Positions 1-64,000 of a DNA stretch of 64,000 bases are shown here, one piece after another. Position 1 is the stretch's first letter. Each line of letters opens with the position of its first letter. A program made the translations under genes and the position numbers. Source of the stretch: Agrococcus sp. SGAir0287 (GTDB lineage Bacteria > Actinomycetota > Actinomycetes > Actinomycetales > Microbacteriaceae); contig NZ_CP027942.1 in assembly GCF_005484985.1 (NCBI RefSeq), positions 1,426,001-1,490,000 of the forward strand, read 5' to 3'. Below the pieces are notes generated by a model. It saw nothing but the letters and a program-made list of their open reading frames with translations. It had not been told where the DNA came from and ran no database searches.

Positions 1-169
1 AGGCGAGATGATTCGATACGTTCGAGCGCGTCAGCTCGAGCGCGCGCGCAAGGACCGCGGGATAGTTCGGTCCTTGCAGCAAGGTCAGCAAGATGCGTGA
101 GCGGGTCGGATCCGCCATCGCCCGGCCCAGCCGATGCATGACGTCCAGTCGGTTCGCAATAGTCGGCAC
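1..169 (-). CDS. cmtR: CmtR-like ArsR-family metal repressor, N-terminal 56 residues (runs off window)
   Basis: The minus strand reads VPTIANRLDVMHRLGRAMAD, then PTRSRILLTLL and ELTRSNVSNHLA before the window edge. ALADPTR..RIL and LTRSNVSNHL are hallmarks of CmtR, the Cd(II)/Pb(II)-responsive ArsR-family winged-helix repressor known from mycobacteria. The helix-turn-helix lies around residues 35-56; the metal-binding cysteines would be in the missing C-terminal part, so metal specificity cannot be judged. The GTG start at 169 is chosen because a TATAGT hexamer ends 6 nt upstream. CmtR usually controls a metal efflux pump, which would lie outside this window. ATG at 139 is an alternative start. 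Confidence 0.82.
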   Translation of the reverse strand, partial: MPTIANRLDVMHRLGRAMADPTRSRILLTLLQGPNYPAVLARALELTRSNVSNHLA

Positions 170-181
170 ACACTGACTATA
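160..181 (-). promoter_or_regulatory. cmtR -10 box with overlapping palindrome
   Basis: On the minus strand TATAGT (181-176) sits 6 nt before the GTG start. The palindrome TAGTC-N10-GACTA (160-179) overlaps this -10 box and the start codon. The layout fits an autoregulatory ArsR-family operator; that role is inferred. Confidence 0.45.
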
Positions 182-396
182 CAGCAAACGCTGTCGTGTC
201 GACGATCATGGAGGCGCAGACGGACGGCACGCGGCGCATCCGGTTGGTGCAGCTGCTGCAGCAACTGAAGCGCTCGGGCGCCGACCAGACCCTCGCGATT
301 CCGGCATAACACACCGGCCAGGCGGCTTGCTGGAGCGTTCCGCCGCGGCCTGGAGGAGCGATACCAGTGGTGCGAGTGGAGGTACTACCCGATTTG

Positions 397-429
397 ACTG
401 GATACCGGGGATATCAACCTAGGTCGTGA
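397..429 (+). repeat. 33-bp direct repeat, copy 1 of 3
   Basis: Copy 1 begins ACTGGATACCGGGGATATCA and ends GGTCGTGA. It differs from copy 2 (1482) at one base and from copy 3 (8337) at four. All three lie in the same orientation in spacer DNA. Confidence 0.9.
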
Positions 430-471
430 AGGAGCGTCGCGAGCCATCTCCGACAGGAAAGCGGTCGAGGC

Positions 472-477
472 TACGCT
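472..477 (+). promoter_or_regulatory. -10 hexamer for the gene at 484
   Basis: TACGCT ends 6 nt before the GTG start, the spacing seen upstream of many genes in this window. It suggests a leaderless transcript. Confidence 0.45.
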
Positions 478-483
478 CGCGAC

Positions 484-1224
484 GTGCCCACAGACCCGGA
501 CCAGCAGACGGCGCACGCGCTCCTTACTGCTTTGCGCGCGTTCGCGGGCGGGACGTTCATGTCGACCTCTCCCGCGCCCGGGGAACTACGTCTGACTCCG
601 GTCTCTCAGCCCCGCCGGAACGTGCATGTCTCCTTCCTTCGAGGGGGCGCCTTCATCGGCTTTGGACCATTCACCGCGGAGAGCGACGTCGCGCTCGCAG
701 ACGTCAACGACGGTGATAGTCCGCAGGATCCGGCGCTTCACTTCGACTGGGCTCTCACCCAGCTCACTTGGCTCATCGAGTGGGGCGCGTTCCGGCGGCT
801 ACCTCTGCTCGAGCTCGTGATCCCCGACACTGCTGAGAAGGCGCGATCGTTGGCACGATCCCCGCTGGCGATCAGGTACTCCCGACCCTGGTGGGACGAT
901 CACAACCGCCGCGAGGCAATCCCGTGGTCGGGCCCAGACGCACCTGCGACCCGTGTAGAACTCGCGGCCCGTCTGACTCATGAACTCCGCAACCAATGGA
1001 ACCACTGGGAGGGACGGAGCGAAGCTGGAGTCGACCCACTCAGCGCAGCGATGACGGCGTCCGCCTTGGTCCCCGTCTCAGAGGAAGACGTCAAAGTGAT
1101 CATCGAGACGTTCTCGGCGCAGTTGACCACAGGTGATGATGGCGACCTCGATGTCGACGCGGCCGTCGACTGGCTCATTGATCGCTACCGCGATCGTCTG
1201 CCAGGTCAGAACGAGACGCTCTAG
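484..1224 (+). CDS. Hypothetical protein, 246 aa, family not recognised
   Basis: A continuous soluble-looking reading frame without signal peptide or membrane segments. The centre is tryptophan-rich (FDWALTQLTWLIEWGAF near 90-106; SRPWWDDHNRR near 131-141; RNQWNHWEG near 167-175), and the C-terminus is acidic and helical (DVDAAVDWLIDRYRD). I recognise no catalytic motif. The GTG start is supported by a correctly placed -10 hexamer. The gene stands alone between two copies of the 33-bp repeat, so it looks like a single-gene cassette. Function unknown. Confidence 0.6.
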   Translation: MPTDPDQQTAHALLTALRAFAGGTFMSTSPAPGELRLTPVSQPRRNVHVSFLRGGAFIGFGPFTAESDVALADVNDGDSPQDPALHFDWALTQLTWLIEWGAFRRLPLLELVIPDTAEKARSLARSPLAIRYSRPWWDDHNRREAIPWSGPDAPATRVELAARLTHELRNQWNHWEGRSEAGVDPLSAAMTASALVPVSEEDVKVIIETFSAQLTTGDDGDLDVDAAVDWLIDRYRDRLPGQNETL

Positions 1225-1264
1225 ACGATCAAACGGCGTGGCCGAGGACCACCGGTTTCGAGAT

Positions 1265-1281
1265 CTGCACCATTGGTGCAG
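1265..1281. promoter_or_regulatory. Perfect palindrome CTGCACCA-T-TGGTGCAG
   Basis: Two 8-bp arms flank one base. The 13-mer AGATCTGCACCAT covering the left arm recurs at 1337-1349. The form suits a dimeric DNA-binding protein, but no target gene starts immediately downstream. Confidence 0.45.
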
Positions 1282-1481
1282 TTTCTGCAAGTCATCAGAC
1301 GAAATCTGCGGCCAGGACGTAGTTCCGGATGTTGCAAGATCTGCACCATCCGAGCTGGCGCGCTGGCATCGCGCGACGCGGTTCGCTCAGAGGAAGCCCC
1401 GGTCGAAAGCCGATCTCGGCAGATCCACTCCGGCGTGCGGGGAGGCGCATCAGGAGGGCGTGAGTGCGTCATCCCTCCTCA

Positions 1482-1514
1482 ACTGGATATCGGGGATATC
1501 AACCTAGGTCGTGA
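1482..1514 (+). repeat. 33-bp direct repeat, copy 2 of 3
   Basis: This copy holds the cleanest internal palindrome, GATATC-GGG-GATATC, followed by CCTAGG and GGTCGTGA. It separates the unknown-gene cassette from the LysR-to-enolase segment. Confidence 0.9.
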
Positions 1515-1595
1515 GCCGGCACGCGTCGAGTGATTGAGAGCAGCAGCATGGCCCGAGCCGTCGTGCTCGAGATGCAGATCCGCGGTGCCACAATC

Positions 1596-2501
1596 TCACG
1601 CAAGGGCGCGTGCGAGGTTCGTGAAGGCTCGAGCTGCGGGCGATCGCTCTCCTGTCCAGATGGCGGTGAACGTGCGCAGGATCGGGTCCCCGGAGTGCGC
1701 GATGCGGGCCAGCTCTCCGGTAGCGAGGTCGGGCTCGGCGGATCTGAGGCTGAGTACCGCCGGGGCGACACCTGCGCGTGCGGTGGCCCGGATGATCGCG
1801 GTCGTCTCGAGCTCTGCTGCGGGCGCCGCGGGCGCGAGCCCCATGTGGGCGAACCAGGCTTCGATGGTGGCGCGTGTCCCGGAGCCAGGTTCGCGCATCA
1901 GCAGCGGCGTCGCTGCAATGTCTACTGGAGCGACGGGCTGCTCCTCGGTCCAAGGGTGGTCCAATGTCGCGACGAGGACCAGCTCGTCATCGAGGAGCGG
2001 CAGCGTGGCGAGGTCGGCGGGTGCGGTGGACCCCTCGATGAAGCCGACGTCGACGCGGCCATGCCGGACCAGCTCGATCACGGTGGTCGAGTTGGCGGCC
2101 GTGAGACGCACCGAGACGTCTGGGAAGGAACGGCGCAGCTCGGACAGCCACTTTGGCATCAGCAGCTCGGCGATCGTGTGAGACGCGGCGACGGCGAGCT
2201 CCCCGCGCGGCGCTCGGAGCGCCGCGACGCACTCGTCCAGGGCCCGCGCGGCGTGCAGGACAGGCTCCGCGAGCTCGACGAGTCGACGGCCCGCATCGGT
2301 GGTCGTCGATCCTGTCGACGAGCGCACGACGAGTGGCACTCCGACGAGGCGTTCCGCGACGCGGATGCGGGCGGACACCGCCTGCTGCGTGACGCCGAGC
2401 TCGCGTGCCGCTGCGGAGAGCGATCGCGTGCTGCCGACGGCGCGGAGCACCTCGAGGGTGTCGAGATCGAGAACATGGTCGGTGAGCCTGCGCGTTGCCA
2501 C
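1596..2501 (-). CDS. LysR-family transcriptional regulator
   Basis: A 301-aa protein with an N-terminal winged helix-turn-helix around residues 14-60 (TLEVLRAVGSTRSLSAAA, then LGVTQQAVSARI) and a periplasmic-binding-protein-like effector domain to about residue 295. Length is normal for LysR regulators. The GTG start gives the standard short N-terminus before the HTH. It is divergent from the TDT transporter, the usual arrangement for a LysR regulator and its target, so it probably controls that gene. The inducer cannot be read from sequence. Confidence 0.85.
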   Translation of the reverse strand: MATRRLTDHVLDLDTLEVLRAVGSTRSLSAAARELGVTQQAVSARIRVAERLVGVPLVVRSSTGSTTTDAGRRLVELAEPVLHAARALDECVAALRAPRGELAVAASHTIAELLMPKWLSELRRSFPDVSVRLTAANSTTVIELVRHGRVDVGFIEGSTAPADLATLPLLDDELVLVATLDHPWTEEQPVAPVDIAATPLLMREPGSGTRATIEAWFAHMGLAPAAPAAELETTAIIRATARAGVAPAVLSLRSAEPDLATGELARIAHSGDPILRTFTAIWTGERSPAARAFTNLARALA

Positions 2502-2515
2502 AGTCAATGATTGTG
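2499..2515. promoter_or_regulatory. Candidate LysR operator
   Basis: CACAGTCA-A-TGATTGTG is a near-palindrome (7 of 8 arm positions match) overlapping the LysR start codon and 57 bp before the divergent transporter start. The position suits autoregulation plus control of the transporter. Confidence 0.4.
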
Positions 2516-2571
2516 ACGCATCCAGCAGGTCCGCCGTAGCGGGCGCCCCTCGGCGGGAGGAGGGTGGGCTG

Positions 2572-3750
2572 GTGATCTCGACTGAGCATTCGAAGCTGCC
2601 GCAGGAGCCCGCCGGGCAGACGCTGCGCGAGCCGGCGCGTGCGCAGCGGACGCTGCTGCGCGCACTCGAGCATCCCGGCGAGATCGTCTCGAACCTCACG
2701 CCGAACTGGTTCGCATCGATCATGGGCACGGGCATCGTGGCGGTCGCGGCGGCGTCCCTGCCGGTGCAGGTACCTGGCCTGCGGACCGCGGCGACCGTGG
2801 TGTGGGCGCTCAGCGCGCTGCTGCTCGTGGCCCTGACGATCGCGACCGTGCTGCACTGGGTGCGCTATCGGTCGACGGCGGCACGGCATCACCTGCACCC
2901 GGTGATCTCGCACTTCTACGGCGCGCCGGCGATGGCGTTCCTCACCGTCGGTGCCGGCACGCTGCTGCTCGGCTCGGACTGGATCGGCATGGAGGCTGCG
3001 ATCGCGATCGACTTGGTGCTCTGGACCGTCGGGACGGTCGCGGGACTGGCCACGGCCGTGCTCGTGCCGTTCCTCGCCTTCACCCGCCACGACTACGCAC
3101 CGGAGTCAGCGTTCGGGGGATGGTTGATGCCGATCGTGCCGCCGATGGTGTCAGCCTCGACGGGCGCGCTGCTGCTGCCGCACACGCCGGCGGGGCAGCT
3201 GCGCGAGACGCTGCTCTGGGCCTGCTACGGCTTCTTCGGGCTGAGCCTCATCGCTTCGCTCGTCGTCATCACGCTCATCTGGAACCGACTCGTGCAGCAC
3301 AAGGTCGGACCCGCCGGCATGGTCCCGACGCTGTGGATCGTGCTCGGACCCGTCGGCCAGTCGATCACGGCCGTCAACCTGCTCGCCACGAACGCCTCCA
3401 GCGTCGTCGACGACCACACGGTGCACGCACTGACCATCGTGGCGCTCGTCTACGGATTCGCGATGCTCGGCTTCGCGCTCCTCTGGGCAACCATCGCCGC
3501 CGCCATCACGATCCGCACCGCCCGCGAGCATCTACCGTTCAGCCTCACCTGGTGGTCGTTCACGTTCCCCGTCGGCACCTGCGTCACCGGTCTCAACGGG
3601 CTCGCGCTGCACTCCGGACTCGTGCTCGTGCAGGTCCTCGCAGTCGCCGCCTACGTCGCGCTCGTCGCAGCCTGGCTGATCGTCGCCGTGCGCACGTTCC
3701 ACGGATCCGTCATCCACGGCACCCTCCTGGCACCACCGAGGACCGCATGA
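2572..3750 (+). CDS. TDT/SLAC1-family transporter (tellurite-resistance/dicarboxylate type)
   Basis: A 392-aa membrane protein with about ten hydrophobic segments. The opening LTPNWFASIMGTGIVAVAA (around residues 44-62) is typical of the TDT family, which includes TehA, Mae1 malate permease and SLAC1 anion channels and some sulfite exporters. The GTG start is preceded by a strong GGAGGAGGG ribosome site. It is divergent from a LysR regulator and overlaps the next gene by ATGA. The substrate (dicarboxylate, sulfite or another anion) cannot be decided from sequence. Confidence 0.85.
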   Translation: MISTEHSKLPQEPAGQTLREPARAQRTLLRALEHPGEIVSNLTPNWFASIMGTGIVAVAAASLPVQVPGLRTAATVVWALSALLLVALTIATVLHWVRYRSTAARHHLHPVISHFYGAPAMAFLTVGAGTLLLGSDWIGMEAAIAIDLVLWTVGTVAGLATAVLVPFLAFTRHDYAPESAFGGWLMPIVPPMVSASTGALLLPHTPAGQLRETLLWACYGFFGLSLIASLVVITLIWNRLVQHKVGPAGMVPTLWIVLGPVGQSITAVNLLATNASSVVDDHTVHALTIVALVYGFAMLGFALLWATIAAAITIRTAREHLPFSLTWWSFTFPVGTCVTGLNGLALHSGLVLVQVLAVAAYVALVAAWLIVAVRTFHGSVIHGTLLAPPRTA

Positions 3751-4331
3751 ACGACGAGACCGACTTCGGACCGATCGAAGCCCTCGACGCGCTCGCCGCG
3801 CGATGGCGCACCGACTCGACGGGCGCGCCCCGATTCGTGCCCGGCTTCGACCCGCGCTCCGGAGGTGCTCGCAGCCGCGTCCTCGTGCTCATGGAGTCGC
3901 CGGGACCGGCGACCATCGCCGCGGGCGCAGCGGCGATCTGCAGCGAGGACAACACCGGCCCGACCGCGGCTGCGCTGCGAGACGCCCGCCACGCCGTGGG
4001 CCTCCCGCGCTCATGGATGCTGCGGTGGAACCTCATCCCGTGGCAGGTGCACGGTCGCGCGACCGTTGCAGAGCGAGAAGCCGGGCGCGCAGCACTCGCC
4101 GAACTCCTCGACACGTTGCCATACCTGCGCGTTATCGTGACCTTCGGCACCATCGCGTTGGACGGCGTCATGCGCCACTTCACCCTCGCCGACGACCCCA
4201 CCGTCGTCCCCGTGCTCGCGGCCCCGCATCCGTCGCCCGCCAACGGGCGCCACCGCCACGAGCAGCGCACCCGCGCAGAGCATGCGCTGGCGCTCGCATG
4301 CGAGATCGCGAGGCGAGGCGATGGTGACTGA
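3747..4331 (+). CDS. Uracil-DNA glycosylase superfamily protein
   Basis: A 194-aa protein with the fold signatures of the UDG superfamily: [11 protein letters not shown] at residues 46-55 (the water-activating loop region), NLIPW at 95-99, [11 protein letters not shown] around 131-141, and HPSP at 161-164 (DNA-intercalation loop). Length is close to the family norm. The ATG overlaps the stop of the TDT transporter (ATGA), so the two are translationally coupled although no functional link is obvious. Assignment to a specific UDG subfamily is uncertain. Confidence 0.72.
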
Positions 4332-4504
4332 CACTCGAGTGGGCCACGAGCTGCCCGCCGCCGCGCCACAACTTCACGTCGATTCCCCGCATCCGCAGCG
4401 AGTCGCCGGCGTTCGACCTGCACCACCCCGAGGTCGGCGTCGGACCCTTCAAAGACGCTCCCGAGCGGCCCGTGCTCGACATCCCCGAAGGCAAGGTCAA
4501 GTAG
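4328..4504 (+). pseudogene. ctaD: Stranded C-terminal end of cytochrome c oxidase subunit I (ctaD)
   Basis: After a stop at 4325, the frame reads [20 protein letters not shown], then [16 protein letters not shown] and [20 protein letters not shown] before TAG. LEW.TS.PPP..NF...PRIRSE.P..DLHHPE is the cytoplasmic tail of actinobacterial CtaD. Only about 58 residues survive of a protein of about 570; no helices or haem ligands remain and there is no start signal. This is a recombination scar next to the fluoride genes, not a gene. Confidence 0.8.
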
Positions 4505-4600
4505 CGGCTCCCTTATCTCCTCTCAACGCCTGTCGGCAACTGGGATGCTTGGTGAGCCATTGCGCAGTTCGGCCGCGAGTGCCAGGCTGGAGACGGCTTC

Positions 4601-4692
4601 GGTCACGGTGGTGGGGCCCACCGTCACCAACCTCGGGCGTCGCGTCCGACAACGGTCCCTATCTGATGCATTCGTGTGCGCGCAGATAGGGA
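4601..4692 (+). promoter_or_regulatory. Structured leader of the crcB operon with hairpin over the ribosome site
   Basis: Two inverted repeats precede crcB. The first is GGTCACGGTGG (4601-4611) with CCACCGTCACC (4618-4628), one mismatch. The second is a perfect 10-bp stem TCCCTATCTG (4656-4665) with CAGATAGGGA (4683-4692), loop 17 nt. The right arm of the second covers the AGGGAG ribosome site, so the start can be occluded. The fluoride-riboswitch consensus was not found, so the sensing mechanism is unknown. Confidence 0.4.
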
Positions 4693-4696
4693 GACC

Positions 4697-5149
4697 ATGA
4701 GCACCGACCCCATCGTCCAGAGTCCGCTCGACTCGGACCAGGAGCCCGCTCCGCGGCATGGGCGACCGTCGTTGCGACATGCGTCGCTCGTCTTCGCAGG
4801 TGGCACGATCGGCGCCGGTGCTCGCGCGGGCGTGACGCTATGGACGCCCGAGGCGGCGGCGCTGACGACCGTCGTCGCGATCAACGTCGCAGGAGCCTTC
4901 GCCCTCGGCGTCCTGCTCGAGCGACTGAGCATGCGAGGTCCCGACGTCGGCCGACCCCGAGACGTGCGCATGCTCCTCGGCACAGGCGTGCTGGGAGGAT
5001 TCACCACTTACAGCGCCATCGCGGTCGACGCCGCGCAGCTCGCGGCAGTCGGCCCCCTGTCGCTGATCCTGTTCGCGCTGGGCCAGACCGTGCTTGGCGT
5101 CGCAGCAGCATGGCTCGGCATCCGTCTCGCAGGACGCAGGGCAGCATGA
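4697..5149 (+). CDS. crcB: Fluoride ion exporter CrcB/Fluc, first subunit
   Basis: A 150-aa protein with four hydrophobic segments and the CrcB signature GVLGGFTTYSA at residues 97-107, which carries the conserved phenylalanine-box region; NVAGAF near 63-68 matches the conserved Asn of the pore. A 28-residue hydrophilic N-terminal extension is longer than usual. Fluc channels are dual-topology dimers exporting F-; in Gram-positive bacteria two crcB genes often sit in tandem and form heterodimers. Here the second copy overlaps by ATGA. The upstream hairpin over the ribosome site suggests translational control. Confidence 0.93.
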   Translation: MSTDPIVQSPLDSDQEPAPRHGRPSLRHASLVFAGGTIGAGARAGVTLWTPEAAALTTVVAINVAGAFALGVLLERLSMRGPDVGRPRDVRMLLGTGVLGGFTTYSAIAVDAAQLAAVGPLSLILFALGQTVLGVAAAWLGIRLAGRRAA

Positions 5150-5538
5150 CCGCACTGCTGGTGGCACTCACCGCTTTCGCCGGCGGTGCAGGCGCGGCAT
5201 CGCGCTACCTCGTCGATGCCGCCATCACCGCCCGCACTCGCCTACGCTTCCCGATCGCGACGGCCGTCATCAACCTCACCGGATCGGCCGCTCTCGGCGT
5301 AGTCACCGGCCTCGCAGGCGCGAACGCCGTCGGCGCAGAGGCCACCACGATCATCGGCGTCGGCTTCCTCGGCGGATACACGACCTTCAGCACGACGACC
5401 GTCGAGATCGTCCGTCTCCTGCTCGACCGCAAGCCGCTGTCCGCGCTCGCGAACAGCGTCGGCCTGCTCGTGGGAGGCATCGCCCTCGCCGCTGCCGGCC
5501 TCGCGCTCGGACTCGGACTCGCTCTCGGCAGCGGCTGA
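5146..5538 (+). CDS. crcB: Fluoride ion exporter CrcB/Fluc, second subunit
   Basis: A 130-aa protein of canonical CrcB length with four membrane segments, an N-terminal GAGAASRYLVD (14-24), INLTGS (42-47) with the pore asparagine, and GFLGGYTTFST at 73-83. It is translated from an ATG overlapping the stop of the first crcB, as expected for a heterodimeric Fluc pair. Two tandem hairpins follow directly, so this is the end of the transcript. The enolase remnant downstream belongs to a gene family often found with fluoride resistance. Confidence 0.94.
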   Translation: MTALLVALTAFAGGAGAASRYLVDAAITARTRLRFPIATAVINLTGSAALGVVTGLAGANAVGAEATTIIGVGFLGGYTTFSTTTVEIVRLLLDRKPLSALANSVGLLVGGIALAAAGLALGLGLALGSG

Positions 5539-5544
5539 CAGGAT

Positions 5545-5610
5545 CCCGCCGCGACCTGCGAAGCGCGGCGGGCCAGAGCGGGCGGCCGCCTTGTCCACGG
5601 CCGCCCGCTC
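5545..5610 (+). terminator. Two tandem hairpins after crcB
   Basis: CCCGCCGCG (5545-5553) pairs with CGCGGCGGG (5564-5572). GAGCGGGCGGCCG (5576-5588) pairs with CGGCCGCCCGCTC (5598-5610). Both stems are perfect; no long T run follows, common in high-GC actinobacteria. Confidence 0.7.
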
Positions 5611-5712
5611 GCTCATGATTGGACCGGCCGCGTCGCCTGGGTGCGCGCTGCGCCGTCCATGACTGCTGAACCGAATGCGTGCGGCCAGCGTGTCCTCGAC
5701 ATGGAGGATCCC

Positions 5713-6249
5713 GTGACATCGAACCGAGACGACGCGATCGATGCTGCTGCTGGCGTCGATGCTGCGCTCGTCCGACTCCGGGACCTCCATGCTGGACCGC
5801 TCTGGCGCTACGTGGTCTCGCTGACGGGGTCCACGGCTGACGCCGACGACGTCGTCCAGGAGACGCTCATCCGCGCGTGGAGGCACGACAGCCTCCTGAA
5901 GGATCCGCCCGAGGCTGTGCGTGGATGGCTCTTCACCGTCGCGCGCAACCAGGTCGTCGATCGAGCTCGCCGGGCGGGCAGGCGGCCCGAGCGTCCGCTG
6001 TCGGATCGAGACGACGTGCTCCTCTCGGCCCAAGACGACGCAGTGCTCGACGCGATGCTCTTGCGCGATGCGATCGCGTCGTTGTCCGAACAGCACCGCG
6101 AGGTCATCGTGCGCGCGTATTACGGAGGACACTCGGTCGCGCAACTGAGCGAGGTGCTCGGTGTCGCAGAAGGCACGGTGAAGTCACGACTGCATTACGG
6201 CATGCGCGCGCTACGGCTCGCCTTCCAGGAAAGGGGGATCACCCGATGA
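5713..6249 (+). CDS. ECF-family RNA polymerase sigma factor
   Basis: A 178-aa sigma-70-family protein. Region 2 lies around residues 25-65 (LWRYVVSLTGSTADADDVVQ, then ETLIRAWRH) and region 4 around 115-170 (LSEQHREVIVRAYYGGHSVA, then LGVAEGTVKSRLHYGMRAL). The GTG at 5713 is preferred because GGAGG sits 5 nt upstream; an in-frame ATG at 5701 would swallow that ribosome site. It overlaps the anti-sigma gene by ATGA. The pairing with an RskA-type anti-sigma resembles the SigK/SigL groups of actinobacteria. Confidence 0.9.
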   Translation: MTSNRDDAIDAAAGVDAALVRLRDLHAGPLWRYVVSLTGSTADADDVVQETLIRAWRHDSLLKDPPEAVRGWLFTVARNQVVDRARRAGRRPERPLSDRDDVLLSAQDDAVLDAMLLRDAIASLSEQHREVIVRAYYGGHSVAQLSEVLGVAEGTVKSRLHYGMRALRLAFQERGITR

Positions 6250-6917
6250 ACGACCATGACCGGTTCGCCGACTGGGATGCGGCCTATGTGCTCGGTGTGC
6301 TGTCATCGGGGGAGCGGCACGAGTTCGAAGCGCACCTCGCGACGTGCGAGATCTGCACGCGCGCCGTCTCAGAGCTCGCCGCGATGCCAGGGTTGCTCTC
6401 GCGTGCAGCGTACGCGGAGACGACCGCGGATCCGCCCGGCGACCTCCTGACGCACGCATCGCTGCGGACGGCGCGGCGCCGACGACGTCGTCGTCCACGG
6501 CGCGCGGTCGCCGCAGTCGCAGCTGCGTTGGTCGCGACGACCGTGATCGTCGTCGGCGTCTGGGTCGGTGCGCGCGATGCTCCGACAGACCTCGCCGTCG
6601 CGATGGCGCCCGTGACCGACACCAGCATGACCGCAGACGTGTCGTTGCAGCGAGTCCCGTGGGGAACACGCATCGCCCTCGAGTGCGACTACCCGACGGG
6701 GCAATCGTGGTCGGGGCCTGACGGGCTGTGGACCTACGAGCTCGTGGTCGTCGACCTCGACGGTCATGCCGCGAGCGTCTCTTCCTGGTCCGCCGTGCCG
6801 GGAGCCAGCATCACGCTGCCTGCCGGGACAGCGCTCGACCTCGCCGACATCGCCACGATCATCATCCGCAGCGCGTCGGGCTCCGACGTCTTGGTGGCGA
6901 ATGTCGACAGCCCGTGA
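6246..6917 (+). CDS. Membrane anti-sigma factor with zinc-binding (ZAS) motif
   Basis: A 223-aa protein. The N-terminal cytoplasmic part has the ZAS motif H-x3-C-x2-C (H30, C34, C37; HLATCEIC) that binds ECF sigma factors. An arginine-rich stretch (77-86) precedes one membrane helix (about 87-108), and the extracytoplasmic C-terminus (VPWGTRIALECDYP...) resembles the RskA anti-sigma-K domain. It is translationally coupled to the sigma factor. The signal it senses is unknown; the following secreted lipoprotein may be part of that regulon. Confidence 0.88.
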   Translation: MNDHDRFADWDAAYVLGVLSSGERHEFEAHLATCEICTRAVSELAAMPGLLSRAAYAETTADPPGDLLTHASLRTARRRRRRRPRRAVAAVAAALVATTVIVVGVWVGARDAPTDLAVAMAPVTDTSMTADVSLQRVPWGTRIALECDYPTGQSWSGPDGLWTYELVVVDLDGHAASVSSWSAVPGASITLPAGTALDLADIATIIIRSASGSDVLVANVDSP

Positions 6918-6996
6918 GATCACGGTGAACCGATCGTCGCCCGCCGTCGTGTCCTCCGCAGATCGCACATCGCGACCATGACCGAAGGGAACCACC

Positions 6997-7476
6997 ATGC
7001 AGCACAGGACCGGAATCGCCGTCGCCGCCGCGGCCCTCGCCGCGCTGGCGCTCGCCGCATGCTCGAGCACCGCCAGCGACGACGCACCGGCGGACCCCGC
7101 ATCGACCGGCACTGACGCACCGACGGACGCGTTCACGCTCGAGACGACCGAGACCGATCTCGGCACGATCGTCGTGGATGGCGACGGGGCCGTCGTGTAC
7201 CAGTTCGACTCCGACGAGCAGGGCTCGGGGTCCTCGACCTGCGAGGGCAACTGCGCCGACATGTGGCCTGCCGTGCCGGGCAGCGACGACGTGCAGCTCG
7301 ACGGCGTCACGGGGGAGGTCGGCACGATCACCGGCGTGGACGGAGAGCCGCAGCTCACGCTCGACGGCTGGCCGCTCTACTACTTCGCGCAGGACGCCGA
7401 GCCCGGCGACACCCTCGGCCAGGGCGTCATGGACGTGTGGTGGGTCGTGGACCCCACGGGCACGCCGATCCGCTGA
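6997..7476 (+). CDS. Secreted lipoprotein of the COG4315 repeat family
   Basis: A 159-aa protein with an N-terminal signal peptide and lipobox LALAAC (lipid-attached cysteine at residue 22), then a low-complexity Ser/Thr/Asp/Ala linker to about residue 45. The body carries the COG4315 pattern: [20 protein letters not shown], then [10 protein letters not shown], then [21 protein letters not shown] good ribosome site (GAAGGGA) precedes the ATG. Members are often encoded next to ECF sigma/anti-sigma pairs, as here. Biochemical role is not established. Confidence 0.85.
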
Positions 7477-7485
7477 AGCACGGCA

Positions 7486-7513
7486 GGGTCGTCGTCCTAG
7501 CCGACGACGACCC
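7486..7513 (+). terminator. Hairpin terminator after the lipoprotein gene
   Basis: GGGTCGTCGTC (7486-7496) pairs perfectly with GACGACGACCC (7503-7513) over a 6-nt loop, 9 nt after the stop codon. Confidence 0.75.
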
Positions 7514-7581
7514 GGCCGCCTCTATGGACGCAGAAGGCGGTGGGACGTCGCCGATTGCCTTCGTCGAACGGAGTGGTCGAC

Positions 7582-8226
7582 TCACACGCTCTCCTGTGCC
7601 GGTCGGCCCAGCCCGTAGGACAGATCGGGATCGTCGGCTGCGATCTCGGTGAGCCGGTTGTACTTGGCGACCCGCTCGCCGCGGGCGGGGGGCACCCGCC
7701 TTGATCTGGTCGACGCCCGTACCGACCGCGACGTCGGCGATGAACGTGTCGGTTGTCTCGCCGGACCGGTGGGACACCATGCATGCCATGCCGTGGGACC
7801 GCGCGGTGGCGATCGCGTCGAGGGTCTAGCTCACGATGCCGACCTGGTTCGGCTTGATCAGTGCAGCATCGCTCCAGCCGCGGTCCGCGCCCTCGGCGAT
7901 CCTGGCAGAGTCCGTGACGTAGAGGTCATCTCCGACGAGCTGCACCCGGCCCCAGAATCGGTCAGCCATGAGCGACCACCCCACGTGGTCATCCTCGTCG
8001 AACCCATCCTCGATGCTCCGGATGGGGTAGACGTCGAGGAGTGCGCCGTAGCGATCGACCAATGCCGCGCGGTCGAGGTCGTCGCCAGCGATCCGGTAGT
8101 GGCCGTCGCCATCGCCAAATCCGTTCGCGGCGGGATCGAGCGCGATGGCCACGTCATCGGGTGCGGCGCGACGACCGGTTGCCGTGATCGCGGCGAGGAT
8201 GAGGTCCAGAGCCTCCTCAGGGGTAT
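7582..8226 (-). pseudogene. eno: Enolase C-terminal half, 5'-truncated, nonsense-mutated and frameshifted
   Basis: The minus strand encodes the second half of enolase: DTPEEALDLILAAI, DVAIALDPAANGF, YPIRSIEDGFDEDDHVGW, RVQLVGDDLYVTD, ALIKPNQVGIVS, then TAG at 7828-7826, then [37 protein letters not shown] and DQIKAGAP. The frame shifts in a six-G run (7687-7692) and resumes as [16 protein letters not shown] to the stop at 7582. The N-terminal half (over 200 residues) is missing; the 5' junction is near 8226, where sequence from an XRE-type gene begins. Enolase is a fluoride target and extra copies occur with crcB, so it was probably cargo of the fluoride locus. Confidence 0.88.
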
Positions 8227-8332
8227 CGATATGCTGATCGACCTCCCGGGCTCGGCTTCCGCCATCGGAATCGCTGCGCGATTCAACCTCAGCGTCGCAC
8301 GTTCGACGGGCTCTGGGGAGAGGGCAGCGCCG
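8227..8332 (-). repeat. Duplicated 5' end of an XRE-type gene, copy A
   Basis: About 100 bp closely match 10,754-10,855: upstream DNA plus the first 13 codons (here ATG at 8265, MAEAEPGRSISIS). The match stops after codon 13, where enolase sequence takes over. Confidence 0.85.
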
Positions 8333-8336
8333 CCGG

Positions 8337-8369
8337 ACTGGATATCGGGGATACCAACTTCGGTCGTGA
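8337..8369 (+). repeat. 33-bp direct repeat, copy 3 of 3
   Basis: Reads ACTGGATATCGGGGATACCA and ends CGGTCGTGA; the most diverged copy. It abuts copy A of the XRE-type repeat and lies just beyond the 3' end of the CD-NTase gene. Confidence 0.88.
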
Positions 8370-8416
8370 GCCTAGAACTGCAGCTCCACCTCGCGCAGGT
8401 GCTGACCGCGGCGCGG

Positions 8417-9701
8417 CTAGCTGCCTGAAATCGGTACCTCGATTGAGGAGCGCGCGACGACCACACCGGTCTTGATGATGTAGCACTCGACGACGTGCTC
8501 GCCTCTGAACACGGTGTACTCCGTACGATCACGCCCCTCGTTGGCTTCGACGAGCGTGCCGCGGATGCAGTCTCGTCGTTCCGCCTCGGTGCCGCGGTTG
8601 AGGACCTTCCATCGAACGTCATACGGCTCCACCACCGTGCATTCCACGATGGTGAACTGCAGCTTCTTCCGCGGGCGCAGAGGTAGGGCCTTCCGGAGCA
8701 GCGTCCGCAGGAACTGGGGCCGAAATCCGTCCTGCGTGACGGTGCAGTCGATCTCGAGCGACGCGCGGATGTCGACGGGGAACCGATCCTCGACGAACTC
8801 CTCGGTGTGGCGAAACTTCGAGAACGAAGCTTCCTCGCCAGCGTGCTGGATCTTCGGTACGGAGCGGCCAAAGACAGCTCGCCACTTGGCGTACTCGTTC
8901 CTCTGGTCACGAGCTCCGATAGCGATGCTGGCAAGATCGCGCGCGTCGGCTGCCGCCGGCTGGAAGCGCTTCTTGACCTTGACGCGCTGGCCGCTGCCGA
9001 TTGCCGCGTAAAACTCGTGGTCGGGTTCCTGCGCGAGGAAGTCGAAGAACGCCTCGCACATGAGGCCGAATCCGTCGGAGCCCTCCGCGGCCCAGTCTGG
9101 CTCCGCCTTGAAGAATCGTGACGCGAGGGTGTCGATCAGCAGCCCGCCCATGACGACACCGTGCTTGTTCTTCCAGGAACGGGTCATTCGGCACAGCCTG
9201 CGAAGGTTGCCGCGCGCTGTCTCGTTCTCCTCCCGAATGGCTCTGATCTCGGCGCGGGGCTTCGTCACCTTCCAGGCGTCGGAGTAGGTGTCCGGGTACG
9301 AGTAGGAGTCGTCGTCATTCGCGAACACGGGCTGCACGTCGAAGGAGAACGAGGTGAACTCGACGACGACGACGAGTCGGTCGACGCGGACGGTCGTCGC
9401 GGGGTAGCGGTTCTGGATCGCTCGTTTTGTCCGTTGCAGGATGCGCGCCGCCCCGCCGTCCTTGTCGTAGTCGCTTCGGAGCGACGCGGGCGCGATGAAA
9501 AGCAGGTCAAGATCGGACACGCCCCGGATGGCGGTCCAACGGCCGTAGGAGCCGACCATCAATTTGTGATCGGTCGAACTCTCGATGCCGCGGAAGTCCT
9601 TGTTCAGCGCCTTGGTGATCTCGTCGCACCGCAATCGTGGCTCCGTTGTCGACGCCCAGGTTCGTCAAGAAGCCGTCAAAGATCTCAGACGTCTGCGTCA
9701 T
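8417..9701 (-). CDS. CBASS-type CD-NTase (SMODS domain plus AGS-C sensor), frameshifted near the start
   Basis: A nucleotidyltransferase of the SMODS/CD-NTase class. The core has GSYGRWTAIRGVSDLDLLF (catalytic D-x-D) and a third Asp in FTSFSFDVQPVF. The C-terminus is an AGS-C sensor domain (PYDVRWKVLNRGTEAERRD, TVFRGEHVVECYIIKTG). Family members begin with a helix before the ..EITKALN motif; here that helix (MTQTSEIFDGFLTNLGVDNG, from ATG 9701) is in another frame and joins the body (RCDEITKALN) only by a +1 shift near 9635. Either the gene is broken, or translation starts at TTG 9634 without the helix, or one base is misread. It overlaps the SLATT gene by 17 nt. Such enzymes make cyclic oligonucleotides that trigger the effector during phage infection. 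Confidence 0.85.
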
Positions 9702-10278
9702 CACGGCCCTGTCGAAGCTGCTCTGGCAGAAGGCGGTCGAGTTCGCCTGGATCGAAGCTGATGTCTCCCTGATTCTGCAAGCCTCGCTGAGCCTTGCGAT
9801 ACGCGCGAGGGGAGGTGCGCGGCGCGTTGCCGTACGCCTCCTTGAGCTCGGCCTGAAGATCGTCTCTCCGCTCGCGAGCCGCAGGAAGATCGGCGCCGCT
9901 CGACTGCAGAGTCACGATAAGCGAGAGATAGGACTCCCGCACGCTCCACAGGCGCGCGGCACAATCCCGGTGCCTTTGCGTTGCCTCGCCGTACTCGAAG
10001 GTATCCCCGGCGAGGGTTGCAGCTGATAGGAGAAGCGCGACGAACGAGATCACCAGCGAGGAGATCTGAGCCTCGAGGAAAACGCCAGCCAAGGCCGCCA
10101 AGAAAGTCCCGGAGCTTGCGGCAGCGAGGCTCACCTTGCACCACTGAAAGCGTCGGTGCCGCGCGTCGTAGATGTCGGCTTGCTTCTCATGAGCCTTGTG
10201 CGAGTACACGACCCGGCCGTAGAGCTCGCGGGCCTGGGCCAGCAGGAAGTCCCGTTCGCCGGGAGTCGAAGTCCCCAT
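9685..10278 (-). CDS. SLATT-domain two-helix membrane protein, probable CBASS effector
   Basis: A 197-aa protein with a charged N-terminal helix region, two adjacent membrane segments (about 49-69 and 71-91) and a long helical cytoplasmic tail (EYGEATQRHRDCAARLWSVR...). This is the SLATT architecture (SMODS- and SLOG-associating two-TM effector), predicted to form membrane pores. It lies directly upstream of and overlaps the CD-NTase, the usual two-gene layout. The ATG at 10278 (MGTSTPGERDF) is preferred, with GAGGAG upstream. Likely outcome of activation is membrane disruption and abortive infection; not demonstrated for this family member. Confidence 0.82.
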   Translation of the reverse strand: MGTSTPGERDFLLAQARELYGRVVYSHKAHEKQADIYDARHRRFQWCKVSLAAASSGTFLAALAGVFLEAQISSLVISFVALLLSAATLAGDTFEYGEATQRHRDCAARLWSVRESYLSLIVTLQSSGADLPAARERRDDLQAELKEAYGNAPRTSPRAYRKAQRGLQNQGDISFDPGELDRLLPEQLRQGRDDADV

Positions 10279-10518
10279 CGTCGTGCGCGCTCCTCGAGTC
10301 AAGATTGGTCGCCGGAGCCATGTCTCCAATTTGAGACTGTAGGTGTCACGACCGACAGCGAGTGCAGTCGCGCCACTCCCGCAAGCCGATCCCTCAGTGG
10401 GACACCTCGCAGCGCCCGCCCGGGTCTAGATGACCCGCGTGGGGACTGGGGGAGCGAAGGCCCGAAAGACCCGCCCGGTGAAGCGCCCGGTGGAGGGACC
10501 ACGAACGGGACGGCGGAC

Positions 10519-10788
10519 TCAGCCTTCGCCCGGTGGGCCGAGGGTGATCAACTCTTCGACTCCGACGCCGAAGATGTCGCACAGCGCAGCGAGCACACGC
10601 AGCGAGACTCGATCTGGATCCCGTGTGAGGCGATAGACCTGAGAACGCGACAGCACGACGCCTCGGGCCGCGAGCGGCTTGACCAGGTCACTCGTGCGGC
10701 GGTAGCCGGCACGCGCCATGAGCTCGGGCAACCGCCACGACGCCACGAGCGACATGCTGATGGACCTCCCGGGCTTGTCTTCCGCCAC
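10519..10788 (-). CDS. XRE-type (Cro/C1) helix-turn-helix protein
   Basis: An 89-aa DNA-binding protein: ASWRLPELMARAGYRRTSDL, then LAARGVVLSRSQVYRLTRDP and LRVLAALCDIFGVGVEELI, the five-helix Cro/C1 layout with the recognition helix around SRSQVYRL. The start is GTG. Its promoter region and first 13 codons are duplicated at 8227-8332. It lies between the defence pair and the dif-like site. Small HTH proteins of this kind often accompany tyrosine-recombinase elements, but no recombinase is visible here. A role in element maintenance is only a guess. Confidence 0.75.
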   Translation of the reverse strand: MAEDKPGRSISMSLVASWRLPELMARAGYRRTSDLVKPLAARGVVLSRSQVYRLTRDPDRVSLRVLAALCDIFGVGVEELITLGPPGEG

Positions 10789-10855
10789 CGGAATCGCTGC
10801 GCGATCCAGCCTCAGCGTCGCACGTTCAACGAGCCCTGGGGAGGGGTCGGCGCTG
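10754..10855 (-). repeat. 5' end of the XRE-type gene, copy B (intact gene)
   Basis: About 100 bp shared with 8227-8332, roughly 85% identical by eye. It covers upstream DNA and codons 1-13 of the intact gene. Confidence 0.85.
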
Positions 10856-10859
10856 ACAA

Positions 10860-10887
10860 ACGCGACATAATGTGCATTATCGGCGTT
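10860..10887 (-). other. dif-like XerCD recombination site
   Basis: The minus strand reads AACGCCGATAA (XerC-type arm), TGCACA (6-bp spacer), TTATGTCGCGT (XerD-type arm): 11-6-11 with inner half-sites ATAA and TTAT, the dif layout. Compared with E. coli dif (GGTGCGCATAA / TGTATA / TTATGTTAAAT) the arms match at 6 and 7 of 11 positions, including the conserved TTATGT. It lies exactly where accessory DNA gives way to core genes. It could be the chromosomal dif or a dif-like integration scar. Confidence 0.6.
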
Positions 10888-10908
10888 CTATCATGGCGCG
10901 GCCGTGGC

Positions 10909-11244
10909 TCAGCGCTGCGGCGCCAACGCCTCCCACGCGCGCACCGATGCGGCGATCTCGCGCAGCGCGCGGGCTGTCGCGCGCAATGCGAGCGCATCGG
11001 CGCGCTCGGCGATCGATGTGGACGCGTCGACGACACGGACGCGTCGTCGCGCGCCGTCGTCGTGCCACGTGCGCGCATCCACGACGTCCGCCTGCAGCAC
11101 CAGCACGTCGGCGACGAGGTCGACGAGCGCAGCATCGAGCTCGTCGCCGAACGGCGGCGACCACGGCAGCTCGATCGACGGCGTCAGCCCACGAGCGTCG
11201 CGCAGGATCCTGCGTCGCAGCGCGCCGCGCGCGAAGGCGCCCAT
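10909..11244 (-). CDS. Hypothetical protein, 111 aa, conserved-looking
   Basis: A soluble protein beginning MGAFARGALRRRILRDARGL. The C-terminal part is rich in Ala/Arg helices (ERADALALRATARALREIAA) and ends AWEALAPQR. I do not recognise the family. The ATG overlaps the stop of the upstream small membrane protein gene (TGATG), so the two are coupled. Third-position GC resembles core genes, unlike the accessory region that ends at the dif-like site just downstream. Confidence 0.65.
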   Translation of the reverse strand: MGAFARGALRRRILRDARGLTPSIELPWSPPFGDELDAALVDLVADVLVLQADVVDARTWHDDGARRRVRVVDASTSIAERADALALRATARALREIAASVRAWEALAPQR

Positions 11245-11450
11245 CAGCGCCGCTCGTCGATCGCGTCCTCGACGTCCTCGTCGGACTCGCCCTCGTCGCG
11301 CAGGCGCACCGCGATCACGACGAACGCCGCCGCGAGGGGCATGGCGACGATCCAGAGCACCTGGCCGAGCGGCAGCAGCACGAAGGTGAGGATGCCGAAC
11401 GCGGCTGCGAGGCAGAGGAATAGGGTGCGAAGCCTGCTGCGCCGTTTCAC
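11244..11450 (-). CDS. Small membrane protein, 68 aa
   Basis: Two hydrophobic segments (LRTLFLCLAAAFGILTFVLL and VLWIVAMPLAAAFVVIAVRL) follow a short basic start, and the tail is acidic (RDEGESDEDVEDAIDERR). The GTG at 11450 is chosen because GGGGGAG lies 4 nt upstream; an in-frame ATG at 11480 has no clear ribosome site. The stop overlaps the start of the next gene (TGATG). Family not recognised; it resembles small actinobacterial inner-membrane proteins. Confidence 0.6.
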   Translation of the reverse strand: MKRRSRLRTLFLCLAAAFGILTFVLLPLGQVLWIVAMPLAAAFVVIAVRLRDEGESDEDVEDAIDERR

Positions 11451-11485
11451 CGCTCCCCCGAACCTGTGAGAATCCTGCATGCCAC

Positions 11486-13849
11486 TCACGCCCCCACGTA
11501 CTCGGCGAGGTGCTGCCCCGTGAGCGTCGAGCGTGCGGCGACGAGGTCGGCGGGCGTGCCCTCGAAGACGATGCGACCGCCATCGTGGCCGGCGCCGGGG
11601 CCGAGGTCGACGATCCAGTCGGCGTGGGCCATGACGGCCTGGTGGTGCTCGATGACGATGACGGTCTTGCCCGAGTCGACGAGTCGGTCGAGCAGCCCCA
11701 GCAGGTGCTGCACGTCGGCGAGGTGCAGGCCCGTCGTCGGCTCGTCGAGCACGTACACGCCGCCCTCCTCGGCCATCTGCACCGCGAGCTTGAGGCGCTG
11801 ACGCTCGCCGCCCGAGAGCGTGTTGAGCGGCTGCCCGAGCTTGATGTAGCCGAGACCCACGTCGGCGAGGCGCTCGACGATCGAGAGCGCGGCGGGCACC
11901 TTCGACGCGGATGCGGCGAAGTACTCGCGCGCCTCGGCGACCGACAGCCCCAGCACCTCGCTGATGTCGAGGTCGCCGAGCGTGTACTCCAGCACCGACG
12001 ACATGAAGCGCTTGCCGCCGCAGTCCTCGCACGTCGTCGACACCGTCGACATCGGGCCGAGGTCGGTGAAGATGAGCCCGGCGCCCTTGCACGTCGGGCA
12101 CGCGCCCTCCGAGTTCGCGCTGAACAGCGCGGGCTTCACGCCGTTGGCCTTCGCGAACGCCTTGCGCACCGGCTCGAGGAGGCCCGTGTAGGTCGCGGGA
12201 TTCGAGCGACGCGAGCCGCGGATGGACGTCTGGTCGATCGTCACCACGCCGTCGCGCGTGCCGATCGAGCCGTGCACGAGCGACGACTTGCCCGAGCCGG
12301 CGACGCCGGTGACCACCGTGAGCACGCCCAGCGGCACGTCGACGTCGACGCCCTCGAGGTTGTTCGCCGTCGCCCCGCGCACCTCGATGGCCCCCGAGCC
12401 CGAGCGCACCGCATCCTTGAGCGCCGCGCGATCGTCGAGGTGCGTGCCCGTGAGGGTGCCCGAGGCGCGCAGCCCCTCGACGGTGCCCTCGAACTGGATC
12501 GTGCCGCCGTCCGAGCCCGCGCGCGGGCCGAGGTCGACGACGTGGTCGGCGATCGCGATCGTCTCGGGCTTGTGCTCGACGACGAGCACCGTGTTGCCCT
12601 TGTCGCGCAGCTGCAGCAGCAGGTCGTTCATGCGCTGGATGTCGTGGGGGTGCAGGCCGATCGTCGGCTCGTCGAAGACGTAGGTCACGTCGGTGAGCGC
12701 CGAGCCGAGGTGGCGGATGAGCTTCGTGCGCTGCGCCTCTCCCCCGCTGAGCGTGCCCGACGAGCGGTCGAGCGACAGGTAGCCGAGGCCGATGGCCACG
12801 AACGAGTCGAGGGTCTCGGCGAGCGCCTCCACGAGCGGCGCGACGGCCGGCGCGTCGATGCCTCGCAGCCACGGCAGGATGTCCGAGATCTGCATCCGGC
12901 ACACGTCGGCGATGGAGCGGCCGGCGACGAGCGACGAGCGTGCTGGCGCCGACAGCCGCGTGCCGTCGCAGTCGGGGCACGGCTGGAAGGTCACGGCGCG
13001 GTCGACGAAGGCGCGGATGTGCGGCTGCATCGCGTCGGCATCCTTCGACAGCATCGACTTCTGGATCTTCGGCACGAGGCCCTCGTACGTCATGGTCATC
13101 GACTCGACCTTGACCTTCGTGGGCTCCTTGTACAGGAAGTCCTGCCGCTGCTGCTCGGTGAGGTCGCGGATGGGCACGTCGCCGGGCACGAACCCGGAGG
13201 CGACGAAGATCTTCACGAGCCAGCCGTCGGCGGTGTAGCCGGGCACGCGGATCGCGCCTTCGAGCAGCGTCTTCGAGTCGTCGACGAGCTCGCTCAGGTC
13301 GATGTCGTCGATGCGGCCGAGCCCCTGGCATCGCGGGCACATGCCGCCGAGCATCGTCTCGGACCGCTCGATCGACTCCGAGCCGTCGCCGCGCTCGATC
13401 GTCATCGTGCCCGACACCTGCACGCTCGGCACGTTGAACGAGAACGCGTTCGGCGAGCCGATCGCCGGCTCCCCCATCCGCGAGAAGAGGATGCGCAGCA
13501 TCGCGTGCACGTCGGTCGCGGTGCCGACGGTGGAGCGGGGGTTCGCGCCGAGCCGCTCCTGGTCGACGATGATGGCGGTCGTGAGGCCCTCGAGCCGGTC
13601 GACCTCGGGCCGCGCGAGCGAGGGCATGAAGCCCTGCACGAACGCGGGATACGTCTCGTCGATCATGCGCTTCGACTCGGCCGCGATCGTGCCGAAGACG
13701 AGCGACGACTTGCCGGATCCGGAGACGCCGGTGAACACCGTGAGGCGCCGCTTCGGGATGTCGAGCGAGACGTCCTTGAGGTTGTTCTCGCAGGCGCCGA
13801 GCACGCGGATGCGGTCGTGGCGGTCGGCGGGATGCGTCGCGTCGCTCAT
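11486..13849 (-). CDS. UvrA-like twin-ABC ATPase (short UvrA2/DrrC-type)
   Basis: A 787-aa protein with two UvrA-type ABC modules: Walker A GVSGSGKSS at 41-49 and GVAGSGKSS near residue 520, signature LSGGEAQR and LSGGERQR, and Walker B ..VFDEPT and ..VLDEPT. Zinc-finger-like CxxC pairs are present (CPRCQG, CPDCDG, CPTCKG with CEDCGG). It is about 150-160 residues shorter than true UvrA, matching the shorter class of UvrA-like proteins linked to drug resistance or damage tolerance. GGAG precedes the ATG. Not the housekeeping uvrA; substrate unknown. Confidence 0.85.
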   Translation of the reverse strand: MSDATHPADRHDRIRVLGACENNLKDVSLDIPKRRLTVFTGVSGSGKSSLVFGTIAAESKRMIDETYPAFVQGFMPSLARPEVDRLEGLTTAIIVDQERLGANPRSTVGTATDVHAMLRILFSRMGEPAIGSPNAFSFNVPSVQVSGTMTIERGDGSESIERSETMLGGMCPRCQGLGRIDDIDLSELVDDSKTLLEGAIRVPGYTADGWLVKIFVASGFVPGDVPIRDLTEQQRQDFLYKEPTKVKVESMTMTYEGLVPKIQKSMLSKDADAMQPHIRAFVDRAVTFQPCPDCDGTRLSAPARSSLVAGRSIADVCRMQISDILPWLRGIDAPAVAPLVEALAETLDSFVAIGLGYLSLDRSSGTLSGGEAQRTKLIRHLGSALTDVTYVFDEPTIGLHPHDIQRMNDLLLQLRDKGNTVLVVEHKPETIAIADHVVDLGPRAGSDGGTIQFEGTVEGLRASGTLTGTHLDDRAALKDAVRSGSGAIEVRGATANNLEGVDVDVPLGVLTVVTGVAGSGKSSLVHGSIGTRDGVVTIDQTSIRGSRRSNPATYTGLLEPVRKAFAKANGVKPALFSANSEGACPTCKGAGLIFTDLGPMSTVSTTCEDCGGKRFMSSVLEYTLGDLDISEVLGLSVAEAREYFAASASKVPAALSIVERLADVGLGYIKLGQPLNTLSGGERQRLKLAVQMAEEGGVYVLDEPTTGLHLADVQHLLGLLDRLVDSGKTVIVIEHHQAVMAHADWIVDLGPGAGHDGGRIVFEGTPADLVAARSTLTGQHLAEYVGA

Positions 13850-13946
13850 GGTGCTCCGGGGCTCTGGATGGCCGTGCGCCACCGGCGGCGTGGCACGCGA
13901 TCCAGCCTAGGACGCTCCCCGGCGGCACGCACCCGTGCGCGGACGC

Positions 13947-15005
13947 TCAGGCGTCGAGCGCCTGCAGCAGGTCGGCGACGATGTCGTCGCCGTGCTCGAT
14001 GCCGACCGAGAGCCGCACGAGCCCCTCGGGGATGCTCTTCGACTCCGACGCCCAGCGGCGGCGCCGCTCGAGCGTCGTCTCGACGCCGCCGAGGCTCGTC
14101 GCGTGCCGGGCGAGCCGCACGGAGGCGACCACTCGGTCCGCGGCCTCGGCCGAGGGGAGCTCGAAGGAGACGACGGTCGAGAACCCCGGGTAGCGCACGC
14201 GCACGACGGCCGGATGCGCCTCGAGCGCCGCCACCACGGCCCTCGCGTTCGCCTGCGCGCGCTCGAGTCGCACGTCGAGGGTGCGCAGCCCGCGCAGCAC
14301 GAGGAAGGCCTCGAACGGGCCGGGGATGGCACCGTGCAGCGAGCGGTTGGCGTGCAGCCGCTCGTGCCAGGCGTCGTCGCGCGTCACGACGGCGCCGAGG
14401 ATGACGTCGGAGTGCCCCGACATGAGCTTCGTCGCCGAGTGCACGACGACGTCGGCCCCGTCGTCGAGCGGACGCTGCAGCAGCGGCGTCGCGAACGTGT
14501 TGTCGACGGCGACCGGCACGCCCGCGGCCTTCGCGGCCTGGACGACGCGCGGCACGTCGGCGACCTCGAGCGCCGGGTTCGTCGGCGTCTCGAGCCAGAC
14601 GAGCGCCGCGCCCTCGATCGCGGCGATCACGGCGTCGGCGTCCTCCACGTCGACGAGCACGGGCTCGACGCGTCCCGCGAGCCGGTGCTGCTCGAGCAGC
14701 CCGAGGGATCCCTGGTACGCGTGCCGGGGCACGACGACGCGGCCGCCGTGCGGCACCTGGTCGAGCACGGCGGCGACGGCGGCCATGCCGGAGGCGAACG
14801 CGAGGGCGCGACCGCCCTCGAGGCCGCCGATCGCATCCTCGAGCGCCGTCCACGTGGGGTTCTGGAAGCGCGCGTACTCGAGGTCGCCGCCCGCGACGAA
14901 CGACGACGCGAGCATGATCTGCGCGTTGAGCGGCTGGTCGGGCTCGGCCGCGGGGCGGCCCGCGGTGACGGCGATGGTGGCGGGGTGCTGGCTCGCGTGG
15001 GTCAC
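13947..15005 (-). CDS. Cys/Met-metabolism PLP-dependent enzyme (cystathionine gamma-synthase/lyase family)
   Basis: A 352-aa fold-type I PLP enzyme. The PLP lysine is in VVHSATKLMSGHSDV (around residue 200), with LETPTNPALEVADV and AVDNTFATPLLQ upstream, all typical of the MetB/MetC/MetZ family. GTG start with AGGGGA and a well-placed -10 hexamer. Gamma-synthase, gamma-lyase and O-acetylhomoserine sulfhydrylase cannot be separated by these motifs. It stands alone, divergent from the diacylglycerol kinase operon. Confidence 0.85.
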   Translation of the reverse strand: MTHASQHPATIAVTAGRPAAEPDQPLNAQIMLASSFVAGGDLEYARFQNPTWTALEDAIGGLEGGRALAFASGMAAVAAVLDQVPHGGRVVVPRHAYQGSLGLLEQHRLAGRVEPVLVDVEDADAVIAAIEGAALVWLETPTNPALEVADVPRVVQAAKAAGVPVAVDNTFATPLLQRPLDDGADVVVHSATKLMSGHSDVILGAVVTRDDAWHERLHANRSLHGAIPGPFEAFLVLRGLRTLDVRLERAQANARAVVAALEAHPAVVRVRYPGFSTVVSFELPSAEAADRVVASVRLARHATSLGGVETTLERRRRWASESKSIPEGLVRLSVGIEHGDDIVADLLQALDA

Positions 15006-15011
15006 TCCCCT

Positions 15012-15017
15012 ACGCTA
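15012..15017 (-). promoter_or_regulatory. -10 hexamer of the PLP enzyme gene
   Basis: TAGCGT on the minus strand ends 6 nt before the GTG start, indicating a near-leaderless transcript. Confidence 0.45.
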
Positions 15018-15092
15018 TGCGCTCCCGCCGGCGCGGGCGGCATCCACCCGGCTGCCCGCGGCTCGCTGGACGCCGCCTCCAGGTGGCGCGGC

Positions 15093-15098
15093 TAGCCT
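15093..15098 (+). promoter_or_regulatory. -10 hexamer of the lipid kinase operon
   Basis: TAGCCT ends 7 nt before the GTG start; no ribosome site precedes the start. Confidence 0.45.
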
Positions 15099-15105
15099 GA
15101 CGCGC

Positions 15106-15996
15106 GTGCCGGTGGTCATCGCGAATCCGATCGCACGCGCGTCGATGCGCGGCGTGCGGGCGCTCGAGGCCCACGGCGCGCGCGACGTGCGATGGACGGG
15201 CGAGCGTCGCGCCACCGAGCACGCGCAGGATGCGCTCGCCGAGGGTGCGGACGCCGTCGTCGTCGTCGGCGGCGACGGCACGATCCGCGACGTCGCCGAC
15301 GTGCTGGCCGGCACGAGCGTGCCCATGGGCGTCGTGCCAGCCGGCACCGCCAACCTCTTCGCCCGCAACCTCGACCTGCCGCTGCGCTCCGCGGACGCCG
15401 CGGCCCGCATCGCCCTCGGGCTCGACGCCGCAGCGCTGCCGACCGATCTCGGCCGCGTCGTCCTGCACGCCGAGGGACGCGACGCGGCCGCCCACGCGTT
15501 CCTCGTGGTCGTCGGCATCGGCCACGACGCGACCGCGGTCGAGGCGGCGTCGCTCGCCCGCAAGCGACGGCTGGGATGGGGTGCGTACGTGCTCTCGGGC
15601 GTGCGCCGCTTCGCCGCTCCCCTGCACGCCGTGCGTGCGCGGCTCGACGACGAGCCGCCGATGCGGACGCAGGCGTGGACGGTGCTCGTGCACAACACCG
15701 CCCGCATCACGCTCGGGCTGCGCGTCGTGCCGGGCACGCGACCCGACGACGGCCTGCTGCACCTCGCCGCGGTGTCGCCGCGGCGCATCCTGCACTGGGG
15801 GCGCATCGCCGCGTCCGGCATGGGGCTCGCGCGCGCCGAGGGCGTCCTGTCGCATCGCACGGGGCATCGCGTGCGGCTGGAGGCCGACCGCATCCCCGTG
15901 CAGGTCGACGGCGACGCGCTCGGGCGCATCGTGGCGCTCGAGGCATGGATCGATCCCGGCGCGCTGCTCGTGCGCCGACCAGGAGGAGAGCGATGA
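15106..15996 (+). CDS. Diacylglycerol/lipid kinase family protein
   Basis: A 296-aa DAGK-catalytic-domain protein. The start VPVVIANPIAR and the ATP-binding signature VVVVGGDGTIRDVAD (around 50-64), GVVPAGTANLFARNL (around 76-90) and VQVDGDALG near the C-terminus follow the DgkB/YegS pattern. It phosphorylates diacylglycerol or another lipid using ATP, at the membrane surface. It overlaps the App1-type phosphatase by ATGA, so an enzyme making phosphatidate is coupled to one probably removing its phosphate. GTG start supported by the -10 hexamer. Confidence 0.88.
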   Translation: MPVVIANPIARASMRGVRALEAHGARDVRWTGERRATEHAQDALAEGADAVVVVGGDGTIRDVADVLAGTSVPMGVVPAGTANLFARNLDLPLRSADAAARIALGLDAAALPTDLGRVVLHAEGRDAAAHAFLVVVGIGHDATAVEAASLARKRRLGWGAYVLSGVRRFAAPLHAVRARLDDEPPMRTQAWTVLVHNTARITLGLRVVPGTRPDDGLLHLAAVSPRRILHWGRIAASGMGLARAEGVLSHRTGHRVRLEADRIPVQVDGDALGRIVALEAWIDPGALLVRRPGGER

Positions 15997-17093
15997 CCGA
16001 CCCCCGCACGCGCATCCTGCACACGCTGGCGACGAGCGGCGACCTCGACGCCGTCCTGTCGGGGTTCGACCTCGAGCGGCTGCTGCGAGCGTTCGACGGA
16101 CCGTTCGCTCGCGACCGGAGGGCCGAGCTCGCCGCGCTGCTGTGCCTCGACCGCGCGCACGACCTCTCGCCGAGGGTGCTCGCCGAGGTCGTGCACGCGC
16201 TGCGCTCCGTGCGCAATCGCGCGACGTTCTCCGGCGCGATCCGCGGCGTCTTCGACGGGCTGACGGGCGAGGACTTCCGCGACTTCAAGTACCTGCTCAA
16301 CGCCACGGGCGACCGGCACGACCTCGAGCACCTCGTCTTCGAGCGCCTCACGCACATCGACCGCCACCACGTGCTGCGCCGCATCCGCGAGGAGGCCGCG
16401 GCCCGCTCCCACCACGAGCTGCGCATCCTCAGCGACATCGACGACACGGTGAAGTCGATGCTGCACGACCGTCGCTTCGCGCGGGGCCGCGTGTACCCGG
16501 GCGTCGTGCAGTTCCTGCGCGAGCTCGACGACGGCGCGGCGGCGGAGCCCGGCCGACCCGGCGACCTCACGTTCGTCACCGCGCGGCCGGAGGGCCCACG
16601 AGGCCTCATCGAGCAGTACACGCGCGATGCGCTCGCGCCGCTCGGGCTGCCGCCGCACACGGTGCTCGGCGGCGCGTTCCTGAACATCGCGACGAAGGCG
16701 TCGATCGCCGCCCGCAAGCTGCAGAACTTCGAGCACGAGCGCATGCTCTTCCCCGAGTGCCGCTACGTCTTCGTCGGCGACTCCGGCCAGGCCGACCCGC
16801 AGGTCGGCGCCGCGATGGTCGCGCGCGCCCCGGACTTCGTCGCGCGCGTGCTCATCCATGACGTGACGGGCGTGGACGCGCAGCGCCGCGCGCGGTGGGC
16901 GCGCCGCGGCGTCTCGACGTTCGAGACGTACTCGGGCGCCGCACGCATCGCGCACGGCCTCGGCCTCGTCTCCGAGGAGGGCGTCGCGCGCGTGCACGCG
17001 GCCGTGCTCGAGGGGCTCGACACGGATGCGGTCCGCCCCGGGCATCGCGACGCGCTCGTCGCGACCGCCGAGCGCGAGGTGCAGGCCGGCTAG
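15993..17093 (+). CDS. App1-family (DUF2183) phosphatidate phosphatase
   Basis: A 366-aa protein whose C-terminal two thirds is the DUF2183/App1 catalytic domain: ILSDIDDTVKSML (DxDxT nucleophile motif, around 146-158), FVTARPEGPRGLIEQY (motif II) and a lysine in NIATKASIAARKLQNF, then FVGDSGQADPQVGAAM, the HAD acidic motif. The N-terminal 110 residues are helical and unrecognised. Yeast App1 dephosphorylates phosphatidate. Coupled to the lipid kinase. Its stop overlaps that of the convergent Nudix gene in a CTAG. Confidence 0.85.
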   Translation: MTDPRTRILHTLATSGDLDAVLSGFDLERLLRAFDGPFARDRRAELAALLCLDRAHDLSPRVLAEVVHALRSVRNRATFSGAIRGVFDGLTGEDFRDFKYLLNATGDRHDLEHLVFERLTHIDRHHVLRRIREEAAARSHHELRILSDIDDTVKSMLHDRRFARGRVYPGVVQFLRELDDGAAAEPGRPGDLTFVTARPEGPRGLIEQYTRDALAPLGLPPHTVLGGAFLNIATKASIAARKLQNFEHERMLFPECRYVFVGDSGQADPQVGAAMVARAPDFVARVLIHDVTGVDAQRRARWARRGVSTFETYSGAARIAHGLGLVSEEGVARVHAAVLEGLDTDAVRPGHRDALVATAEREVQAG

Positions 17094-18127
17094 CGTCCCT
17101 CGGCGTCCGCGAGGTGGCGCGCCAGCCACGCGTGGCCCGCATCCATCGGCACGGCGGCGCCGGTCGCGGCGCGCGCGAGCAGCGCGTCGGCCGCGGCGCG
17201 CCCGTGCTCGACGAGCCACGACGGCCAGCCGTGGCTCACCGAGCGCGCGGCGAACTCGTCCTCGTCGTCGAGCCACGGGGCGAGGCCGCTCGCCGGCACG
17301 ACGAGGTCGAGGTCGAGGTCGACGTACTCGACGATCCACCCCTCCCCCGACGCGTCGCGGCGCACCGTCGGCGGCGTCGTCACGTCGACGTACGCGTCGA
17401 CGTCGGCGCCGTCCCACCAGCCCGGGAGCATCCACGATCCCTCGTCCCAGCCCACGGTCGTCGGCGGCACGAGCCGCACGAAGGCGTGGCCAGTCAGGTA
17501 CTCCTTGCGCCACCCCTTCTGCACCGTCGTACCGGCGTCGACGCCGATCCACAGGCCGTGCTCGTCGGTGCCGAGCACGCGCGCGTCGTAGCGCCAGTGG
17601 GGCTTGCCGTTCCACTTCGCGCCCTCGACGCGCACGGCGTCGCCCGGATGCGGCGCGCCGCCTGCGAGCCTGTCGAGCGCCGCGAGCACGTCCTCGGCGC
17701 TGAACTCCTCGCCGGAGGCGCGGATCTCGGCGGCGCTCCACCAGCGGTGCTCGAGGATGTCGTCCAGCTCGTCGGGCATCCGATGCTCGTCGCCCGGCGC
17801 GAAGCGCGTCGTGCGCCACAGGAACGTGACGGCGTCCGTCGCGGCGTACGGGTGGCCGTCGGGATGCGGCACGCGCGCATGGCCGATGGGACCGACGAGC
17901 TCGCTCGGCGCGACGCGGCGGCCGGTCTCCTCGAAGAGCTCGCGCACCGCCGCCTCGCGCTCGGTCTCGCCCGCCTCGATGCCGCCGCCGGGCGTGAGCC
18001 AGCGCGGCGGCGCGACGTCGCCGTCCCAGCGGGTGCGCAGCAGCAGTGCGGCTCCCGTCTCGTCGAGGCACAGGACGCGCGCCGTGCGGCGCACGCCCCG
18101 GGTCTCGTCGGCGCGCGGCTCAGGCAT
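17090..18127 (-). CDS. Nudix hydrolase fused to a DUF402 domain
   Basis: A 345-aa two-domain protein. The N-terminal Nudix domain (about 14-150) has the box GGGIEAGETEREAAVRELFE followed by ETG. The C-terminal half (about 165-330) reads EGAKWNGKPHWRYDARVLGT, TVQKGWRKEYLTGHAFV and VEYVDLDLDLVV, the DUF402 pattern of nucleoside di/triphosphate phosphohydrolases such as FomD. Two phosphate-hydrolysing folds in one chain suggest sequential or dual-substrate nucleotide clean-up, but this is inference. The start overlaps the end of the small anchored protein by 8 nt. Confidence 0.82.
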   Translation of the reverse strand: MPEPRADETRGVRRTARVLCLDETGAALLLRTRWDGDVAPPRWLTPGGGIEAGETEREAAVRELFEETGRRVAPSELVGPIGHARVPHPDGHPYAATDAVTFLWRTTRFAPGDEHRMPDELDDILEHRWWSAAEIRASGEEFSAEDVLAALDRLAGGAPHPGDAVRVEGAKWNGKPHWRYDARVLGTDEHGLWIGVDAGTTVQKGWRKEYLTGHAFVRLVPPTTVGWDEGSWMLPGWWDGADVDAYVDVTTPPTVRRDASGEGWIVEYVDLDLDLVVPASGLAPWLDDEDEFAARSVSHGWPSWLVEHGRAAADALLARAATGAAVPMDAGHAWLARHLADAEGR

Positions 18128-18329
18128 CCGCGGGGCCGTCGGACCCCGTGGAGGGCGCGTCGGCGCCGTCGGCGGTCGCTGCCTGCTCGGCGCGCGCGGC
18201 CTTGCGACGGCGCGACACGAGCAGCACGATGCCGCCGATCACCACGATGGCGACGGCGATGAGCGCGATCGCCCAGGAGGCGATCTCGGTGGCGGTCACG
18301 GGCAGTCGATCCACGGCGAGGGCGTCCAC
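18120..18329 (-). CDS. Mini-protein with LPxTG-like anchor (LPVTA), 69 aa
   Basis: The sequence starts VDALAVDRLPVTATEIAS, continues with one membrane helix (WAIALIAVAIVVIGGIVLLV) and ends in a basic cluster SRRRKAAR plus an Ala/Asp tail. This copies the order of a sortase sorting signal (motif, helix, positive charges) but with A in place of the cleavage-site G, a long acidic tail, and no extracellular domain. It may be a plain single-pass membrane protein. GTG 18329 is chosen because TAGGAT ends 7 nt upstream. Confidence 0.6.
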   Translation of the reverse strand: MDALAVDRLPVTATEIASWAIALIAVAIVVIGGIVLLVSRRRKAARAEQAATADGADAPSTGSDGPADA

Positions 18330-18336
18330 GATCACG

Positions 18337-18342
18337 ATCCTA
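18337..18342 (-). promoter_or_regulatory. -10 hexamer of the LPVTA mini-protein
   Basis: TAGGAT on the minus strand ends 7 nt before GTG 18329; it favours that start over the GTG at 18335. Confidence 0.45.
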
Positions 18343-18376
18343 GGACGATCGGCCGCCGCGACCGAGCGCGTCCGGC

Positions 18377-19318
18377 TCAGCCGTAGCGTTCGCGGTACCG
18401 ACGTCGGGCGGCGTCGTGCAGCGGGACGGGATCGGTGTCGATGAGGCTCGGGGCGGAGAGGTACTGGACCCCCACCGAGTCGTCCGGCACGAGCGCCTGC
18501 GCGTCCTCGACGAGGGCGTCGACGAGGCCCGCGGCCGTCGCGTCGGGGAGATCGGGACTCGCGAGCAGGAGGTTCGAGACGCCGATCGCCGGGACCGGTG
18601 CCGGCGCGTCGTAGACGCCGCTCGGCACCGACGTCGACGCGTAGACGCCCGGGTGCTCGGCGCTCAGGGTCGGCAGCGTCGGCGTGAGGTCGAGGAGCCG
18701 CACGGCGAGCGTCCCGCGACGGCGCTCGACCTCCGGGATCGGCACGCCCCCGGACCAGAAGAACGCATCGATCGTGCCGTCGGCGAGCGCCGCGATCGCG
18801 TCGGGCAGCAGCAGGGCGACGGATCCGACGGCGGCCGGGCCCGTGCGCAGCCCCGCCGCGTCGAGCACGCGGGAGGCCGTGAGCGCGGCACCCGATCCGG
18901 GCGCGCCGGCCGCGACGACGCGACCGGCGAGGTCCTCGAGCGCTCGGACGTCGCCGTCGGCGCGCACGACGCACTGGAGGTAGTTCTGGTAGATCCGGCC
19001 GATCGCGACGACCTCGCCCTCGTGCCCCGTCACGGCGTCCGCGAGGGCGATGGCGAGGTCGGCCTCGCGCGATCCCAGCATCGCGAGGTTGTCGATGCTG
19101 CCGCCGGACTCCAGCACCGCGAGCGATGCCGCGCCCCTGCGCGCGAGCACGGCACGCAGCAGGTCGCCGAACTGCACGTACGTGCCGCCGCGCTCGCCGC
19201 AGGCCATGGCGAGCCTCGGCGGCGACTGCCCGAGCGTGCATCCGGCGAGCGTCGAGACGGCTGCTCCGACGGCCGCTGCGAGCACGGCGCGTCGCGTGAG
19301 GGGTGCGCCGGGGGTCAC
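18377..19318 (-). CDS. TAXI-family solute-binding lipoprotein
   Basis: A 313-aa protein with a signal peptide and lipobox STLAGC (around 22-27). The body follows the TAXI pattern: CGERGGTYVQFGDLLRAVL, LESGGSIDNLAMLGSREADL, GRIYQNYLQCVVRADGDV and DAFFWSGGVPIPEV. TAXI proteins normally feed TRAP transporters, but no DctQ/DctM permease is encoded here. It overlaps the sensor kinase (GTGA), like the binding-protein/two-component arrangement in which the lipoprotein reports substrate to the kinase. Confidence 0.85.
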   Translation of the reverse strand: MTPGAPLTRRAVLAAAVGAAVSTLAGCTLGQSPPRLAMACGERGGTYVQFGDLLRAVLARRGAASLAVLESGGSIDNLAMLGSREADLAIALADAVTGHEGEVVAIGRIYQNYLQCVVRADGDVRALEDLAGRVVAAGAPGSGAALTASRVLDAAGLRTGPAAVGSVALLLPDAIAALADGTIDAFFWSGGVPIPEVERRRGTLAVRLLDLTPTLPTLSAEHPGVYASTSVPSGVYDAPAPVPAIGVSNLLLASPDLPDATAAGLVDALVEDAQALVPDDSVGVQYLSAPSLIDTDPVPLHDAARRRYRERYG

Positions 19319-20706
19319 GGTGCCGTGCCCATGGTCAGCGCGACGCGCAGGCCGCCCTCGGTGGCGCGATCGACGGCGACGGCGACGTCGTTCGCGCGAG
19401 CGAGCTCACGGAGGATGGCGAGGCCGAGACCGGTGCCCGACACGCCGCCGTGCGCCGATGCGCGCCAGAACCTCGTCCCTGCGAGCGCGCGCTCCTCGGG
19501 AGCGAGCCCCGGCCCGTCGTCGGCGATCGACACCACGACGCGATCGTCGACGCGCGCGAGCGCGAGGCGGACGGTGGCGCCGGCACCTGCGTACTTGCGC
19601 GCGTTGTCGAGCGCGATCTCGACCATCTCCTCGAGGTCGCTGCGACGACAGGCGACCTCGACGCTCGCGTCGCCCTCGACGACGAGATGCTGGCCCGCGT
19701 CGGCGAGCCTGCCGATCCACGGCTCGGCGAGGGCGGCCGCCGAGGTGACGTTGGTGCGCGGCGACGCCTCCGCGAAGCCCGAGCGCCGCCCGCTCGCCTC
19801 CGCCGTGGCGCGATGCTCGGCATCGGCGAGCTCGAGCATGCGGTCGACCGTGCGCTCGAGACGATCGAGGTCGTGGTCGAGGGCCGCGAGCGTCTCCGGC
19901 TCGAGCGCGCCGCTCGGCGACGCGTCGAGCCGGAGCCGCACGGCGGCAAGAGGATTGCGGAGCTGATGCGACGCGTCGGCGACGAAGCCCCGCTGCTGCT
20001 CGAGCGCGTCCTCGACGCTCGTGGCCATGCGTCGGAAGGAGTCGGTGAGGTGGCGGAGCTCCGGCGGGCCGGACGCCGCGCGCAGGTCGGGATCGCGGTG
20101 CTCGGCGAGCGCCGTGGCTGCGGCGTCGAGCGCGCGGACCGGCCGCAGCACCCATCGCGTCCACTGCAGCGACGCGACGAGCAGCGTCGCGAGCAGCAGC
20201 ATCCCGGCGAGGCCGACGAGCGTCCAGGCGCCCGCGACGTCGGAGCGCGCGGCGGAGAGGTCGACGGCGAGCACGACGGCGGCCACCGGCACGTCGCCGT
20301 CGGCGAGCACGGGCTCCGCGACGAGCGCGACGTCCCGGCTCCACGGCACGACGGTCGGCAGCGACCACTGCGGGACGGCGCGGGACGCCGTGAGCAGGAG
20401 CCGATCGAGCTCGCCGCCCCGCTCGATCACGCCCGTCGACGCCAGCACGTCGCCACCGGCGTCGACGACCAGCACGGCCTCGCCGTACGTGGCGTGCATG
20501 CGATCGACGTAGCGCGCGAGGCCGTCGACGTCGTCGCTCCGCACGGCGGTCGCGGCACGCTGCACGATCTGATCCATCGCGCTCGCGCGCTGGAGCACGA
20601 GCTGCTGGGTGCGAGACACGGCGATGCCTTCGGCGACCGGCACGACGACGGCGCACACGGCGAGCAGCCCGAGCACGAGCAGCGGCAGCAGCACCCGCAG
20701 CCTCAT
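19315..20706 (-). CDS. Two-component sensor histidine kinase
   Basis: A 463-aa HisKA kinase. Helix 1 (about 5-27) and helix 2 (about 165-190) frame an extracytoplasmic sensor of about 135 residues; a HAMP-like linker follows, then the H-box DASHQLRNPLAAVRLRLD and the ATP-binding boxes DNARKYAG (N), SIADDGPGL (G1) and GTGLGLAIL (G2). It resembles TctE-type kinases that sense carboxylates. ATG overlaps the response regulator stop (ATGA), and its own stop overlaps the TAXI gene, making a three-gene operon. Confidence 0.9.
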   Translation of the reverse strand: MRLRVLLPLLVLGLLAVCAVVVPVAEGIAVSRTQQLVLQRASAMDQIVQRAATAVRSDDVDGLARYVDRMHATYGEAVLVVDAGGDVLASTGVIERGGELDRLLLTASRAVPQWSLPTVVPWSRDVALVAEPVLADGDVPVAAVVLAVDLSAARSDVAGAWTLVGLAGMLLLATLLVASLQWTRWVLRPVRALDAAATALAEHRDPDLRAASGPPELRHLTDSFRRMATSVEDALEQQRGFVADASHQLRNPLAAVRLRLDASPSGALEPETLAALDHDLDRLERTVDRMLELADAEHRATAEASGRRSGFAEASPRTNVTSAAALAEPWIGRLADAGQHLVVEGDASVEVACRRSDLEEMVEIALDNARKYAGAGATVRLALARVDDRVVVSIADDGPGLAPEERALAGTRFWRASAHGGVSGTGLGLAILRELARANDVAVAVDRATEGGLRVALTMGTAP

Positions 20707-21371
20707 CCACCGCTCCCGTCCTCGAGTCGGCAGCCGAAGCCTCGGATCGTCGTGATCGTGAGCCCGGGCAGCTTCTGGCGCACCTGCGCCAGGTGCACGT
20801 CGTACGAGCGCGACCGCGCCGCGTACGCGTCGCCCCACACCTCGTCGAGGATCTGCTGCCTGCTCACCGCGACGCCCACGCGGCGCGCGAGGACCGCGAC
20901 GAGCGCATGCTCCGTCGGCGTCAGCGCGACCTCGCCCGACGGCGTCGTCACCCGATGTGCGGCGAGGTCGATCCGCACGTCGCCGACGGTCACGACGTCG
21001 GCGGGCTCCGCGTCCGGGCCGCGACGCCTGCGTGCGACGGCCTCGATGCGCGCGAGCAGCTCGTGCATCCGCACGGGCTTCACGAGGTAGTCGTCGGCGC
21101 CGAGCCGCAGCGCCCGCACCGTCGAGCGCTCGTCGCCGCGAGCGGTGACGACGATCGCGGGCAGGTCGCTCACGGCGCGCAGGCGGCGCAGCGCCTCGAG
21201 CCCGTCCATGTCCTCGAGGCCCAGGTCGAGCAGCACGAGGTCGGCGTCGCGGTGCCGCAGCAGCACGTCGCCCCCGCGTGCGACGCCGACGGTCTCGTGG
21301 CCTGCGCGTGCGAGCACGGCGGCGAGCGCCCCGGCGACCGAGGCGTCGTCCTCCGCGATGAGCACACGCAC
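20703..21371 (-). CDS. OmpR/PhoB-family response regulator
   Basis: A 222-aa regulator. The receiver domain begins VRVLIAEDDASVAGAL with the acidic pair and has the phosphorylation site in LVLLDLGLEDMDGL, T in VVTARGD and K in DDYLVKPV. The winged-helix output domain covers about 125-220 (LTPTEHALVAVLARR, SRSYDVHLAQVRQKL, TTIRGFGCRL). The GTG start follows TACCAT by 5 nt. Probable targets are its own operon and the divergent permease, where an 11-bp-spaced direct repeat lies. Confidence 0.9.
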   Translation of the reverse strand: MRVLIAEDDASVAGALAAVLARAGHETVGVARGGDVLLRHRDADLVLLDLGLEDMDGLEALRRLRAVSDLPAIVVTARGDERSTVRALRLGADDYLVKPVRMHELLARIEAVARRRRGPDAEPADVVTVGDVRIDLAAHRVTTPSGEVALTPTEHALVAVLARRVGVAVSRQQILDEVWGDAYAARSRSYDVHLAQVRQKLPGLTITTIRGFGCRLEDGSGG

Positions 21372-21416
21372 CCTGCATGGTAGGCACGTCGCTCGCCGGC
21401 GCCCGTGCAGGCGGAA

Positions 21417-21435
21417 CGTAAAGGTCGCGTAAGGA
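21417..21435. promoter_or_regulatory. Direct repeat with 11-bp spacing, candidate response-regulator site
   Basis: CGTAAAGG (21417-21424) and CGTAAGGA (21428-21435) repeat exactly 11 bp apart, one helical turn, the usual form of OmpR-family binding sites. It lies between the divergent regulator and permease genes. Confidence 0.5.
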
Positions 21436-21485
21436 TCCGCGCCAGGGTGGCGACGGATGCGCGCCGCACCCCCAGGATGGGGCGC

Positions 21486-22841
21486 ATGTCGACGACGACC
21501 CACGCTCCCGTGAGCCTCCGCAGATCCGTCTCCAACACGTTGAAGGGCTCGGCGGGCAACCTCGTCGAGTGGTACGACGTCTACGTCTACTCCGTGTTCG
21601 CCTCGTACTTCGAGTCGCAGTTCTTCGCGGACGACGATCAGAACTCGACGCTGTACGTGTGGGCGATCTTCGCGGTCACGTTCCTCATGCGGCCCATCGG
21701 CTCCTGGTTCTTCGGTCGCTTCGCCGACCGGCACGGCAGGCGCCTCGCCCTCACGGTCTCCGTCTCCGTCATGGCGGCGTGCTCGTTCGTCATCGCCATC
21801 ACGCCCACCGCCGCGACGATCGGCGTCGGCGCCGCCGTCATCCTCGTCCTCTGCCGCCTCGCGCAGGGCTTCGCGACGGGCGGCGAGTACGGCACGTCGG
21901 CGACCTACATGTCGGAGGCCGCGATCCCCGGTCGGCGCGGCTTCCTCTCGTCGTTCCACTACGTGACGCTCGTCGGCGGCCACGTGCTCGCGCAGGCCAC
22001 GCTGCTCGTCATGGTGCTGACGCTCGACGCGTCGGCGATCTCCGAGTGGGGCTGGCGCGTCGCGTTCGGCATCGGCGGCGTCGCGGCGATCGTCGTGTTC
22101 TGGCTGCGCCGCACGATGGACGAGTCGCTCACGACCGAGACCATCGAGGCCGCGCGCAGCGGCGAGTCGCGCGAATCGGGCTCGATGCGCGAGCTGCTCA
22201 CGCACCAGTGGCGCCCGCTGCTGCTGTGCTTCCTCGTCACGATGGGCGGCACGGTCGCGTTCTACACGTACTCCGTCAACGGTCCGAGCATCGTCAAGGG
22301 CGCCTTCGCAGGAGACGACGTCGTGACCGGCACCGTCATCAACCTCGTCGCCCTCACGATCCTCATGCTGCTGCAGCCGCTGGGCGGCTGGCTCTCCGAC
22401 ATCGTCGGCCGCAAGACGCTGCTCGTCTTCTTCGGCATCGGCGGCGTCCTCTACACGTGGTTCCTCATCACGTGGCTGCCGCAGCAGACGAGCGCCGTCG
22501 CGGCGTTCGCGATCCTCGTCGGCGGCTTCGTCATCCTCACCGGCTACACGTCGATCAACGCGGTGGTGAAGGCGGAGCTCTTCCCGACGCACATCCGCGC
22601 GCTCGGCGTCGGCTTCGGCTACGCGCTGGCGAACTCGATGTTCGGTGGCACCGCGCCGCTGCTCTTCCAGGCGGCGAACGGCGCCGACCAGGTGCCGCTG
22701 TTCATCGGCTACGTCACGGTCGTGATCGCCGCGTCCCTCGTCGTCTACGTCGTCTTCCTCCGCAACAAGGGGCAGAACTGGCTCGACGACGAGCACGGCA
22801 TGCGCGAGCGCATCGCCGAGCGCGTCGGCGTCGAGCGCTGA
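21486..22841 (+). CDS. MFS permease of the metabolite:H+ symporter (MHS) family
   Basis: A 451-aa twelve-helix permease. MHS hallmarks are SNTLKGSAGNLVEWYDVYVY at the start, RPIGSWFFGRFADRHGRR in loop 2-3, and a middle loop before helix 7. Relatives (KgtP, ShiA, ProP) import organic acids, shikimate or compatible solutes. The ATG at 21486 has AGGA 8 nt upstream; an ATG at 21477 is possible. It is divergent from the response regulator of a carboxylate-type sensing operon, suggesting an organic acid substrate. Confidence 0.88.
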   Translation: MSTTTHAPVSLRRSVSNTLKGSAGNLVEWYDVYVYSVFASYFESQFFADDDQNSTLYVWAIFAVTFLMRPIGSWFFGRFADRHGRRLALTVSVSVMAACSFVIAITPTAATIGVGAAVILVLCRLAQGFATGGEYGTSATYMSEAAIPGRRGFLSSFHYVTLVGGHVLAQATLLVMVLTLDASAISEWGWRVAFGIGGVAAIVVFWLRRTMDESLTTETIEAARSGESRESGSMRELLTHQWRPLLLCFLVTMGGTVAFYTYSVNGPSIVKGAFAGDDVVTGTVINLVALTILMLLQPLGGWLSDIVGRKTLLVFFGIGGVLYTWFLITWLPQQTSAVAAFAILVGGFVILTGYTSINAVVKAELFPTHIRALGVGFGYALANSMFGGTAPLLFQAANGADQVPLFIGYVTVVIAASLVVYVVFLRNKGQNWLDDEHGMRERIAERVGVER

Positions 22842-22848
22842 CCCGACG

Positions 22849-22889
22849 CGACGAGGCCCCGCACGCGATGCGCGTGCGGGGCCTCGTCG
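22849..22889. terminator. Strong bidirectional terminator
   Basis: A perfect 19-bp stem, CGACGAGGCCCCGCACGCG pairing with CGCGTGCGGGGCCTCGTCG over a 3-nt loop. It separates the convergent permease and S9 peptidase genes. Confidence 0.85.
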
Positions 22890-22900
22890 TGCGGACTGCG

Positions 22901-24886
22901 TCAGGCCGGGATGTGCCTGCCGAACCAGTCGAGCACCGCTGCGAAGCGCTCGATGCGGTGCCGTGGCTGGCCCGATCGCGTGAGCTCGTGGTCCTCGCCG
23001 GGGAAGACGAGCAGCTCGGCCTCGGTGCCCTGCCGGTGCAGGGCGGCGAAGTACCGCTGCGCCTGCTCGAGCGGGCAGCGCAGGTCGCGCTCGGCGTGCA
23101 CGACGAGCGTCGGCGTGCGCACCTGCGAGACGACCGCCATGGGGCTCTGCGCGCGCACGCGCTCGGGGTCGGTGCCGACGTACTCGTCGCCGAAGAACGA
23201 GCCGATGTCGCTCGTGCCGACGAACGACTCCGGGTCGAGGAACCCGCGCTCGACGATGGCGGCGCGGAAGCGGTGCTCGTGAGCGATCGTCCACGCCGTG
23301 AGATAGCCGCCGTACGAGCCGCCCATGATGCCGACGCGGTCGCCGTCGAGGCTCGGATGCGCCGCGAGCGCGCCGTCGAGGAAGTCGAGCACGTCGTGCA
23401 GGTCGACCGTGCCCATCCGCTGCCGGATCGCCAGGCCGTGGGCGCGCCCGTAGCCCGCCGACCCGCGCGGGTTGCACTGCACGACGGCGTAGCCGGCATC
23501 GACGGCGACCTGCGCCTCGTCGAACACGTGCACGCCGTACTGCGCGAACGGTCCGCCGTGGATGTTGAGCAGGACGGGATGCGGACCCTCGCCCTCGGGC
23601 AGCCACACCCAGCCGTGCACGCGCGAGCCGTCGCGCGCGACGAGGTCGTGCTCCGTCGGCACCGTCACGCCCGCCGCCTGCAGCGCCGCGCCGAAGTCGG
23701 TGAGGATGCGCACGCCGCCCGGGCCGTCCTCGCCCGGCTCGACGAGGCCGAGCTCGCCGAAGGAGGTCGGCGTCTGCACCGTCACGACGATGCGATCGCC
23801 GTGGACGGCGACGCCCGTCGCCTCGGTCGCGTCGCCCGTCAGTCGCGTGACGCCGTCGACGCCGACGTGCAGCACGTGCACGCGTCCGCGGTGCGTGTCC
23901 TGCACGAGCACGCCGTCGTCGACGAGCGTGAGGTCGCCGGCCGCGAGGTCGATGGTCTCCTCGTCGGTGCGACGCTCGAGCGTCGACCCGACGAGGCGGT
24001 AGAGGCCGGCGTTCCGCGCGACGAAGTCGATGCCGGACTCCCCCACGTCCTGCGCGATGGCCCACACGCCGTGCGCGTCCGCCACGATCTGCGCGACCGA
24101 GAGGTTCGCGTCGATGCCGAGCAGCTCGCGCTCCTCGCCGCCGTCCACCCGGATGGCGACGATCGGGTTCCGCAGATCCGTGCGAGCGTCCGAGTCCACG
24201 CGGATCGCGAGCACCTCGGTGCCGTCGGCGCTCCAGACGGCGCCGACGTGCTCGACGTCCCCCGACGTGAGCGTCGCGGCCTCGGGGATGCGCGAGGTGG
24301 GCGTCGGCGGGTGCTCGGCGCCCGCGTCGCCGGGCGCGGGCGCGCGCTCGTAGTCCGGCTCGAGGCCGGGGTCGAGGATGTCGGCGACCGCGACGCGGCT
24401 GCGCGCGTCGATGCGGTAGCCGACGCCGTTGCGCTGCGCGTGCAGGTCGACGATGCGTCGCGGCGACTGCGCCTCGGGCGTCAGGCCCTCCACGGTGGAG
24501 CCGCGGCCGGGCTCGACCTCGCGCACGGTGAGCGCGAGCCGCGCGCCGTCCGGCGAGATGCGGAAGCCCGTCACGCCTCCTGGCGCGTCCGTCGTCTGCA
24601 CCGGCTCGCCGCCGTCGGCGGGCATGACCCACACCTGCGGGCGGCCCTTCGCGTCGGCGCGCACGAACAGGATGCGGGTGCCGTCGGGCGTGAGCTGGGG
24701 CGAGGAGTCCGACACGCCCTGCGTGATGCGCGTGCGGCCGCCGTCGGCGAGCGAGACGCGCCACAGCTGCCCCACGGTGCGGTTGGCGTCGACGTCCGGC
24801 CGGGATGCGGCGACGACCGCCCACCCGTCGGGGTGGACGGCCGGCCGCGAGAGCTCGACGAGGTGCTCGATGTGCTCCGCGCGCAT
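22901..24886 (-). CDS. S9-family (prolyl oligopeptidase-type) serine peptidase
   Basis: A 661-aa protein. The N-terminal ~400 residues are a beta-propeller of TolB-like repeats (AVHPDGWAVVAASRP, QLTPDGTRILFVRADAKGRP, RISPDGARLALTV). The C-terminal alpha/beta-hydrolase domain has the nucleophile GIMGGSYGGYLTAW, the Asp in VVHAERDLRCPLEQ and the His in FPGEDHELTRSGQP. It is probably a cytoplasmic acylaminoacyl- or dipeptidyl-peptidase, as no signal peptide is present. Its start overlaps the SDR stop (TGATG). Confidence 0.9.
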   Translation of the reverse strand: MRAEHIEHLVELSRPAVHPDGWAVVAASRPDVDANRTVGQLWRVSLADGGRTRITQGVSDSSPQLTPDGTRILFVRADAKGRPQVWVMPADGGEPVQTTDAPGGVTGFRISPDGARLALTVREVEPGRGSTVEGLTPEAQSPRRIVDLHAQRNGVGYRIDARSRVAVADILDPGLEPDYERAPAPGDAGAEHPPTPTSRIPEAATLTSGDVEHVGAVWSADGTEVLAIRVDSDARTDLRNPIVAIRVDGGEERELLGIDANLSVAQIVADAHGVWAIAQDVGESGIDFVARNAGLYRLVGSTLERRTDEETIDLAAGDLTLVDDGVLVQDTHRGRVHVLHVGVDGVTRLTGDATEATGVAVHGDRIVVTVQTPTSFGELGLVEPGEDGPGGVRILTDFGAALQAAGVTVPTEHDLVARDGSRVHGWVWLPEGEGPHPVLLNIHGGPFAQYGVHVFDEAQVAVDAGYAVVQCNPRGSAGYGRAHGLAIRQRMGTVDLHDVLDFLDGALAAHPSLDGDRVGIMGGSYGGYLTAWTIAHEHRFRAAIVERGFLDPESFVGTSDIGSFFGDEYVGTDPERVRAQSPMAVVSQVRTPTLVVHAERDLRCPLEQAQRYFAALHRQGTEAELLVFPGEDHELTRSGQPRHRIERFAAVLDWFGRHIPA

Positions 24887-25650
24887 CAGCGGCCCTGGAA
24901 GCTCGACACGTCGCCGACGAGGCGCGTGTGGTCGTGCGGCACGGGGTCGACGACGGCCGAGGCGACCTCGGCGGCGAACTCGTCGACGTCGTACAGGCGC
25001 CCGGCGTCCTCGCGGCGGCCCGCGATGGCGCCGGGGTTGGCGCGCTCGAGCAGCGTCGCGGTGATCGTGCCCTCGATCATGTCGCCCGAGACCACGACGA
25101 GCTCGATGCCGCGCGCCTCGAGCTCGACGATGCGCTCGCGCAGCGCGTCCTCGCCCGCGCGCTTCGAGAGGGCGACGGCCTCGTACTCGGGCATCGTCGG
25201 GGTCGTGCGGATGAAGTGCGCCTGGTGGCTCGTGACGAACACGACGCGTGCGCCCTGGCGCAGCACGGGGATCGCGGCGTCGAGCAGCGCGACCTGCGCG
25301 TCGCGGTTGAGGCGCATCGCGTAGTCCTCGCCCAGGCCGGCCTCCATGCCGCCCGAGGCGTTCATCACGAGCACGTCGAGCCCGCCGTAGGCGTCCTTCG
25401 CGGCCTGGAACATCGCCTCGACGCTCGCGGCGTCCGTGAGGTCGGCCTGCACGACGAGCGCCTGCACGCCGACCTCGCGTGCCGCGGCCGCGACCTTCTC
25501 GGCGCGCGGCGCCTTGTTGCGGTAGTTCACGACGACGTCGGCGCCGGCGCCGGCGAGGTAGCCGATGGTCGCGGCGCCGATGCCGCGACTCGATCCCGTC
25601 ACGAGCGCGGCCTTGCCTGCCAGCGATCCCGGCTGCAGCGGATTGTCCAC
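24886..25650 (-). CDS. Short-chain dehydrogenase/reductase (SDR)
   Basis: A 254-aa classical SDR: cofactor loop VTGSSRGIGAA near the start, NAG-equivalent MNASGGM, a substituted catalytic region VTSHQAHF and YEAVALSKRAGEDAL carrying the Tyr-x-x-x(5)-Lys arrangement (YEAVALSK, wider than the usual YxxxK). That altered spacing makes catalysis uncertain. GTG start with AAGGAG 5 nt upstream. Coupled to the S9 peptidase downstream. Substrate unknown. Confidence 0.78.
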   Translation of the reverse strand: MDNPLQPGSLAGKAALVTGSSRGIGAATIGYLAGAGADVVVNYRNKAPRAEKVAAAAREVGVQALVVQADLTDAASVEAMFQAAKDAYGGLDVLVMNASGGMEAGLGEDYAMRLNRDAQVALLDAAIPVLRQGARVVFVTSHQAHFIRTTPTMPEYEAVALSKRAGEDALRERIVELEARGIELVVVSGDMIEGTITATLLERANPGAIAGRREDAGRLYDVDEFAAEVASAVVDPVPHDHTRLVGDVSSFQGR

Positions 25651-25789
25651 GAGTGCTCCTTCTTCTCGACCCTCGACCCTACCTTCGCGGGTACCCCGGG
25701 CCCGGGCATCCGGTGGCGCGTCCCGCCATGCTGCACGCACCCAGGGAAGGCAGGGATGCGACCCCTACGATGGGCGGCGAGGAGGGTGG

Positions 25790-26248
25790 ATGGACATCTG
25801 GATGTGGGCGTGGGTCGGCTGGCTCGCGATCGCGCTCATCTGCCTCGTCATCGAGCTGCTGACGCTCGAGCTGACGTTCCTCATGCTCGGCGGCGGCTCG
25901 CTCGTCGGCATGGTCGCGAGCCTCACGGGCCTGCCGCTGTGGGCCCAGGTGCTCATCGCCGCCGTCGCAGCCGCCGCGCTGCTCTTCCTCGTCCGTCCCT
26001 CGCTGCTCGAGCGACTGCATCGCTCGGGCCAGGGCGCCCGCACGAACGTCGACGCCATCACGGGCCTCGGCGGCGAGGTGACGCGGCAGTTCGTGCGCCT
26101 CGTCGGCGAGGTGACGCTCACGAACGGCGAGACCTGGACGGCTCGCCTCTCCCCCGCGACCCGCCCGCGCGACCTCGACGTCGGCGAGCGCGTCGTCGTC
26201 ACCGCCGTCGAGGGCGCGACGGTCGTCGTCGTGCCCGCCGAGCGCTGA
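25790..26248 (+). CDS. NfeD-family membrane protein
   Basis: A 152-aa short NfeD-type protein: an opening membrane region MDIWMWAWVGWLAIALICLV, two more hydrophobic segments to about residue 75, and a C-terminal OB-fold domain (TGLGGEVTRQFVRLVGEVTL, ARLSPATRPRDLDVGERV). GGAGGG precedes the ATG. NfeD proteins are partners of SPFH/stomatin proteins, and the next gene encodes one. The pair probably organises membrane microdomains. Confidence 0.88.
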   Translation: MDIWMWAWVGWLAIALICLVIELLTLELTFLMLGGGSLVGMVASLTGLPLWAQVLIAAVAAAALLFLVRPSLLERLHRSGQGARTNVDAITGLGGEVTRQFVRLVGEVTLTNGETWTARLSPATRPRDLDVGERVVVTAVEGATVVVVPAER

Positions 26249-26287
26249 CCCCAAGAACCCGATCCCCAACCGCTAGGAGCGCACGAC

Positions 26288-27556
26288 ATGGACCTCATCG
26301 GCCCAGTCCTGCTGATCATCGTCGCGATCGTCGTCATCGTCGTCGTCGTGATCATCGCCAGGTCGATCCGCATCATCAAGCAGGGATTCACGGGCATCGT
26401 GGAGCGCCTCGGGCGCTTCCACCGCGTGCTCGGTCCCGGCCTCAACATCCTCGTGCCGGTCATCGACCGGCTCGCGTACAGCGTCGACATGCGCGAGCAG
26501 GTGCGCACGTTCCCGCCGCTGTCGGTCATCACCGAGGACAACCTGAACGTCGCGATGGACACCGTCGTGTACTTCCAGGTCAACGACCCGCGCTCGGCGA
26601 CGTACGAGATCGCCGACTACCTCTCGGCCGTCGAGCAGCTCACGGCGACGACGCTGCGCAACGTCGTCGGCTCGATGAACCTCGAGGAGGCGCTCACGAG
26701 CCGCGACGTCATCAACTCGCAGCTGCGCGCGGTGCTCGACCAGGCGACGGGCAAGTGGGGCATCAAGGTGACCCGCGTCGAGCTGAAGTCGATCGACCCG
26801 CCGCAGTCGATCCTCGAGCCGATGGAGAAGCAGATGCGCGCCGAGCGCGAGCGTCGCGCCTCCATCCTCACGGCCGAGGGCCTCAAGCAGTCGCAGATCC
26901 TCGAGGCCGAGGGTCAGCGCCAGTCGACGATCCTCCGCGCCGAGGGTGAGGCCAAGTCGCAGGTGCTCCGCGCCAAGGGTGACGCCGAGGCGCAGGTCGT
27001 CCTCGCGAAGGGCGAGTCGGAGGCCATCGAGCGCGTGTTCGCGGCCATCCACGCCGGCGACGCCGACAACAAGCTGCTGGCGTACCAGTACCTGCAGACG
27101 CTGCCGAAGCTCGCCGAGGGCGACGCGAACAAGCTGTGGATCATCCCGAGCGAGCTCACGGATGCGCTGCAGGAGATCGGCAAGGGCTTCTTCGAGGGCA
27201 AGGCCGTGAATCCGGCGGCGAAGGTGCGCTCGTTCGACACGGACGACCAAGGTCCGTCGATCCTCGACGAGACCTTCGAGCCCGACTCCGTGAGCGACGT
27301 CGAGGTGCCCTCGATCGCCGACACGCTGAAGGACTCGGGCATCGACCCGCGCGGCGCCGGCGAGACGAGCACGATCTCGTCGTCGACGTCGATCGCCGAC
27401 GAGACGCCGGGCGTGGGCCTGGAGGATGCGCTCGACTCCGTGCGCGAGGCGGAGCAGGAGGTGCCCGGCCAGGCGCCGCAGCCGCCCGCCCCGCAGCCGC
27501 CGTCGACGCCGCAGCCGCCCACCCCGCCGCAGCCGCCGGTCCCGCCGCAGCAGTGA
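26288..27556 (+). CDS. SPFH/Band 7 (stomatin-like) membrane protein
   Basis: A 422-aa protein with an N-terminal membrane anchor (LLIIVAIVVIVVVVIIARSI), the SPFH domain at about 27-190 (GFTGIVERLGRFHRVLGPGL, REQVRTFPPLSVITEDNL, GSMNLEEALTSRD), and a coiled-coil of AEGxx repeats (ILTAEGLKQSQILEAEGQRQ) at about 190-245. The last ~60 residues are a proline/glutamine tail (PQPPAPQPPSTPQPPTPPQP) that is unusual for the family. Downstream of NfeD; overlaps the GDPD gene by GTGA. Likely forms oligomeric membrane scaffolds. Confidence 0.9.
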   Translation: MDLIGPVLLIIVAIVVIVVVVIIARSIRIIKQGFTGIVERLGRFHRVLGPGLNILVPVIDRLAYSVDMREQVRTFPPLSVITEDNLNVAMDTVVYFQVNDPRSATYEIADYLSAVEQLTATTLRNVVGSMNLEEALTSRDVINSQLRAVLDQATGKWGIKVTRVELKSIDPPQSILEPMEKQMRAERERRASILTAEGLKQSQILEAEGQRQSTILRAEGEAKSQVLRAKGDAEAQVVLAKGESEAIERVFAAIHAGDADNKLLAYQYLQTLPKLAEGDANKLWIIPSELTDALQEIGKGFFEGKAVNPAAKVRSFDTDDQGPSILDETFEPDSVSDVEVPSIADTLKDSGIDPRGAGETSTISSSTSIADETPGVGLEDALDSVREAEQEVPGQAPQPPAPQPPSTPQPPTPPQPPVPPQQ

Positions 27557-28293
27557 GGTTCCTCGAGGGGCCTCGGCCGCGCATCCTCGCCCATCGCGGG
27601 CTCGCGACCGAGGCCCCCGAGAACACCCTCGCGGCGTTCCGCGCCGCCGTCGCCGTCGGTGCCACCCACGTCGAGTCCGACGTCCGGGTGAGCGCCGACG
27701 GCGTCGCCATGCTCGCCCATGACGCGACGCTCGAGCGCGTCGCAGGCGCGGCGACCCGCATCGACGCCACCCCTGCGCGCGCGCTGCAGTCGCTCGACCT
27801 CGGCGGCGGGCACGGCGTGCCCACCCTCGCCGATGCGCTCGCGGCGTTCGCCGACGTGCGCTGGAACCTCGACCTCAAGGTGCCGGCCGCCGTCGAGCCC
27901 GCCGTTCGAGCCATCCAGGACGCACGCGCCGTCGATCGCGTGCTCGTCACCTCGTTCGACGACGCGACGCGCGCGCGCGCGGTCGCCGCGCTGCCCGGCG
28001 TCGCGACGAGCGCCTCGCGCGGGGTCATGGCGCGGGCGCTCCTCGCCGTGCGGCTGCGGCAGCGCGCCGCCCTGCGCCGCGCGCTCGAGGGCATCGCGGC
28101 CGTGCAGGTGCCCGAGCGGCTCGGGCGCATCCGCATCGTCGACGCGCGCTCGGTCGCCGCCTTCCACGATGCCGGCGTCGAGGTGCACGTGTGGACGGTG
28201 AACGATCCGACCGACATGCGCAGGCTCGTCGCCCTCGGGGTCGACGGCATCGTCACCGACCGCGCCGACCTCGCCGTGCGCGCGCTGCGCTGA
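27553..28293 (+). CDS. Glycerophosphodiester phosphodiesterase
   Basis: A 246-aa GDPD-family TIM barrel: ILAHRGLATEAPENTLAAF carries the catalytic His and the HRG...PENT motif, ESDVRVSADGVAMLAHD has the metal-binding Glu/Asp and second His, and LDLKVP and WTVND complete the active site. It hydrolyses glycerophosphodiesters to glycerol-3-phosphate and an alcohol. No signal peptide, so cytoplasmic. GTG start inside the stop of the SPFH gene indicates translational coupling. Confidence 0.9.
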   Translation: MRFLEGPRPRILAHRGLATEAPENTLAAFRAAVAVGATHVESDVRVSADGVAMLAHDATLERVAGAATRIDATPARALQSLDLGGGHGVPTLADALAAFADVRWNLDLKVPAAVEPAVRAIQDARAVDRVLVTSFDDATRARAVAALPGVATSASRGVMARALLAVRLRQRAALRRALEGIAAVQVPERLGRIRIVDARSVAAFHDAGVEVHVWTVNDPTDMRRLVALGVDGIVTDRADLAVRALR

Positions 28294-28308
28294 GGCTCGC
28301 GCGGCGCG

Positions 28309-29037
28309 TCAGCGCTGGCGACGCGGACGCGCGCGGATGCCGTGCACGCTCCACGCCGTGACGCGGCGCAGCGTGTCGACGACCATGCCGACGTCGGTCT
28401 TCGAGACGCCGACGGCCCGCTCGGTGAACTGCACCGGCATCTCGACGATGCGCCCGCCAGCCTGCGCGACGCGGACGGCGAGCTCGATCTGGAAGGCGAT
28501 GGAGTCGGAGCGGATGCGGTCGAGCGGCATGCGCCGCAGCACGCGCGTCGAGTACACGCGGAACGTCGAGGTGAGGTCCTGCACGTCGGTGCCGAGCAGC
28601 GTGCGCGCGTAGCGGTTGCCGGCCTGCGAGAGCACGCGACGACGGCCGGCCATCGCGCGCACGTCGCCGCCGGGCACCCAGCGCGACGCGATGACGAGGT
28701 CGACGTCCTCCTCGATCGCCTCGAGCATCTCCCCGAGCAGCGTCAGGTCGTACGAGCCGTCGGCGTCCGTGACGGCGACGGCGTCGACGCCCGCCGCGAT
28801 CCCGGCCCGCAGTCCCTCGCGCACGGCCGAGCCGTAGCCCCGCACGGTGCGGTGCAGCACCTCGATGCTCGGATCGTCGGCCGCGAGGCGATCGGCGAGC
28901 TCGCCCGTGCCGTCGGTGCTGGCGTCGTCGACGACGAGCACGCGGGCGTGCGGCACCGACTGCCGCAGCCTGCCGATCGTGCGCTCGAGGCTGTCGATCT
29001 CGTCGTACGTCGGTACGACCACGAGCACGCTAGGCAC
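28309..29037 (-). CDS. Polyprenyl-phosphate mannosyltransferase (Ppm1-like, GT2)
   Basis: A 242-aa GT2 enzyme: VLVVVPTYDEIDSLERTI at the start, VVDDASTDGTGELAD, and the metal-binding DADGSYDL. GNRYARTLLGTDVQDLTSTF and VQFTERAVGVSK match dolichyl/polyprenyl-phosphate mannose synthases. It transfers mannose from GDP-mannose to polyprenyl phosphate for glycolipid and glycoprotein mannosylation. GTG start lies inside the end of lnt (8-nt overlap). In mycobacteria these two activities are one fused protein, Ppm1; here they are separate. Confidence 0.87.
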   Translation of the reverse strand: MPSVLVVVPTYDEIDSLERTIGRLRQSVPHARVLVVDDASTDGTGELADRLAADDPSIEVLHRTVRGYGSAVREGLRAGIAAGVDAVAVTDADGSYDLTLLGEMLEAIEEDVDLVIASRWVPGGDVRAMAGRRRVLSQAGNRYARTLLGTDVQDLTSTFRVYSTRVLRRMPLDRIRSDSIAFQIELAVRVAQAGGRIVEMPVQFTERAVGVSKTDVGMVVDTLRRVTAWSVHGIRARPRRQR

Positions 29038-30580
29038 GCCGCCTCCGCACCAGGGCGAGGCCGAGCAGCAGGCCGATCGACGCGATCGCGATGGCGCGCT
29101 CCACGAGCGCGCCGCCTGCCATCGCGGGCGTCACGGTGTCGCTGAGCGGCAAGGTCTCGATCATGGCTCCAGGCTCGTACTGCGGCAGCCTATCGACCAT
29201 GGTGCCGTCGGGGAGCATCATCGCGCTCGTGCCCACGGTCGAGATGTTCACGAGCGCGCGACCCGCCTCCTGCGCGCGCAGCTGCGCGATCGCGAGCTGC
29301 TGCACGTTCTCCCAGGAGCCCTCGCCGAAGTCCGCGTTGTTCGTCGGCGCGAGGATGATCTGGGCGCCGTGCTCCGCGACCATCTCGCGCACGAGTCCGT
29401 CGTCGATGATGTCGAAGCAGATCGCGAGACCGTAGACGACGCCGTCGACGTCGAAGGCGTTCTCGCTCGTCGGGTCGAGCGAGTAGTCGCGCGGGATGAG
29501 GTCGAGGAAGCCGAGGGCGTCGAGCAGCGGTCCGAAGAAGTCGCGCTCCGGCAGGTACTCGGCGAAGGGCACGGGATGCCGCTTGTGGTACACCGCGCGC
29601 ACGCCCTCGTCCCACAGCAGCAGCGAGTTGTAGGTGTCGGCGCCCTCGTGCGTCACGGCGCCCAGCACGATGGGCGCGTCGACGAGCGCCTGCACGTCGT
29701 CGATGATGCGCGTCGAGTCGAGCGAGTCCTGCGGGTCGGTCTCGCCGGCGTTCTCGGGCCAGACGAGCACGTCCATCTGCTCGCCGGCGAGCAGCTCGGA
29801 GGCCTCGGCGTGCTGACGGATGATGTCGCCGGCCCGGTACTCGGCGAGCAGTCCCGCCTCGCTGTCGCCCTGCACGGCGCCGACGCGCACCGTGCCGGTC
29901 TCGGCGACCGGGAAGGCGGGGATGGCGACGAGGCCGACGACGACCGCGGCGGCGACGACGAGCCGACGGCGCACGAGCATGCCGCGCGCGAGGACGAGCA
30001 CCGCGAGCACGGCGGCGACGAACGCGAGCAGGAACGTGAGGCCCGAGGCGCCGACCCACGACACCGCGTCGCCCACGGGGCTCGACGCCTGCGAGTAGGC
30101 GAGCCGGCCCCACGAGAACCCGCCCCACGGCACCGTCGACGAGAGCGACTCGCGCAGCATCCACAGCCCCGCGAGCAGCGCGGGCAGCACGATGACGCCG
30201 GCCCACGCGCCCCGCATCCGCTCCCCCAGCCGCCATGCCAGCGCGAGCAGCATGCCGCCGAGGCCCCACCACAGCGCCATGATGCCCGTGAGGCCGACGA
30301 GCGGCAGCGGCCCGAGGTAGACGGTGATCCACTGGATGTGCACGGCGAAGAAGGCCGCGCCGGTGAGCGCGCCGATGCCGAAGGCGGCGCTCGTGCGCCG
30401 ACCCCGCAGCGCGACGAGCGCGAGCGCGACGCCGGGCACGACGAGCGGCCACGCGTCGAACGGCTGGAAGGAGAGCGTCATGAGGCCCGCGCCGACGAGC
30501 GCGGCGACGACCGAGCCCCAGGCGGGCAGGGGTGCTCGCAGGCGCAGCGGCCGCCGCGTCCGTGTCGTGGTCGTGCTCAT
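29030..30580 (-). CDS. lnt: Apolipoprotein N-acyltransferase
   Basis: A 516-aa protein with about eight hydrophobic segments (N-terminal six to about residue 205, one C-terminal) around an extracytoplasmic nitrilase domain. The catalytic triad is visible: Glu in VLVWPENAGETD, Lys in YHKRHPVPFAEYLPERDFF, Cys in LAICFDIIDDGLV. It N-acylates the N-terminal diacyl-cysteine of lipoproteins. The ATG overlaps the helicase stop (ATGA) and its end overlaps the mannosyltransferase start, a split version of mycobacterial Ppm1. Confidence 0.9.
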   Translation of the reverse strand: MSTTTTRTRRPLRLRAPLPAWGSVVAALVGAGLMTLSFQPFDAWPLVVPGVALALVALRGRRTSAAFGIGALTGAAFFAVHIQWITVYLGPLPLVGLTGIMALWWGLGGMLLALAWRLGERMRGAWAGVIVLPALLAGLWMLRESLSSTVPWGGFSWGRLAYSQASSPVGDAVSWVGASGLTFLLAFVAAVLAVLVLARGMLVRRRLVVAAAVVVGLVAIPAFPVAETGTVRVGAVQGDSEAGLLAEYRAGDIIRQHAEASELLAGEQMDVLVWPENAGETDPQDSLDSTRIIDDVQALVDAPIVLGAVTHEGADTYNSLLLWDEGVRAVYHKRHPVPFAEYLPERDFFGPLLDALGFLDLIPRDYSLDPTSENAFDVDGVVYGLAICFDIIDDGLVREMVAEHGAQIILAPTNNADFGEGSWENVQQLAIAQLRAQEAGRALVNISTVGTSAMMLPDGTMVDRLPQYEPGAMIETLPLSDTVTPAMAGGALVERAIAIASIGLLLGLALVRRRRA

Positions 30581-33012
30581 GCCGCCTCCTGCCCGAGGTC
30601 GACGACGCCGCGCCGGATGCGGTCGACCGCATCCCGCGCCGTGCGGCGGATGCGCGCGGTGCCGACGTCCTGCAGCTGCTCGAGCACGTCGACCGTCTGC
30701 CGCACCCAGCGCACGAAGTCGCCGGCGGCGAGGTCGGTGTCGCGGAGCACGACGTCGAGGTGCGCGCCGCGCGCCCACCGGTGCATCGCCACCGACAGGC
30801 CCGTCTGCGGCGGCTCCGAGCCCGGCAGGCGCTTGGCGCGCTCGAGGTCGTCGAGCTCCGCCCACAGGGTCGTGGTCGCGGCGAGCGCCTCGCGGAAGGG
30901 TCCGCCGGGCAGATGCCGCTCGGACGCCTGCTCGCCGCGCCGCGGCTCGAAGACGAGCGCGCACACGAGGGCAGCGAGGTCCGCGGCGTCGAGATGGGTC
31001 CACAGGCCGCGGCGCAGCGACTCGGCGACGAGCAGGTCGCGCTCGCCGTAGATGCGCCGCAGCCGCTCCCCCGCCTCGGTCACCTCGTCGCCGTCCTCGC
31101 CGGGCACGACGTACTGCAGCGTGCGCAGCACGTCGCAGATGCGATCGAAGCGCTCGGCGACCTGCCCCGTGCGGCGCGAGATCTGCCGGTCGGCCTGCTC
31201 GACCTCCCGCGCGAGCCGCCAGTACCGCTCGCCCCAGCGGGCGTGGCTCTCGCGCTCGGGGCAGGCATGGCACGGATGCGACCGCAGGAGCGCGCGCAGG
31301 TCGCGCAGCCGCTGCTGCAGCGCGTCGCGCTCGGCGTGGCTCATGCCGGCGCGCTGCCCCTCGCGCTCGAGGTCGCTCGACTCGCGGCGCAGCGCCGCGT
31401 ACTCGGAGAAGTCGCCCAGGTGGCACGTCATGGCCTCTGCGTACCCCTCGAGGCTCGCGCGCTGGTCGACGACCCTCCGCGCGAGCTGCACGACGGAGCG
31501 GTCGGCCTGGAACTGCGCGAACGAGGTCTCGAGCACGCCGCGCGTGCGGTCGACGCCGAAGCGGTCGATGAGGTTCACGGCCATGTTGTACGTGGGTCGG
31601 AAGCTCGACTGCAGCGGGTACGAGCGACGCGACGCGAGGTTCGCGATCTCCTGCGGCGTCTGCTCGCCGGTCCAGACGATCACGGCGTGGCCCTCGGTGT
31701 CGATGCCGCGGCGACCGGCGCGGCCCGTGAGCTGCGTGTACTCGCCGGGCGTGATGCGCACGCGCGCCTCGCCGTTGAACTTCTCGAGCTGCTCGAGCAC
31801 GACGGTCCGCGCGGGCATGTTGATGCCGAGCGCGAGCGTCTCCGTCGCGAAGACGACGCGCACGAGCCGGCGCTGGAAGAGCTCCTCGACGATCTCCTTG
31901 AACACGGGCAGGAGCCCTGCGTGGTGGGCGGCGACGCCCCGCTCGAGCCCGTCGAGCCACTCCCAGAAGCCGAGCACGGCGAGGTCCGACTCGTCGAGCC
32001 TGCGCGTGCGCTCCTCGACGAGGGCGCGGATCTCGCCGCGCTCCTCGGCCGTCGTGAGCGAGATGCCGCCGCGCAGCACCTGCTCGACCGCCGCATCGCA
32101 GCCCTTGCGGGAGAAGATGAAGCAGATCGCGGGCAGCATCGATGCCTCGTCGAGGAGGTCGATGAGCGCGGCACGATCGACGCGCGCGGGCCGCGAGTCG
32201 CCGCGCCACGTGTACGCGTCGCGCGCGACCGATCCGCGGCGCTGCCCCTTGCGGCCCTGCTGGCCGCGCCGGACGTGCCGATTGTGGCCGCCGCGATCGC
32301 GGTGGCCGTGCGCGGCGGAGCCGTCGCTGCCGCGCGTGCGCTCGACGAGCTCGCGGCTGGGCCGATGCTGCTCGGCGTCGCCGCGGGAGTCGAAGAGGTC
32401 GACGAGCGAGCCGCGCACGAGCACGTGACCGTCGAGCGGCACGGGACGGTGCTCGCTCACGACGAGGCTCGTGTCGCCGCGCACGGCCTCGAGCCACGCG
32501 CCGAACTCCTCGGCGTTGGAGACCGTGGCCGACAGCGACACCATGCGCACGTGCCGCGGGAGGTGGATGATGACCTCCTCCCACACGGCGCCGCGGAAGC
32601 GGTCGGCGAGGTAGTGCACCTCGTCCATGACGACGTGCTCGAGGTCGGCGAGGTCGCGACCCTCGTAGAGCATGTTGCGCAGCACCTCGGTCGTCATGAC
32701 GACGACGCGCGCGTCGCCGCGGATCGACGTGTCCCCCGTCAGCAGTCCGGCGTCGTCGCCGTAGACGGCCTGCAGCTCGCGGAACTTCTGGTTCGACAGC
32801 GCCTTCATGGGCGTCGTGTAGAAGACGCGGCCGGTGGGCGCCGCCATCGTCAGGTGGATGGCGAACTCGGCGACGATCGTCTTGCCGGCCCCCGTCGGTG
32901 CGGCGACGAGCACGCTGCGCCCCTGCTCGACGAGCTCGCACGCCTCCCGCTGGAAGGGGTCGAGGCCGAACGGCAGCGCCGCGCCGAAGGCCTCGGTCGC
33001 GACGGCCGTCAC
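30577..33012 (-). CDS. helY: DEAD/DEAH-box RNA helicase, Ski2/Mtr4-like (HelY)
   Basis: An 811-aa superfamily 2 helicase: Q-like region LPFGLDPFQREAC, Walker A LVAAPTGAGKT, MDEVHYLADRFRG (DEVH), VSLSATVSNAEEF (SAT), then the helicase C domain AHHAGLLPVFKEIVEELFQR and TGRAGRRGID. An Arg/Gly-rich insert (about 260-290, HGHRDRGGHNRHVRRGQQGR) interrupts the core, and the C-terminal part has the DSHCT arch region. GTG overlaps the tatC stop. In mycobacteria helY also follows tatC. Confidence 0.92.
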   Translation of the reverse strand: MTAVATEAFGAALPFGLDPFQREACELVEQGRSVLVAAPTGAGKTIVAEFAIHLTMAAPTGRVFYTTPMKALSNQKFRELQAVYGDDAGLLTGDTSIRGDARVVVMTTEVLRNMLYEGRDLADLEHVVMDEVHYLADRFRGAVWEEVIIHLPRHVRMVSLSATVSNAEEFGAWLEAVRGDTSLVVSEHRPVPLDGHVLVRGSLVDLFDSRGDAEQHRPSRELVERTRGSDGSAAHGHRDRGGHNRHVRRGQQGRKGQRRGSVARDAYTWRGDSRPARVDRAALIDLLDEASMLPAICFIFSRKGCDAAVEQVLRGGISLTTAEERGEIRALVEERTRRLDESDLAVLGFWEWLDGLERGVAAHHAGLLPVFKEIVEELFQRRLVRVVFATETLALGINMPARTVVLEQLEKFNGEARVRITPGEYTQLTGRAGRRGIDTEGHAVIVWTGEQTPQEIANLASRRSYPLQSSFRPTYNMAVNLIDRFGVDRTRGVLETSFAQFQADRSVVQLARRVVDQRASLEGYAEAMTCHLGDFSEYAALRRESSDLEREGQRAGMSHAERDALQQRLRDLRALLRSHPCHACPERESHARWGERYWRLAREVEQADRQISRRTGQVAERFDRICDVLRTLQYVVPGEDGDEVTEAGERLRRIYGERDLLVAESLRRGLWTHLDAADLAALVCALVFEPRRGEQASERHLPGGPFREALAATTTLWAELDDLERAKRLPGSEPPQTGLSVAMHRWARGAHLDVVLRDTDLAAGDFVRWVRQTVDVLEQLQDVGTARIRRTARDAVDRIRRGVVDLGQEAA

Positions 33013-33809
33013 GCCGCCGACCCGACGGAGGCGTCGGCGGCGAGTCGCTTGGCGCGGCGGCGGTCGTTCACGATCGCGAACCCGCCCGCGGCGAAGTAGA
33101 GCAGCACGATGGGGCCCGCGATGAGGAACATCGACAGCAGCTCGCCCGCGGGCGTGACGCAGGCGGCGAAGAGGGTGATGCCCAGCACCGCCCAGCGCCA
33201 TCCCTTGAGGATCGCCGCGCCGGTGATCGCGCCGGCGAGGTTCAGGAAGACGATGACGACGGGCACGACGAAGCCGAGCCCGATGGCGACGACGAGCTTG
33301 AACGAGAAGTCGAAGTACTCCTGCGCCGAGAGCACCGACGTCGTGCCCTCCGGTGCGAAGCCGACGAAGAGCTGCACGATGCGCGGCAGCAGCAGCCAGC
33401 CCATGACGCAGCCGCCGAGGAAGAGCGGCACGGCGGACGCGAGGAAGCCCCAGACGTAGCGCCGCTCGCCCTTGTGCAGGCCCGGAAGCAGGAAGGCGAG
33501 GATGTGGTAGAGCCAGATCGGGCTCGAGGCGATGACGCCGACGAGCAGGCCGATCCGCATCTTGATGTCGAACGACTGCGTGATGAACGTGAAGTTCAGC
33601 TCGACGATGCGGTCCTCCTGCAGCGGCACGAGCGGCGCTGCGAGCAGCTGGAGGACGGCGTCGGAGAGGAAGAAGCCGCCGATGCCGAGCACGGCGATCG
33701 CGGCGAACGAGATGACGAAGCGCCTGCGCAGCTCGCGCAGGTGCTCGACGAGCCGCATGCGGCGCTCGGGGTCCCCCGTGCGCTTCGCGGCTCCGGCCGT
33801 GACGGCCAT
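33009..33809 (-). CDS. tatC: Sec-independent translocase subunit TatC
   Basis: A 266-aa six-helix protein: MRLVEHLRELRRRFVISFAA is the conserved N-terminal signature, followed by an extracytoplasmic loop, LLVGVIASSPIWLYHILAFL and EYFDFSFKLVVAIGLGFVVP. TatC recognises the twin-arginine signal. It starts 3 nt after the tatA stop and overlaps helY. TatB is not here, so it must be elsewhere. Confidence 0.96.
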   Translation of the reverse strand: MAVTAGAAKRTGDPERRMRLVEHLRELRRRFVISFAAIAVLGIGGFFLSDAVLQLLAAPLVPLQEDRIVELNFTFITQSFDIKMRIGLLVGVIASSPIWLYHILAFLLPGLHKGERRYVWGFLASAVPLFLGGCVMGWLLLPRIVQLFVGFAPEGTTSVLSAQEYFDFSFKLVVAIGLGFVVPVVIVFLNLAGAITGAAILKGWRWAVLGITLFAACVTPAGELLSMFLIAGPIVLLYFAAGGFAIVNDRRRAKRLAADASVGSAA

Positions 33810-33812
33810 CCC

Positions 33813-34019
33813 TTACTTCGAGTCGCGCGTGTCGCTCGAGGTCGTGGTCGTCGTCTCACCGTCGGCGGGCGCGTCCTTCTTCACCTCGCGCTTGAAGACG
33901 TTGATCGACTCCCCCACGCCCTTCGCGAGCTGCGGCAGCCGCGTGGCGCCGAAGATCAGCAGCACGATGATGAGGATGACCCACCAGTGGGAGGCCAGGT
34001 TCCCGGCGAATCCGCCCAT
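33813..34019 (-). CDS. tatA: Sec-independent translocase subunit TatA
   Basis: A 68-aa protein with one membrane helix (WVILIIVLLIFGATRLP), the hinge FGATRLPQLAKGVGESINVF and an amphipathic helix (KREVKKD), ending in a Thr/Ser/Asp tail. This is TatA rather than TatB by length and hinge sequence. AGAGGA precedes the ATG. It forms the translocation pore for folded proteins. Cotranscribed with tatC. Confidence 0.95.
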   Translation of the reverse strand: MGGFAGNLASHWWVILIIVLLIFGATRLPQLAKGVGESINVFKREVKKDAPADGETTTTTSSDTRDSK

Positions 34020-34117
34020 GATCGATTCCTCTCGATGTCCCCTCAAGGCTACCGCGCGGCGGGGTCACCATGGGTTCGGTGCGGCGCGCCGGACGGATGC
34101 GTTCGGCATGGATCGCG

Positions 34118-35056
34118 TCAGCCGTCGGCTGCCCGCAGCGCGTCCTCGGCGAATCGCCGCATCGCGGCGCGCGCCGACGCGGGCCGCAGCACGACGGCAT
34201 CGCCGCCGAGCGAGGCGACCTGGCGCAGCACGGCGTCGACGTTCCACACGCGGATCTCGACGATCTCGTGGTCGCCGTCGACGCGCGAGGGCCCGTCGGC
34301 GTAGTCGGCGAGCATCGCCGCGGCGGCGGGCGTCGCGCGCACGACGATCGTCTCGTCCGGCTCGATGCGCTCGCGCGTCGAGCCGAGCGCCTCGTCGGGG
34401 AAGGCGACGTCGGTGGGTTCGACGCGCTCGGTGCGATCGAGGCGGAAGCGTCGCTCCGCGGCGCGGTCGAGGTCGAAGCCGACGACGTACGCCTGGCCGT
34501 CGATGAGCTCGAGGGCCGTGGGCGCGACCGTGCGGCGCTCGGTGGGCGAGCCCGCCTTCCGGTAGTCGAGGTGCACGACGACGCGGTGCTCGATCGCGTC
34601 GCGCACGATCGCCGCCGCGGAGTCCACGACGGGGGCGTCGACGCCGATCTTCGTCGCCTCGGGCACCGCGGCGCGGGACAGCCGCGCCGTGAGCGCCGCG
34701 ACCGCGTCGTCGTCGATGCCCTGCACGCCCTGGATGAGACGCAGGCCCGCGAGGATCGCGCCCACCTCGCGCGGGGCGAGGCGCATGACGTCGCCGTCGA
34801 GCGCCGGTCGATGGCTCAGCTCGATGACGCCGTCCTGCTCGTAGGCGTCGTAGTTGATGTCGAAGCGGTCGAAGTCGCCGAGGCCGTCGGGCACGCCGGA
34901 CATGAAGATGAGGTCGACGGCGTCGCGGATGCGCTGCTCGGGCACATCGAAGTGCGCCGCCGCCTCGGCGACCGTCACCGACCGCTCGGCGGTCAGGTAC
35001 GGGATGAGCGCGACGAGCAGCGCGATCGACTGGCGAGAGCCCCTGGCCGCCATCAT
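34118..35056 (-). CDS. pafC: WYL-domain transcriptional regulator PafC
   Basis: A 312-aa protein: an N-terminal winged HTH (IALLVALIPYLTAERSVTVA, DVPEQRIRDAVDLIFMSG) and a WYL sensor domain (VVHLDYRKAGSPTERRTVAP, GQAYVVGFDLDRAAERRFRL). PafC works with PafB as a heterodimeric activator of the LexA-independent DNA damage response in actinobacteria. ATG ATG at the start; the first overlaps the pafB stop (ATGA). A gap of about 98 bp separates it from tatA, so tatA may have its own promoter. Confidence 0.9.
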   Translation of the reverse strand: MMAARGSRQSIALLVALIPYLTAERSVTVAEAAAHFDVPEQRIRDAVDLIFMSGVPDGLGDFDRFDINYDAYEQDGVIELSHRPALDGDVMRLAPREVGAILAGLRLIQGVQGIDDDAVAALTARLSRAAVPEATKIGVDAPVVDSAAAIVRDAIEHRVVVHLDYRKAGSPTERRTVAPTALELIDGQAYVVGFDLDRAAERRFRLDRTERVEPTDVAFPDEALGSTRERIEPDETIVVRATPAAAAMLADYADGPSRVDGDHEIVEIRVWNVDAVLRQVASLGGDAVVLRPASARAAMRRFAEDALRAADG

Positions 35057-36027
35057 CCCTCTTCGCCGTGAGCGTCGCGGATCCGCGTCAGCCGGTCGCG
35101 GACGAGGGCGGCGAGCTCCGGCGGATCGAGCACGACGACCTCGGCGCCGTACCCGGCGAGCTCGTCGGCGAGCAGGTTCGTGTCGGCGTGGTGCAGCGTC
35201 ATCTCGTCGCCCTCGACGACGGTGTCGCGGCGTCGCGCGAGCCGGACCTCCGCGTCGGAGCCGGGCAGCACGCGCACGCGCGCCGTCGCCTCGGACCAGA
35301 TGCGCTCGAGCTCCGCCAGCGCGGCGTCGGCCGCTCCGTCCGGCACCGCGAACGGCACGCGCGGCCTGCGGGGCACGACGTCGCTGACGACGCGGCGCAT
35401 GAGGAAGGTGCGCGGCGCGCCGCGGTCGACGTCGAAGCCGTGCAGCATCCAGCGGCCGCGGAAGAGCAGCACGCACCACGGCTCCACCGTGCGCTGCATC
35501 GCCTCGCGCTCGCCGGGCTTGAGGTAGCCGAACTGCACGACCTGGCCGCGCTCGGTCGCGCGCTTCAGCGCGTGGAACGCTCGATCCTGCGCGCTCTGGC
35601 GCGGCGAGACCGCCTGGGCGAGGCCCGTGCGGAAGCGCGGGTCGGCGCGCAGCTTCGTCGTCGCGAGCTGCGACTCCTCCGAGAGCCCGCCGTCGCGCCA
35701 CACGCGCAGCGCGAGGTCGATGAGCGTGCGCTCCTCGTCGGAGAACGCGAGGTCCTCCGGCGTGCCGATCGCGGCGTCGAGCAGTCGATACCGCGACTCC
35801 TGGTTGTTGTCGTGCTCGGCGGGCGGCGTGAAGACCGTGATGACGAAGCCCTGGTCGCGAAGGTCGTCCTTGTCGCGCTCGAACTGCCGCTCGAGGGCGG
35901 CGTCGATCGGGCGACCCTGGTAGCCGGCGACGCGCTCGAAGAGCTCGCGCTTCGTCGCCCCGTGCGCGGCGTGCAGGAGCGCGAGCATCAGCGAGAACTG
36001 ACGCTCCTGCACGTCGACGCCGGTCAC
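35053..36027 (-). CDS. pafB: WYL-domain transcriptional regulator PafB
   Basis: A 324-aa protein starting VTGVDVQERQFSLMLALLHA. The winged HTH spans about 10-75 (GATKRELFERVAGY), followed by a WYL domain (VVQFGYLKPGEREAMQRTVE, GRWMLHGFDVDRGAPRTFLM) and the WCX-type C-terminus. It pairs with PafC in response to DNA damage. GTG overlaps the stop of the FKBP gene (GTGA). The name derives from the proteasome accessory factor locus, but pafA and the proteasome genes are absent here. Confidence 0.9.
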   Translation of the reverse strand: MTGVDVQERQFSLMLALLHAAHGATKRELFERVAGYQGRPIDAALERQFERDKDDLRDQGFVITVFTPPAEHDNNQESRYRLLDAAIGTPEDLAFSDEERTLIDLALRVWRDGGLSEESQLATTKLRADPRFRTGLAQAVSPRQSAQDRAFHALKRATERGQVVQFGYLKPGEREAMQRTVEPWCVLLFRGRWMLHGFDVDRGAPRTFLMRRVVSDVVPRRPRVPFAVPDGAADAALAELERIWSEATARVRVLPGSDAEVRLARRRDTVVEGDEMTLHHADTNLLADELAGYGAEVVVLDPPELAALVRDRLTRIRDAHGEEG

Positions 36028-37004
36028 GGCGCCTCGGCGTCCAGGATGTCGATGACGAAGACGAGCGTCCTGCCGTCCTGGTAGCCGAGGTCCGGCGGCA
36101 CGACCGCGACGACCTGGCTGCCGACCTGCTGGCCGACGACGGCCTGCTGGAAGCCCTCGATGAGGTCCGACAGCACGAAGGTCGCAGGCGTCGAGCCCCA
36201 CGTGGTCTCGGTGACGGTCGTCGCATCCCACTCGAGCAGGGTGTACTGCACGATGACGGTGTCGGACTCCTCGACGACCGGGCCCGAGCCGGCGATCGTC
36301 GTGCCCACGACGAGGTCGGTGGGTGCCTCGGCGCCCGAGAAGGTCACGCCGGGCGTGCCGTCGGTCGCGAGCGAGATCGCGGGGATGCCGGCGACGGCAG
36401 GCTGCGGGAAGCCCTCGGCGCGGCCGGGGAAGGCGTCGTCGACGTCGAGGACGATGACGGCGGTCGACTCGGGGTCGACGCCGGCCTGCGCGACGGACTC
36501 GCCGAAGAGGTCGAGGTACGAGGCGACGAGGGCGACCGACGAGCCGGGCGTCGCGCACTCGAGCCCCTGCGAGAGCGTGCTCTCGCCGCCCGTGCGCATC
36601 GTGAGCTGGCGCGACGCGGGCTGCGCCTGACCGCCGGACTCGGCGGCGAGCGCCTCCAGCAGGTCGGCGTCGGTCGACTCGAGCACGTCGCCGGTGGCGC
36701 CGTCGTAGAGCGTGTAGTCGGCGATCACGACGTCGCCGGGCTCGGCGGGATCGTCGCCCGCGCCGACGATGCTCGCCTGCGGGCCGTCGGTCTCCAGCGG
36801 CGTCGAGAAGGGCACGTCGGTGAGCGCCCCGTCCTCGTCGCCCGCCGCGGCGACGACGGCGTTCGAGCCGCCGCCGGGCTGGATCGAGGGCGTGCAGCCG
36901 GCGATCGACTGCTCGGAGGGCACGACGTGGCACGCCGTGAGGGCGCTGCCGACGACGAGCAGGGCTGCGGCCGCCGTGAGCGGGCGGCGGAGGGGCTTGG
37001 TCAC
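36024..37004 (-). CDS. FKBP-type peptidyl-prolyl isomerase lipoprotein
   Basis: A 326-aa secreted lipoprotein: signal peptide and lipobox SALTAC (around 20-25), then two FKBP-like domains. The first (about 85-180) starts GDVVIADYTLYDGATGDVLE and is divergent; the second (about 225-325) has SDTVIVQYTLLEWDATTV, DLIEGFQQAVVGQQVGSQVV and PPDLGYQDG. It probably folds exported proteins. It occupies the place between trmI and pafB where mycobacteria carry the proteasome genes. GTG overlaps the trmI stop. Confidence 0.88.
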   Translation of the reverse strand: MTKPLRRPLTAAAALLVVGSALTACHVVPSEQSIAGCTPSIQPGGGSNAVVAAAGDEDGALTDVPFSTPLETDGPQASIVGAGDDPAEPGDVVIADYTLYDGATGDVLESTDADLLEALAAESGGQAQPASRQLTMRTGGESTLSQGLECATPGSSVALVASYLDLFGESVAQAGVDPESTAVIVLDVDDAFPGRAEGFPQPAVAGIPAISLATDGTPGVTFSGAEAPTDLVVGTTIAGSGPVVEESDTVIVQYTLLEWDATTVTETTWGSTPATFVLSDLIEGFQQAVVGQQVGSQVVAVVPPDLGYQDGRTLVFVIDILDAEAP

Positions 37005-38005
37005 GCGTGGTCCTCGGGTCGGGAGTCGGAGTCGATGGTACCGGCGGCGAGACGCTCGGCCTGCCGCTGCGCATCGCGCACGGCACGTCGCAGGCGCTTG
37101 TCGCTCTTCTCGCGGTCGCCGACGGCGCCGGGCGTCCAAGCCTCGACGTCGGCGTCGGTGTACGAGGCCTTGTTCGAGCGTCGCTTGAACGAGGGGACCT
37201 CGAGGTCGTCGGCGACGCGGCGCGCGGTCATGAGGAAGCCGGTGTGCGCGACCATCCGGTGGTCGGGCCGCACCGCGAGCCCGTCGACGTGCCACGAGCG
37301 GATGAGCGTCTCCTGCGACTGCGGCTCGGCGAACCTGCCGTCGTCGCGCACCGCCTCGACCGTGCGCGAGAGCTGGGTCACGGTCGCGACGTACGCCAAC
37401 AGGATGCCGCCGGGCTGCAGCGCGGTGGCGGATGCGTCGACGCACTCCCACGGCGCGAGCATGTCGAGCACGACGCGGTCGGCGGTCTGGGCGGGCACGT
37501 GGTCGCCGAGCGACTCGGCGAGGTCGCCGACGGCGGTGCGCCAGTTCGCGGGCCGCTCGCCGAACCAGCCGGCGACGTTGGCCTCGGCGATGTCGAGGAA
37601 CTCCTGGCGGCGCTCGAAGGAGACGAGCTCGCCCTGACCGGCGAGGGCGCGCAGCAGCCACAGCGAGAGGGCGCCGGAGCCGACGCCCGCCTCGACGACC
37701 GTGAGGCCGGGCTGGACGTCGGCGTAGGTGAGGATGTGACCGGCGTCCTTCGGGTACACGATCGCGGCACCGCGCGGCATCGACATGACGTAGTCGTGCA
37801 GCAGCGGGCGGACCGCGAGGTAGGCGTGCTCCCCCACGTGCACGATCGAGCCGTCGGGGTGACCGACGATCTCGGCGTGCGGCAGCGCACCGTGCTGCGT
37901 GTGGAACGTCGAGCCCTCGGCGAGCACGATCGTGTGGAGACGCTGCTTCGGCCCGGTGAGCTGCACCGGGTCGCCGTAGCGCAGCGGTCCCGTGCGCGGC
38001 GTCAT
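37001..38005 (-). CDS. trmI: tRNA (adenine-N1)-methyltransferase TrmI
   Basis: A 334-aa class I methyltransferase with SAM-binding motif VVEAGVGSGALSLWLLRALA and AVGDLAESLG, VVLDMLAPWE downstream. The N-terminal PRGAAIVYPKDAGHILTYAD matches the TrmI family (bacterial homologue of Trm61), which makes m1A58 in the T-loop. The C-terminal ~60 residues are a charged extension common in actinobacteria. ATG overlaps the HAD gene stop (ATGA). Synteny with the mycobacterial trmI-paf region supports the call. Confidence 0.92.
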   Translation of the reverse strand: MTPRTGPLRYGDPVQLTGPKQRLHTIVLAEGSTFHTQHGALPHAEIVGHPDGSIVHVGEHAYLAVRPLLHDYVMSMPRGAAIVYPKDAGHILTYADVQPGLTVVEAGVGSGALSLWLLRALAGQGELVSFERRQEFLDIAEANVAGWFGERPANWRTAVGDLAESLGDHVPAQTADRVVLDMLAPWECVDASATALQPGGILLAYVATVTQLSRTVEAVRDDGRFAEPQSQETLIRSWHVDGLAVRPDHRMVAHTGFLMTARRVADDLEVPSFKRRSNKASYTDADVEAWTPGAVGDREKSDKRLRRAVRDAQRQAERLAAGTIDSDSRPEDHA

Positions 38006-38670
38006 GCGTGCACGCCCACGAGGCCGCGGACGTCGTCGACGGTGCGGCCCACGAGCGTCGACCACAGGGTGATGCCCTCGACGGCGGTCAGGTCGGCCTC
38101 GTGCGGGACGCCCACGGTCACGACGCCCGCGTCGCGCGCGGCTGCCGTGCCGGGGATCGAGTCCTCGAACGCGACGCAGGCGTCGGCGCGCGCACCGAGC
38201 GCCCGCATGGCCTGCAGGTAGGGGTCGGGGAACGGCTTGCCGCGCTGCACCTCGTCGCCCGTCACCGAGACGGTGAACGGGTCGGTGCCGAGCTGCGCGA
38301 CGCTCGCGCCCAGCACCACGTCGACGATGGGCCGGATCGACATCGTCACGAGCGCCTGCGGCACGCCCGCGGCGCCGAGCGCCGTGAGCAGCTCGGCGGC
38401 ACCCGGGCGGAACGGCACGTGCTCGCGCAGCTGCGCCGTGACCTCGCCCGACAGGCGCGTCACGATGGCGTCGGCATCCATCGCGATGCCGCGCTCGATC
38501 ATGTACCGCGCGCCGTCCCACAGGTCGACGCCGATGAGCGCGACCTCGTCGTCCGCCGTCCAGTCGACGGCGAACTCCTCGGCCAGGCGACGCTCGGCGA
38601 CATGCCAGTAGGACTCGCTGTCGATGAGGGTGCCGTCGAGATCCCACAGCACGGCATCCAGATCGCTCAC
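38002..38670 (-). CDS. HAD-family phosphatase (beta-phosphoglucomutase-like)
   Basis: A 222-aa HAD hydrolase: nucleophile motif LWDLDGTLIDSESYWHVAE, motif II ALVTMSIRP, lysine in GDEVQRGKPFPDPYLQA, and acidic motif VAFEDSIPGTAAARDAG. The helical cap between residues 20 and 85 places it in subfamily I. Substrate not determinable. GTG start with TAGGAT ending 6 nt upstream, so this gene heads the long minus-strand operon that runs to the mannosyltransferase. Confidence 0.87.
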   Translation of the reverse strand: MSDLDAVLWDLDGTLIDSESYWHVAERRLAEEFAVDWTADDEVALIGVDLWDGARYMIERGIAMDADAIVTRLSGEVTAQLREHVPFRPGAAELLTALGAAGVPQALVTMSIRPIVDVVLGASVAQLGTDPFTVSVTGDEVQRGKPFPDPYLQAMRALGARADACVAFEDSIPGTAAARDAGVVTVGVPHEADLTAVEGITLWSTLVGRTVDDVRGLVGVHA

Positions 38671-38676
38671 CGCACC

Positions 38677-38682
38677 ATCCTA
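38677..38682 (-). promoter_or_regulatory. -10 hexamer of the HAD-trmI-paf operon
   Basis: TAGGAT on the minus strand ends 6 nt before the GTG start of the HAD gene; leaderless start of a ten-gene operon. Confidence 0.5.
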
Positions 38683-38760
38683 CGTTCCGCGACCGGCGTC
38701 GCCCGCCGTCGGCCGCGCCGCACGGGCGTAGGGTGGACGCCTGATGAGGGGACGCCGACA

Positions 38761-39708
38761 GTGAGCACGGGACCGATCGTCGGGCGCATCATGCTCGTCG
38801 CGTTCGAGGGCTGGAACGATGCGGGCGAGGCTGCGTCGACGGCGGTGCGACGCGTCATCGAGGCGTGCGAGCTCGAGCCGTTCGACGAGATCGAGCCGGA
38901 CGACTACCTCGACTTCACGTTCGCCCGCCCCGTCCTGCGGCGGCTCGAGGACGGCACGCGAGCGCTGTCGTGGCCGGCGACGATCGCGTACGCGCCGACG
39001 CGCTCGAGCGTGCGGGAGGCGATCGTCGACGACGACGGCCTGTCCGTGTCCACGGGCGCGGACGGCGAGCTCTTCGCGCTCCTCGGTGCCGAGCCGAGCA
39101 GGAACTGGATCGACTTCGCCGAGCAGGCGGTCGACATCGCCAGGCAGTGCGAGGTCGACGCGATCGTGTTCGTCGGCGCGATGCTCGCCGACGTGCCGCA
39201 TACGCGTCCGACGCCGACGAGCGTCACGAGCGAGTCCGCCTCCCTGCGTCACCGCCTCGGCGTGCAGCGCAGCGAGTACGAGGGGCCGACGGGCATCATG
39301 TCGGTCATCGCGATGGCGGCGGAGCAGGTGGGCATCCAGACCGCGAGCGTGTGGGCCTCCGTGCCGCACTACGTGCACGCGACGCACGTGCCGAAGGCGA
39401 CGATCGCGCTCCTCGACCGCCTCACCGAGCTGCTCGACATCACGGTGCCGCTCGGCGACCTGCCGTCGCTCGCCGGCGAATGGGAGTCGGGCGTCGACGA
39501 GCTCGCGGAGCGCGACGACGACATGCGCGCCTACATCGGCCACCTCGAGCAGCAGCGGGACACCGTCGAGAGCCCCGAGGCGTCGGGCGAGGCGCTCGCG
39601 CAGGAGTTCCAGCGCTTCCTGGAGACGCAGCTGCCCGAGGACGAGGACGAGGACGAGGAAGGCTCCGCTGACGGCGACGACCGCCCCGCTCCCCCGCCGC
39701 CCGTCTGA
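38761..39708 (+). CDS. PAC2-family protein
   Basis: A 315-aa protein of the proteasome-assembly-chaperone 2 family: MLVAFEGWNDAGEAASTAVR, LDFTFARPVLRRLEDGTRAL, AIVFVGAMLADVPHTRPTPT and YEGPTGIMSVIAMAAEQVGI. The C-terminus is an acidic run (EDEDEDEE) and polyproline end. GAGGGG precedes the GTG. Homologues sit in this neighbourhood in many actinobacteria, including species without proteasomes, so its job is probably not proteasome assembly. Function unknown. Confidence 0.87.
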   Translation: MSTGPIVGRIMLVAFEGWNDAGEAASTAVRRVIEACELEPFDEIEPDDYLDFTFARPVLRRLEDGTRALSWPATIAYAPTRSSVREAIVDDDGLSVSTGADGELFALLGAEPSRNWIDFAEQAVDIARQCEVDAIVFVGAMLADVPHTRPTPTSVTSESASLRHRLGVQRSEYEGPTGIMSVIAMAAEQVGIQTASVWASVPHYVHATHVPKATIALLDRLTELLDITVPLGDLPSLAGEWESGVDELAERDDDMRAYIGHLEQQRDTVESPEASGEALAQEFQRFLETQLPEDEDEDEEGSADGDDRPAPPPPV

Positions 39709-39712
39709 GCGC

Positions 39713-40696
39713 GTGACGGTCTACGCCGACCTGACCGAGCCCGAGCAGGTCGCGCTGCTGCAGGCGGTCGCGGCCCGGGCGCTGCCCGCGTTCGGGCTCG
39801 ATGGCGGCGACGTGACGCCCGTGCTGCACGCCTACAACTCCACCTTCCGCGTCGAGCTCGACGGCGCGTCGTGGGCCCTGCGCATCCTCGTCGGATCGAA
39901 GGCGACGACCCAGCACATCGCGGCGCAGCAGGCGTGGCAGCTCTCGCTCGCAGCCGAGGCGGGCGTTGTGCCCGTGCCGCTGCCGACGATCGACGGCGCC
40001 TGGTGGACGGGCGTCGCGAGCGAGGGCTTCGGGCGCACCGCCATCGTGACCGTGGCGAGCTGGCTCGACGGCGACGCGATCGTCGGCGATCTCGATGCGG
40101 GGCTCGCCCGGTCGCTCGGCGCGACCATGGCGCGCATGCACGTCCACGCAGAGACGTGGACCGTGCCCGAGGATGCGACGCTGCCCGTCTTCGACGACGT
40201 GCTCTTCGGCGACGTCGACGCCCTCGCCGACGTGCCGGGCCTCGCACCCGGCGACCGGAAGGTGCTCCGGCTCGCTCGCGAACGGGCCCAGGCGACGCTG
40301 TCGGAGCTTCACGCCCGCGGCGGCGTGCGCCCGCTGCATGCGGACCTCCACGCCGGCAACCTGCTGCGATCCGCCGACGGCCTGCAGGTGCTCGACTTCG
40401 ACGACGCGGGCCTCGGCGTCCCCGCGCTGGACGTCGCGATCGCGCGCTTCTACGCCGACGCACCCGAGGTGCACGAGGCGCTCGCCGAGGGCTACGCATC
40501 GATCGCTCCCCTGCCCGATGCGACCGACGCCGAGCTGCACGCGCTCGCCGCCGGCAGGCAGCTGCTGCTCGCGAACGACCTGCTCTCGTCGACGACGGCG
40601 TCGCTGCGGGCGGATGCCCGCGGCTACCTCGACACGGCCGTGCGCCGCCTCGCCGCCTGGCTCCAGTCGGGCGTCTTCACCCGCAGGCTCGACTGA
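39713..40696 (+). CDS. Aminoglycoside-phosphotransferase/choline-kinase-fold protein
   Basis: A 327-aa APH-family kinase: NSTFRVELDGASWALRILVG is the ATP-binding beta sheet, VRPLHADLHAGNLLRSADG holds the catalytic H-x-D-x-x-x-x-N loop, and LQVLDFDDAGLGVPALDVA the metal-binding DxD. GTG start 4 nt after the PAC2 stop. Members phosphorylate small molecules (aminoglycosides, choline, homoserine, sugars); the substrate here is unknown, and nothing shows antibiotic resistance. Confidence 0.82.
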   Translation: MTVYADLTEPEQVALLQAVAARALPAFGLDGGDVTPVLHAYNSTFRVELDGASWALRILVGSKATTQHIAAQQAWQLSLAAEAGVVPVPLPTIDGAWWTGVASEGFGRTAIVTVASWLDGDAIVGDLDAGLARSLGATMARMHVHAETWTVPEDATLPVFDDVLFGDVDALADVPGLAPGDRKVLRLARERAQATLSELHARGGVRPLHADLHAGNLLRSADGLQVLDFDDAGLGVPALDVAIARFYADAPEVHEALAEGYASIAPLPDATDAELHALAAGRQLLLANDLLSSTTASLRADARGYLDTAVRRLAAWLQSGVFTRRLD

Positions 40697-40708
40697 CGTC
40701 CCGCGCGG

Positions 40709-40870
40709 TCAGCGCTGCTGCCGGCGCGTCCGCGCCGCCTCGCGACGGCAGCGCTCCGAGCAGTAGCGCACGGCATCCCACTGCTCGCGCGTGCTCCACC
40801 GCTTCCGGTTGGCGAAGGGCCGGCCGCAGTGCTCGCACGCCTTCGTCTCGGCGTGGGGATCGCCGGGCAT
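40709..40870 (-). CDS. DUF2256-type small zinc-finger-like protein, 53 aa
   Basis: MPGDPHAETKACEHCGRPFA, then NRKRWSTREQWDAVRYCSER and CRREAARTRRQQR. The CxxC and later CxxxC knuckles with the RKRW core match the DUF2256 family of very small proteins. It starts 1 nt after the mshC stop, so it belongs to the M20-uppP-mshC operon. Function unknown. Confidence 0.82.
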   Translation of the reverse strand: MPGDPHAETKACEHCGRPFANRKRWSTREQWDAVRYCSERCRREAARTRRQQR

Positions 40871-40871
40871 C

Positions 40872-42086
40872 TCAGCGCAGCCGCACGCCCAGCAGCGCGT
40901 CGATCGCGTCGATCGACACGTCGTCGGCGGGCGCCCGATCGACGAACGCGTCGACCGCCTGCAGCGCGGCGGGCGTGTCGAGGTCGTGCTGCAGCGTGGA
41001 CCGCAGCCACTCGAGCACCGAGTCGTCGAGCGACGGATCGTCCGGCGGCACCTGCGCCCACGCCGTCCATCGGTCGAGGCGCTCGTTCGCGACAGCGAGG
41101 TCGGCGTCCGTCCACTCCCAGTCGCTGCGCCAGTGGTGCGCGAGCAGCGCGAGGCGGATGGCCGCGGGCCGCACGCCCGCGTCGAGCAGCGCGCGCACCT
41201 TCACGAGGTTGCCGAGCGACTTCGACATCTTTTCGCCGTCGTAGGCCACGAGGCCGGCGTTCGCACGGGCGACGCTGAACAGCGACGCCCCGAGCGCGAG
41301 CGCGTGATGCGCCTGCATCTCCTGATGCGGGAAGCGCAGGTCGATCCCGCCCGCCGCGACCGTGAACGGCGCGCCGAGCTCCGCCATCGCGATGACCGTG
41401 CATTCCACGTGCCAGCCGGGCCGGCCGCGACCGACGGGCGAGTCCCACGCCGGCTCCCCCGGTCGCTCGGCCCGCCACAGCAGCGGGTCGAGCGGATCGC
41501 GTTTGCCCGCGCGATCGGGGTCGCCGCCGTGCTCGCGGGCGAGGTGCAGCATCGTCTCGCGGTCGGTGCGGCTCCCGAGCCCCAACGGGTACGCGCGCTC
41601 GCGGGTGGTGTCGAAGTACACGTCCTCGTCGACGCGGTACGCGTCGCCCGTCTCGAGCATGGCGGCGACGGCGGCCGCGATGGCGTCGATGCGCTCGGTG
41701 ACGGCGACCCACGAGTCCGGCGGCAGGATGCGCAGCGCCGCCATGTCGGCGCGGAAGACCTCCTGCTCGCGCTCGGCGAGCTCGCGCCAGTCGACGCCAT
41801 CCCGATCCGCACGCTCGAGGAGGGGGTCGTCGACGTCGGTCGAGTTCATCGCCGTGGCCACGTCGAGACCGGCGTCGAGCCAGACGCGCGTGAGCGTGTC
41901 GCTCGCGAGGTACGTCGCTGCATGTCCGATGTGCGTGGCGTCGTACGGCGTGATGCCGCACGTGTACAGCGTCGCCGCGTCGCCCTCCGGCAGCACGAGC
42001 GGCCCGTCGGTCTTCGTGTCGTGCAGCGCGGGCCGCGGGCCCGTTCCGGGCAGGCGGGGTGTCGCCGCACGCTCCCACGTCCTCAT
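40872..42086 (-). CDS. mshC: Mycothiol synthesis cysteine ligase MshC
   Basis: A 404-aa class I aminoacyl-tRNA-synthetase-fold ligase: zinc cysteine in LYTCGITPYD (C43), HIGH motif THIGHAATYL (51-60), zinc ligands in GWHVECTVIAM and FPHQEMQAHHALAL, and KMSKS in YDGEKMSKSLGNLVKV. The N-terminus WERAATPRLPG and short length (about 60 residues less than CysS, no anticodon domain) identify MshC, which joins cysteine to GlcN-inositol in mycothiol synthesis. ATG lies 10 nt after uppP. Confidence 0.94.
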   Translation of the reverse strand: MRTWERAATPRLPGTGPRPALHDTKTDGPLVLPEGDAATLYTCGITPYDATHIGHAATYLASDTLTRVWLDAGLDVATAMNSTDVDDPLLERADRDGVDWRELAEREQEVFRADMAALRILPPDSWVAVTERIDAIAAAVAAMLETGDAYRVDEDVYFDTTRERAYPLGLGSRTDRETMLHLAREHGGDPDRAGKRDPLDPLLWRAERPGEPAWDSPVGRGRPGWHVECTVIAMAELGAPFTVAAGGIDLRFPHQEMQAHHALALGASLFSVARANAGLVAYDGEKMSKSLGNLVKVRALLDAGVRPAAIRLALLAHHWRSDWEWTDADLAVANERLDRWTAWAQVPPDDPSLDDSVLEWLRSTLQHDLDTPAALQAVDAFVDRAPADDVSIDAIDALLGVRLR

Positions 42087-42096
42087 GCTGCCGGCC

Positions 42097-42927
42097 TCAT
42101 GCTGCGATCCATCCTGCGCCGAGCGCGACGAGCAGCGCCGCGCCGAGCGCGACGCGGTAGACGACGAAGGGCAGGAACGACCGCTTCGCGATGTAGGTCA
42201 TGAGGAAGCGGATGACGGCGAGGCCGACGCCGAACGCGACGAGCGTCGCGACGATCGTCGGCCCCCAGCCGTAGCCGCTCGTCGACGGCTCGGTGAGCGC
42301 CTGGTACGTCTCGTAGAGGCCCGCGCCGAAGACGGCCGGGATCGCGAGCAGGAAGGCGTACTTCGCCGCCGCAGGGCGCTCGTAGCCGAGCGCGCGACCC
42401 ATCGTGGTCGTCGCGCCGGATCGCGAGACGCCCGGGATGAGCGAGAGCACCTGCGCGAGCCCGACGAGGATGCCGTCGCGGTAGGTGATGTCACGCAGCC
42501 CCTTGTCGCGGCGGCCCAGGAGGTCGGCCGCGCCGAGGATGAGGCCGAAGACGATGAGCACCGTGGCCGTGATCCACAGCGACCGCAGCTGGTCGCGGAT
42601 GAGGCTCTGGAAGAGCACGCCGGCCACGACGATCGGCACCGTGCCGATGATGACGAGCCAGCCCATCCGCACGTCGGGATCGTCCTTCGGCACCGCGCCG
42701 CGCAGCGCGCCGAACCAGCGCTGCACGATGCGCACGATGTCGCGCCAGAAGAAGAGCACGACGGCGAGCTCGGTGCCGATCTGCGTGATGGCGGTGAACG
42801 TCGCGCCAGGATCCTCGGCCCCCGGCAGGAAGATGCCCGCGATGCGCAGGTGCGCGCTCGACGAGATCGGCAGGAACTCGGTCGCGCCCTGCAGGATGCC
42901 CAGCAGGATCGCCTCGATCCACTGCAT
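42097..42927 (-). CDS. uppP: Undecaprenyl-diphosphatase
   Basis: A 276-aa BacA/UppP protein with about eight membrane helices: EAILLGILQGATEFLPISSS followed by AHL, the (E/Q)xxxE and PGxSRSGAT motifs (SLIPGVSRSGATTTMGRALG). It recycles undecaprenyl diphosphate for peptidoglycan and wall polymers. It begins immediately after the M20 peptidase stop and precedes mshC, as in mycobacteria. Confidence 0.95.
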   Translation of the reverse strand: MQWIEAILLGILQGATEFLPISSSAHLRIAGIFLPGAEDPGATFTAITQIGTELAVVLFFWRDIVRIVQRWFGALRGAVPKDDPDVRMGWLVIIGTVPIVVAGVLFQSLIRDQLRSLWITATVLIVFGLILGAADLLGRRDKGLRDITYRDGILVGLAQVLSLIPGVSRSGATTTMGRALGYERPAAAKYAFLLAIPAVFGAGLYETYQALTEPSTSGYGWGPTIVATLVAFGVGLAVIRFLMTYIAKRSFLPFVVYRVALGAALLVALGAGWIAA

Positions 42928-44235
42928 CTACAGCTCCTGCAGGAGGTCGGCGAGCACGGCGGTGCCGAAGTCGAGCGCGTCGAGCGGCACGCGCTCGTCG
43001 ACCCCGTGGAACATCGCGGCGAAGTCGAGGTCGGGGGTGAGGCGCAGCGGCGCGAAGCCGTACCCGGCGATGCCGAGCCTCGAGAGGGCCTTGTTGTCCG
43101 TGCCGCCAGAGAGCATGTACGGCAGCACGGGCGCGTCGGGGTCGTGCCGCTGCAGCGCCGCGACCATCGCCTCCACCGCCTCGCCGGCGAAGGGCACCTC
43201 GAGGCCGACGTCCTGCCGCACGATGTCGAGCTCGACGTCGTCCGCCGCCTCGGCGACGATGCGGCGCGCGACCTCGAGCGCCTCGTCCTCGCGGCCGGGC
43301 AGCGTGCGCATGTCGATGCGCGCCTCGGCGGTGCCGGGGATGACGTTGTGCTTGTAGCCGGCGTCGAGCATCGTCGGGTTCGCCGTCGTGCGCAGGCTCG
43401 CGCGCAGGAAGCGCGCCATGCCGCCCGTGCGCAGCGCGACGTCGTCGGGGCCGAGCTCCTCGACGTCGACGCCGAGCAGCCCCGCCACCTCGTCGACGAG
43501 CTGCCGCGTCGTGTCGGTGAGCTCGATGGGGAAGTCGTGGGCGCCCAGCGCCGCCACGGCGCGGGCGAGCTTCGTGACGGCGTTGTCGCGCATCACCTGC
43601 GACCCGTGCGCCGCCGTGCCCGTCGCGCGCAGCCGGATCCACAGCAGCGACTTCTCGGCGGTCTGCAGCAGGTACGCGCGGCGGCCGTCGAGCGTGACGG
43701 AGAAGCCGCCGACCTCGCTGATCGCCATCGACGCGCCGGCGAAGACCTCGGGGTGGTGCTCGACCAGCCAGTGCGCGCCGTACGCCCCGCCGTCCTCCTC
43801 GTCGGCGAAGAAGCCGAGGATGACGCGGCGGCGCGGCCGCACGCCCGCGCGCACGAGCTGCCGCACGGCCTGCAGCATCATCGCGACCATGTCCTTCATG
43901 TCCACGGCGCCACGGCCCCACAGCATGCCGTCGCGCACGACGCCCTCGAACGGGTCGACGCTCCACTGCGACGCGTCGGCGGGCACGACGTCGAGGTGGC
44001 CGTGCAGCACGAGCGCAGGCAGCGTCGCATCCTCGCCCTCGAGCTCCGCGACGACGCTGTGGCGTCCCGGCGCGGCCTCGAACGTGCGGCTCGCGATGCC
44101 GAGGTCCGCGAGGAACGCGGCGACGTAGGCAGCGGCGTCCGCCTCGCCGTTCGAGCGGCCCTCGCCGAAGTTCTGCGTGTCGAAGCGGATGAGGTCGCGA
44201 GCGATGGCAGCGGTCTCGGAGAGCTGGTCGGTCAC
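42928..44235 (-). CDS. M20-family metallopeptidase/deacylase
   Basis: A 435-aa di-zinc enzyme: LVLHGHLDVVPADASQW (first His/Asp), MLWGRGAVDMKDMVAMMLQA (bridging Asp), FFADEEDGGAYGAHWLV (catalytic Glu pair) and MLSGGTDNKALSRLG. The dimerisation domain spans about 195-310. Sequence type is that of dipeptidase/ArgE/DapE-like M20 enzymes. GTG start with TAGCCT 6 nt upstream. Head of the operon with uppP, mshC and the DUF2256 gene. Confidence 0.88.
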   Translation of the reverse strand: MTDQLSETAAIARDLIRFDTQNFGEGRSNGEADAAAYVAAFLADLGIASRTFEAAPGRHSVVAELEGEDATLPALVLHGHLDVVPADASQWSVDPFEGVVRDGMLWGRGAVDMKDMVAMMLQAVRQLVRAGVRPRRRVILGFFADEEDGGAYGAHWLVEHHPEVFAGASMAISEVGGFSVTLDGRRAYLLQTAEKSLLWIRLRATGTAAHGSQVMRDNAVTKLARAVAALGAHDFPIELTDTTRQLVDEVAGLLGVDVEELGPDDVALRTGGMARFLRASLRTTANPTMLDAGYKHNVIPGTAEARIDMRTLPGREDEALEVARRIVAEAADDVELDIVRQDVGLEVPFAGEAVEAMVAALQRHDPDAPVLPYMLSGGTDNKALSRLGIAGYGFAPLRLTPDLDFAAMFHGVDERVPLDALDFGTAVLADLLQEL

Positions 44236-44241
44236 CGTCCA

Positions 44242-44247
44242 AGGCTA
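44242..44247 (-). promoter_or_regulatory. -10 hexamer of the M20-uppP-mshC operon
   Basis: TAGCCT on the minus strand ends 6 nt before the GTG start; no ribosome site. Confidence 0.45.
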
Positions 44248-44379
44248 GTCGCGACGGACGACGTCGATCGTCACGCGCGATCACGGTGCGCGGCCGGTCG
44301 CGCGAGCGCCGGGATGGTCGGAGGGTGCCTCGGATGCGTGCTAGTGTCGTCGTCGGTCCTGCAAGGGATCCGACACCTT

Positions 44380-44465
44380 GCGCGGGTGGCGGAATTGGCA
44401 GACGCGCTAGCTTGAGGTGCTAGTGCCCGTATTAGGGCGTGGGGGTTCAAGTCCCCCCTCGCGCA
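44380..44465 (+). tRNA. tRNA-Leu (anticodon GAG)
   Basis: The 7-bp acceptor GCGCGGG pairs with CTCGCGC (one G-U), the anticodon loop TTGAGGT holds GAG within a CTAGC/GCTAG stem, a long class II variable arm follows (TGCCCGTATTAGGGCG), and the T-arm is GGGGG-TTCAAGT-CCCCC. CCA is not encoded. It reads CUC (and CUU) leucine codons. Confidence 0.97.
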
Positions 44466-44470
44466 CGAGA

Positions 44471-44497
44471 AGGCCCGGAGCCCATGGCTCCGGGCCT
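44471..44497 (+). terminator. Terminator after tRNA-Leu
   Basis: AGGCCCGGAGCC pairs with GGCTCCGGGCCT over a CAT loop, 5 nt past the tRNA, followed by CTTCC. Confidence 0.8.
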
Positions 44498-44550
44498 CTT
44501 CCGTGCTCGGAGGTGCGGCGCTCGGCCCTCCGCGCACGGGAGGCAGCGGC

Positions 44551-44556
44551 TATCGT
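44551..44556 (+). promoter_or_regulatory. -10 hexamer of the PPOX gene
   Basis: TATCGT ends 7 nt before the ATG. Confidence 0.45.
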
Positions 44557-44563
44557 GCCGCGC

Positions 44564-44980
44564 ATGGCACTCAACTCCGACGCACGACAGGCGCTGCTCG
44601 CCCAGCCGCTCACGCCGATCCTCGCGATCGATCGCCCGGGACATCCTCCGATCGCCGTGCCCGTCTGGCACGCGTACGAGCCGGGCGGCGACGCGTGGAT
44701 CATGGTGGGCGCCGAGTCCGAGAAGGCGCGGCTGCTGCGCGCGGCCGGCGGCGCGACGCTCGTCGTGCAGGAGGTCGCGCCGCGCACGCGGTACGCCGCC
44801 GCCTCGTGCGAGGTCGTCGACGAGCATCCCGCGACCGACGACGAGCGGCGCACGCTCGCCGAGCGGTACCTGCCGCCCGAGGAGGTGCAGCAGTACCTCG
44901 ACGTCGCCGCGTCCTTCGGGCCCGAGGTCGTCGTCGTCCTGCGTCCCGTGGCTTGGCGGGCCGCCGACCTCACGATGTGA
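44564..44980 (+). CDS. Pyridoxamine-5'-phosphate-oxidase-like (PPOX, split-barrel) protein
   Basis: A 138-aa split-barrel flavin/F420-fold protein: ILAIDRPGHPPIAVPVWHAY, IMVGAESEKARLLRAAGGAT, VVQEVAPRTRYAAASCEVV and RYLPPEEVQQYLDVA. Short length and lack of the PNPOx C-terminal signature put it in the broad PPOX class rather than PdxH. Cofactor (FMN, F420 or haem) and substrate unknown. The ATG is supported by the -10 hexamer. Confidence 0.75.
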   Translation: MALNSDARQALLAQPLTPILAIDRPGHPPIAVPVWHAYEPGGDAWIMVGAESEKARLLRAAGGATLVVQEVAPRTRYAAASCEVVDEHPATDDERRTLAERYLPPEEVQQYLDVAASFGPEVVVVLRPVAWRAADLTM

Positions 44981-45034
44981 GCGGCCCGGAGCACGCGCGC
45001 ACGGGCGACTGGGCTGCGGCACAGCCGCGACGCC

Positions 45035-45040
45035 TAGCGT
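45035..45040 (+). promoter_or_regulatory. -10 hexamer of the PspC gene
   Basis: TAGCGT ends 7 nt before the ATG. Confidence 0.45.
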
Positions 45041-45047
45041 GGTGCGC

Positions 45048-45287
45048 ATGAGCGTCTTCGACTCGATCCGCGCCACCGGCTTCCGCCGCGGCCCGCAGCG
45101 CATCCTCGGCGGCATCGCCGGGGGCATCGCGCGCAGCCTCGGCTGGAACGTCTGGCTCGTGCGTCTCCTCGTGCTGCTGTCGTTCCTGCTGCCCGTGCTC
45201 GGCTGGGTCGCGTATGCCATCGCGTGGGCGCTCACGCCCTGGCAGGACGGGTCGATCCCCGTCGCGCGCTGGCTCGGGCGCCGCTGA
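45048..45287 (+). CDS. PspC-domain small membrane protein
   Basis: A 79-aa protein: RRGPQRILGGIAGGIARSLG, then NVWLVRLLVLLSFLLPVLGW and VAYAIAWALTPWQDG. This is the PspC fold with one long hydrophobic region. Only the domain itself is present, as in short actinobacterial PspC proteins tied to envelope stress. Monocistronic, with a leaderless-type promoter. Confidence 0.85.
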   Translation: MSVFDSIRATGFRRGPQRILGGIAGGIARSLGWNVWLVRLLVLLSFLLPVLGWVAYAIAWALTPWQDGSIPVARWLGRR

Positions 45288-45313
45288 CGGACCCCGGCTG
45301 ACGCGAGAGCCGC

Positions 45314-46546
45314 CTAGGAGCCGGTGTCCTCGCGCTTGCGCTCGCGGCGGAGCATCGACGCCGGCGTCACCGCGAGCTGCCCGAAGCGGTCGTGCACGGC
45401 GTCCATCGCCCGCTCGGCGCTGCCCCAGTCCTCGCTGTCGTCCCACAGCAGCCCCGCGTCGGAGGGATCCGACAGCTGCGACATCTGCACGCCGAGCAGG
45501 CGCACGGGGGTCGGGTCGTCGAGCTCGTCGAGCAGCGTCCACGCCGTCTCGACGATGACGCGCGTCACGTCGGTCGGATCCGGCAGCGTGCGGGAGCGCG
45601 TGACGGTGCGGAAGTCGTGGAAGCGCACGCGCAGGGTCACCGTGCGCCCGACGGCGCCCGCCGCGCGGAGCCGGCGCCCCACGCCCGTGCCGAGCCGCAG
45701 GATCTCGCTGCGCAGGTCGTCGCGGTCGGTGACGTCGCGCCCGAACGTGTGGTTGTGGCCCATCGACCGCTCGCGCGGCCGCTCGTGCACGGGTCGCACG
45801 TCGCGCGCCCATGCGAGCGCGTGGAGATGGCGCCCCGTGGCCTCGCCGAACCAGCCCACGAGCGTCGTTACCGGCGTGTGCGCGACGTCGGCGACCGTGC
45901 GCAGCCCGTAGCGCTCGAGGCGCTCCTGCGTCCGCTCCCCGACGCCCCACAGGGCGCCCACGGGCTGCGGATGCAGGAAGGCCAGCACCTCGTCGGCCGG
46001 CACGACGAGCAGGCCGTCGGGCTTCGCGCGGCCGGACGCGAGCTTCGCGATGAACTTCGTCGACGACGCGCCGACCGACGCGATGAGGCCCGTCTCCGCC
46101 TGCACCCGCTCGCGGATCGACGTGCCGATCGCCACGGCTCCGCCCAGCAGCCTGCGGGCGCCCGCCACGTCGACGAAGGCCTCGTCGATCCCGAGGCGTT
46201 CGACCGACGGTGAGTGGTCGTCGAGGATCGCCATCACCTGGCTCGACAGCCGGGAGTAGAGCGCGAAGTCCGGCTCGAGGATCACGGCGTTCGGGCACAG
46301 CTGCAGCGCGCGCCCCATCGGCATGGCGGAGTGGACGCCGTAGCGGCGCGCCTCGTACGTCGCGGCCGTCACGACGGAGCGCGACGAGTCGTGCCCGATG
46401 ACGACGGGCAGCCCGCGCAGGTCGGGCCGCGCGATGAGCGAGGCCGTCGCGAAGAAGGCGTCGAGGTCGACGTGCAGGATCGTCGCCGACGCGTCGTCGA
46501 CGTCGGGGCTCGACACCATGCGGTTCGAGCCGTCCTGCTTGCTCAC
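45314..46546 (-). CDS. dinB: DNA polymerase IV (Y-family)
   Basis: A 410-aa Y-family polymerase: ILHVDLDAFFATASLIARPD (first catalytic Asp), VVIGHDSSRSVVTAATYEAR, SPSVERLGIDEAFVDVAG (catalytic Asp-Glu), the thumb ASSTKFIAKLASGRAKPDGL and little-finger RERSMGHNHTFGRDV. Catalytic residues are complete. It performs error-prone translesion synthesis. GTG at 46546 has GGAGG too close for a good fit, so ATG at 46519 (MVSSPDVDD) is an alternative start. Confidence 0.9.
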   Translation of the reverse strand: MSKQDGSNRMVSSPDVDDASATILHVDLDAFFATASLIARPDLRGLPVVIGHDSSRSVVTAATYEARRYGVHSAMPMGRALQLCPNAVILEPDFALYSRLSSQVMAILDDHSPSVERLGIDEAFVDVAGARRLLGGAVAIGTSIRERVQAETGLIASVGASSTKFIAKLASGRAKPDGLLVVPADEVLAFLHPQPVGALWGVGERTQERLERYGLRTVADVAHTPVTTLVGWFGEATGRHLHALAWARDVRPVHERPRERSMGHNHTFGRDVTDRDDLRSEILRLGTGVGRRLRAAGAVGRTVTLRVRFHDFRTVTRSRTLPDPTDVTRVIVETAWTLLDELDDPTPVRLLGVQMSQLSDPSDAGLLWDDSEDWGSAERAMDAVHDRFGQLAVTPASMLRRERKREDTGS

Positions 46547-46658
46547 GCCTCCATGGTCGCAGCCACCACCGACGTCGGCGCGGCGCGGGAGTGATCGCGT
46601 CACGATGTCCGACCGACGGTGGATGCGGCACCCGGGCAGCGGTGCCAGGCTGGAGAGC

Positions 46659-47444
46659 ATGCAGCATCCATGGACCCGGTACGTCGCGATCGGGGACTCG
46701 TTCACGGAGGGCGTCGGCGACGACGAGCCGAGCCTCCCCAACGGCGTGCGCGGCTGGGCGGACCGCGTCGCCGAGGAGCTCGCGCGCACGCAGCCCGACC
46801 TCGCGTACGCGAACCTCGCGATCCGCGGCCGGCTGCTCGACCAGATCGCGGCGGAGCAGGTCGACGCGGCGCTCGCGCTGCAGCCGGACCTCATCACGAT
46901 CTCGGCGGGCGGCAACGACCTGCTGCGGCCCGGCGCCGACCCCGATCGCGTCGCGGGCCGGCTCGAGCGGGCCGTCGAGCGGCTCTCGGTCGACGGCGCG
47001 ACGGTCGTGCTCTTCAACGGCCCCGACATCGGCATGACGCCCGTGCTGCGCTCGATCCGCGGGCGCGTCGCCATCTACAACTGCGACCTCGCCGCGCTCG
47101 CGCGACGGCATGATGCGATCGTCGCCGACATGTGGGCGGCGACCGAGCTGCAGGATCCGCGGATGTGGGCGCCCGATCGGCTGCACTTCTCGCCGCTCGG
47201 CCATCACCGCATCGCGATGCTCGTGCTCGACGCGCTCGGCGTGGAGCACGAGCTGCACCCGCAGCGTCCCGAGCCGCTGCCGCGCCGCACGTGGCGGCAG
47301 GCGGCGAGCGACGACATCCTGTGGGCGCGCGAGTACTTCGGCCCGTGGGTCGTGCGCAGGATCACGGGACGCTCGTCGGGCGACACGATCCTGCCGAAGC
47401 GCCCGCTCGCCGAGCCCGTGCTGCGCCGCGCCGACGAGTCCTAG
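46659..47444 (+). CDS. SGNH/GDSL-family hydrolase
   Basis: A 261-aa esterase-fold protein: block I YVAIGDSFTEGVGD (nucleophile Ser), ANLAIRGRLLDQIAAEQV (Gly block), ITISAGGNDLLRPGADP (Asn block) and the C-terminal WAPDRLHFSPLGHHRIA (Asp-His pair). No signal peptide is apparent, so probably cytoplasmic. Substrate unknown. Its stop overlaps that of the convergent carboxypeptidase gene in a CTAG. Confidence 0.88.
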   Translation: MQHPWTRYVAIGDSFTEGVGDDEPSLPNGVRGWADRVAEELARTQPDLAYANLAIRGRLLDQIAAEQVDAALALQPDLITISAGGNDLLRPGADPDRVAGRLERAVERLSVDGATVVLFNGPDIGMTPVLRSIRGRVAIYNCDLAALARRHDAIVADMWAATELQDPRMWAPDRLHFSPLGHHRIAMLVLDALGVEHELHPQRPEPLPRRTWRQAASDDILWAREYFGPWVVRRITGRSSGDTILPKRPLAEPVLRRADES

Positions 47445-48685
47445 CCCTCGGCGAGGCCGAGGAGCACGAACGGGTTCGACAGGCGCCACAGCAGGTCGGG
47501 CTCGCGGATGCGCGGCGCGCTCACGGCCGTCGTGAGGTCGGTGCCCGCCACCGAGACGCTGCCGACCGTCGACGTGCCGACGCCGGTGCCGACGGCGTCC
47601 ACCTCGACGCGGGGCTCGAGCGGCTGCGCGACCCATGCGAGCGTCGTGAGGGCGGTGTCCGTCGTCGCCTCCGACGTGGCACCCCACGGGGCGGTGCTCG
47701 TCGCGACGACCGTGCCGGCCGGCAGCACCTCGCGCGTCTGCACGTTCTGCCACAGGCTCTCGACGAGCGCGAGCGTCGCTGCGTCGCGGTCGTCGGCCGT
47801 CACCTGCCCCGTCACGACCACGACGGCGCGCAGCGTGCGGCCCTCGACCGTCGACGTCGCGGACACGAGCAGGTTCCGACCCGAGACGAACAGCGCGCCG
47901 GTCTTGCCGGCGTCGATCCCCGCCGAGCCGAGCAGGGGGTTCGTGTTGGGCTGCACGCCGAGACCCGGCACGGTGACCGCCGGCGCACCCATGGCCGCGC
48001 CCACGATCGGGTCGGCGACGGCGAGCTGCCCGAGTCGGACCATGTCGGCAGGCGAGGCGACGGAGTCGAGCGAGAGGCCGGCGGCGTCGGCGACGACCAT
48101 CGTCGACATGCCGTTGCGCTGCGACCAGTCGTTCGCGGCGGCGAGGAAGCCGTCCATCGATCCGAAGCCCCAGCGCGCGAGCGACATGGCGGCGTTCGCC
48201 GACGACGCCACGACCGACGCCTCCACGAGGTCGGCCTGCGACACCGTCTGCCCCGTGCGCACCGGGTAGTAGGGCGCGGCCTCGTCGAAGGCGGTCTGCA
48301 TGTAGCCGACGTCCTCGGCGTCCATCGTGAGCGTCGCGCCCTCGCCGCCGTCGATCGGATGCGCCTCGAGCACGACGAGCATCGTGACGAGCTTCGTGAT
48401 GCTCGCCATCGGCACGGCGGCGTCGGTCGTCGCGCCGGCGGCGCCGTCGAGGCCCTCGATCGTGAAGGCGGCCGTGCCGCCCGTCGTGGGCCAGGCGAGC
48501 TGCGGCTCGGCGACGGGCGAGGGCGGCAGCGGCTCGTCCTCGCTCGCGATGGCAGGCAGCGGCGCGAACACCAGCGCCGCGACGCCGCCCACGATGGCGA
48601 CGAGCGCGAGCACGACGAGCGCTCGCAGGAGGTGCACCCATGCGGGCGTGCGGCGCTGGGTCGCCGCCGTGACGTATCGGCTCAT
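47441..48685 (-). CDS. D-alanyl-D-alanine carboxypeptidase (DacA/PBP5-type)
   Basis: A 414-aa serine peptidase with an N-terminal membrane anchor (LLRALVVLALVAIVGGVAAL) and the S11 motifs: SxxK in MASITKLVTMLVV, SxN in VVASSANAAMSLA and KTG in IDAGKTGALFVSGR. The C-terminal ~100 residues form the beta-rich extension of PBP5-like enzymes. It trims the terminal D-Ala of peptidoglycan stem peptides. Overlaps the SpoU methyltransferase stop (ATGA). Confidence 0.88.
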   Translation of the reverse strand: MSRYVTAATQRRTPAWVHLLRALVVLALVAIVGGVAALVFAPLPAIASEDEPLPPSPVAEPQLAWPTTGGTAAFTIEGLDGAAGATTDAAVPMASITKLVTMLVVLEAHPIDGGEGATLTMDAEDVGYMQTAFDEAAPYYPVRTGQTVSQADLVEASVVASSANAAMSLARWGFGSMDGFLAAANDWSQRNGMSTMVVADAAGLSLDSVASPADMVRLGQLAVADPIVGAAMGAPAVTVPGLGVQPNTNPLLGSAGIDAGKTGALFVSGRNLLVSATSTVEGRTLRAVVVVTGQVTADDRDAATLALVESLWQNVQTREVLPAGTVVATSTAPWGATSEATTDTALTTLAWVAQPLEPRVEVDAVGTGVGTSTVGSVSVAGTDLTTAVSAPRIREPDLLWRLSNPFVLLGLAEG

Positions 48686-49485
48686 GCGTGCAGCACCGCC
48701 CAGAGCGCGACGGCGCTCGTCGCGGCGACGTTCAGCGAGTCGACGCCGTGGTGCATGGGGATGCGCACGACGACGTCGGCGGCGGCGAGCGCATCCGGTC
48801 CGAGCCCGTGGCCCTCGTTGCCGAGCACGATCGCGACGCGGTCGGCGCGCTCGCGGCGCCAGTCGGCGAGGTCGATCGCGTCGTCGGCGAGGGCCAGCGC
48901 CGCGGTCTGGAAGCCCGCCTCGCGGAGCATGGCTCCTGCCTCGCGCCATGCGGGGATGCGCGTCCACGGCACCTGCAGCACCGTGCCCATGCTCACGCGC
49001 ACGCTGCGGCGGTAGAGCGGGTCGGCGCACGTGGAGGTCACGAGCACGGCGTCGGCGCCGAGGCCGGCGACGGAGCGGAAGGCGGCGCCGACGTTCGTGT
49101 GGTCGACGAGGCCGTCGAGCACGACGACGGTGCGCGCGTCGGCGAGCAGCGCGCGCGGCTCGGGCAGCACGGGGCGCTGCATCGCCGCGAGGGCGCCGCG
49201 ATGGAGATGGAAGCCCGTGATGCCCTGCAGCTGCGCCTCGTCGCCGACGAAGACCGGCACGTCGAGATCGCCGGCGATCGCGGCGACGTCCGGCAGCCAG
49301 CGTTCGCTCACCAGCACGGAGCGGGGCGCGTGCCCGGCGCGCAGCGCGCGCGACAGCACCGTCTGCGACTCGGCGATGTAGAGCCCGCGCTCGGGCTCGG
49401 TGCGCATGCGCAGCTGCACGTCCGTGAGCCCGACGTAGTCCGCGAGCCGCGGGTCCTCGAGCGACGCGATGCGAACGATCTCCAT
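48682..49485 (-). CDS. SpoU-family RNA 2'-O-methyltransferase
   Basis: A 267-aa SPOUT methyltransferase: an N-terminal substrate-binding domain (RGLYIAESQTVLSRALRAGH), then motif 1 VVVLDGLVDHTNVGAAFRSV, motif 2 IVLGNEGHGLGPDAL and motif 3 VVRIPMHHGVDSLNVAATSA. Methylates a ribose in rRNA or tRNA; the exact target is unclear. GGAGG lies before the ATG and a TAGCCT hexamer further up. Cotranscribed with the carboxypeptidase. Confidence 0.88.
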   Translation of the reverse strand: MEIVRIASLEDPRLADYVGLTDVQLRMRTEPERGLYIAESQTVLSRALRAGHAPRSVLVSERWLPDVAAIAGDLDVPVFVGDEAQLQGITGFHLHRGALAAMQRPVLPEPRALLADARTVVVLDGLVDHTNVGAAFRSVAGLGADAVLVTSTCADPLYRRSVRVSMGTVLQVPWTRIPAWREAGAMLREAGFQTAALALADDAIDLADWRRERADRVAIVLGNEGHGLGPDALAAADVVVRIPMHHGVDSLNVAATSAVALWAVLHA

Positions 49486-49521
49486 GGGCCTCCTCGTGCC
49501 CGACCAGGCTACGGCGGTCCG

Positions 49522-49527
49522 TAGGAT
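49522..49527 (+). promoter_or_regulatory. -10 hexamer of the Sir2 gene
   Basis: TAGGAT ends 6 nt before the GTG start. Confidence 0.5.
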
Positions 49528-49533
49528 CGGAGC

Positions 49534-50355
49534 GTGCTCGACACCGCCATCGCTCGACTCGGACTCGGACCGATCGCGGTCGTCACGGGCGCGGGCATCT
49601 CGACCGACTCGGGCATCCCCGACTACCGCGGCGCCGGCGCGCCGCCGCGCAACCCCATGCAGCTCGACCGCTTCCTCGCCTCCGAGCACGCCCGCCGTCG
49701 CTACTGGGCCGGCAGCCATCTCGGCTGGCGCGCGTTCTCGACGACGCAGCCGAACGAGGGCCACCGCGCCATCGCTCGCATGGAGGCCGCGGGGCTGCTG
49801 ACGGCGGTGATCACGCAGAACGTCGACGACCTCCACGAGAAGGCGGGCAGCCGCGACGTCGTGCACCTGCACGGCGCGAACGCGACCGTCACGTGCCTGC
49901 AGTGCGGCTCGCGCTTCCCGCGTCAGGTCGTCGCCGATCGCATCGCCGAGCAGAACCCGTGGATCACGGTCCCCGAGCGGGTGCGCATGAATCCCGACGG
50001 CGACGTGTCGCTCGAGGGCGACCAGGACTTCGTGGTACCGGTCTGCTTCGTGTGCGGCGGCATGCTGAAGCCCGACGTCGTCTTCTTCGGCGAGCTCGTG
50101 CCGAGCCACGTGTTCCACGAGGCCGACATGGCGGTGCGCGCGGCGTCGGTCGTGCTCGTCGCCGGCTCGTCGCTCGTCGTGAACACGGCGGTGCGGCTGC
50201 TCGAGATCGCCAGGCGCCGCGACGTGCCGATCGTCATCGTGAACCGCGGGCCGACGAAGTGGGACAACCGGGCGAGCGTGCGCATCGACGCCGGCACGTC
50301 CGAGACGCTGACGGCGATCGCCGACGCGCTCGCGCCCGCCCCGCACGCCGCCTGA
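49534..50355 (+). CDS. Sir2-family NAD-dependent protein deacylase
   Basis: A 273-aa sirtuin: VVTGAGISTDSGIPDYRG (NAD binding), TAVITQNVDDLHEKAG, catalytic His in VVHLHGANA, and a zinc site from CLQC and CFVC (CVCGGMLKPDVVFFGE region). Later VAGSSLVVNTAVRLL and IVNRGPTKWDN finish the Rossmann fold. It removes acyl groups from lysines. The PPRNPMQLDRFL loop is typical of actinobacterial class II sirtuins. Convergent with the glycosyltransferase. Confidence 0.9.
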   Translation: MLDTAIARLGLGPIAVVTGAGISTDSGIPDYRGAGAPPRNPMQLDRFLASEHARRRYWAGSHLGWRAFSTTQPNEGHRAIARMEAAGLLTAVITQNVDDLHEKAGSRDVVHLHGANATVTCLQCGSRFPRQVVADRIAEQNPWITVPERVRMNPDGDVSLEGDQDFVVPVCFVCGGMLKPDVVFFGELVPSHVFHEADMAVRAASVVLVAGSSLVVNTAVRLLEIARRRDVPIVIVNRGPTKWDNRASVRIDAGTSETLTAIADALAPAPHAA

Positions 50356-50358
50356 GGC

Positions 50359-51429
50359 TCAGCGGTCGCGGCGCGCCGCGACGGTCGCGGCGAGCGCCGC
50401 GTGCAGCGCGTCGGCCGACGCGTCCCACGAGAACCTCGCGGCCTGCGTGCGCGAGGCCGCCGAGCGGGCGGCCCACTCGCCCTCGAGCCGCAGCACGGCA
50501 TCCGCGAAGCCCTGCGCGTCGCCGACGGGGGCGTAGGCGCCCGCGTCGCCCGCGACCTCTCGGAAGATGGGGATGTCGGAGACGACGACGGGCACGCCGA
50601 GCGCCATGGACTCCAGCAGCGGGATGCCGAAGCCCTCGTCGTGGCTCGCGTGCACGAGCGCCGTCGCCGAGCGCAGCATGTCGGCGTACTCGGCGTCCGT
50701 GACGCCGTCGTGCACGACGATGCGCGCCGTCGGCGCGAGCTCGCGGAGCCGAGCCTCCTCGCCCGCCGGCATCCGCGAGAGCAGGTGCAGCTCGTGGTCC
50801 GGCAGCAGCGCCGCCATCCGCACGAGGGTGTCGACGCCCTTGTAGGGCATGAAGGAGCCCATGTAGACGAGGCGCCTCGTGGGTGGCGCGGCGTGGGTCA
50901 CGGGCTCGCCGAGCGGCTCGGCGGCGTTGCGCACGACGTGGATGGGCTTCGTCGTCAGCCGGTGCTCGCGCACGAGCGCCGCCGTCGTCTCGGAGACGAC
51001 GACCGTCGCGTCGGCGCCGCGCAGCAGCAGCCGCTGCGGGCCGTACGACAGGTGGTAGAGCCGCCACAGCGCGCGCACGGGCGCCGGCAGGTCGCGCGGG
51101 GGCATGGGGTGGCGGTAGTAGATGAGGTCGTGCACCGTCGCGACGAGCGCGGTGCGGCGGCCGAGGGAGCCGATCGTCTGCATCGGCGAGTAGACGACGT
51201 CGACGTCGACGTGCCGCAGGCGCCACGTGGCGATCGGCTCGAGCGGCCCCGTCGGGCTCGGACCCAGCACGTGCGGCAGGTTCGGCAGCATCGCCAGCTG
51301 CGCCGGATCGTGCACGAGCATCGTCACGTCCGCGCGCTGCCCGAGCCGCGCCACGAGCTCGGCGGAGAAGCGCGAGATGCCGTCGTGCCGCTCGGTGCGC
51401 ACGTAGCGGCAGTCGAAGAGCACCCTCAT
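50359..51429 (-). CDS. GT4-family glycosyltransferase
   Basis: A 356-aa GT-B enzyme: MRVLFDCRYVRTERHDGISR at the N-terminus, ATVHDLIYYRHPMPPRDLPA, the nucleotide-sugar domain RLVYMGSFMPYKGVDTLVRM and the EX7E-like HDEGFGIPLLESMALGVPVV. Donor and acceptor are unknown; the type is common in cell-wall polysaccharide and mannan synthesis. ATG overlaps the hydrolase stop (ATGA). Confidence 0.85.
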   Translation of the reverse strand: MRVLFDCRYVRTERHDGISRFSAELVARLGQRADVTMLVHDPAQLAMLPNLPHVLGPSPTGPLEPIATWRLRHVDVDVVYSPMQTIGSLGRRTALVATVHDLIYYRHPMPPRDLPAPVRALWRLYHLSYGPQRLLLRGADATVVVSETTAALVREHRLTTKPIHVVRNAAEPLGEPVTHAAPPTRRLVYMGSFMPYKGVDTLVRMAALLPDHELHLLSRMPAGEEARLRELAPTARIVVHDGVTDAEYADMLRSATALVHASHDEGFGIPLLESMALGVPVVVSDIPIFREVAGDAGAYAPVGDAQGFADAVLRLEGEWAARSAASRTQAARFSWDASADALHAALAATVAARRDR

Positions 51430-52307
51430 GCGGCCGGCGCCTCGGCGAGGAAGCGCCGCACGCGCGCCGCCACCTGGTCGGGCTGCTCGTAGTGCACGAG
51501 GTGGCCCGTGCCGTGCAGCACGGCGATGCGCGCGTCGCCGAAGCGCGTCGCGAGCTCGCGCTGCGCGGCGAGCGGCGTGATGTCGTCGCGATCGGCCACG
51601 ACGAGCAGCACGGGCTGCGCGATGGCGGCGGCGTAGTGGCCGACGTTCGTCGAGATCGACGTCTCGAAGCCGTCGACCACCGACGCGCGCGAGGCGAAGG
51701 CGGAGAAGTAGCGGTCGTGCTGGTCGTGGATCCAGCGCCGCATCGCGCGGTCGCGCGACTTCGTCATGACGACGCTCATGCCGCGCACGACGACGGGGCT
51801 CGCGAGCATCGCGTGCCCGACGCGCTCGGGCGCTGCGGCGGCGGCGCGGTACCACCCGAGCGTGAACCGCGACAGCAGCCGCTGCGGACCCTCGAGCGCG
51901 GGCTGGGCGATGGGGTTCACGAGCACGATGCGCTCGGCGTCGAGGCCATGTGCAGCCGCCGCCGCGACGACGATCGAGCCGAAGGAGTGACCGAGCACGG
52001 GCGCACCCGGCGCGTGCGCGGCGACGAAGGCGACGAGCCACGACGCGTACGTCGCGATGCCGGCGTCGCCTGCGGCGTCGCTCTCGCCGAAGCCCGGCAG
52101 GTCGGGCACGAGCACGTGCCGTCCGACGAGGTGCGCGGCGATCGTCTCGAGCCCGTGGTGGTCGCCGCGGTAGCCGTGCACGAGCACGATGGGCGGATCG
52201 GCCGGGTCGCCGTAGGCGAACCAGACGGTGCGGATGCCGTCGACCACGCCCGTCTCGCGTGCGACGGGCGTCGCATCCAGCAGCTCCTGGAACGGCGAGT
52301 CGACCAT
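51426..52307 (-). CDS. Alpha/beta-fold hydrolase
   Basis: A 293-aa hydrolase: oxyanion region VLVHGYRGDHHGLETI, nucleophile elbow VLGHSFGSIVVA, catalytic Asp in LLVVADRDDITPLAAQ and His in LHGTGHLVHYEQPDQVA. No signal peptide. Coupled to the glycosyltransferase by ATGA overlap, with TAGGCT 7 nt before the ATG as a leaderless promoter. Substrate unknown. Confidence 0.87.
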   Translation of the reverse strand: MVDSPFQELLDATPVARETGVVDGIRTVWFAYGDPADPPIVLVHGYRGDHHGLETIAAHLVGRHVLVPDLPGFGESDAAGDAGIATYASWLVAFVAAHAPGAPVLGHSFGSIVVAAAAAHGLDAERIVLVNPIAQPALEGPQRLLSRFTLGWYRAAAAAPERVGHAMLASPVVVRGMSVVMTKSRDRAMRRWIHDQHDRYFSAFASRASVVDGFETSISTNVGHYAAAIAQPVLLVVADRDDITPLAAQRELATRFGDARIAVLHGTGHLVHYEQPDQVAARVRRFLAEAPAA

Positions 52308-52314
52308 GCATCCG

Positions 52315-52320
52315 AGCCTA
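52315..52320 (-). promoter_or_regulatory. -10 hexamer of the hydrolase-glycosyltransferase operon
   Basis: TAGGCT on the minus strand ends 7 nt before the ATG. Confidence 0.45.
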
Positions 52321-52357
52321 CGGGGCGCGCCTCGCGACTCGTGTCGGCGGCCGCGGC

Positions 52358-52363
52358 TACCGT
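52358..52363 (+). promoter_or_regulatory. -10 hexamer of the exonuclease gene
   Basis: TACCGT ends 7 nt before GTG 52371. It overlaps the alternative GTG at 52362, which argues against that start. Confidence 0.45.
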
Positions 52364-52370
52364 GACGATC

Positions 52371-53255
52371 GTGATCGAGATCCAGAGCCCGCGGCCGGGT
52401 GACTCGGGAGCGATCGACGACCTCGTGGCACAGGCGCTCGCGCTCGAGCCCGCCGTGCAGGAGGTCGCCGCGCCCAGACCCGCCGACGCCGAGCAGCCCC
52501 GCCCCGCGTCGACCACCGACGAGCCGACCGCGGCCGTCGCCGCCGGCCACGCCCTGCAGGAGCGCGGGTGGGCCTCGCGCCTGGCGGTCTTCGACCTCGA
52601 GACGACGGGCGTCGACACCTCCACGGCCCGCATCGTCACCGCGTTCCTCGGCGTGCTCGACGAGCGCGGCGAGCTCGTCGAGCAGCACGCATGGCTCGCG
52701 GATCCCGGCATCGAGATCCCCCAGGGCGCAGCCGCCATCCACGGCATCACCACCGAGCGCGCGCGTGCCGAGGGACAGCCCGCGCGCGACGTCGTCGCCG
52801 CGATCGTCGCGGAGCTGTCGAACCTGCTGCGCGCAGGCACGCCCGTCGTCGCCTACAACGCCGCCTACGACCTCACGGTGCTGCACCACGAGGCGCTGCG
52901 GCACGGCATCGCGCCCGTCGAGTCGCCCGCTCCCGTGATCGACCCGCTCGTGCTCGACAAGCAGGTCGACCGCTACCGCAAGGGCAAGCGAACCCTCGGC
53001 GTCACGTGCGCGCACTACGGCATCGAGCTCGACGGCTGGCACGAGGCCTCCGCCGACGCCATCGCCGCCGGTCGCCTCGCGCAGGCGATGCACGAGCTGT
53101 TCCCCCAGCTGCAGGTGCCTGCCGACGAGCTGCACGCCTCCACGATCGACTGGGCGACGCAGCAGGCCGAGTCGTTCGCGCGCTACATGCAGCGCCGCGA
53201 CCCCGCGTTCGCGGCCGACCGCGGCTGGCCCATCCGCGAGCCGCGACGGGCGTGA
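52371..53255 (+). CDS. DEDDh 3'-5' exonuclease (DnaQ-like)
   Basis: A 294-aa exonuclease: Exo I RLAVFDLETTGVDTSTAR (Asp, Glu), Exo II VVAYNAAYDLTVLHHEALRH (Asp) and Exo III GWHEASADAIAAGRLAQ (His, Asp). The first ~65 residues before Exo I are an Ala/Pro-rich extension of unknown role. It overlaps the downstream kinase by GTGA. It could be a proofreading-like or RNA-processing exonuclease. Confidence 0.87.
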   Translation: MIEIQSPRPGDSGAIDDLVAQALALEPAVQEVAAPRPADAEQPRPASTTDEPTAAVAAGHALQERGWASRLAVFDLETTGVDTSTARIVTAFLGVLDERGELVEQHAWLADPGIEIPQGAAAIHGITTERARAEGQPARDVVAAIVAELSNLLRAGTPVVAYNAAYDLTVLHHEALRHGIAPVESPAPVIDPLVLDKQVDRYRKGKRTLGVTCAHYGIELDGWHEASADAIAAGRLAQAMHELFPQLQVPADELHASTIDWATQQAESFARYMQRRDPAFAADRGWPIREPRRA

Positions 53256-53842
53256 CTGACCTGCGGTCGACCGACCTCGACGGCCTCGTCGCGCGCGTCG
53301 AGGCGCTCGCGGAGGCGGTCGACCATCCCGTCGTCGTCGGCATCTCGGGGGTCGGTGGTGCGGGCAAGTCGACGCTCGCTCGCGCCCTCGTGGCGCGCGT
53401 GCCGGGCGCGGTGCGGCTGCGCGGCGACGACCTGCTCTCCCCGGTGGGCTCGCGCGAGCGCTCGAGCGACTGGGGCGCCGTGGATCGCGCGCGGCTCGTG
53501 CGCGACGTGCTCGTGCCGTTCCGCGAGCGGCGTGCGTCGACGTTCCAGCGCTGGGACTGGGCGACCGGCGAGCTGGCACCGCCCGCGCCGGCGCCGACCG
53601 GGCGCGTCCTCGTCGTCGACCTCGTCGGCCTCCTGCATCCCGACGTGCTGCCCGCGCTCGACCTGTCCGTCTGGTGCGACGTCGATCCGTTCGTCGCGAC
53701 GACGCGCGGCATCGCCCGCGATCGTGCGGCGGGCGACGACCACGACGCGCTCTGGCACGAGGTGTGGGCACCGAACGACGCCGACTTCGTCAGCCGGTTC
53801 CGGCCGCGCGACGTCGCCGACGTGCTCGTCGACACGTCGTAG
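53252..53842 (+). CDS. P-loop kinase, uridine-kinase-like
   Basis: A 196-aa P-loop protein: VVVGISGVGGAGKSTLARAL is the Walker A, LRGDDLLSPVGSRERSSDWG the substrate-region Asp motif, and VLVVDLVGLLHPDVL the Walker B-like strand. It resembles uridine kinase/phosphoribulokinase-fold proteins; the nucleoside-binding residues are not clearly conserved. GTG sits in the exonuclease stop. A strong bidirectional terminator follows. Confidence 0.8.
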   Translation: MTDLRSTDLDGLVARVEALAEAVDHPVVVGISGVGGAGKSTLARALVARVPGAVRLRGDDLLSPVGSRERSSDWGAVDRARLVRDVLVPFRERRASTFQRWDWATGELAPPAPAPTGRVLVVDLVGLLHPDVLPALDLSVWCDVDPFVATTRGIARDRAAGDDHDALWHEVWAPNDADFVSRFRPRDVADVLVDTS

Positions 53843-53860
53843 CGAGCGGCCGATCATGCG

Positions 53861-53896
53861 ACGAGGGCGGGCACCCGTGCGGGTGCCCGCCCTCGT
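53861..53896. terminator. Bidirectional terminator
   Basis: ACGAGGGCGGGCACCC pairs perfectly with GGGTGCCCGCCCTCGT over a GTGC loop, between convergent kinase and rpmE2 genes. Confidence 0.85.
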
Positions 53897-53914
53897 GGCG
53901 TCAGGGGATGGCGA

Positions 53915-54163
53915 TCAGGCGCCGAAGCCCTTGAAGCGCTTGTTGAACTTCTCGACGCGACCGGCCGAGTCCATGATGCGCTGCTTGCCCGTGTAGAAGG
54001 GGTGCGAGGCGCTCGAGATCTCGACGTCGATGACCGGGTACTCGACGCCGTCGAGCTCGATCGTCTTGTCGGACGTCGTCGTCGAACGCGTGAGGAACGT
54101 CTCGCCCGACGCGAGGTCGCGGAAGACGATGTCGCGGTACTCGGGGTGGATGCCGGTCTTCAT
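53915..54163 (-). CDS. rpmE2: 50S ribosomal protein L31 type B
   Basis: An 82-aa protein: [40 protein letters not shown] and [14 protein letters not shown]. It lacks the CxxC zinc-binding pairs of type A L31, so it is the zinc-free paralogue usually induced under zinc limitation by Zur. GAAGG lies upstream of the ATG; no obvious Zur box was found. A candidate -10, TAGAGT, lies at 54220-54225 on the minus strand. Confidence 0.95.
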
Positions 54164-54284
54164 GGTGGAACCTTCGGGATCTGGATGGAAGTCGTCGGTG
54201 CGATCCGCACCAGCGTCCGACTCTACCAGAGTCGACGCCGTCGGGGAGGCCGTCCTCGGCGCGTCGAGCGTCGGCTCCGGCGGG

Positions 54285-55067
54285 TCAGGCGGCGCGCGCC
54301 GTGTAGCGCTCGCCGTCGCGCGCGACGCGCAGCGGCGTGCCGAACGCGGTCGTGAGCGCGGCATCCGTCAGCACCTCGCTGATCGGCCCTGCAGCCGACA
54401 CGCGACCATCCGCCAGCAGGAGCACGTGGGTGAAGCCCGGCGGGATCTCCTCGACGTGGTGCGTCACCATGACGAGGCCGGGCGCGAGCGGGCTCGCGGC
54501 GTACTCGGCGAGCGAGCGCAGCAGGCCCTCGCGCGCGCCGAGGTCGAGGCTGCCGGCGGGCTCGTCGAGCAGCATGAGCTCGGGGTCGGTCATGACGGCG
54601 CGGGCGATCTGCACGCGCTTCTGCTCCCCGTCGCTCAGCGTGCCGTAGGCGCGCTTCGACAGGCGCGACAGCTCCCAGTCCTCCATGACGAGCGCGGCGC
54701 GGTCGAGGTCGACCGACTCGTAGCGCTCGTTCCACCGGCCAGTGACGGCGTACGCGGCGGTGAGCACCGCGTTGCCGACGGTCTCGTGCGGCGGGATGCG
54801 ACGGCCCAGGCTCGTCGCGGCCATGCCGATGCGCGTGCGCAGCTCGAAGACGTCGACGCGGCCGAGCCGCTCGCCGAGCACCTCGACGGTGCCAGAGCTC
54901 GGGTGCATCGACGCCGACGCGAGGGCGAGGATCGTCGACTTGCCCGCGCCGTTGGGCCCGAGGATCACCCAGCGCTCGCTCGAGTCGACGCTCCAGCGCA
55001 CCGAGTCGAGGATGCGGTTGCCGTTCCGGACGACGCTGACGTCGTCGAGGTCGAGGACACGCGTCAT
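54285..55067 (-). CDS. ABC transporter-type ATPase (single domain)
   Basis: A 260-aa ATPase: Walker [17 protein letters not shown], signature [16 protein letters not shown], Walker [18 protein letters not shown] and H-loop [20 protein letters not shown]. No permease gene is adjacent, so it may act with a distant membrane partner or as a soluble ATPase of the YlmA/ModF type. TAGGGT 7 nt upstream gives a leaderless-type promoter. Confidence 0.87.
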
Positions 55068-55074
55068 GCCCTCG

Positions 55075-55080
55075 ACCCTA
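55075..55080 (-). promoter_or_regulatory. -10 hexamer of the ABC ATPase gene
   Basis: TAGGGT on the minus strand ends 7 nt before the ATG. Confidence 0.45.
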
Positions 55081-55124
55081 TCCGCGCCGCTCGACGACGC
55101 CCGCCAACGGACCCGCGCGCCGCG

Positions 55125-56321
55125 TCAGCGCGAGCGCTCGGCGACGACCGTCTCATACAGCGCGCGCGTCTCGTCGGCGATGCGGCCCCAGTCGAAGCGC
55201 TCGGCGGCCCGTGCGCGCCCGGCCTCGCCCATGCGTCGCGCCGCCTCCGGGTCGGCGACGACGCGCGTGAGCGCCTCGGCGAGGTCGGCGACGAACCGGT
55301 CGGGGTCGGTGGGGGTGCCCGTGCCGTCCTGCACCTGGTCGATGGGCACGAGCACGCCCGTGACGCCGTCGTCGATGACCTCGGGGATGCCGCCCGTCGC
55401 CGAGCCGACGACGGCGGCGCCGCACGCCATGGCCTCGAGGTTCACGATGCCGAGCGGCTCGTACACGCTCGGGCACACGAAGGTCGTCGCGTGGCTCAGC
55501 ACGACGAGCATGTCGGCGCGCGGCAGCTGCTCGTCGATCCATACGACGCCGTCGCGCGTCGCGCGCAGCTCGTCGACGAGGCCGCGCACCTCGGCGAGGA
55601 TCTCCGGGGTGTCGGGCGCGCCGGCGCACAGCACGAGCTGCACCTCCTCCGGCAGCGAGCGCGCGGCGCGCAGCAGGTACGGCAGGCCCTTCTGGCGCGT
55701 GATGCGACCGACGAACACGACGGCGGGGCGGTCCGGGTCGATCCCGAGCTCGCGCGCCCGATCCGGGTCCTCCACGCGGTGCCAGGCGTCGAGGTCGATG
55801 CCGTTCGTGATCGTGACGACGCGCGCGGGGTCGAGGGTCGGATACGAGCGCAGGATGTCGGCGCGCATGCCGTCGGAGACGGCGATGACCCGGTCGGCGG
55901 CCTCGTAGGCGCGTCGCTCGACGTCGCTCGAGATGCGGTAGCCGCCGCCGAGCTGCTCGGCCTTCCACGGACGCAGCGGCTCGAGCGAGTGCGCCGTCAC
56001 GACGTGCGGGATGCCATGCAGCTCCTGCGCGAGCCTGCCCGCCTCGTTGGCGTACCAGGTGTGCGAGTGGACGACGTCGGCGCCGGCCACGGCGTCCGCG
56101 ATCTGCAGGTCGACGCTCAGCGTCTGCAGCGCCGCGTTCGCCTCGGCGAGCTCGGCGGGCACGTCGTAGGCCGTCACGTCGGCCTCGCCGCGCGGAGCGC
56201 CGAAGCAGCGGACCTGCACCTCGGTGTCGCGACGCAGCGCCTTCACGAGCTCGGTGACGTGCACGCCCGCGCCCCCGTAGATCGCCGGCGGGTACTCCTT
56301 GGTCACGACATCGACGCGCAT
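55125..56321 (-). CDS. glgA: Glycogen synthase / alpha-maltose-1-phosphate synthase (actinobacterial GlgA/GlgM, GT4)
   Basis: A 398-aa GT4 enzyme: MRVDVVTKEYPPAIYGGAGV (glucosyl-binding loop), VVHSHTWYANEAGRLAQELH, VVFVGRITRQKGLPYLLRAA and PSVYEPLGIVNLEAMACGAA. In mycobacteria the divergent partner of glgC is GlgM, which makes maltose-1-phosphate from ADP-glucose; this gene has the same placement and is GT4 rather than the GT5 family of E. coli GlgA. Both names are in use, so the product needs enzymology. TACGCT 6 nt upstream serves as promoter. Confidence 0.87.
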   Translation of the reverse strand: MRVDVVTKEYPPAIYGGAGVHVTELVKALRRDTEVQVRCFGAPRGEADVTAYDVPAELAEANAALQTLSVDLQIADAVAGADVVHSHTWYANEAGRLAQELHGIPHVVTAHSLEPLRPWKAEQLGGGYRISSDVERRAYEAADRVIAVSDGMRADILRSYPTLDPARVVTITNGIDLDAWHRVEDPDRARELGIDPDRPAVVFVGRITRQKGLPYLLRAARSLPEEVQLVLCAGAPDTPEILAEVRGLVDELRATRDGVVWIDEQLPRADMLVVLSHATTFVCPSVYEPLGIVNLEAMACGAAVVGSATGGIPEVIDDGVTGVLVPIDQVQDGTGTPTDPDRFVADLAEALTRVVADPEAARRMGEAGRARAAERFDWGRIADETRALYETVVAERSR

Positions 56322-56327
56322 CCCGTC

Positions 56328-56333
56328 AGCGTA
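56328..56333 (-). promoter_or_regulatory. -10 hexamer of glgA
   Basis: TACGCT on the minus strand ends 6 nt before the ATG. Confidence 0.45.
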
Positions 56334-56385
56334 CGCGGCCCGTACCGCACCCGCGACGGCCCTGCCATCCGCAGGATGCGCCCGG

Positions 56386-56391
56386 TAGGTT
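56386..56391 (+). promoter_or_regulatory. -10 hexamer of glgC
   Basis: TAGGTT ends 6 nt before the ATG; glgA and glgC promoters lie back to back in a 76-bp gap. Confidence 0.5.
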
Positions 56392-56397
56392 CGTGTC

Positions 56398-57636
56398 ATG
56401 GACAAGAAGGTCTTCGGGATCGTCCTCGCCGGTGGCGAGGGGAAGCGGCTCATGCCCCTCACCGTGGACCGGGCGAAGCCCGCGGTGCCGTTCGGCGGCA
56501 CGTATCGGCTCATCGACTTCGCGCTGTCGAACCTCGTGAACTCGGGAATGCGCCAGATCGTCGTGCTCACGCAGTACAAGTCGCACTCGCTGGATCGCCA
56601 CATCTCGCAGATGTGGCGCATGGCGCCGCAGCTCGGCTCCTACGTCGCGTCCGTGCCCGCGCAGCAGCGGCTCGGCAAGCGCTGGTTCCAGGGGTCGGCC
56701 GACGCCATCCTCCAGTCCCTCAACCTCATCAAGGACGAGAAGCCCGACATCGTCGTCGTGGTCGGCGCCGACCACGTCTACCGCATGGACTTCCGCGACA
56801 TGATCGAGGCGCACGTCGCGTCCGGCGCGCGCATGACGGTCGCCGGCATCCGCCAGCCGATCGCGCTCGCCGACCAGTTCGGGATCATCGAGGAGTCGGC
56901 GGACGGCTCGGGGCGCATCGACGCGTTCCGCGAGAAGCCGAGCGACCCGAAGCCGCTCAACGACTCCCCCGACGAGGTGCTCGCCTCGATGGGCAACTAC
57001 GTGTTCGACGCCGACGCGCTCGTCGAGGCGGTGCGCGAGGACGGCGACCTCGAGGACTCCAACCACGACATGGGCGGCGACATCGTGCCGTACTTCGTCG
57101 AGCGCGGCGAGGCGTACTTCTACGACCTCGCGTCGAACACCGTGCCCGGCATGACCGATCGCGACAAGTACTACTGGCGCGACGTCGGCACGATCGAGTC
57201 GTTCTTCGACGCGCACATGGACCTCATCGCGGCGCTGCCGATCTTCAACCTCTACAACCGTCGCTGGCCGATCTACTCCGCGCAGTACAACGAGCCGCCG
57301 GCGAAGTTCACGCGGGACGAGCAGGGGCGCCCGGCCGAGGTCGTGGAGTCCATCGTGTCGTCCGGCTCCGTCATCCAGGGCGCGTCGGTCGTGCGCAGCG
57401 TGCTCGCGCCGTGGAACCGCGTCGACTCGGGTGCGTCGGTGTCGGACGCCGTGCTGTTCGACCAGGTGCACATCGGCGCGGGCGCCGTCGTGCGTCGCGC
57501 GATCCTCGACAAGGAGGTCGTCGTCGGGCCGGGCGTGCAGATCGGCGTGGACCACGACCACGACCGCGCACGCGGCTTCGCCGTGTCGGACACGGGCATC
57601 GTCACCGTGCCGAAGGGCGAGCAGGTGCTCGCGTGA
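56398..57636 (+). CDS. glgC: Glucose-1-phosphate adenylyltransferase
   Basis: A 412-aa Glg[21 protein letters not shown] (nucleotide binding), [40 protein letters not shown] (metal Asp), the glucose-1-phosphate site EKPSDPKPL region and a C-terminal left-handed beta-helix ([20 protein letters not shown]). It makes ADP-glucose for glycogen. Divergent from glgA; overlaps serB by GTGA. Confidence 0.96.
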
Positions 57637-58286
57637 GGCGAGTCGTCGTCACCGACGTCGACTCCACCCTCATCCGCGACGAGGTCATCGAGCTGATCGC
57701 GGACGCCGTCGGACCGGACGCGCGTCGGCACGTCGAGGCGGTGACGACGCGGGCGATGCTCGGCGAGCTCGACTTCGCCGCGTCGCTCGTCGAGCGCGTG
57801 CGCATGCTCGAGGGCGTGCCGGCGACGGTGCTGGACGACGTGGCGCGCTCGGTGACCGTGACGGACGGGGTCGTCGAGCTCGTGGAGGCGGTGCACGCGT
57901 CCGGTGGCATCGTCGGCGCCGTGTCCGGCGGCTTCCACGAGGTGCTCGACCCGCTCGCCGAGCGGCTCGGGCTCGACCGCACGCTCGCGAACCGGCTCGA
58001 GGTCGACCGCGGGCACCTCACGGGCCGCACGGTGGGGCCGATCGTCGACGCGGCGGCGAAGCGCGAGGCGCTGCACCGCTGGGCCGAGGAGCACGGCGTG
58101 CCGCTGACCGCGACCGTCGCGATCGGCGACGGCGCGAACGACCTGCTCATGCTCGAGGATGCGGGCATCGGCGTCGCGTTCTGCGCGAAGCCCGTGGTGC
58201 GCGAGCGCGTCGCGGTGCACGTCGACGAGCCGGACTTCCGTCGCGTGCTCGCGCTGCTCGAGCCCTCGACGCAGCCAGCCCCGTAG
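57633..58286 (+). CDS. serB: Phosphoserine phosphatase
   Basis: A 217-aa HAD phosphatase: [20 protein letters not shown] (nucleophile Asp), [20 protein letters not shown] (motif II Ser), [11 protein letters not shown] (motif III Lys) and [17 protein letters not shown] (motif IV). The sequence around each motif matches SerB, the last step of serine synthesis. It lacks the N-terminal ACT domains of the mycobacterial enzyme. GTG start overlaps the glgC stop. Confidence 0.93.
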
Positions 58287-58315
58287 CCGGCGCGTCCGAC
58301 CGTCGGCGAGGCCCA

Positions 58316-58351
58316 CCGGATCACGTCGAGGCCCTCCGGATCACGTCGAGG
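58316..58351 (+). repeat. 16-bp tandem direct repeat
   Basis: CCGGATCACGTCGAGG occurs at 58316-58331 and again at 58336-58351, a 20-bp period. Confidence 0.85.
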
Positions 58352-58407
58352 GCGCGCGTCGGCCGCTCGTCAGAAGCGATGGCATCTCCGATCTTGGTGG
58401 TCCCACA

Positions 58408-58564
58408 AGCTGGTCGAGGAGGCCCCGAGCCCCTGGGCGAGGAGCCGTCACGAGACCACGCGACCCACCCGCTCAACGCGACCACCCGCATGACCGGGCG
58501 GGTGCGGCGGTCGCGTGGTCTCGTGACGCGTGCTCGCTCTCGCTCGCGCGCTCCTCGACCAGCT
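58408..58564. repeat. 157-bp composite palindrome
   Basis: The outer arms AGCTGGTCGAGGAG (58408-58421) and CTCCTCGACCAGCT (58551-58564) are perfect. The inner arms CGTCACGAGACCACGCGACC (58446-58465) and its exact complement (58509-58528) are 20 bp. Confidence 0.85.
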
Positions 58565-58604
58565 GCGGGTGGGCGGCGTCCCCATCGTGGGTGGTTCCCC
58601 CAGC

Positions 58605-58663
58605 AGCTGGTCGAGGAGGCCCCGAGCCCTTGGGCGAGGAGCCGTCACGAGACCCCGCGACCC
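58605..58663 (+). repeat. Second direct copy of the palindrome left half
   Basis: Matches 58408-58466 with only a few changes, starting AGCTGGTCGAGGAGGCCCCG and ending CGACCC. Confidence 0.8.
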
Positions 58664-58710
58664 GCCCGCCCGACGCGACCACGCGCATGGCTGCGCAGGA
58701 GCGTCCCCCA

Positions 58711-58846
58711 CCGCTCCTTGAGGTGCGAGCGCAGCGAGCCTCGAAAGGAGCACCCGACCCGGCCTACCCAACCCTGGGGGCCGACTCGAGCAGCCTGCCC
58801 ACCCGCTCCTTGAGGTGCGAGCGCAGCGAGCCTCGAAAGGAGCACC
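58711..58846 (+). repeat. 44-bp element in two identical direct copies
   Basis: Copies at 58711-58754 and 58803-58846 are identical. Each begins CCGCTCCTTGAGGTGCGAGC, ends CCTCGAAAGGAGCACC and is itself an imperfect palindrome (CTCCTT ... AAGGAG). Confidence 0.9.
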
Positions 58847-58911
58847 GACCCTCCCGAACCGGCCATCCGCGCCGGGGGTTCCGTGTCGGTGGTCGCTGGC
58901 AGAGTCGGGTC

Positions 58912-60297
58912 ATGGCGCAGGAGATCGACGGCACGGCACCGGGTCCCGACCCTGCCGCGCTGGCCGCGATCGAGGCGAACGCCCTCTCCCAGCTCGCCGC
59001 GCTCCGCTCCGGCAGGCAGGCGCTCGAAGCCTACGAGCTGCGGCTCCTCGCCTCGCTTGGGCACCTCGCCATGGAGCGTGCCGGGGGTGCCTCGAGCGAG
59101 CGGTCGACGATGGAGGTGCGAGCCATCGCCGCCGAGATCGGCGTCCACGCACGCGTCTCCGATCGCACGATCGAGCGGCAGATCGGCGACGCGATGCACC
59201 TGGTCGAAACGTGGCCGCTCGTGCTCGACGCGTTCGCCGACGGCCGCATCGGACGCGGCCACGTCCGCGCGATCACCGAGGCCGGCTCCGTCCTCGCATC
59301 CACCGACGTCACCGCGGAGCAGCGCGCCGCCTACGAGGAGCGCATGGTCGCCCTCGCCGAGACGACCACGCCCGCCCGAGTCGCGAAGGCCGCACGGAAG
59401 GCAGCGGACGCGCAACTGGCCGAGCCGCTCGTCGACCGCCACCGCGCCGCCCGCGACGACAGACGCGTGACCATCGAACCCGCCGACGACGGGATGGCGT
59501 GGATCGGCGCCTACGTCCCCGCGATCCTCGCGCACGGCATCGACCACCGCCTCCGCGCCGGCGCCCGCACCAAGCCCAAGGACGACCCGCGCACCATCGA
59601 CCAATGGCGCGCCGACGCATTCTGCGAGCTCCTCCTCACCGGCACCGGCGCACCGTCCATCGAGCGCACGGCGGGCAGCGGAGGACTCGAGCACGGCGGC
59701 GCCGGGGTCGCGCGTGCTGGTCTGCTCTCGACGATCCGCCCGGTCGTGCAGGTCACGATCCCCGTCACCACCCTGACCGGGCACGACGACGCACCCGCCA
59801 GCCTCGACGGCGACCAGCCCATCGACGCGGAGACCGCCCGCATCCTCGCCGGCGTCGCCGCGACCTGGGAGCGGCTGCTCACCGACCCCATCCGCGGCAC
59901 CGTGCTCGAGGTCGACACCTACCAGCCCACCGCCGCCCAACGCCGGCTGCTCATCGCCCGCGACCAGCACTGCCGATTCCCCGGCTGCGCCGCCCACGCC
60001 CACACCGCCGACCTCGACCACACCATCGCCTGGGACCACGACGGCACCACGGCACTGGGCAACCTCGCCCACCTCTGCCGACGCCACCACACCCTCAAGC
60101 ACGCCTCCGCCTGGACCGTCCACCAACCCCGACCCGGCGAGCTGCACTGGCGATCACCAGCCGGCCGCACCTACCTCGACCGACCACCACCCACCGGACC
60201 CACCTTCACCGACGCATCCGAGTCGACCGCGGCCATCGCAGCCGACGACGCATGGGGACCACCGACCTCCGCCACGGACGCCGACACCACCTTCTAG
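58912..60297 (+). CDS. DUF222/HNH endonuclease domain protein
   Basis: A 461-aa protein. The DUF222 domain covers about 10-330 (helical; DGRIGRGHVRAITEAGSVLA, AWIGAYVPAILAHGIDHRLR). The C-terminal HNH zinc finger is CRFPGCAAHAHTADLDHTIA followed by NLAHLCRRHHTLKH. Such genes are present in many copies in Microbacteriaceae and related actinobacteria; their role is not settled. No partner gene is adjacent. Upstream is the repeat-rich spacer, and CAGAGT lies 6 nt before the ATG as a weak -10. Confidence 0.87.
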   Translation: MAQEIDGTAPGPDPAALAAIEANALSQLAALRSGRQALEAYELRLLASLGHLAMERAGGASSERSTMEVRAIAAEIGVHARVSDRTIERQIGDAMHLVETWPLVLDAFADGRIGRGHVRAITEAGSVLASTDVTAEQRAAYEERMVALAETTTPARVAKAARKAADAQLAEPLVDRHRAARDDRRVTIEPADDGMAWIGAYVPAILAHGIDHRLRAGARTKPKDDPRTIDQWRADAFCELLLTGTGAPSIERTAGSGGLEHGGAGVARAGLLSTIRPVVQVTIPVTTLTGHDDAPASLDGDQPIDAETARILAGVAATWERLLTDPIRGTVLEVDTYQPTAAQRRLLIARDQHCRFPGCAAHAHTADLDHTIAWDHDGTTALGNLAHLCRRHHTLKHASAWTVHQPRPGELHWRSPAGRTYLDRPPPTGPTFTDASESTAAIAADDAWGPPTSATDADTTF

Positions 60298-60307
60298 CCG
60301 CCAGCGC

Positions 60308-60366
60308 GGCGCCGCACGACACGTTGCGGACGACGTGCGGACCTGACGCGCACGCCGTGCGGCGCC
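60308..60366. terminator. Weak long-loop inverted repeat
   Basis: GGCGCCGCAC (60308-60317) pairs with GTGCGGCGCC (60357-60366) across 39 nt, between convergent HNH and BenE genes. A transcription-ending role is possible. Confidence 0.3.
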
Positions 60367-60439
60367 GAGGGGTGTCGTCCTGACGGTGCCGAGCGACTGT
60401 GCGGTGATGCGCAGCAGCCGTCACCGCGCGCCGGCGTCC

Positions 60440-61624
60440 TCAGCCCTCGCGACGCCATCCGCGCAGCACGAGCCGCAGGAGGATGCCGACGACGAGCGCC
60501 CAGAAGGCGGCGCTGACGCCGGCGATGGCGATGCCGGACGCGGCGACGGCGAATGCCGCGACGGCGGGGATGCGGTCGGCGGCGTCCTCGAGCGCAGCGT
60601 GGAGCGACGACGCGAGCGTTCCGAGCAGTGCGAGGCCAGCGACGGCGGCGACGACGCCCGCGGGTGCGAGCCCCACGAGGGTGGCGAGGGCGCTGGAGCC
60701 GATGCCGAGGCCGACGAGCAGCGTGCCCGACGACACGGACGCGAGCCACCGCCGCGAGCGGTCCTCCCCCGCGTCCGGTCCGGCTGCGAGGGCGGCCGAG
60801 ATGGCGGCGAGGTTGATGGCATGACCGCCGATCGGCGCCGCGACCATCGTGCCGACGCCGGTGACGAGCATCGAGCGACGCCACGGCACCTCGAACCCGA
60901 GCCCGCGCATCACGGCGACGCCCGGCACGTTCTGCGATGCCATCGTCACGAGGAAGAGCGGCACCGCGATCCCGACGACGCCGGCGAGCGTGAACGCCGG
61001 TGCCGTGATCGCGACGTGCGGTGCGAGCTCGGCGGCCGCGGGAGCGGCGCCCGATGCGACGAGGTGGATCCCGATGACGACCGCCGCCGCGACGAACGCG
61101 AGCGGAGCCGCGAACCGCGGCGCGAGCCGCAGCGCGACGATCCACACGACGACGACGGGCGCGACGGCCAGCGGATTGGCCGCGAGCCCCGTGACGATGC
61201 CGAGGCACAGCTGCAGCAGCACGCCCGCGAGCATCGCCTGCGCGATCGACGTCGGGATCGCCGCGATCGCGCGCCCGAGCCATGGCACGAGCCCCGTGAG
61301 CACGACGAGCGCGCCGGCGACGAGGAAGGCCCCGACCGCGGCGGGCCAGCCGCCGTCGACGACGCCCGTCGACACGAGCAGGGCGGCCCCGGGCGTCGAC
61401 CACGCCACGGTGACGGGCATGCGCGTCGAGACGGCGAGCACGATGCTCGCGATCCCCATCGCGACCGTGACGGCGAGGAGGCCCGACGCGGCCTCGTCGG
61501 CCGACGCGCCCACCGAGGCGAGCCCCTGCAGCACGACGACGAACGCCGAGGTGAAGCCGACGAGGCCCGAGACGATGCCGGCGGCGACCGGCGTGGACCA
61601 GGGGCCGCGCGGCTGGGCGGTCAG
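60440..61624 (-). CDS. benE: Benzoate/H+ symporter family (BenE) transporter
   Basis: A 394-aa membrane protein with about eleven hydrophobic segments: VAAGIVSGLVGFTSAFVVVL, VTVAWSTPGAALLVSTGVVD, LVTMASQNVPGVAVMRGLGF and GTMVAAPIGGHAINLAAIS. These match BenE-type transporters. No ATG, GTG or TTG start precedes the conserved N-terminus in frame; a CTG overlapping the fabG-like stop (CTGA, 61624) fits best. No aromatic catabolism genes are nearby, so the substrate is uncertain. Confidence 0.8.
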   Translation of the reverse strand: MTAQPRGPWSTPVAAGIVSGLVGFTSAFVVVLQGLASVGASADEAASGLLAVTVAMGIASIVLAVSTRMPVTVAWSTPGAALLVSTGVVDGGWPAAVGAFLVAGALVVLTGLVPWLGRAIAAIPTSIAQAMLAGVLLQLCLGIVTGLAANPLAVAPVVVVWIVALRLAPRFAAPLAFVAAAVVIGIHLVASGAAPAAAELAPHVAITAPAFTLAGVVGIAVPLFLVTMASQNVPGVAVMRGLGFEVPWRRSMLVTGVGTMVAAPIGGHAINLAAISAALAAGPDAGEDRSRRWLASVSSGTLLVGLGIGSSALATLVGLAPAGVVAAVAGLALLGTLASSLHAALEDAADRIPAVAAFAVAASGIAIAGVSAAFWALVVGILLRLVLRGWRREG

Positions 61625-62325
61625 TGCCCCATCCCGAGTCCGCCGTCGACGGGGATCACGGCGCCCGACACGTATGCCGCGTCGTCGGAGGCGAGCCACG
61701 TGATGACCTTCGCGACCTCCTCGGGGCTCGCGAAGCGCCCGGCCGGGATCTGCGCCTTGTACTGCGCCTGCTGCTCGGCGGGCAGCGCATCCGTCATGTC
61801 CGTCTCGATGAAGCCGGGAGCGACGACGTTCGCCGTGATGCCGCGTGAGCCGAGCTCGCGGGTGATCGAGCGGGCGAGTCCCACGAGCCCCGCCTTCGAC
61901 GCGGCGTAGTTGGCCTGCCCCGCGCCGCCGAAGAGGCCGATGACGCTCGAGACGAGGATGACGCGGCCGAACCGCGCACGCAGCATGCCCTTGGACGCGC
62001 GCTGCACGACGCGGAAGGAGCCCGTGAGGTTCGTGTCGACGACGTCGGAGAAGTCCTGCTCGCTCATGCGCATGAGCAGGGTGTCGCGCGTGATGCCGGC
62101 GTTGGCGACGACGACCTCGACGGGACCGAGCTCGGCCTCGACCTGCGTGAACGCCGCGTCGATCGAGGCGGCGTCCGTGACGTCGGCGCGCACGGTGAGC
62201 GTGCCCTCGGGGCCCTCGCCGGAGCGCGCCGTCACCGCGACGCGATGGCCGGCCTCGACGAAGGCTGCGGCGATGGCGCGGCCGATGCCGCGGTTGCCGC
62301 CGGTCACGAGCACGGTGCGGGACAT
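61621..62325 (-). CDS. fabG: 3-oxoacyl-ACP reductase (FabG-type SDR)
   Basis: A 234-aa SDR: VLVTGGNRGIGRAIAAAF (NADPH loop), VVANAGITRDTLL, catalytic Ser in VILVSSVIGLFG, YAASKAGLVGLARSI (Tyr-x3-Lys) and VAPGFIETDMT. This is the FabG pattern, the keto-reduction step of fatty acid synthesis. AGAGG precedes the ATG by 8 nt. Coupled to benE through a 4-nt overlap. Confidence 0.85.
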   Translation of the reverse strand: MSRTVLVTGGNRGIGRAIAAAFVEAGHRVAVTARSGEGPEGTLTVRADVTDAASIDAAFTQVEAELGPVEVVVANAGITRDTLLMRMSEQDFSDVVDTNLTGSFRVVQRASKGMLRARFGRVILVSSVIGLFGGAGQANYAASKAGLVGLARSITRELGSRGITANVVAPGFIETDMTDALPAEQQAQYKAQIPAGRFASPEEVAKVITWLASDDAAYVSGAVIPVDGGLGMGH

Positions 62326-62419
62326 GGGGGTACCTCTCGAGGGGGAAGCGCATCCGACGCCGGGGGGCAAGGGCGTCATCGACCACCCTAGCCAGGCGTA
62401 CGCTTGGCGACGGGGAACC

Positions 62420-62683
62420 ATGCAGCATCACGACGAGCCGTCCATCACCGACCTGCCGGTGTCGCCGACGGAGGATCGACGCAGGCGCACGCGGGCGTAC
62501 CTGCTCATGATGGGCATCCGCCTGGTCTGCATCGTGCTGTTCATCGTCGTGCCCGACTGGTGGAAGCTCATCCCGGCGGTCGTCGCCGTCGTCATCCCGT
62601 GGATCGCCGTCGTCGTCGCCAACGCGTCGAGCCAGCTCGGCACGAAGACCGATCGTGTGACGCGCAGGCAGATCGAGTCGTGA
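62420..62683 (+). CDS. DUF3099 membrane protein
   Basis: An 87-aa protein with two hydrophobic segments (IRLVCIVLFIVVPDW and IPAVVAVVIPWIAVVVANAS) between a polar N-terminus (DEPSITDLPVSPTEDRRRRT) and a basic tail. This matches the actinobacterial DUF3099 family. Cotranscribed with a small protein and SURF1 through GTGA and TGATG overlaps, hinting at a role in cytochrome oxidase assembly or envelope function. Confidence 0.8.
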   Translation: MQHHDEPSITDLPVSPTEDRRRRTRAYLLMMGIRLVCIVLFIVVPDWWKLIPAVVAVVIPWIAVVVANASSQLGTKTDRVTRRQIES

Positions 62684-62919
62684 GCATCTTCGACCTCGGC
62701 CGCGACGGCGAGGCGTCGGCGACGTGCTCGTCGGCCGGCTGCCGTGCCGCGGCCGCGTGGACGATCGCATGGCGCAACCCGCGCATCCATGACGCCTCCC
62801 GCGTCAAGGAGTGGGCGGCGTGCGACGAGCACCGCGAGCACCTGCGCGCCTGGCTCGAGAGCCGGGACATGCCGGTGACGGTCGCACCCTTCGGCACGCG
62901 CGTGGAGCGGGTCGGCTGA
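62680..62919 (+). CDS. Small Cys/His protein, 79 aa, unknown
   Basis: VSIFDLGRDGEASATCSSAG, then CRAAAAWTIAWRNPRIHDAS, ACDEHREHLRAWL and a basic end. The Cys pair (CSSAGC) and CDEH look like a zinc-binding site, but the family is not recognised. It sits between DUF3099 and SURF1 with overlaps on both sides, so it is part of that operon. Confidence 0.65.
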   Translation: MSIFDLGRDGEASATCSSAGCRAAAAWTIAWRNPRIHDASRVKEWAACDEHREHLRAWLESRDMPVTVAPFGTRVERVG

Positions 62920-63737
62920 TGCTCGCCCTGCTGCGCACGCGTCGCTGGCTCGGCTACCTCGCGCTCGTCGTGCTGTTCGCGACGGTCTGCGTCGCGCTCG
63001 GCACCTGGCAGTGGCATCGGCGCGAGGAGGCGCTCGCCGCCATCGCGAGGCTCGACGCCAACTACGACGAGCCGGCCGTGCCGCTCGAGGACGTGCTCGA
63101 GGAGCCGGACGACTACGAGATCGACCAGCAGTGGACGGTCGTCGAGGTCACGGGCGAGTACCTCGTCGACGAGCAGCTGCTGCTGCGCGGTCGCGTGCGC
63201 GACACCGCCGTCGGCTTCGACGTCGTCGTGCCGTTCCGCACCGACGCGGGCGCCATCCTCCTCGTCGACCGCGGATGGGTGCCGCCGGGCTCCACCTCCG
63301 CCGCACCGGATGCCGTGCCCGCGCCGCCCGAGGGCGAGGTGACGATCGTCGCGCGACTGCGCGAGGACGAGGGCGCGATCGCCGGTCGCGGCGCCCCGGA
63401 GGGGCAGATCGCCTCGGTCGACCTCGATGCGATCGCCGAGACGCACGACGAGCCCGTGTACACCGGCGCGTACGGGCTGCTCGTCACCGAGGACGGCCAG
63501 GTCGCCGACGGCGTCGCCCCGTTCGCGAGGCCCGTGCTCGACGAGGGGCCGCACCTGTCGTACACGCTGCAGTGGTTCGTCTTCGCGATCATGGGCTTCG
63601 TCGGCTTCGGCTGGGCGCTGCGGCGCGAGGCGCGCGGCGACGCGGAGCTCGACGAGCAGCCGCGCGAGCCGCGCGGGCGCAGGCGGCAGTCGGACGCCGA
63701 CGTCGAGGACGCCATCCTCGACGGCGTCGAGCGCTGA
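62919..63737 (+). CDS. SURF1-family cytochrome c oxidase assembly protein
   Basis: A 272-aa protein with two membrane helices (WLGYLALVVLFATVCVALGT at about 10-29; LQWFVFAIMGFVGFGWALRR at about 218-237) flanking a large extracytoplasmic domain. GTWQWHRREEAL after the first helix, LLVDRGWVPPG and the final YTLQWFVFA are SURF1 hallmarks. SURF1 helps haem a insertion in cytochrome oxidase. ATG overlaps the preceding stop (TGATG). Confidence 0.9.
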   Translation: MLALLRTRRWLGYLALVVLFATVCVALGTWQWHRREEALAAIARLDANYDEPAVPLEDVLEEPDDYEIDQQWTVVEVTGEYLVDEQLLLRGRVRDTAVGFDVVVPFRTDAGAILLVDRGWVPPGSTSAAPDAVPAPPEGEVTIVARLREDEGAIAGRGAPEGQIASVDLDAIAETHDEPVYTGAYGLLVTEDGQVADGVAPFARPVLDEGPHLSYTLQWFVFAIMGFVGFGWALRREARGDAELDEQPREPRGRRRQSDADVEDAILDGVER

Positions 63738-63782
63738 GCCGGCCCCGGAACTGCGCGACGTCTGCGCGGCGCCCGGGCCGGA

Positions 63783-64000
63783 TCAGCGCACGTCGTCGCG
63801 TGGCGCGTCGCGCGTCACCACGGGCAGCACGGTCGTCGACAGCGCCGGCACGCGCCAGCGGAAGCGCTCCGCGAGGAGTCGGAAGGCGATGACGCCCGCG
63901 CCGACGCCGACGAGCACCCACGTCGACGCGGCGCCGAGCTCGACGAGCGCGGCCGTGAGCGCAGCGCCCGACAGCGCCGGCAGAAGGTAGAGCCGCGACT
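63783..64000 (-). CDS. TRIC/UPF0126-family membrane protein, C-terminal part (runs off window)
   Basis: The visible 72 residues read SRLYLLPALSGAALTAALVE, LGAASTWVLVGVGAGVIAFR and LLAERFRWRVPALSTTVLPV, with a polar tail ending DDVR. YLLPALSGAAL and the final FRLLAERFRWRVPA resemble the C-terminal repeat of TRIC-like (UPF0126) proteins, which act as cation channels. The N-terminal part lies beyond the window. Convergent with SURF1. Confidence 0.7.
   Translation of the reverse strand, partial: SRLYLLPALSGAALTAALVELGAASTWVLVGVGAGVIAFRLLAERFRWRVPALSTTVLPVVTRDAPRDDVR

Follow-up and report, generated by a model that had tools for sequence, protein, structure and literature searches.

The 28-mer at positions 10860 to 10887 of the window (the whole analysed stretch of 64,000 nucleotides) is, with a probability that we put at about 0.94, the normal chromosomal dif of the Agrococcus genome; the adjoining accessory block would then consist of insertions beside a resident dif, towards which FtsK would be guided by the heptamer GGGGGAG. 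The dif itself is ordinary and canonical, and the new part is the candidate KOPS.

The dif site and the Xer machinery

The site, ACGCGACATAA-TGTGCA-TTATCGGCGTT, has the 11-6-11 organization of an Xer site, just as the initial annotation had described it. With up to three mismatches allowed, the 19-mer core of dif matched the window once and none of 100 shuffles. The genome search proposed in that annotation, carried out with the 23-mer core at the same threshold, returned one match in the single contig of 3,084,767 bp and none with the reversed control. The match to dnaA is found at bases 307-792 and the site at genome position 1,436,860, which is 46.6% of the way round from dnaA and thus in the terminus, opposite the origin. 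Reverse-complemented to AACGCCGATAATGCACATTATGTCGCGT, the site is identical at 25 of 28 positions to the Frankia alni dif given in the available text of Kono et al. (2011; PMC3025954), which is also 28 bp long, present in a single copy and located opposite the origin; the Agrococcus site differs in the outer bases of both arms. A shift point of GC skew at dif was a criterion in older dif predictions. Here, the skew is close to zero on either side of the site and does not change at it, so that the skew check suggested at the outset gave no signal and GC skew was dropped as a terminus marker.

Only two proteins of the genome match Phage_integrase, and both are of the Xer type. One is XerD according to TIGR02225, above the cut-off; the best model for the other is XerC, with 294 bits and thus below the cut-off of 335. 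The FtsK_gamma domain was found in one protein. XerC and XerD would bind the two arms of dif. At division, FtsK would pump the DNA, guided on both chromosome arms by the dif-pointing GGGGGAG as the putative KOPS, and its encounter with XerCD at dif would trigger the crossover which resolves a chromosome dimer to monomers. We infer both XerCD recombination at 10860-10887 and the reading of GGGGGAG by FtsK-gamma.

The comparison with related genera that had been recommended revealed the dif core (up to three mismatches) in 162 of the 199 family genomes and in 97 of the 118 class genomes, with 37 and 21 genomes, respectively, having no core match. Since the reversed control also matched, in at least 24 of the 199 family and 16 of the 118 class genomes as read off the tables, some of the weak three-mismatch matches are background. 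All seven f21/g106 genomes of the class survey (7-10 Mb) had no dif core match, which would be expected if these are Streptomyces with linear chromosomes. Across the 29 family loci having full flanks, there is almost no variation in the inner arms, and conservation drops at the edges of the site; for one of these aligned loci, L019, the partner site described below is displayed instead of dif.

Gene order around dif

Within 20 kb, all nine relatives compared show synteny with the window to the right of dif; the 20 kb to the left is non-syntenic in nine relatives, apart from scattered homologues such as that of the HTH gene in the congener G049. Synteny on the left returns at about −50 kb in the coordinates of the window genome, corresponding to −32 kb in the congener G119 and −33.5 kb in G049, and on the right at about +3 kb (own coordinates). 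The site had been placed exactly between an accessory mosaic and core genes. This holds roughly for the border, but the mosaic is far larger than the proposed 1-10.86 kb, as synteny with the two congeners comes back on the left only at about −50 kb; on the right, it does so at about +3 kb.

Two landmarks of dif are found throughout the family, a Glycos_trans_3 gene, which we read as trpD, on the left and a Band_7/SPFH gene on the right. Gene order was sampled in those 80 of the 199 family genomes in which a listed dif and trpD lie on one contig. The trpD gene is located at most 70 kb to the left of dif in 70 of these 80 genomes, the SPFH gene to the right in 66 of the 68 for which its place is known, and both genes bracket dif in 58 of the 68 genomes having all three on one contig. 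The median gaps in these 58 genomes are 8.7 kb on the left and 4.8 kb on the right, with the left one longer in 46; when the four Agrococcus genomes are set aside, the values are 7.9 and 4.6 kb and the left gap is longer in 42 of 54. No other of the 70 genomes has a gap between trpD and dif as large as the 61.8 kb of the genome studied (congeners, 50.9, 49.5 and 28.5 kb). The trpD/SPFH pattern is broken in 12 of the 80 genomes, including both genomes seen of the genus g83, where the SPFH gene lies left of dif. The retention of its trpD and SPFH neighbours indicates that dif stayed in place and that foreign DNA accumulated beside it, in Agrococcus mostly on the trpD side.

Accessory DNA beside dif

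The genes immediately to the left of dif include a CD-NTase gene next to an effector gene, a predicted CBASS operon, which is adjoined by the gene of an HTH regulator (Table 1). Together with the latter, the operon occupies 8417-10788 of the window and stops approximately 70 bp short of dif. In G049, a homologue of the HTH gene lies some 1.4 kb to the left of dif. Further genes to the left of dif in the window encode an ECF sigma factor, CrcB, SLAC1 and LysR proteins. Ten proteins encoded to the left of the window were scanned and comprise three P-type ATPases, a cadmium-resistance transporter, an SBF-family transporter, an LMWPc protein, two oxidoreductases, a cation efflux protein and an IS4/5 transposase fragment. 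Metal-transport and oxidoreductase genes and the transposase fragment are found in the L033-L034 stretch, which reaches as far as 50 kb to the left of dif, and the mosaic continues well beyond the left edge of the window. The accessory genes on this side would be insertions accumulated between trpD and the resident dif. The GC content is 0.675 in 1-10860 and 0.733 right of dif. On the right, the UvrA-like gene (+0.6 to 3 kb) also adjoins dif in G080, which belongs to another genus; beside dif in three congeners it was not found.

Table 1 Features around dif in window coordinates. XerD-type and XerC-type are presumed arm names, assigned by analogy with E. coli dif
Feature	Position	Strand	Remark
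GGGGGAG, further copies on the left	6308-6314, 7311-7317	+	
Enolase C-domain fragment	7826-8152	-	isolated, 108 aa; model positions 100-214 of 296
CD-NTase gene, SMODS + AGS_C	8417-9634	-	CBASS cyclase
SLATT_4 two-transmembrane effector gene	9685-10329	-	CBASS
GGGGGAG nearest dif on the left	10448-10454	+	points at dif
HTH_26 regulator gene	10519-10788	-	just left of dif, adjoins CBASS genes
Chromosomal dif (probable)	10860-10887	-	single copy, F. alni match, conservation, shuffles
XerD-type arm of dif	10860-10870	+	
Centre of dif	10871-10876	+	
XerC-type arm of dif	10877-10887	+	
GGGGGAG nearest dif on the right	11453-11459	-	points at dif; followed by 13 further copies up to 60770, all -
UvrA-like ABC ATPase gene	11486-13882	-	798 aa; first gene to the right; scores under the curated UvrA cut-off
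Band_7/SPFH gene	26288-27556	+	landmark on the right of dif across the family

A polar heptamer around dif

The motif was found de novo by counting octamers according to their direction relative to dif in the window genome and G119 stretches. The most extreme octamer, CGGGGGAG, points towards dif 113 times and away from it never. Its core GGGGGAG gave 233 copies towards and 3 away in three Agrococcus genomes, and the other six heptamers made up of six G and one A gave ratios from 5:2 to 83:37. The known motifs GGGNAGGG and GAGAAGGG were rejected as guides, being weakly skewed or too rare here. All 17 copies of GGGGGAG in the window point at dif, 3 on the + strand to the left and 14 on the − strand to the right, and the orientation switches only once, between 10454 and 11453, an interval of about 1 kb which contains dif. 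For CGGGGGAGC in the whole genome (100 of the 114 places being listed), all 43 forward copies lie to the left of dif, as do two of the 71 reverse copies. This corresponds to 112:2 towards dif, with the switch between 1,432,315 and 1,437,452 among the places listed. When the arms are divided into halves, 30 copies near dif compare with 13 near the origin on the left, and 46 with 23 on the right.

Within 20 kb of dif, the ratio of GGGGGAG copies pointing towards and away from it is 180:2 in nine relatives, which include G119 and G049 of the earlier Agrococcus set (the left 20 kb of G119 contains no copy), and 168:3 in nine genomes of nine other families, picked from the 97 class matches mostly for their long contigs. 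GGGGGAG was the top heptamer in six of the latter nine; other heptamers outrank it in G236 and G292, and G201 has only four copies. The ratio of 3:1 in 40 kb had made G201 (family f6) appear as an exception, which was dropped since the ratio is 47:1 over 400 kb, with GGGGGAG ranking first. In G289, with a GC content of about 0.50, the ratio is 19:0. The best orientation split contains dif in all 18 other genomes, the intervals being one-sided or wide in G119, G201 and G228. The recognition segment of FtsK-gamma, a stretch of 24 residues, is identical in 18 of 18 genomes from 12 genera.

In the non-syntenic stretches left of dif in three Agrococcus genomes, the ratios are 15:0, 8:0 and 16:0, compared with totals of about 6 towards and 4 away expected for these stretches from an order-2 Markov model. 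Such a bias would agree with selection on how acquired DNA is oriented, an idea put forward in the accessible part of PMC5993296.

Single-orientation runs of the motif were also observed in contig 1 (0-2.2 Mb) of G216, a genome of 9.2 Mb with no dif match: the − strand carries 84 of the first 97 CGGGGGAGC places, yet the totals are 173:173. How such runs are to be read depends on where the contig starts.

Xer-like sites and elements elsewhere

A weight-matrix scan from −63 to +16 kb detected no second, hybrid, half or arms-only dif site scoring above shuffled DNA; the second copy whose presence left of the window had been considered was thus not detected in the 63 kb left of dif, and the pair of bounding dif-like sites used as a criterion for an IMEX was not found in the scanned interval. 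A XerD-side half-site at −47 kb in the congener G049, with a score of 13.3 vs 13.1 for the best shuffle, was taken as chance.

In the genus g17, a second, inverted Xer-like site is located exactly 48 bp from dif in all three genomes sampled (L017, L018 and L019). It lies on the XerC-type side, with a 20-bp spacer, and has the centres GAGACA, GAAGCA and GAGCCC. No such inverted partner was found 48 bp from dif at the other 55 of the 58 loci examined, and the fixed spacing together with the diverged spacer suggests a function. Dif-like sites with the changed centres GGTACA and CGTCCA occur in the plasmid-sized contigs L091 (9998-10025 and 5735-5762), L090 and L115 and are perhaps plasmid Xer sites. 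Used as a query, the L091 site hit 23 plasmid records, 22 of them from actinobacterial genera, mostly as short weak matches to the 28-mer. In G165 (L092, around 10001), a second dif-like site with the centre CGTCCA lies about 1.5 Mb from the listed dif in the same 3.84-Mb contig.

Candidate elements associated with dif were seen in other members of the class. In G312 (family f35; L114, 10001-15130), dif and a second site flank 5.1 kb with a GC content of 0.492 (whole locus, 0.561). The second site shares the centre and the XerC-type arm with dif, and its XerD-type arm is degenerate. The stretch carries a CAP12/Pycsar-type TIR gene (PADLOC PDC-S35), and of the two sites only the left one lies within the GGGGGAG switch (8235/11459). 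It looks like a candidate IMEX; an empty site was not found for it, and neither flank is shared with G263, which belongs to the same family. The inovirus-like IMG/VR contigs L145 (4708-4728) and L146 (108-128) contain the exact actinobacterial dif core. They share 971 identical bases around it and differ in the genes beyond; both match phrog_20922, and L146 also the Zot-like phrog_197. This suggests that they are filamentous phages using dif. No relatives of their phage proteins were found at an E value of 1e-3 in 41 other dif-bearing viral contigs.

Discussion

The initial annotation had offered two readings of the site, a chromosomal dif beside which accessory DNA had accumulated or a dif-like copy which had been carried in. 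The position, the single copy, the match within the phylum, the conserved gene neighbours and a polar motif that reverses at the site all speak for the former. The latter finds no support here: there is no second or half site in the region scanned, and the place in the gene order is kept in most comparable relatives. An accessory block that is an IMEX integrated by XerCD, with 10860-10887 as one of its attachment ends, resembles the known elements of this kind (GGI and CTX-type phages, according to the available text of PMC5357621) in that foreign DNA adjoins dif and the block contains no Phage_integrase gene, and such elements are likely to exist elsewhere in the class, as the G312 stretch and the inovirus-like contigs carrying dif indicate. 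We consider it very unlikely for Agrococcus: unlike those elements, the block is not delimited by a second or degenerate dif-like site within the scanned −63 to +16 kb, dif is single in the genome, and it has trpD and SPFH neighbours that are kept in most relatives compared. That the 28-mer is nothing but a chance palindrome at the border of accessory and core DNA would agree with a GC skew which leaves this place unmarked, but it is hardly credible for a site which no shuffle reproduced, which is conserved across the class and at which the polar motif switches.

KOPS are reported in the accessible parts of PMC5357621 and PMC13342612 to have a leading-strand bias of more than 90% near dif, a rising density and a reversal at dif. 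GGGGGAG points at dif on both arms (over 90%), becomes denser toward the terminus and reverses at dif, and since these traits match, we infer that it is the actinomycete KOPS. According to the same two sources, the FtsK/KOPS system of E. coli and its relatives (GGGNAGGG) is alike in having a G-rich leading-strand motif that becomes denser toward dif and reverses there, and FtsK-gamma is present in both cases; the Agrococcus candidate is GGGGGAG, however, and the E. coli motif is only weakly skewed here. AIMS, described by Hendrickson et al. (2018; PMC5993296, available text), are likewise strand-biased oligomers strongest near the terminus, where acquired DNA carries the permitted orientation, but our case concerns one heptamer with near-absolute polarity which is tied to dif at about 1 kb. 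A Chi-like or other leading-strand motif, not an FtsK guide, beside a real dif is a less likely explanation: polarity and terminus-ward density do not by themselves identify the protein that reads the motif, AIMS, of unassigned function, behave alike, and G216 has single-orientation runs with no dif match. Against it, the strictness of 233:3 is like that of KOPS near dif, the switch interval at dif is about 1 kb and all 18 genomes read from the class in which the motif occurs have the same FtsK-gamma recognition segment. On balance, GGGGGAG is probably the KOPS of the class Actinomycetes, a prediction in which it is read by one invariant FtsK-gamma segment, narrows the position of dif to about 1-3 kb in most tested genomes, also where GC skew fails, and polices the orientation of foreign DNA beside the Agrococcus dif.

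FtsK is under study in Corynebacterium and Mycobacterium. An actinobacterial KOPS sequence is not stated in the literature searched, to which subscription papers mostly did not belong, so an earlier description is possible; in particular, none is given in the accessible parts of PMC3025954, PMC5993296, PMC13342612, PMC11898615, PMC13277299, PMC11537254, PMC5357621 and PMC10331603. A shared seven-letter candidate makes FtsK guidance testable across the class, and GGGGGAG would provide a terminus marker for high-GC genomes with no useful skew. It also hints at a readable rule for the orientation in which acquired DNA can persist near the terminus.
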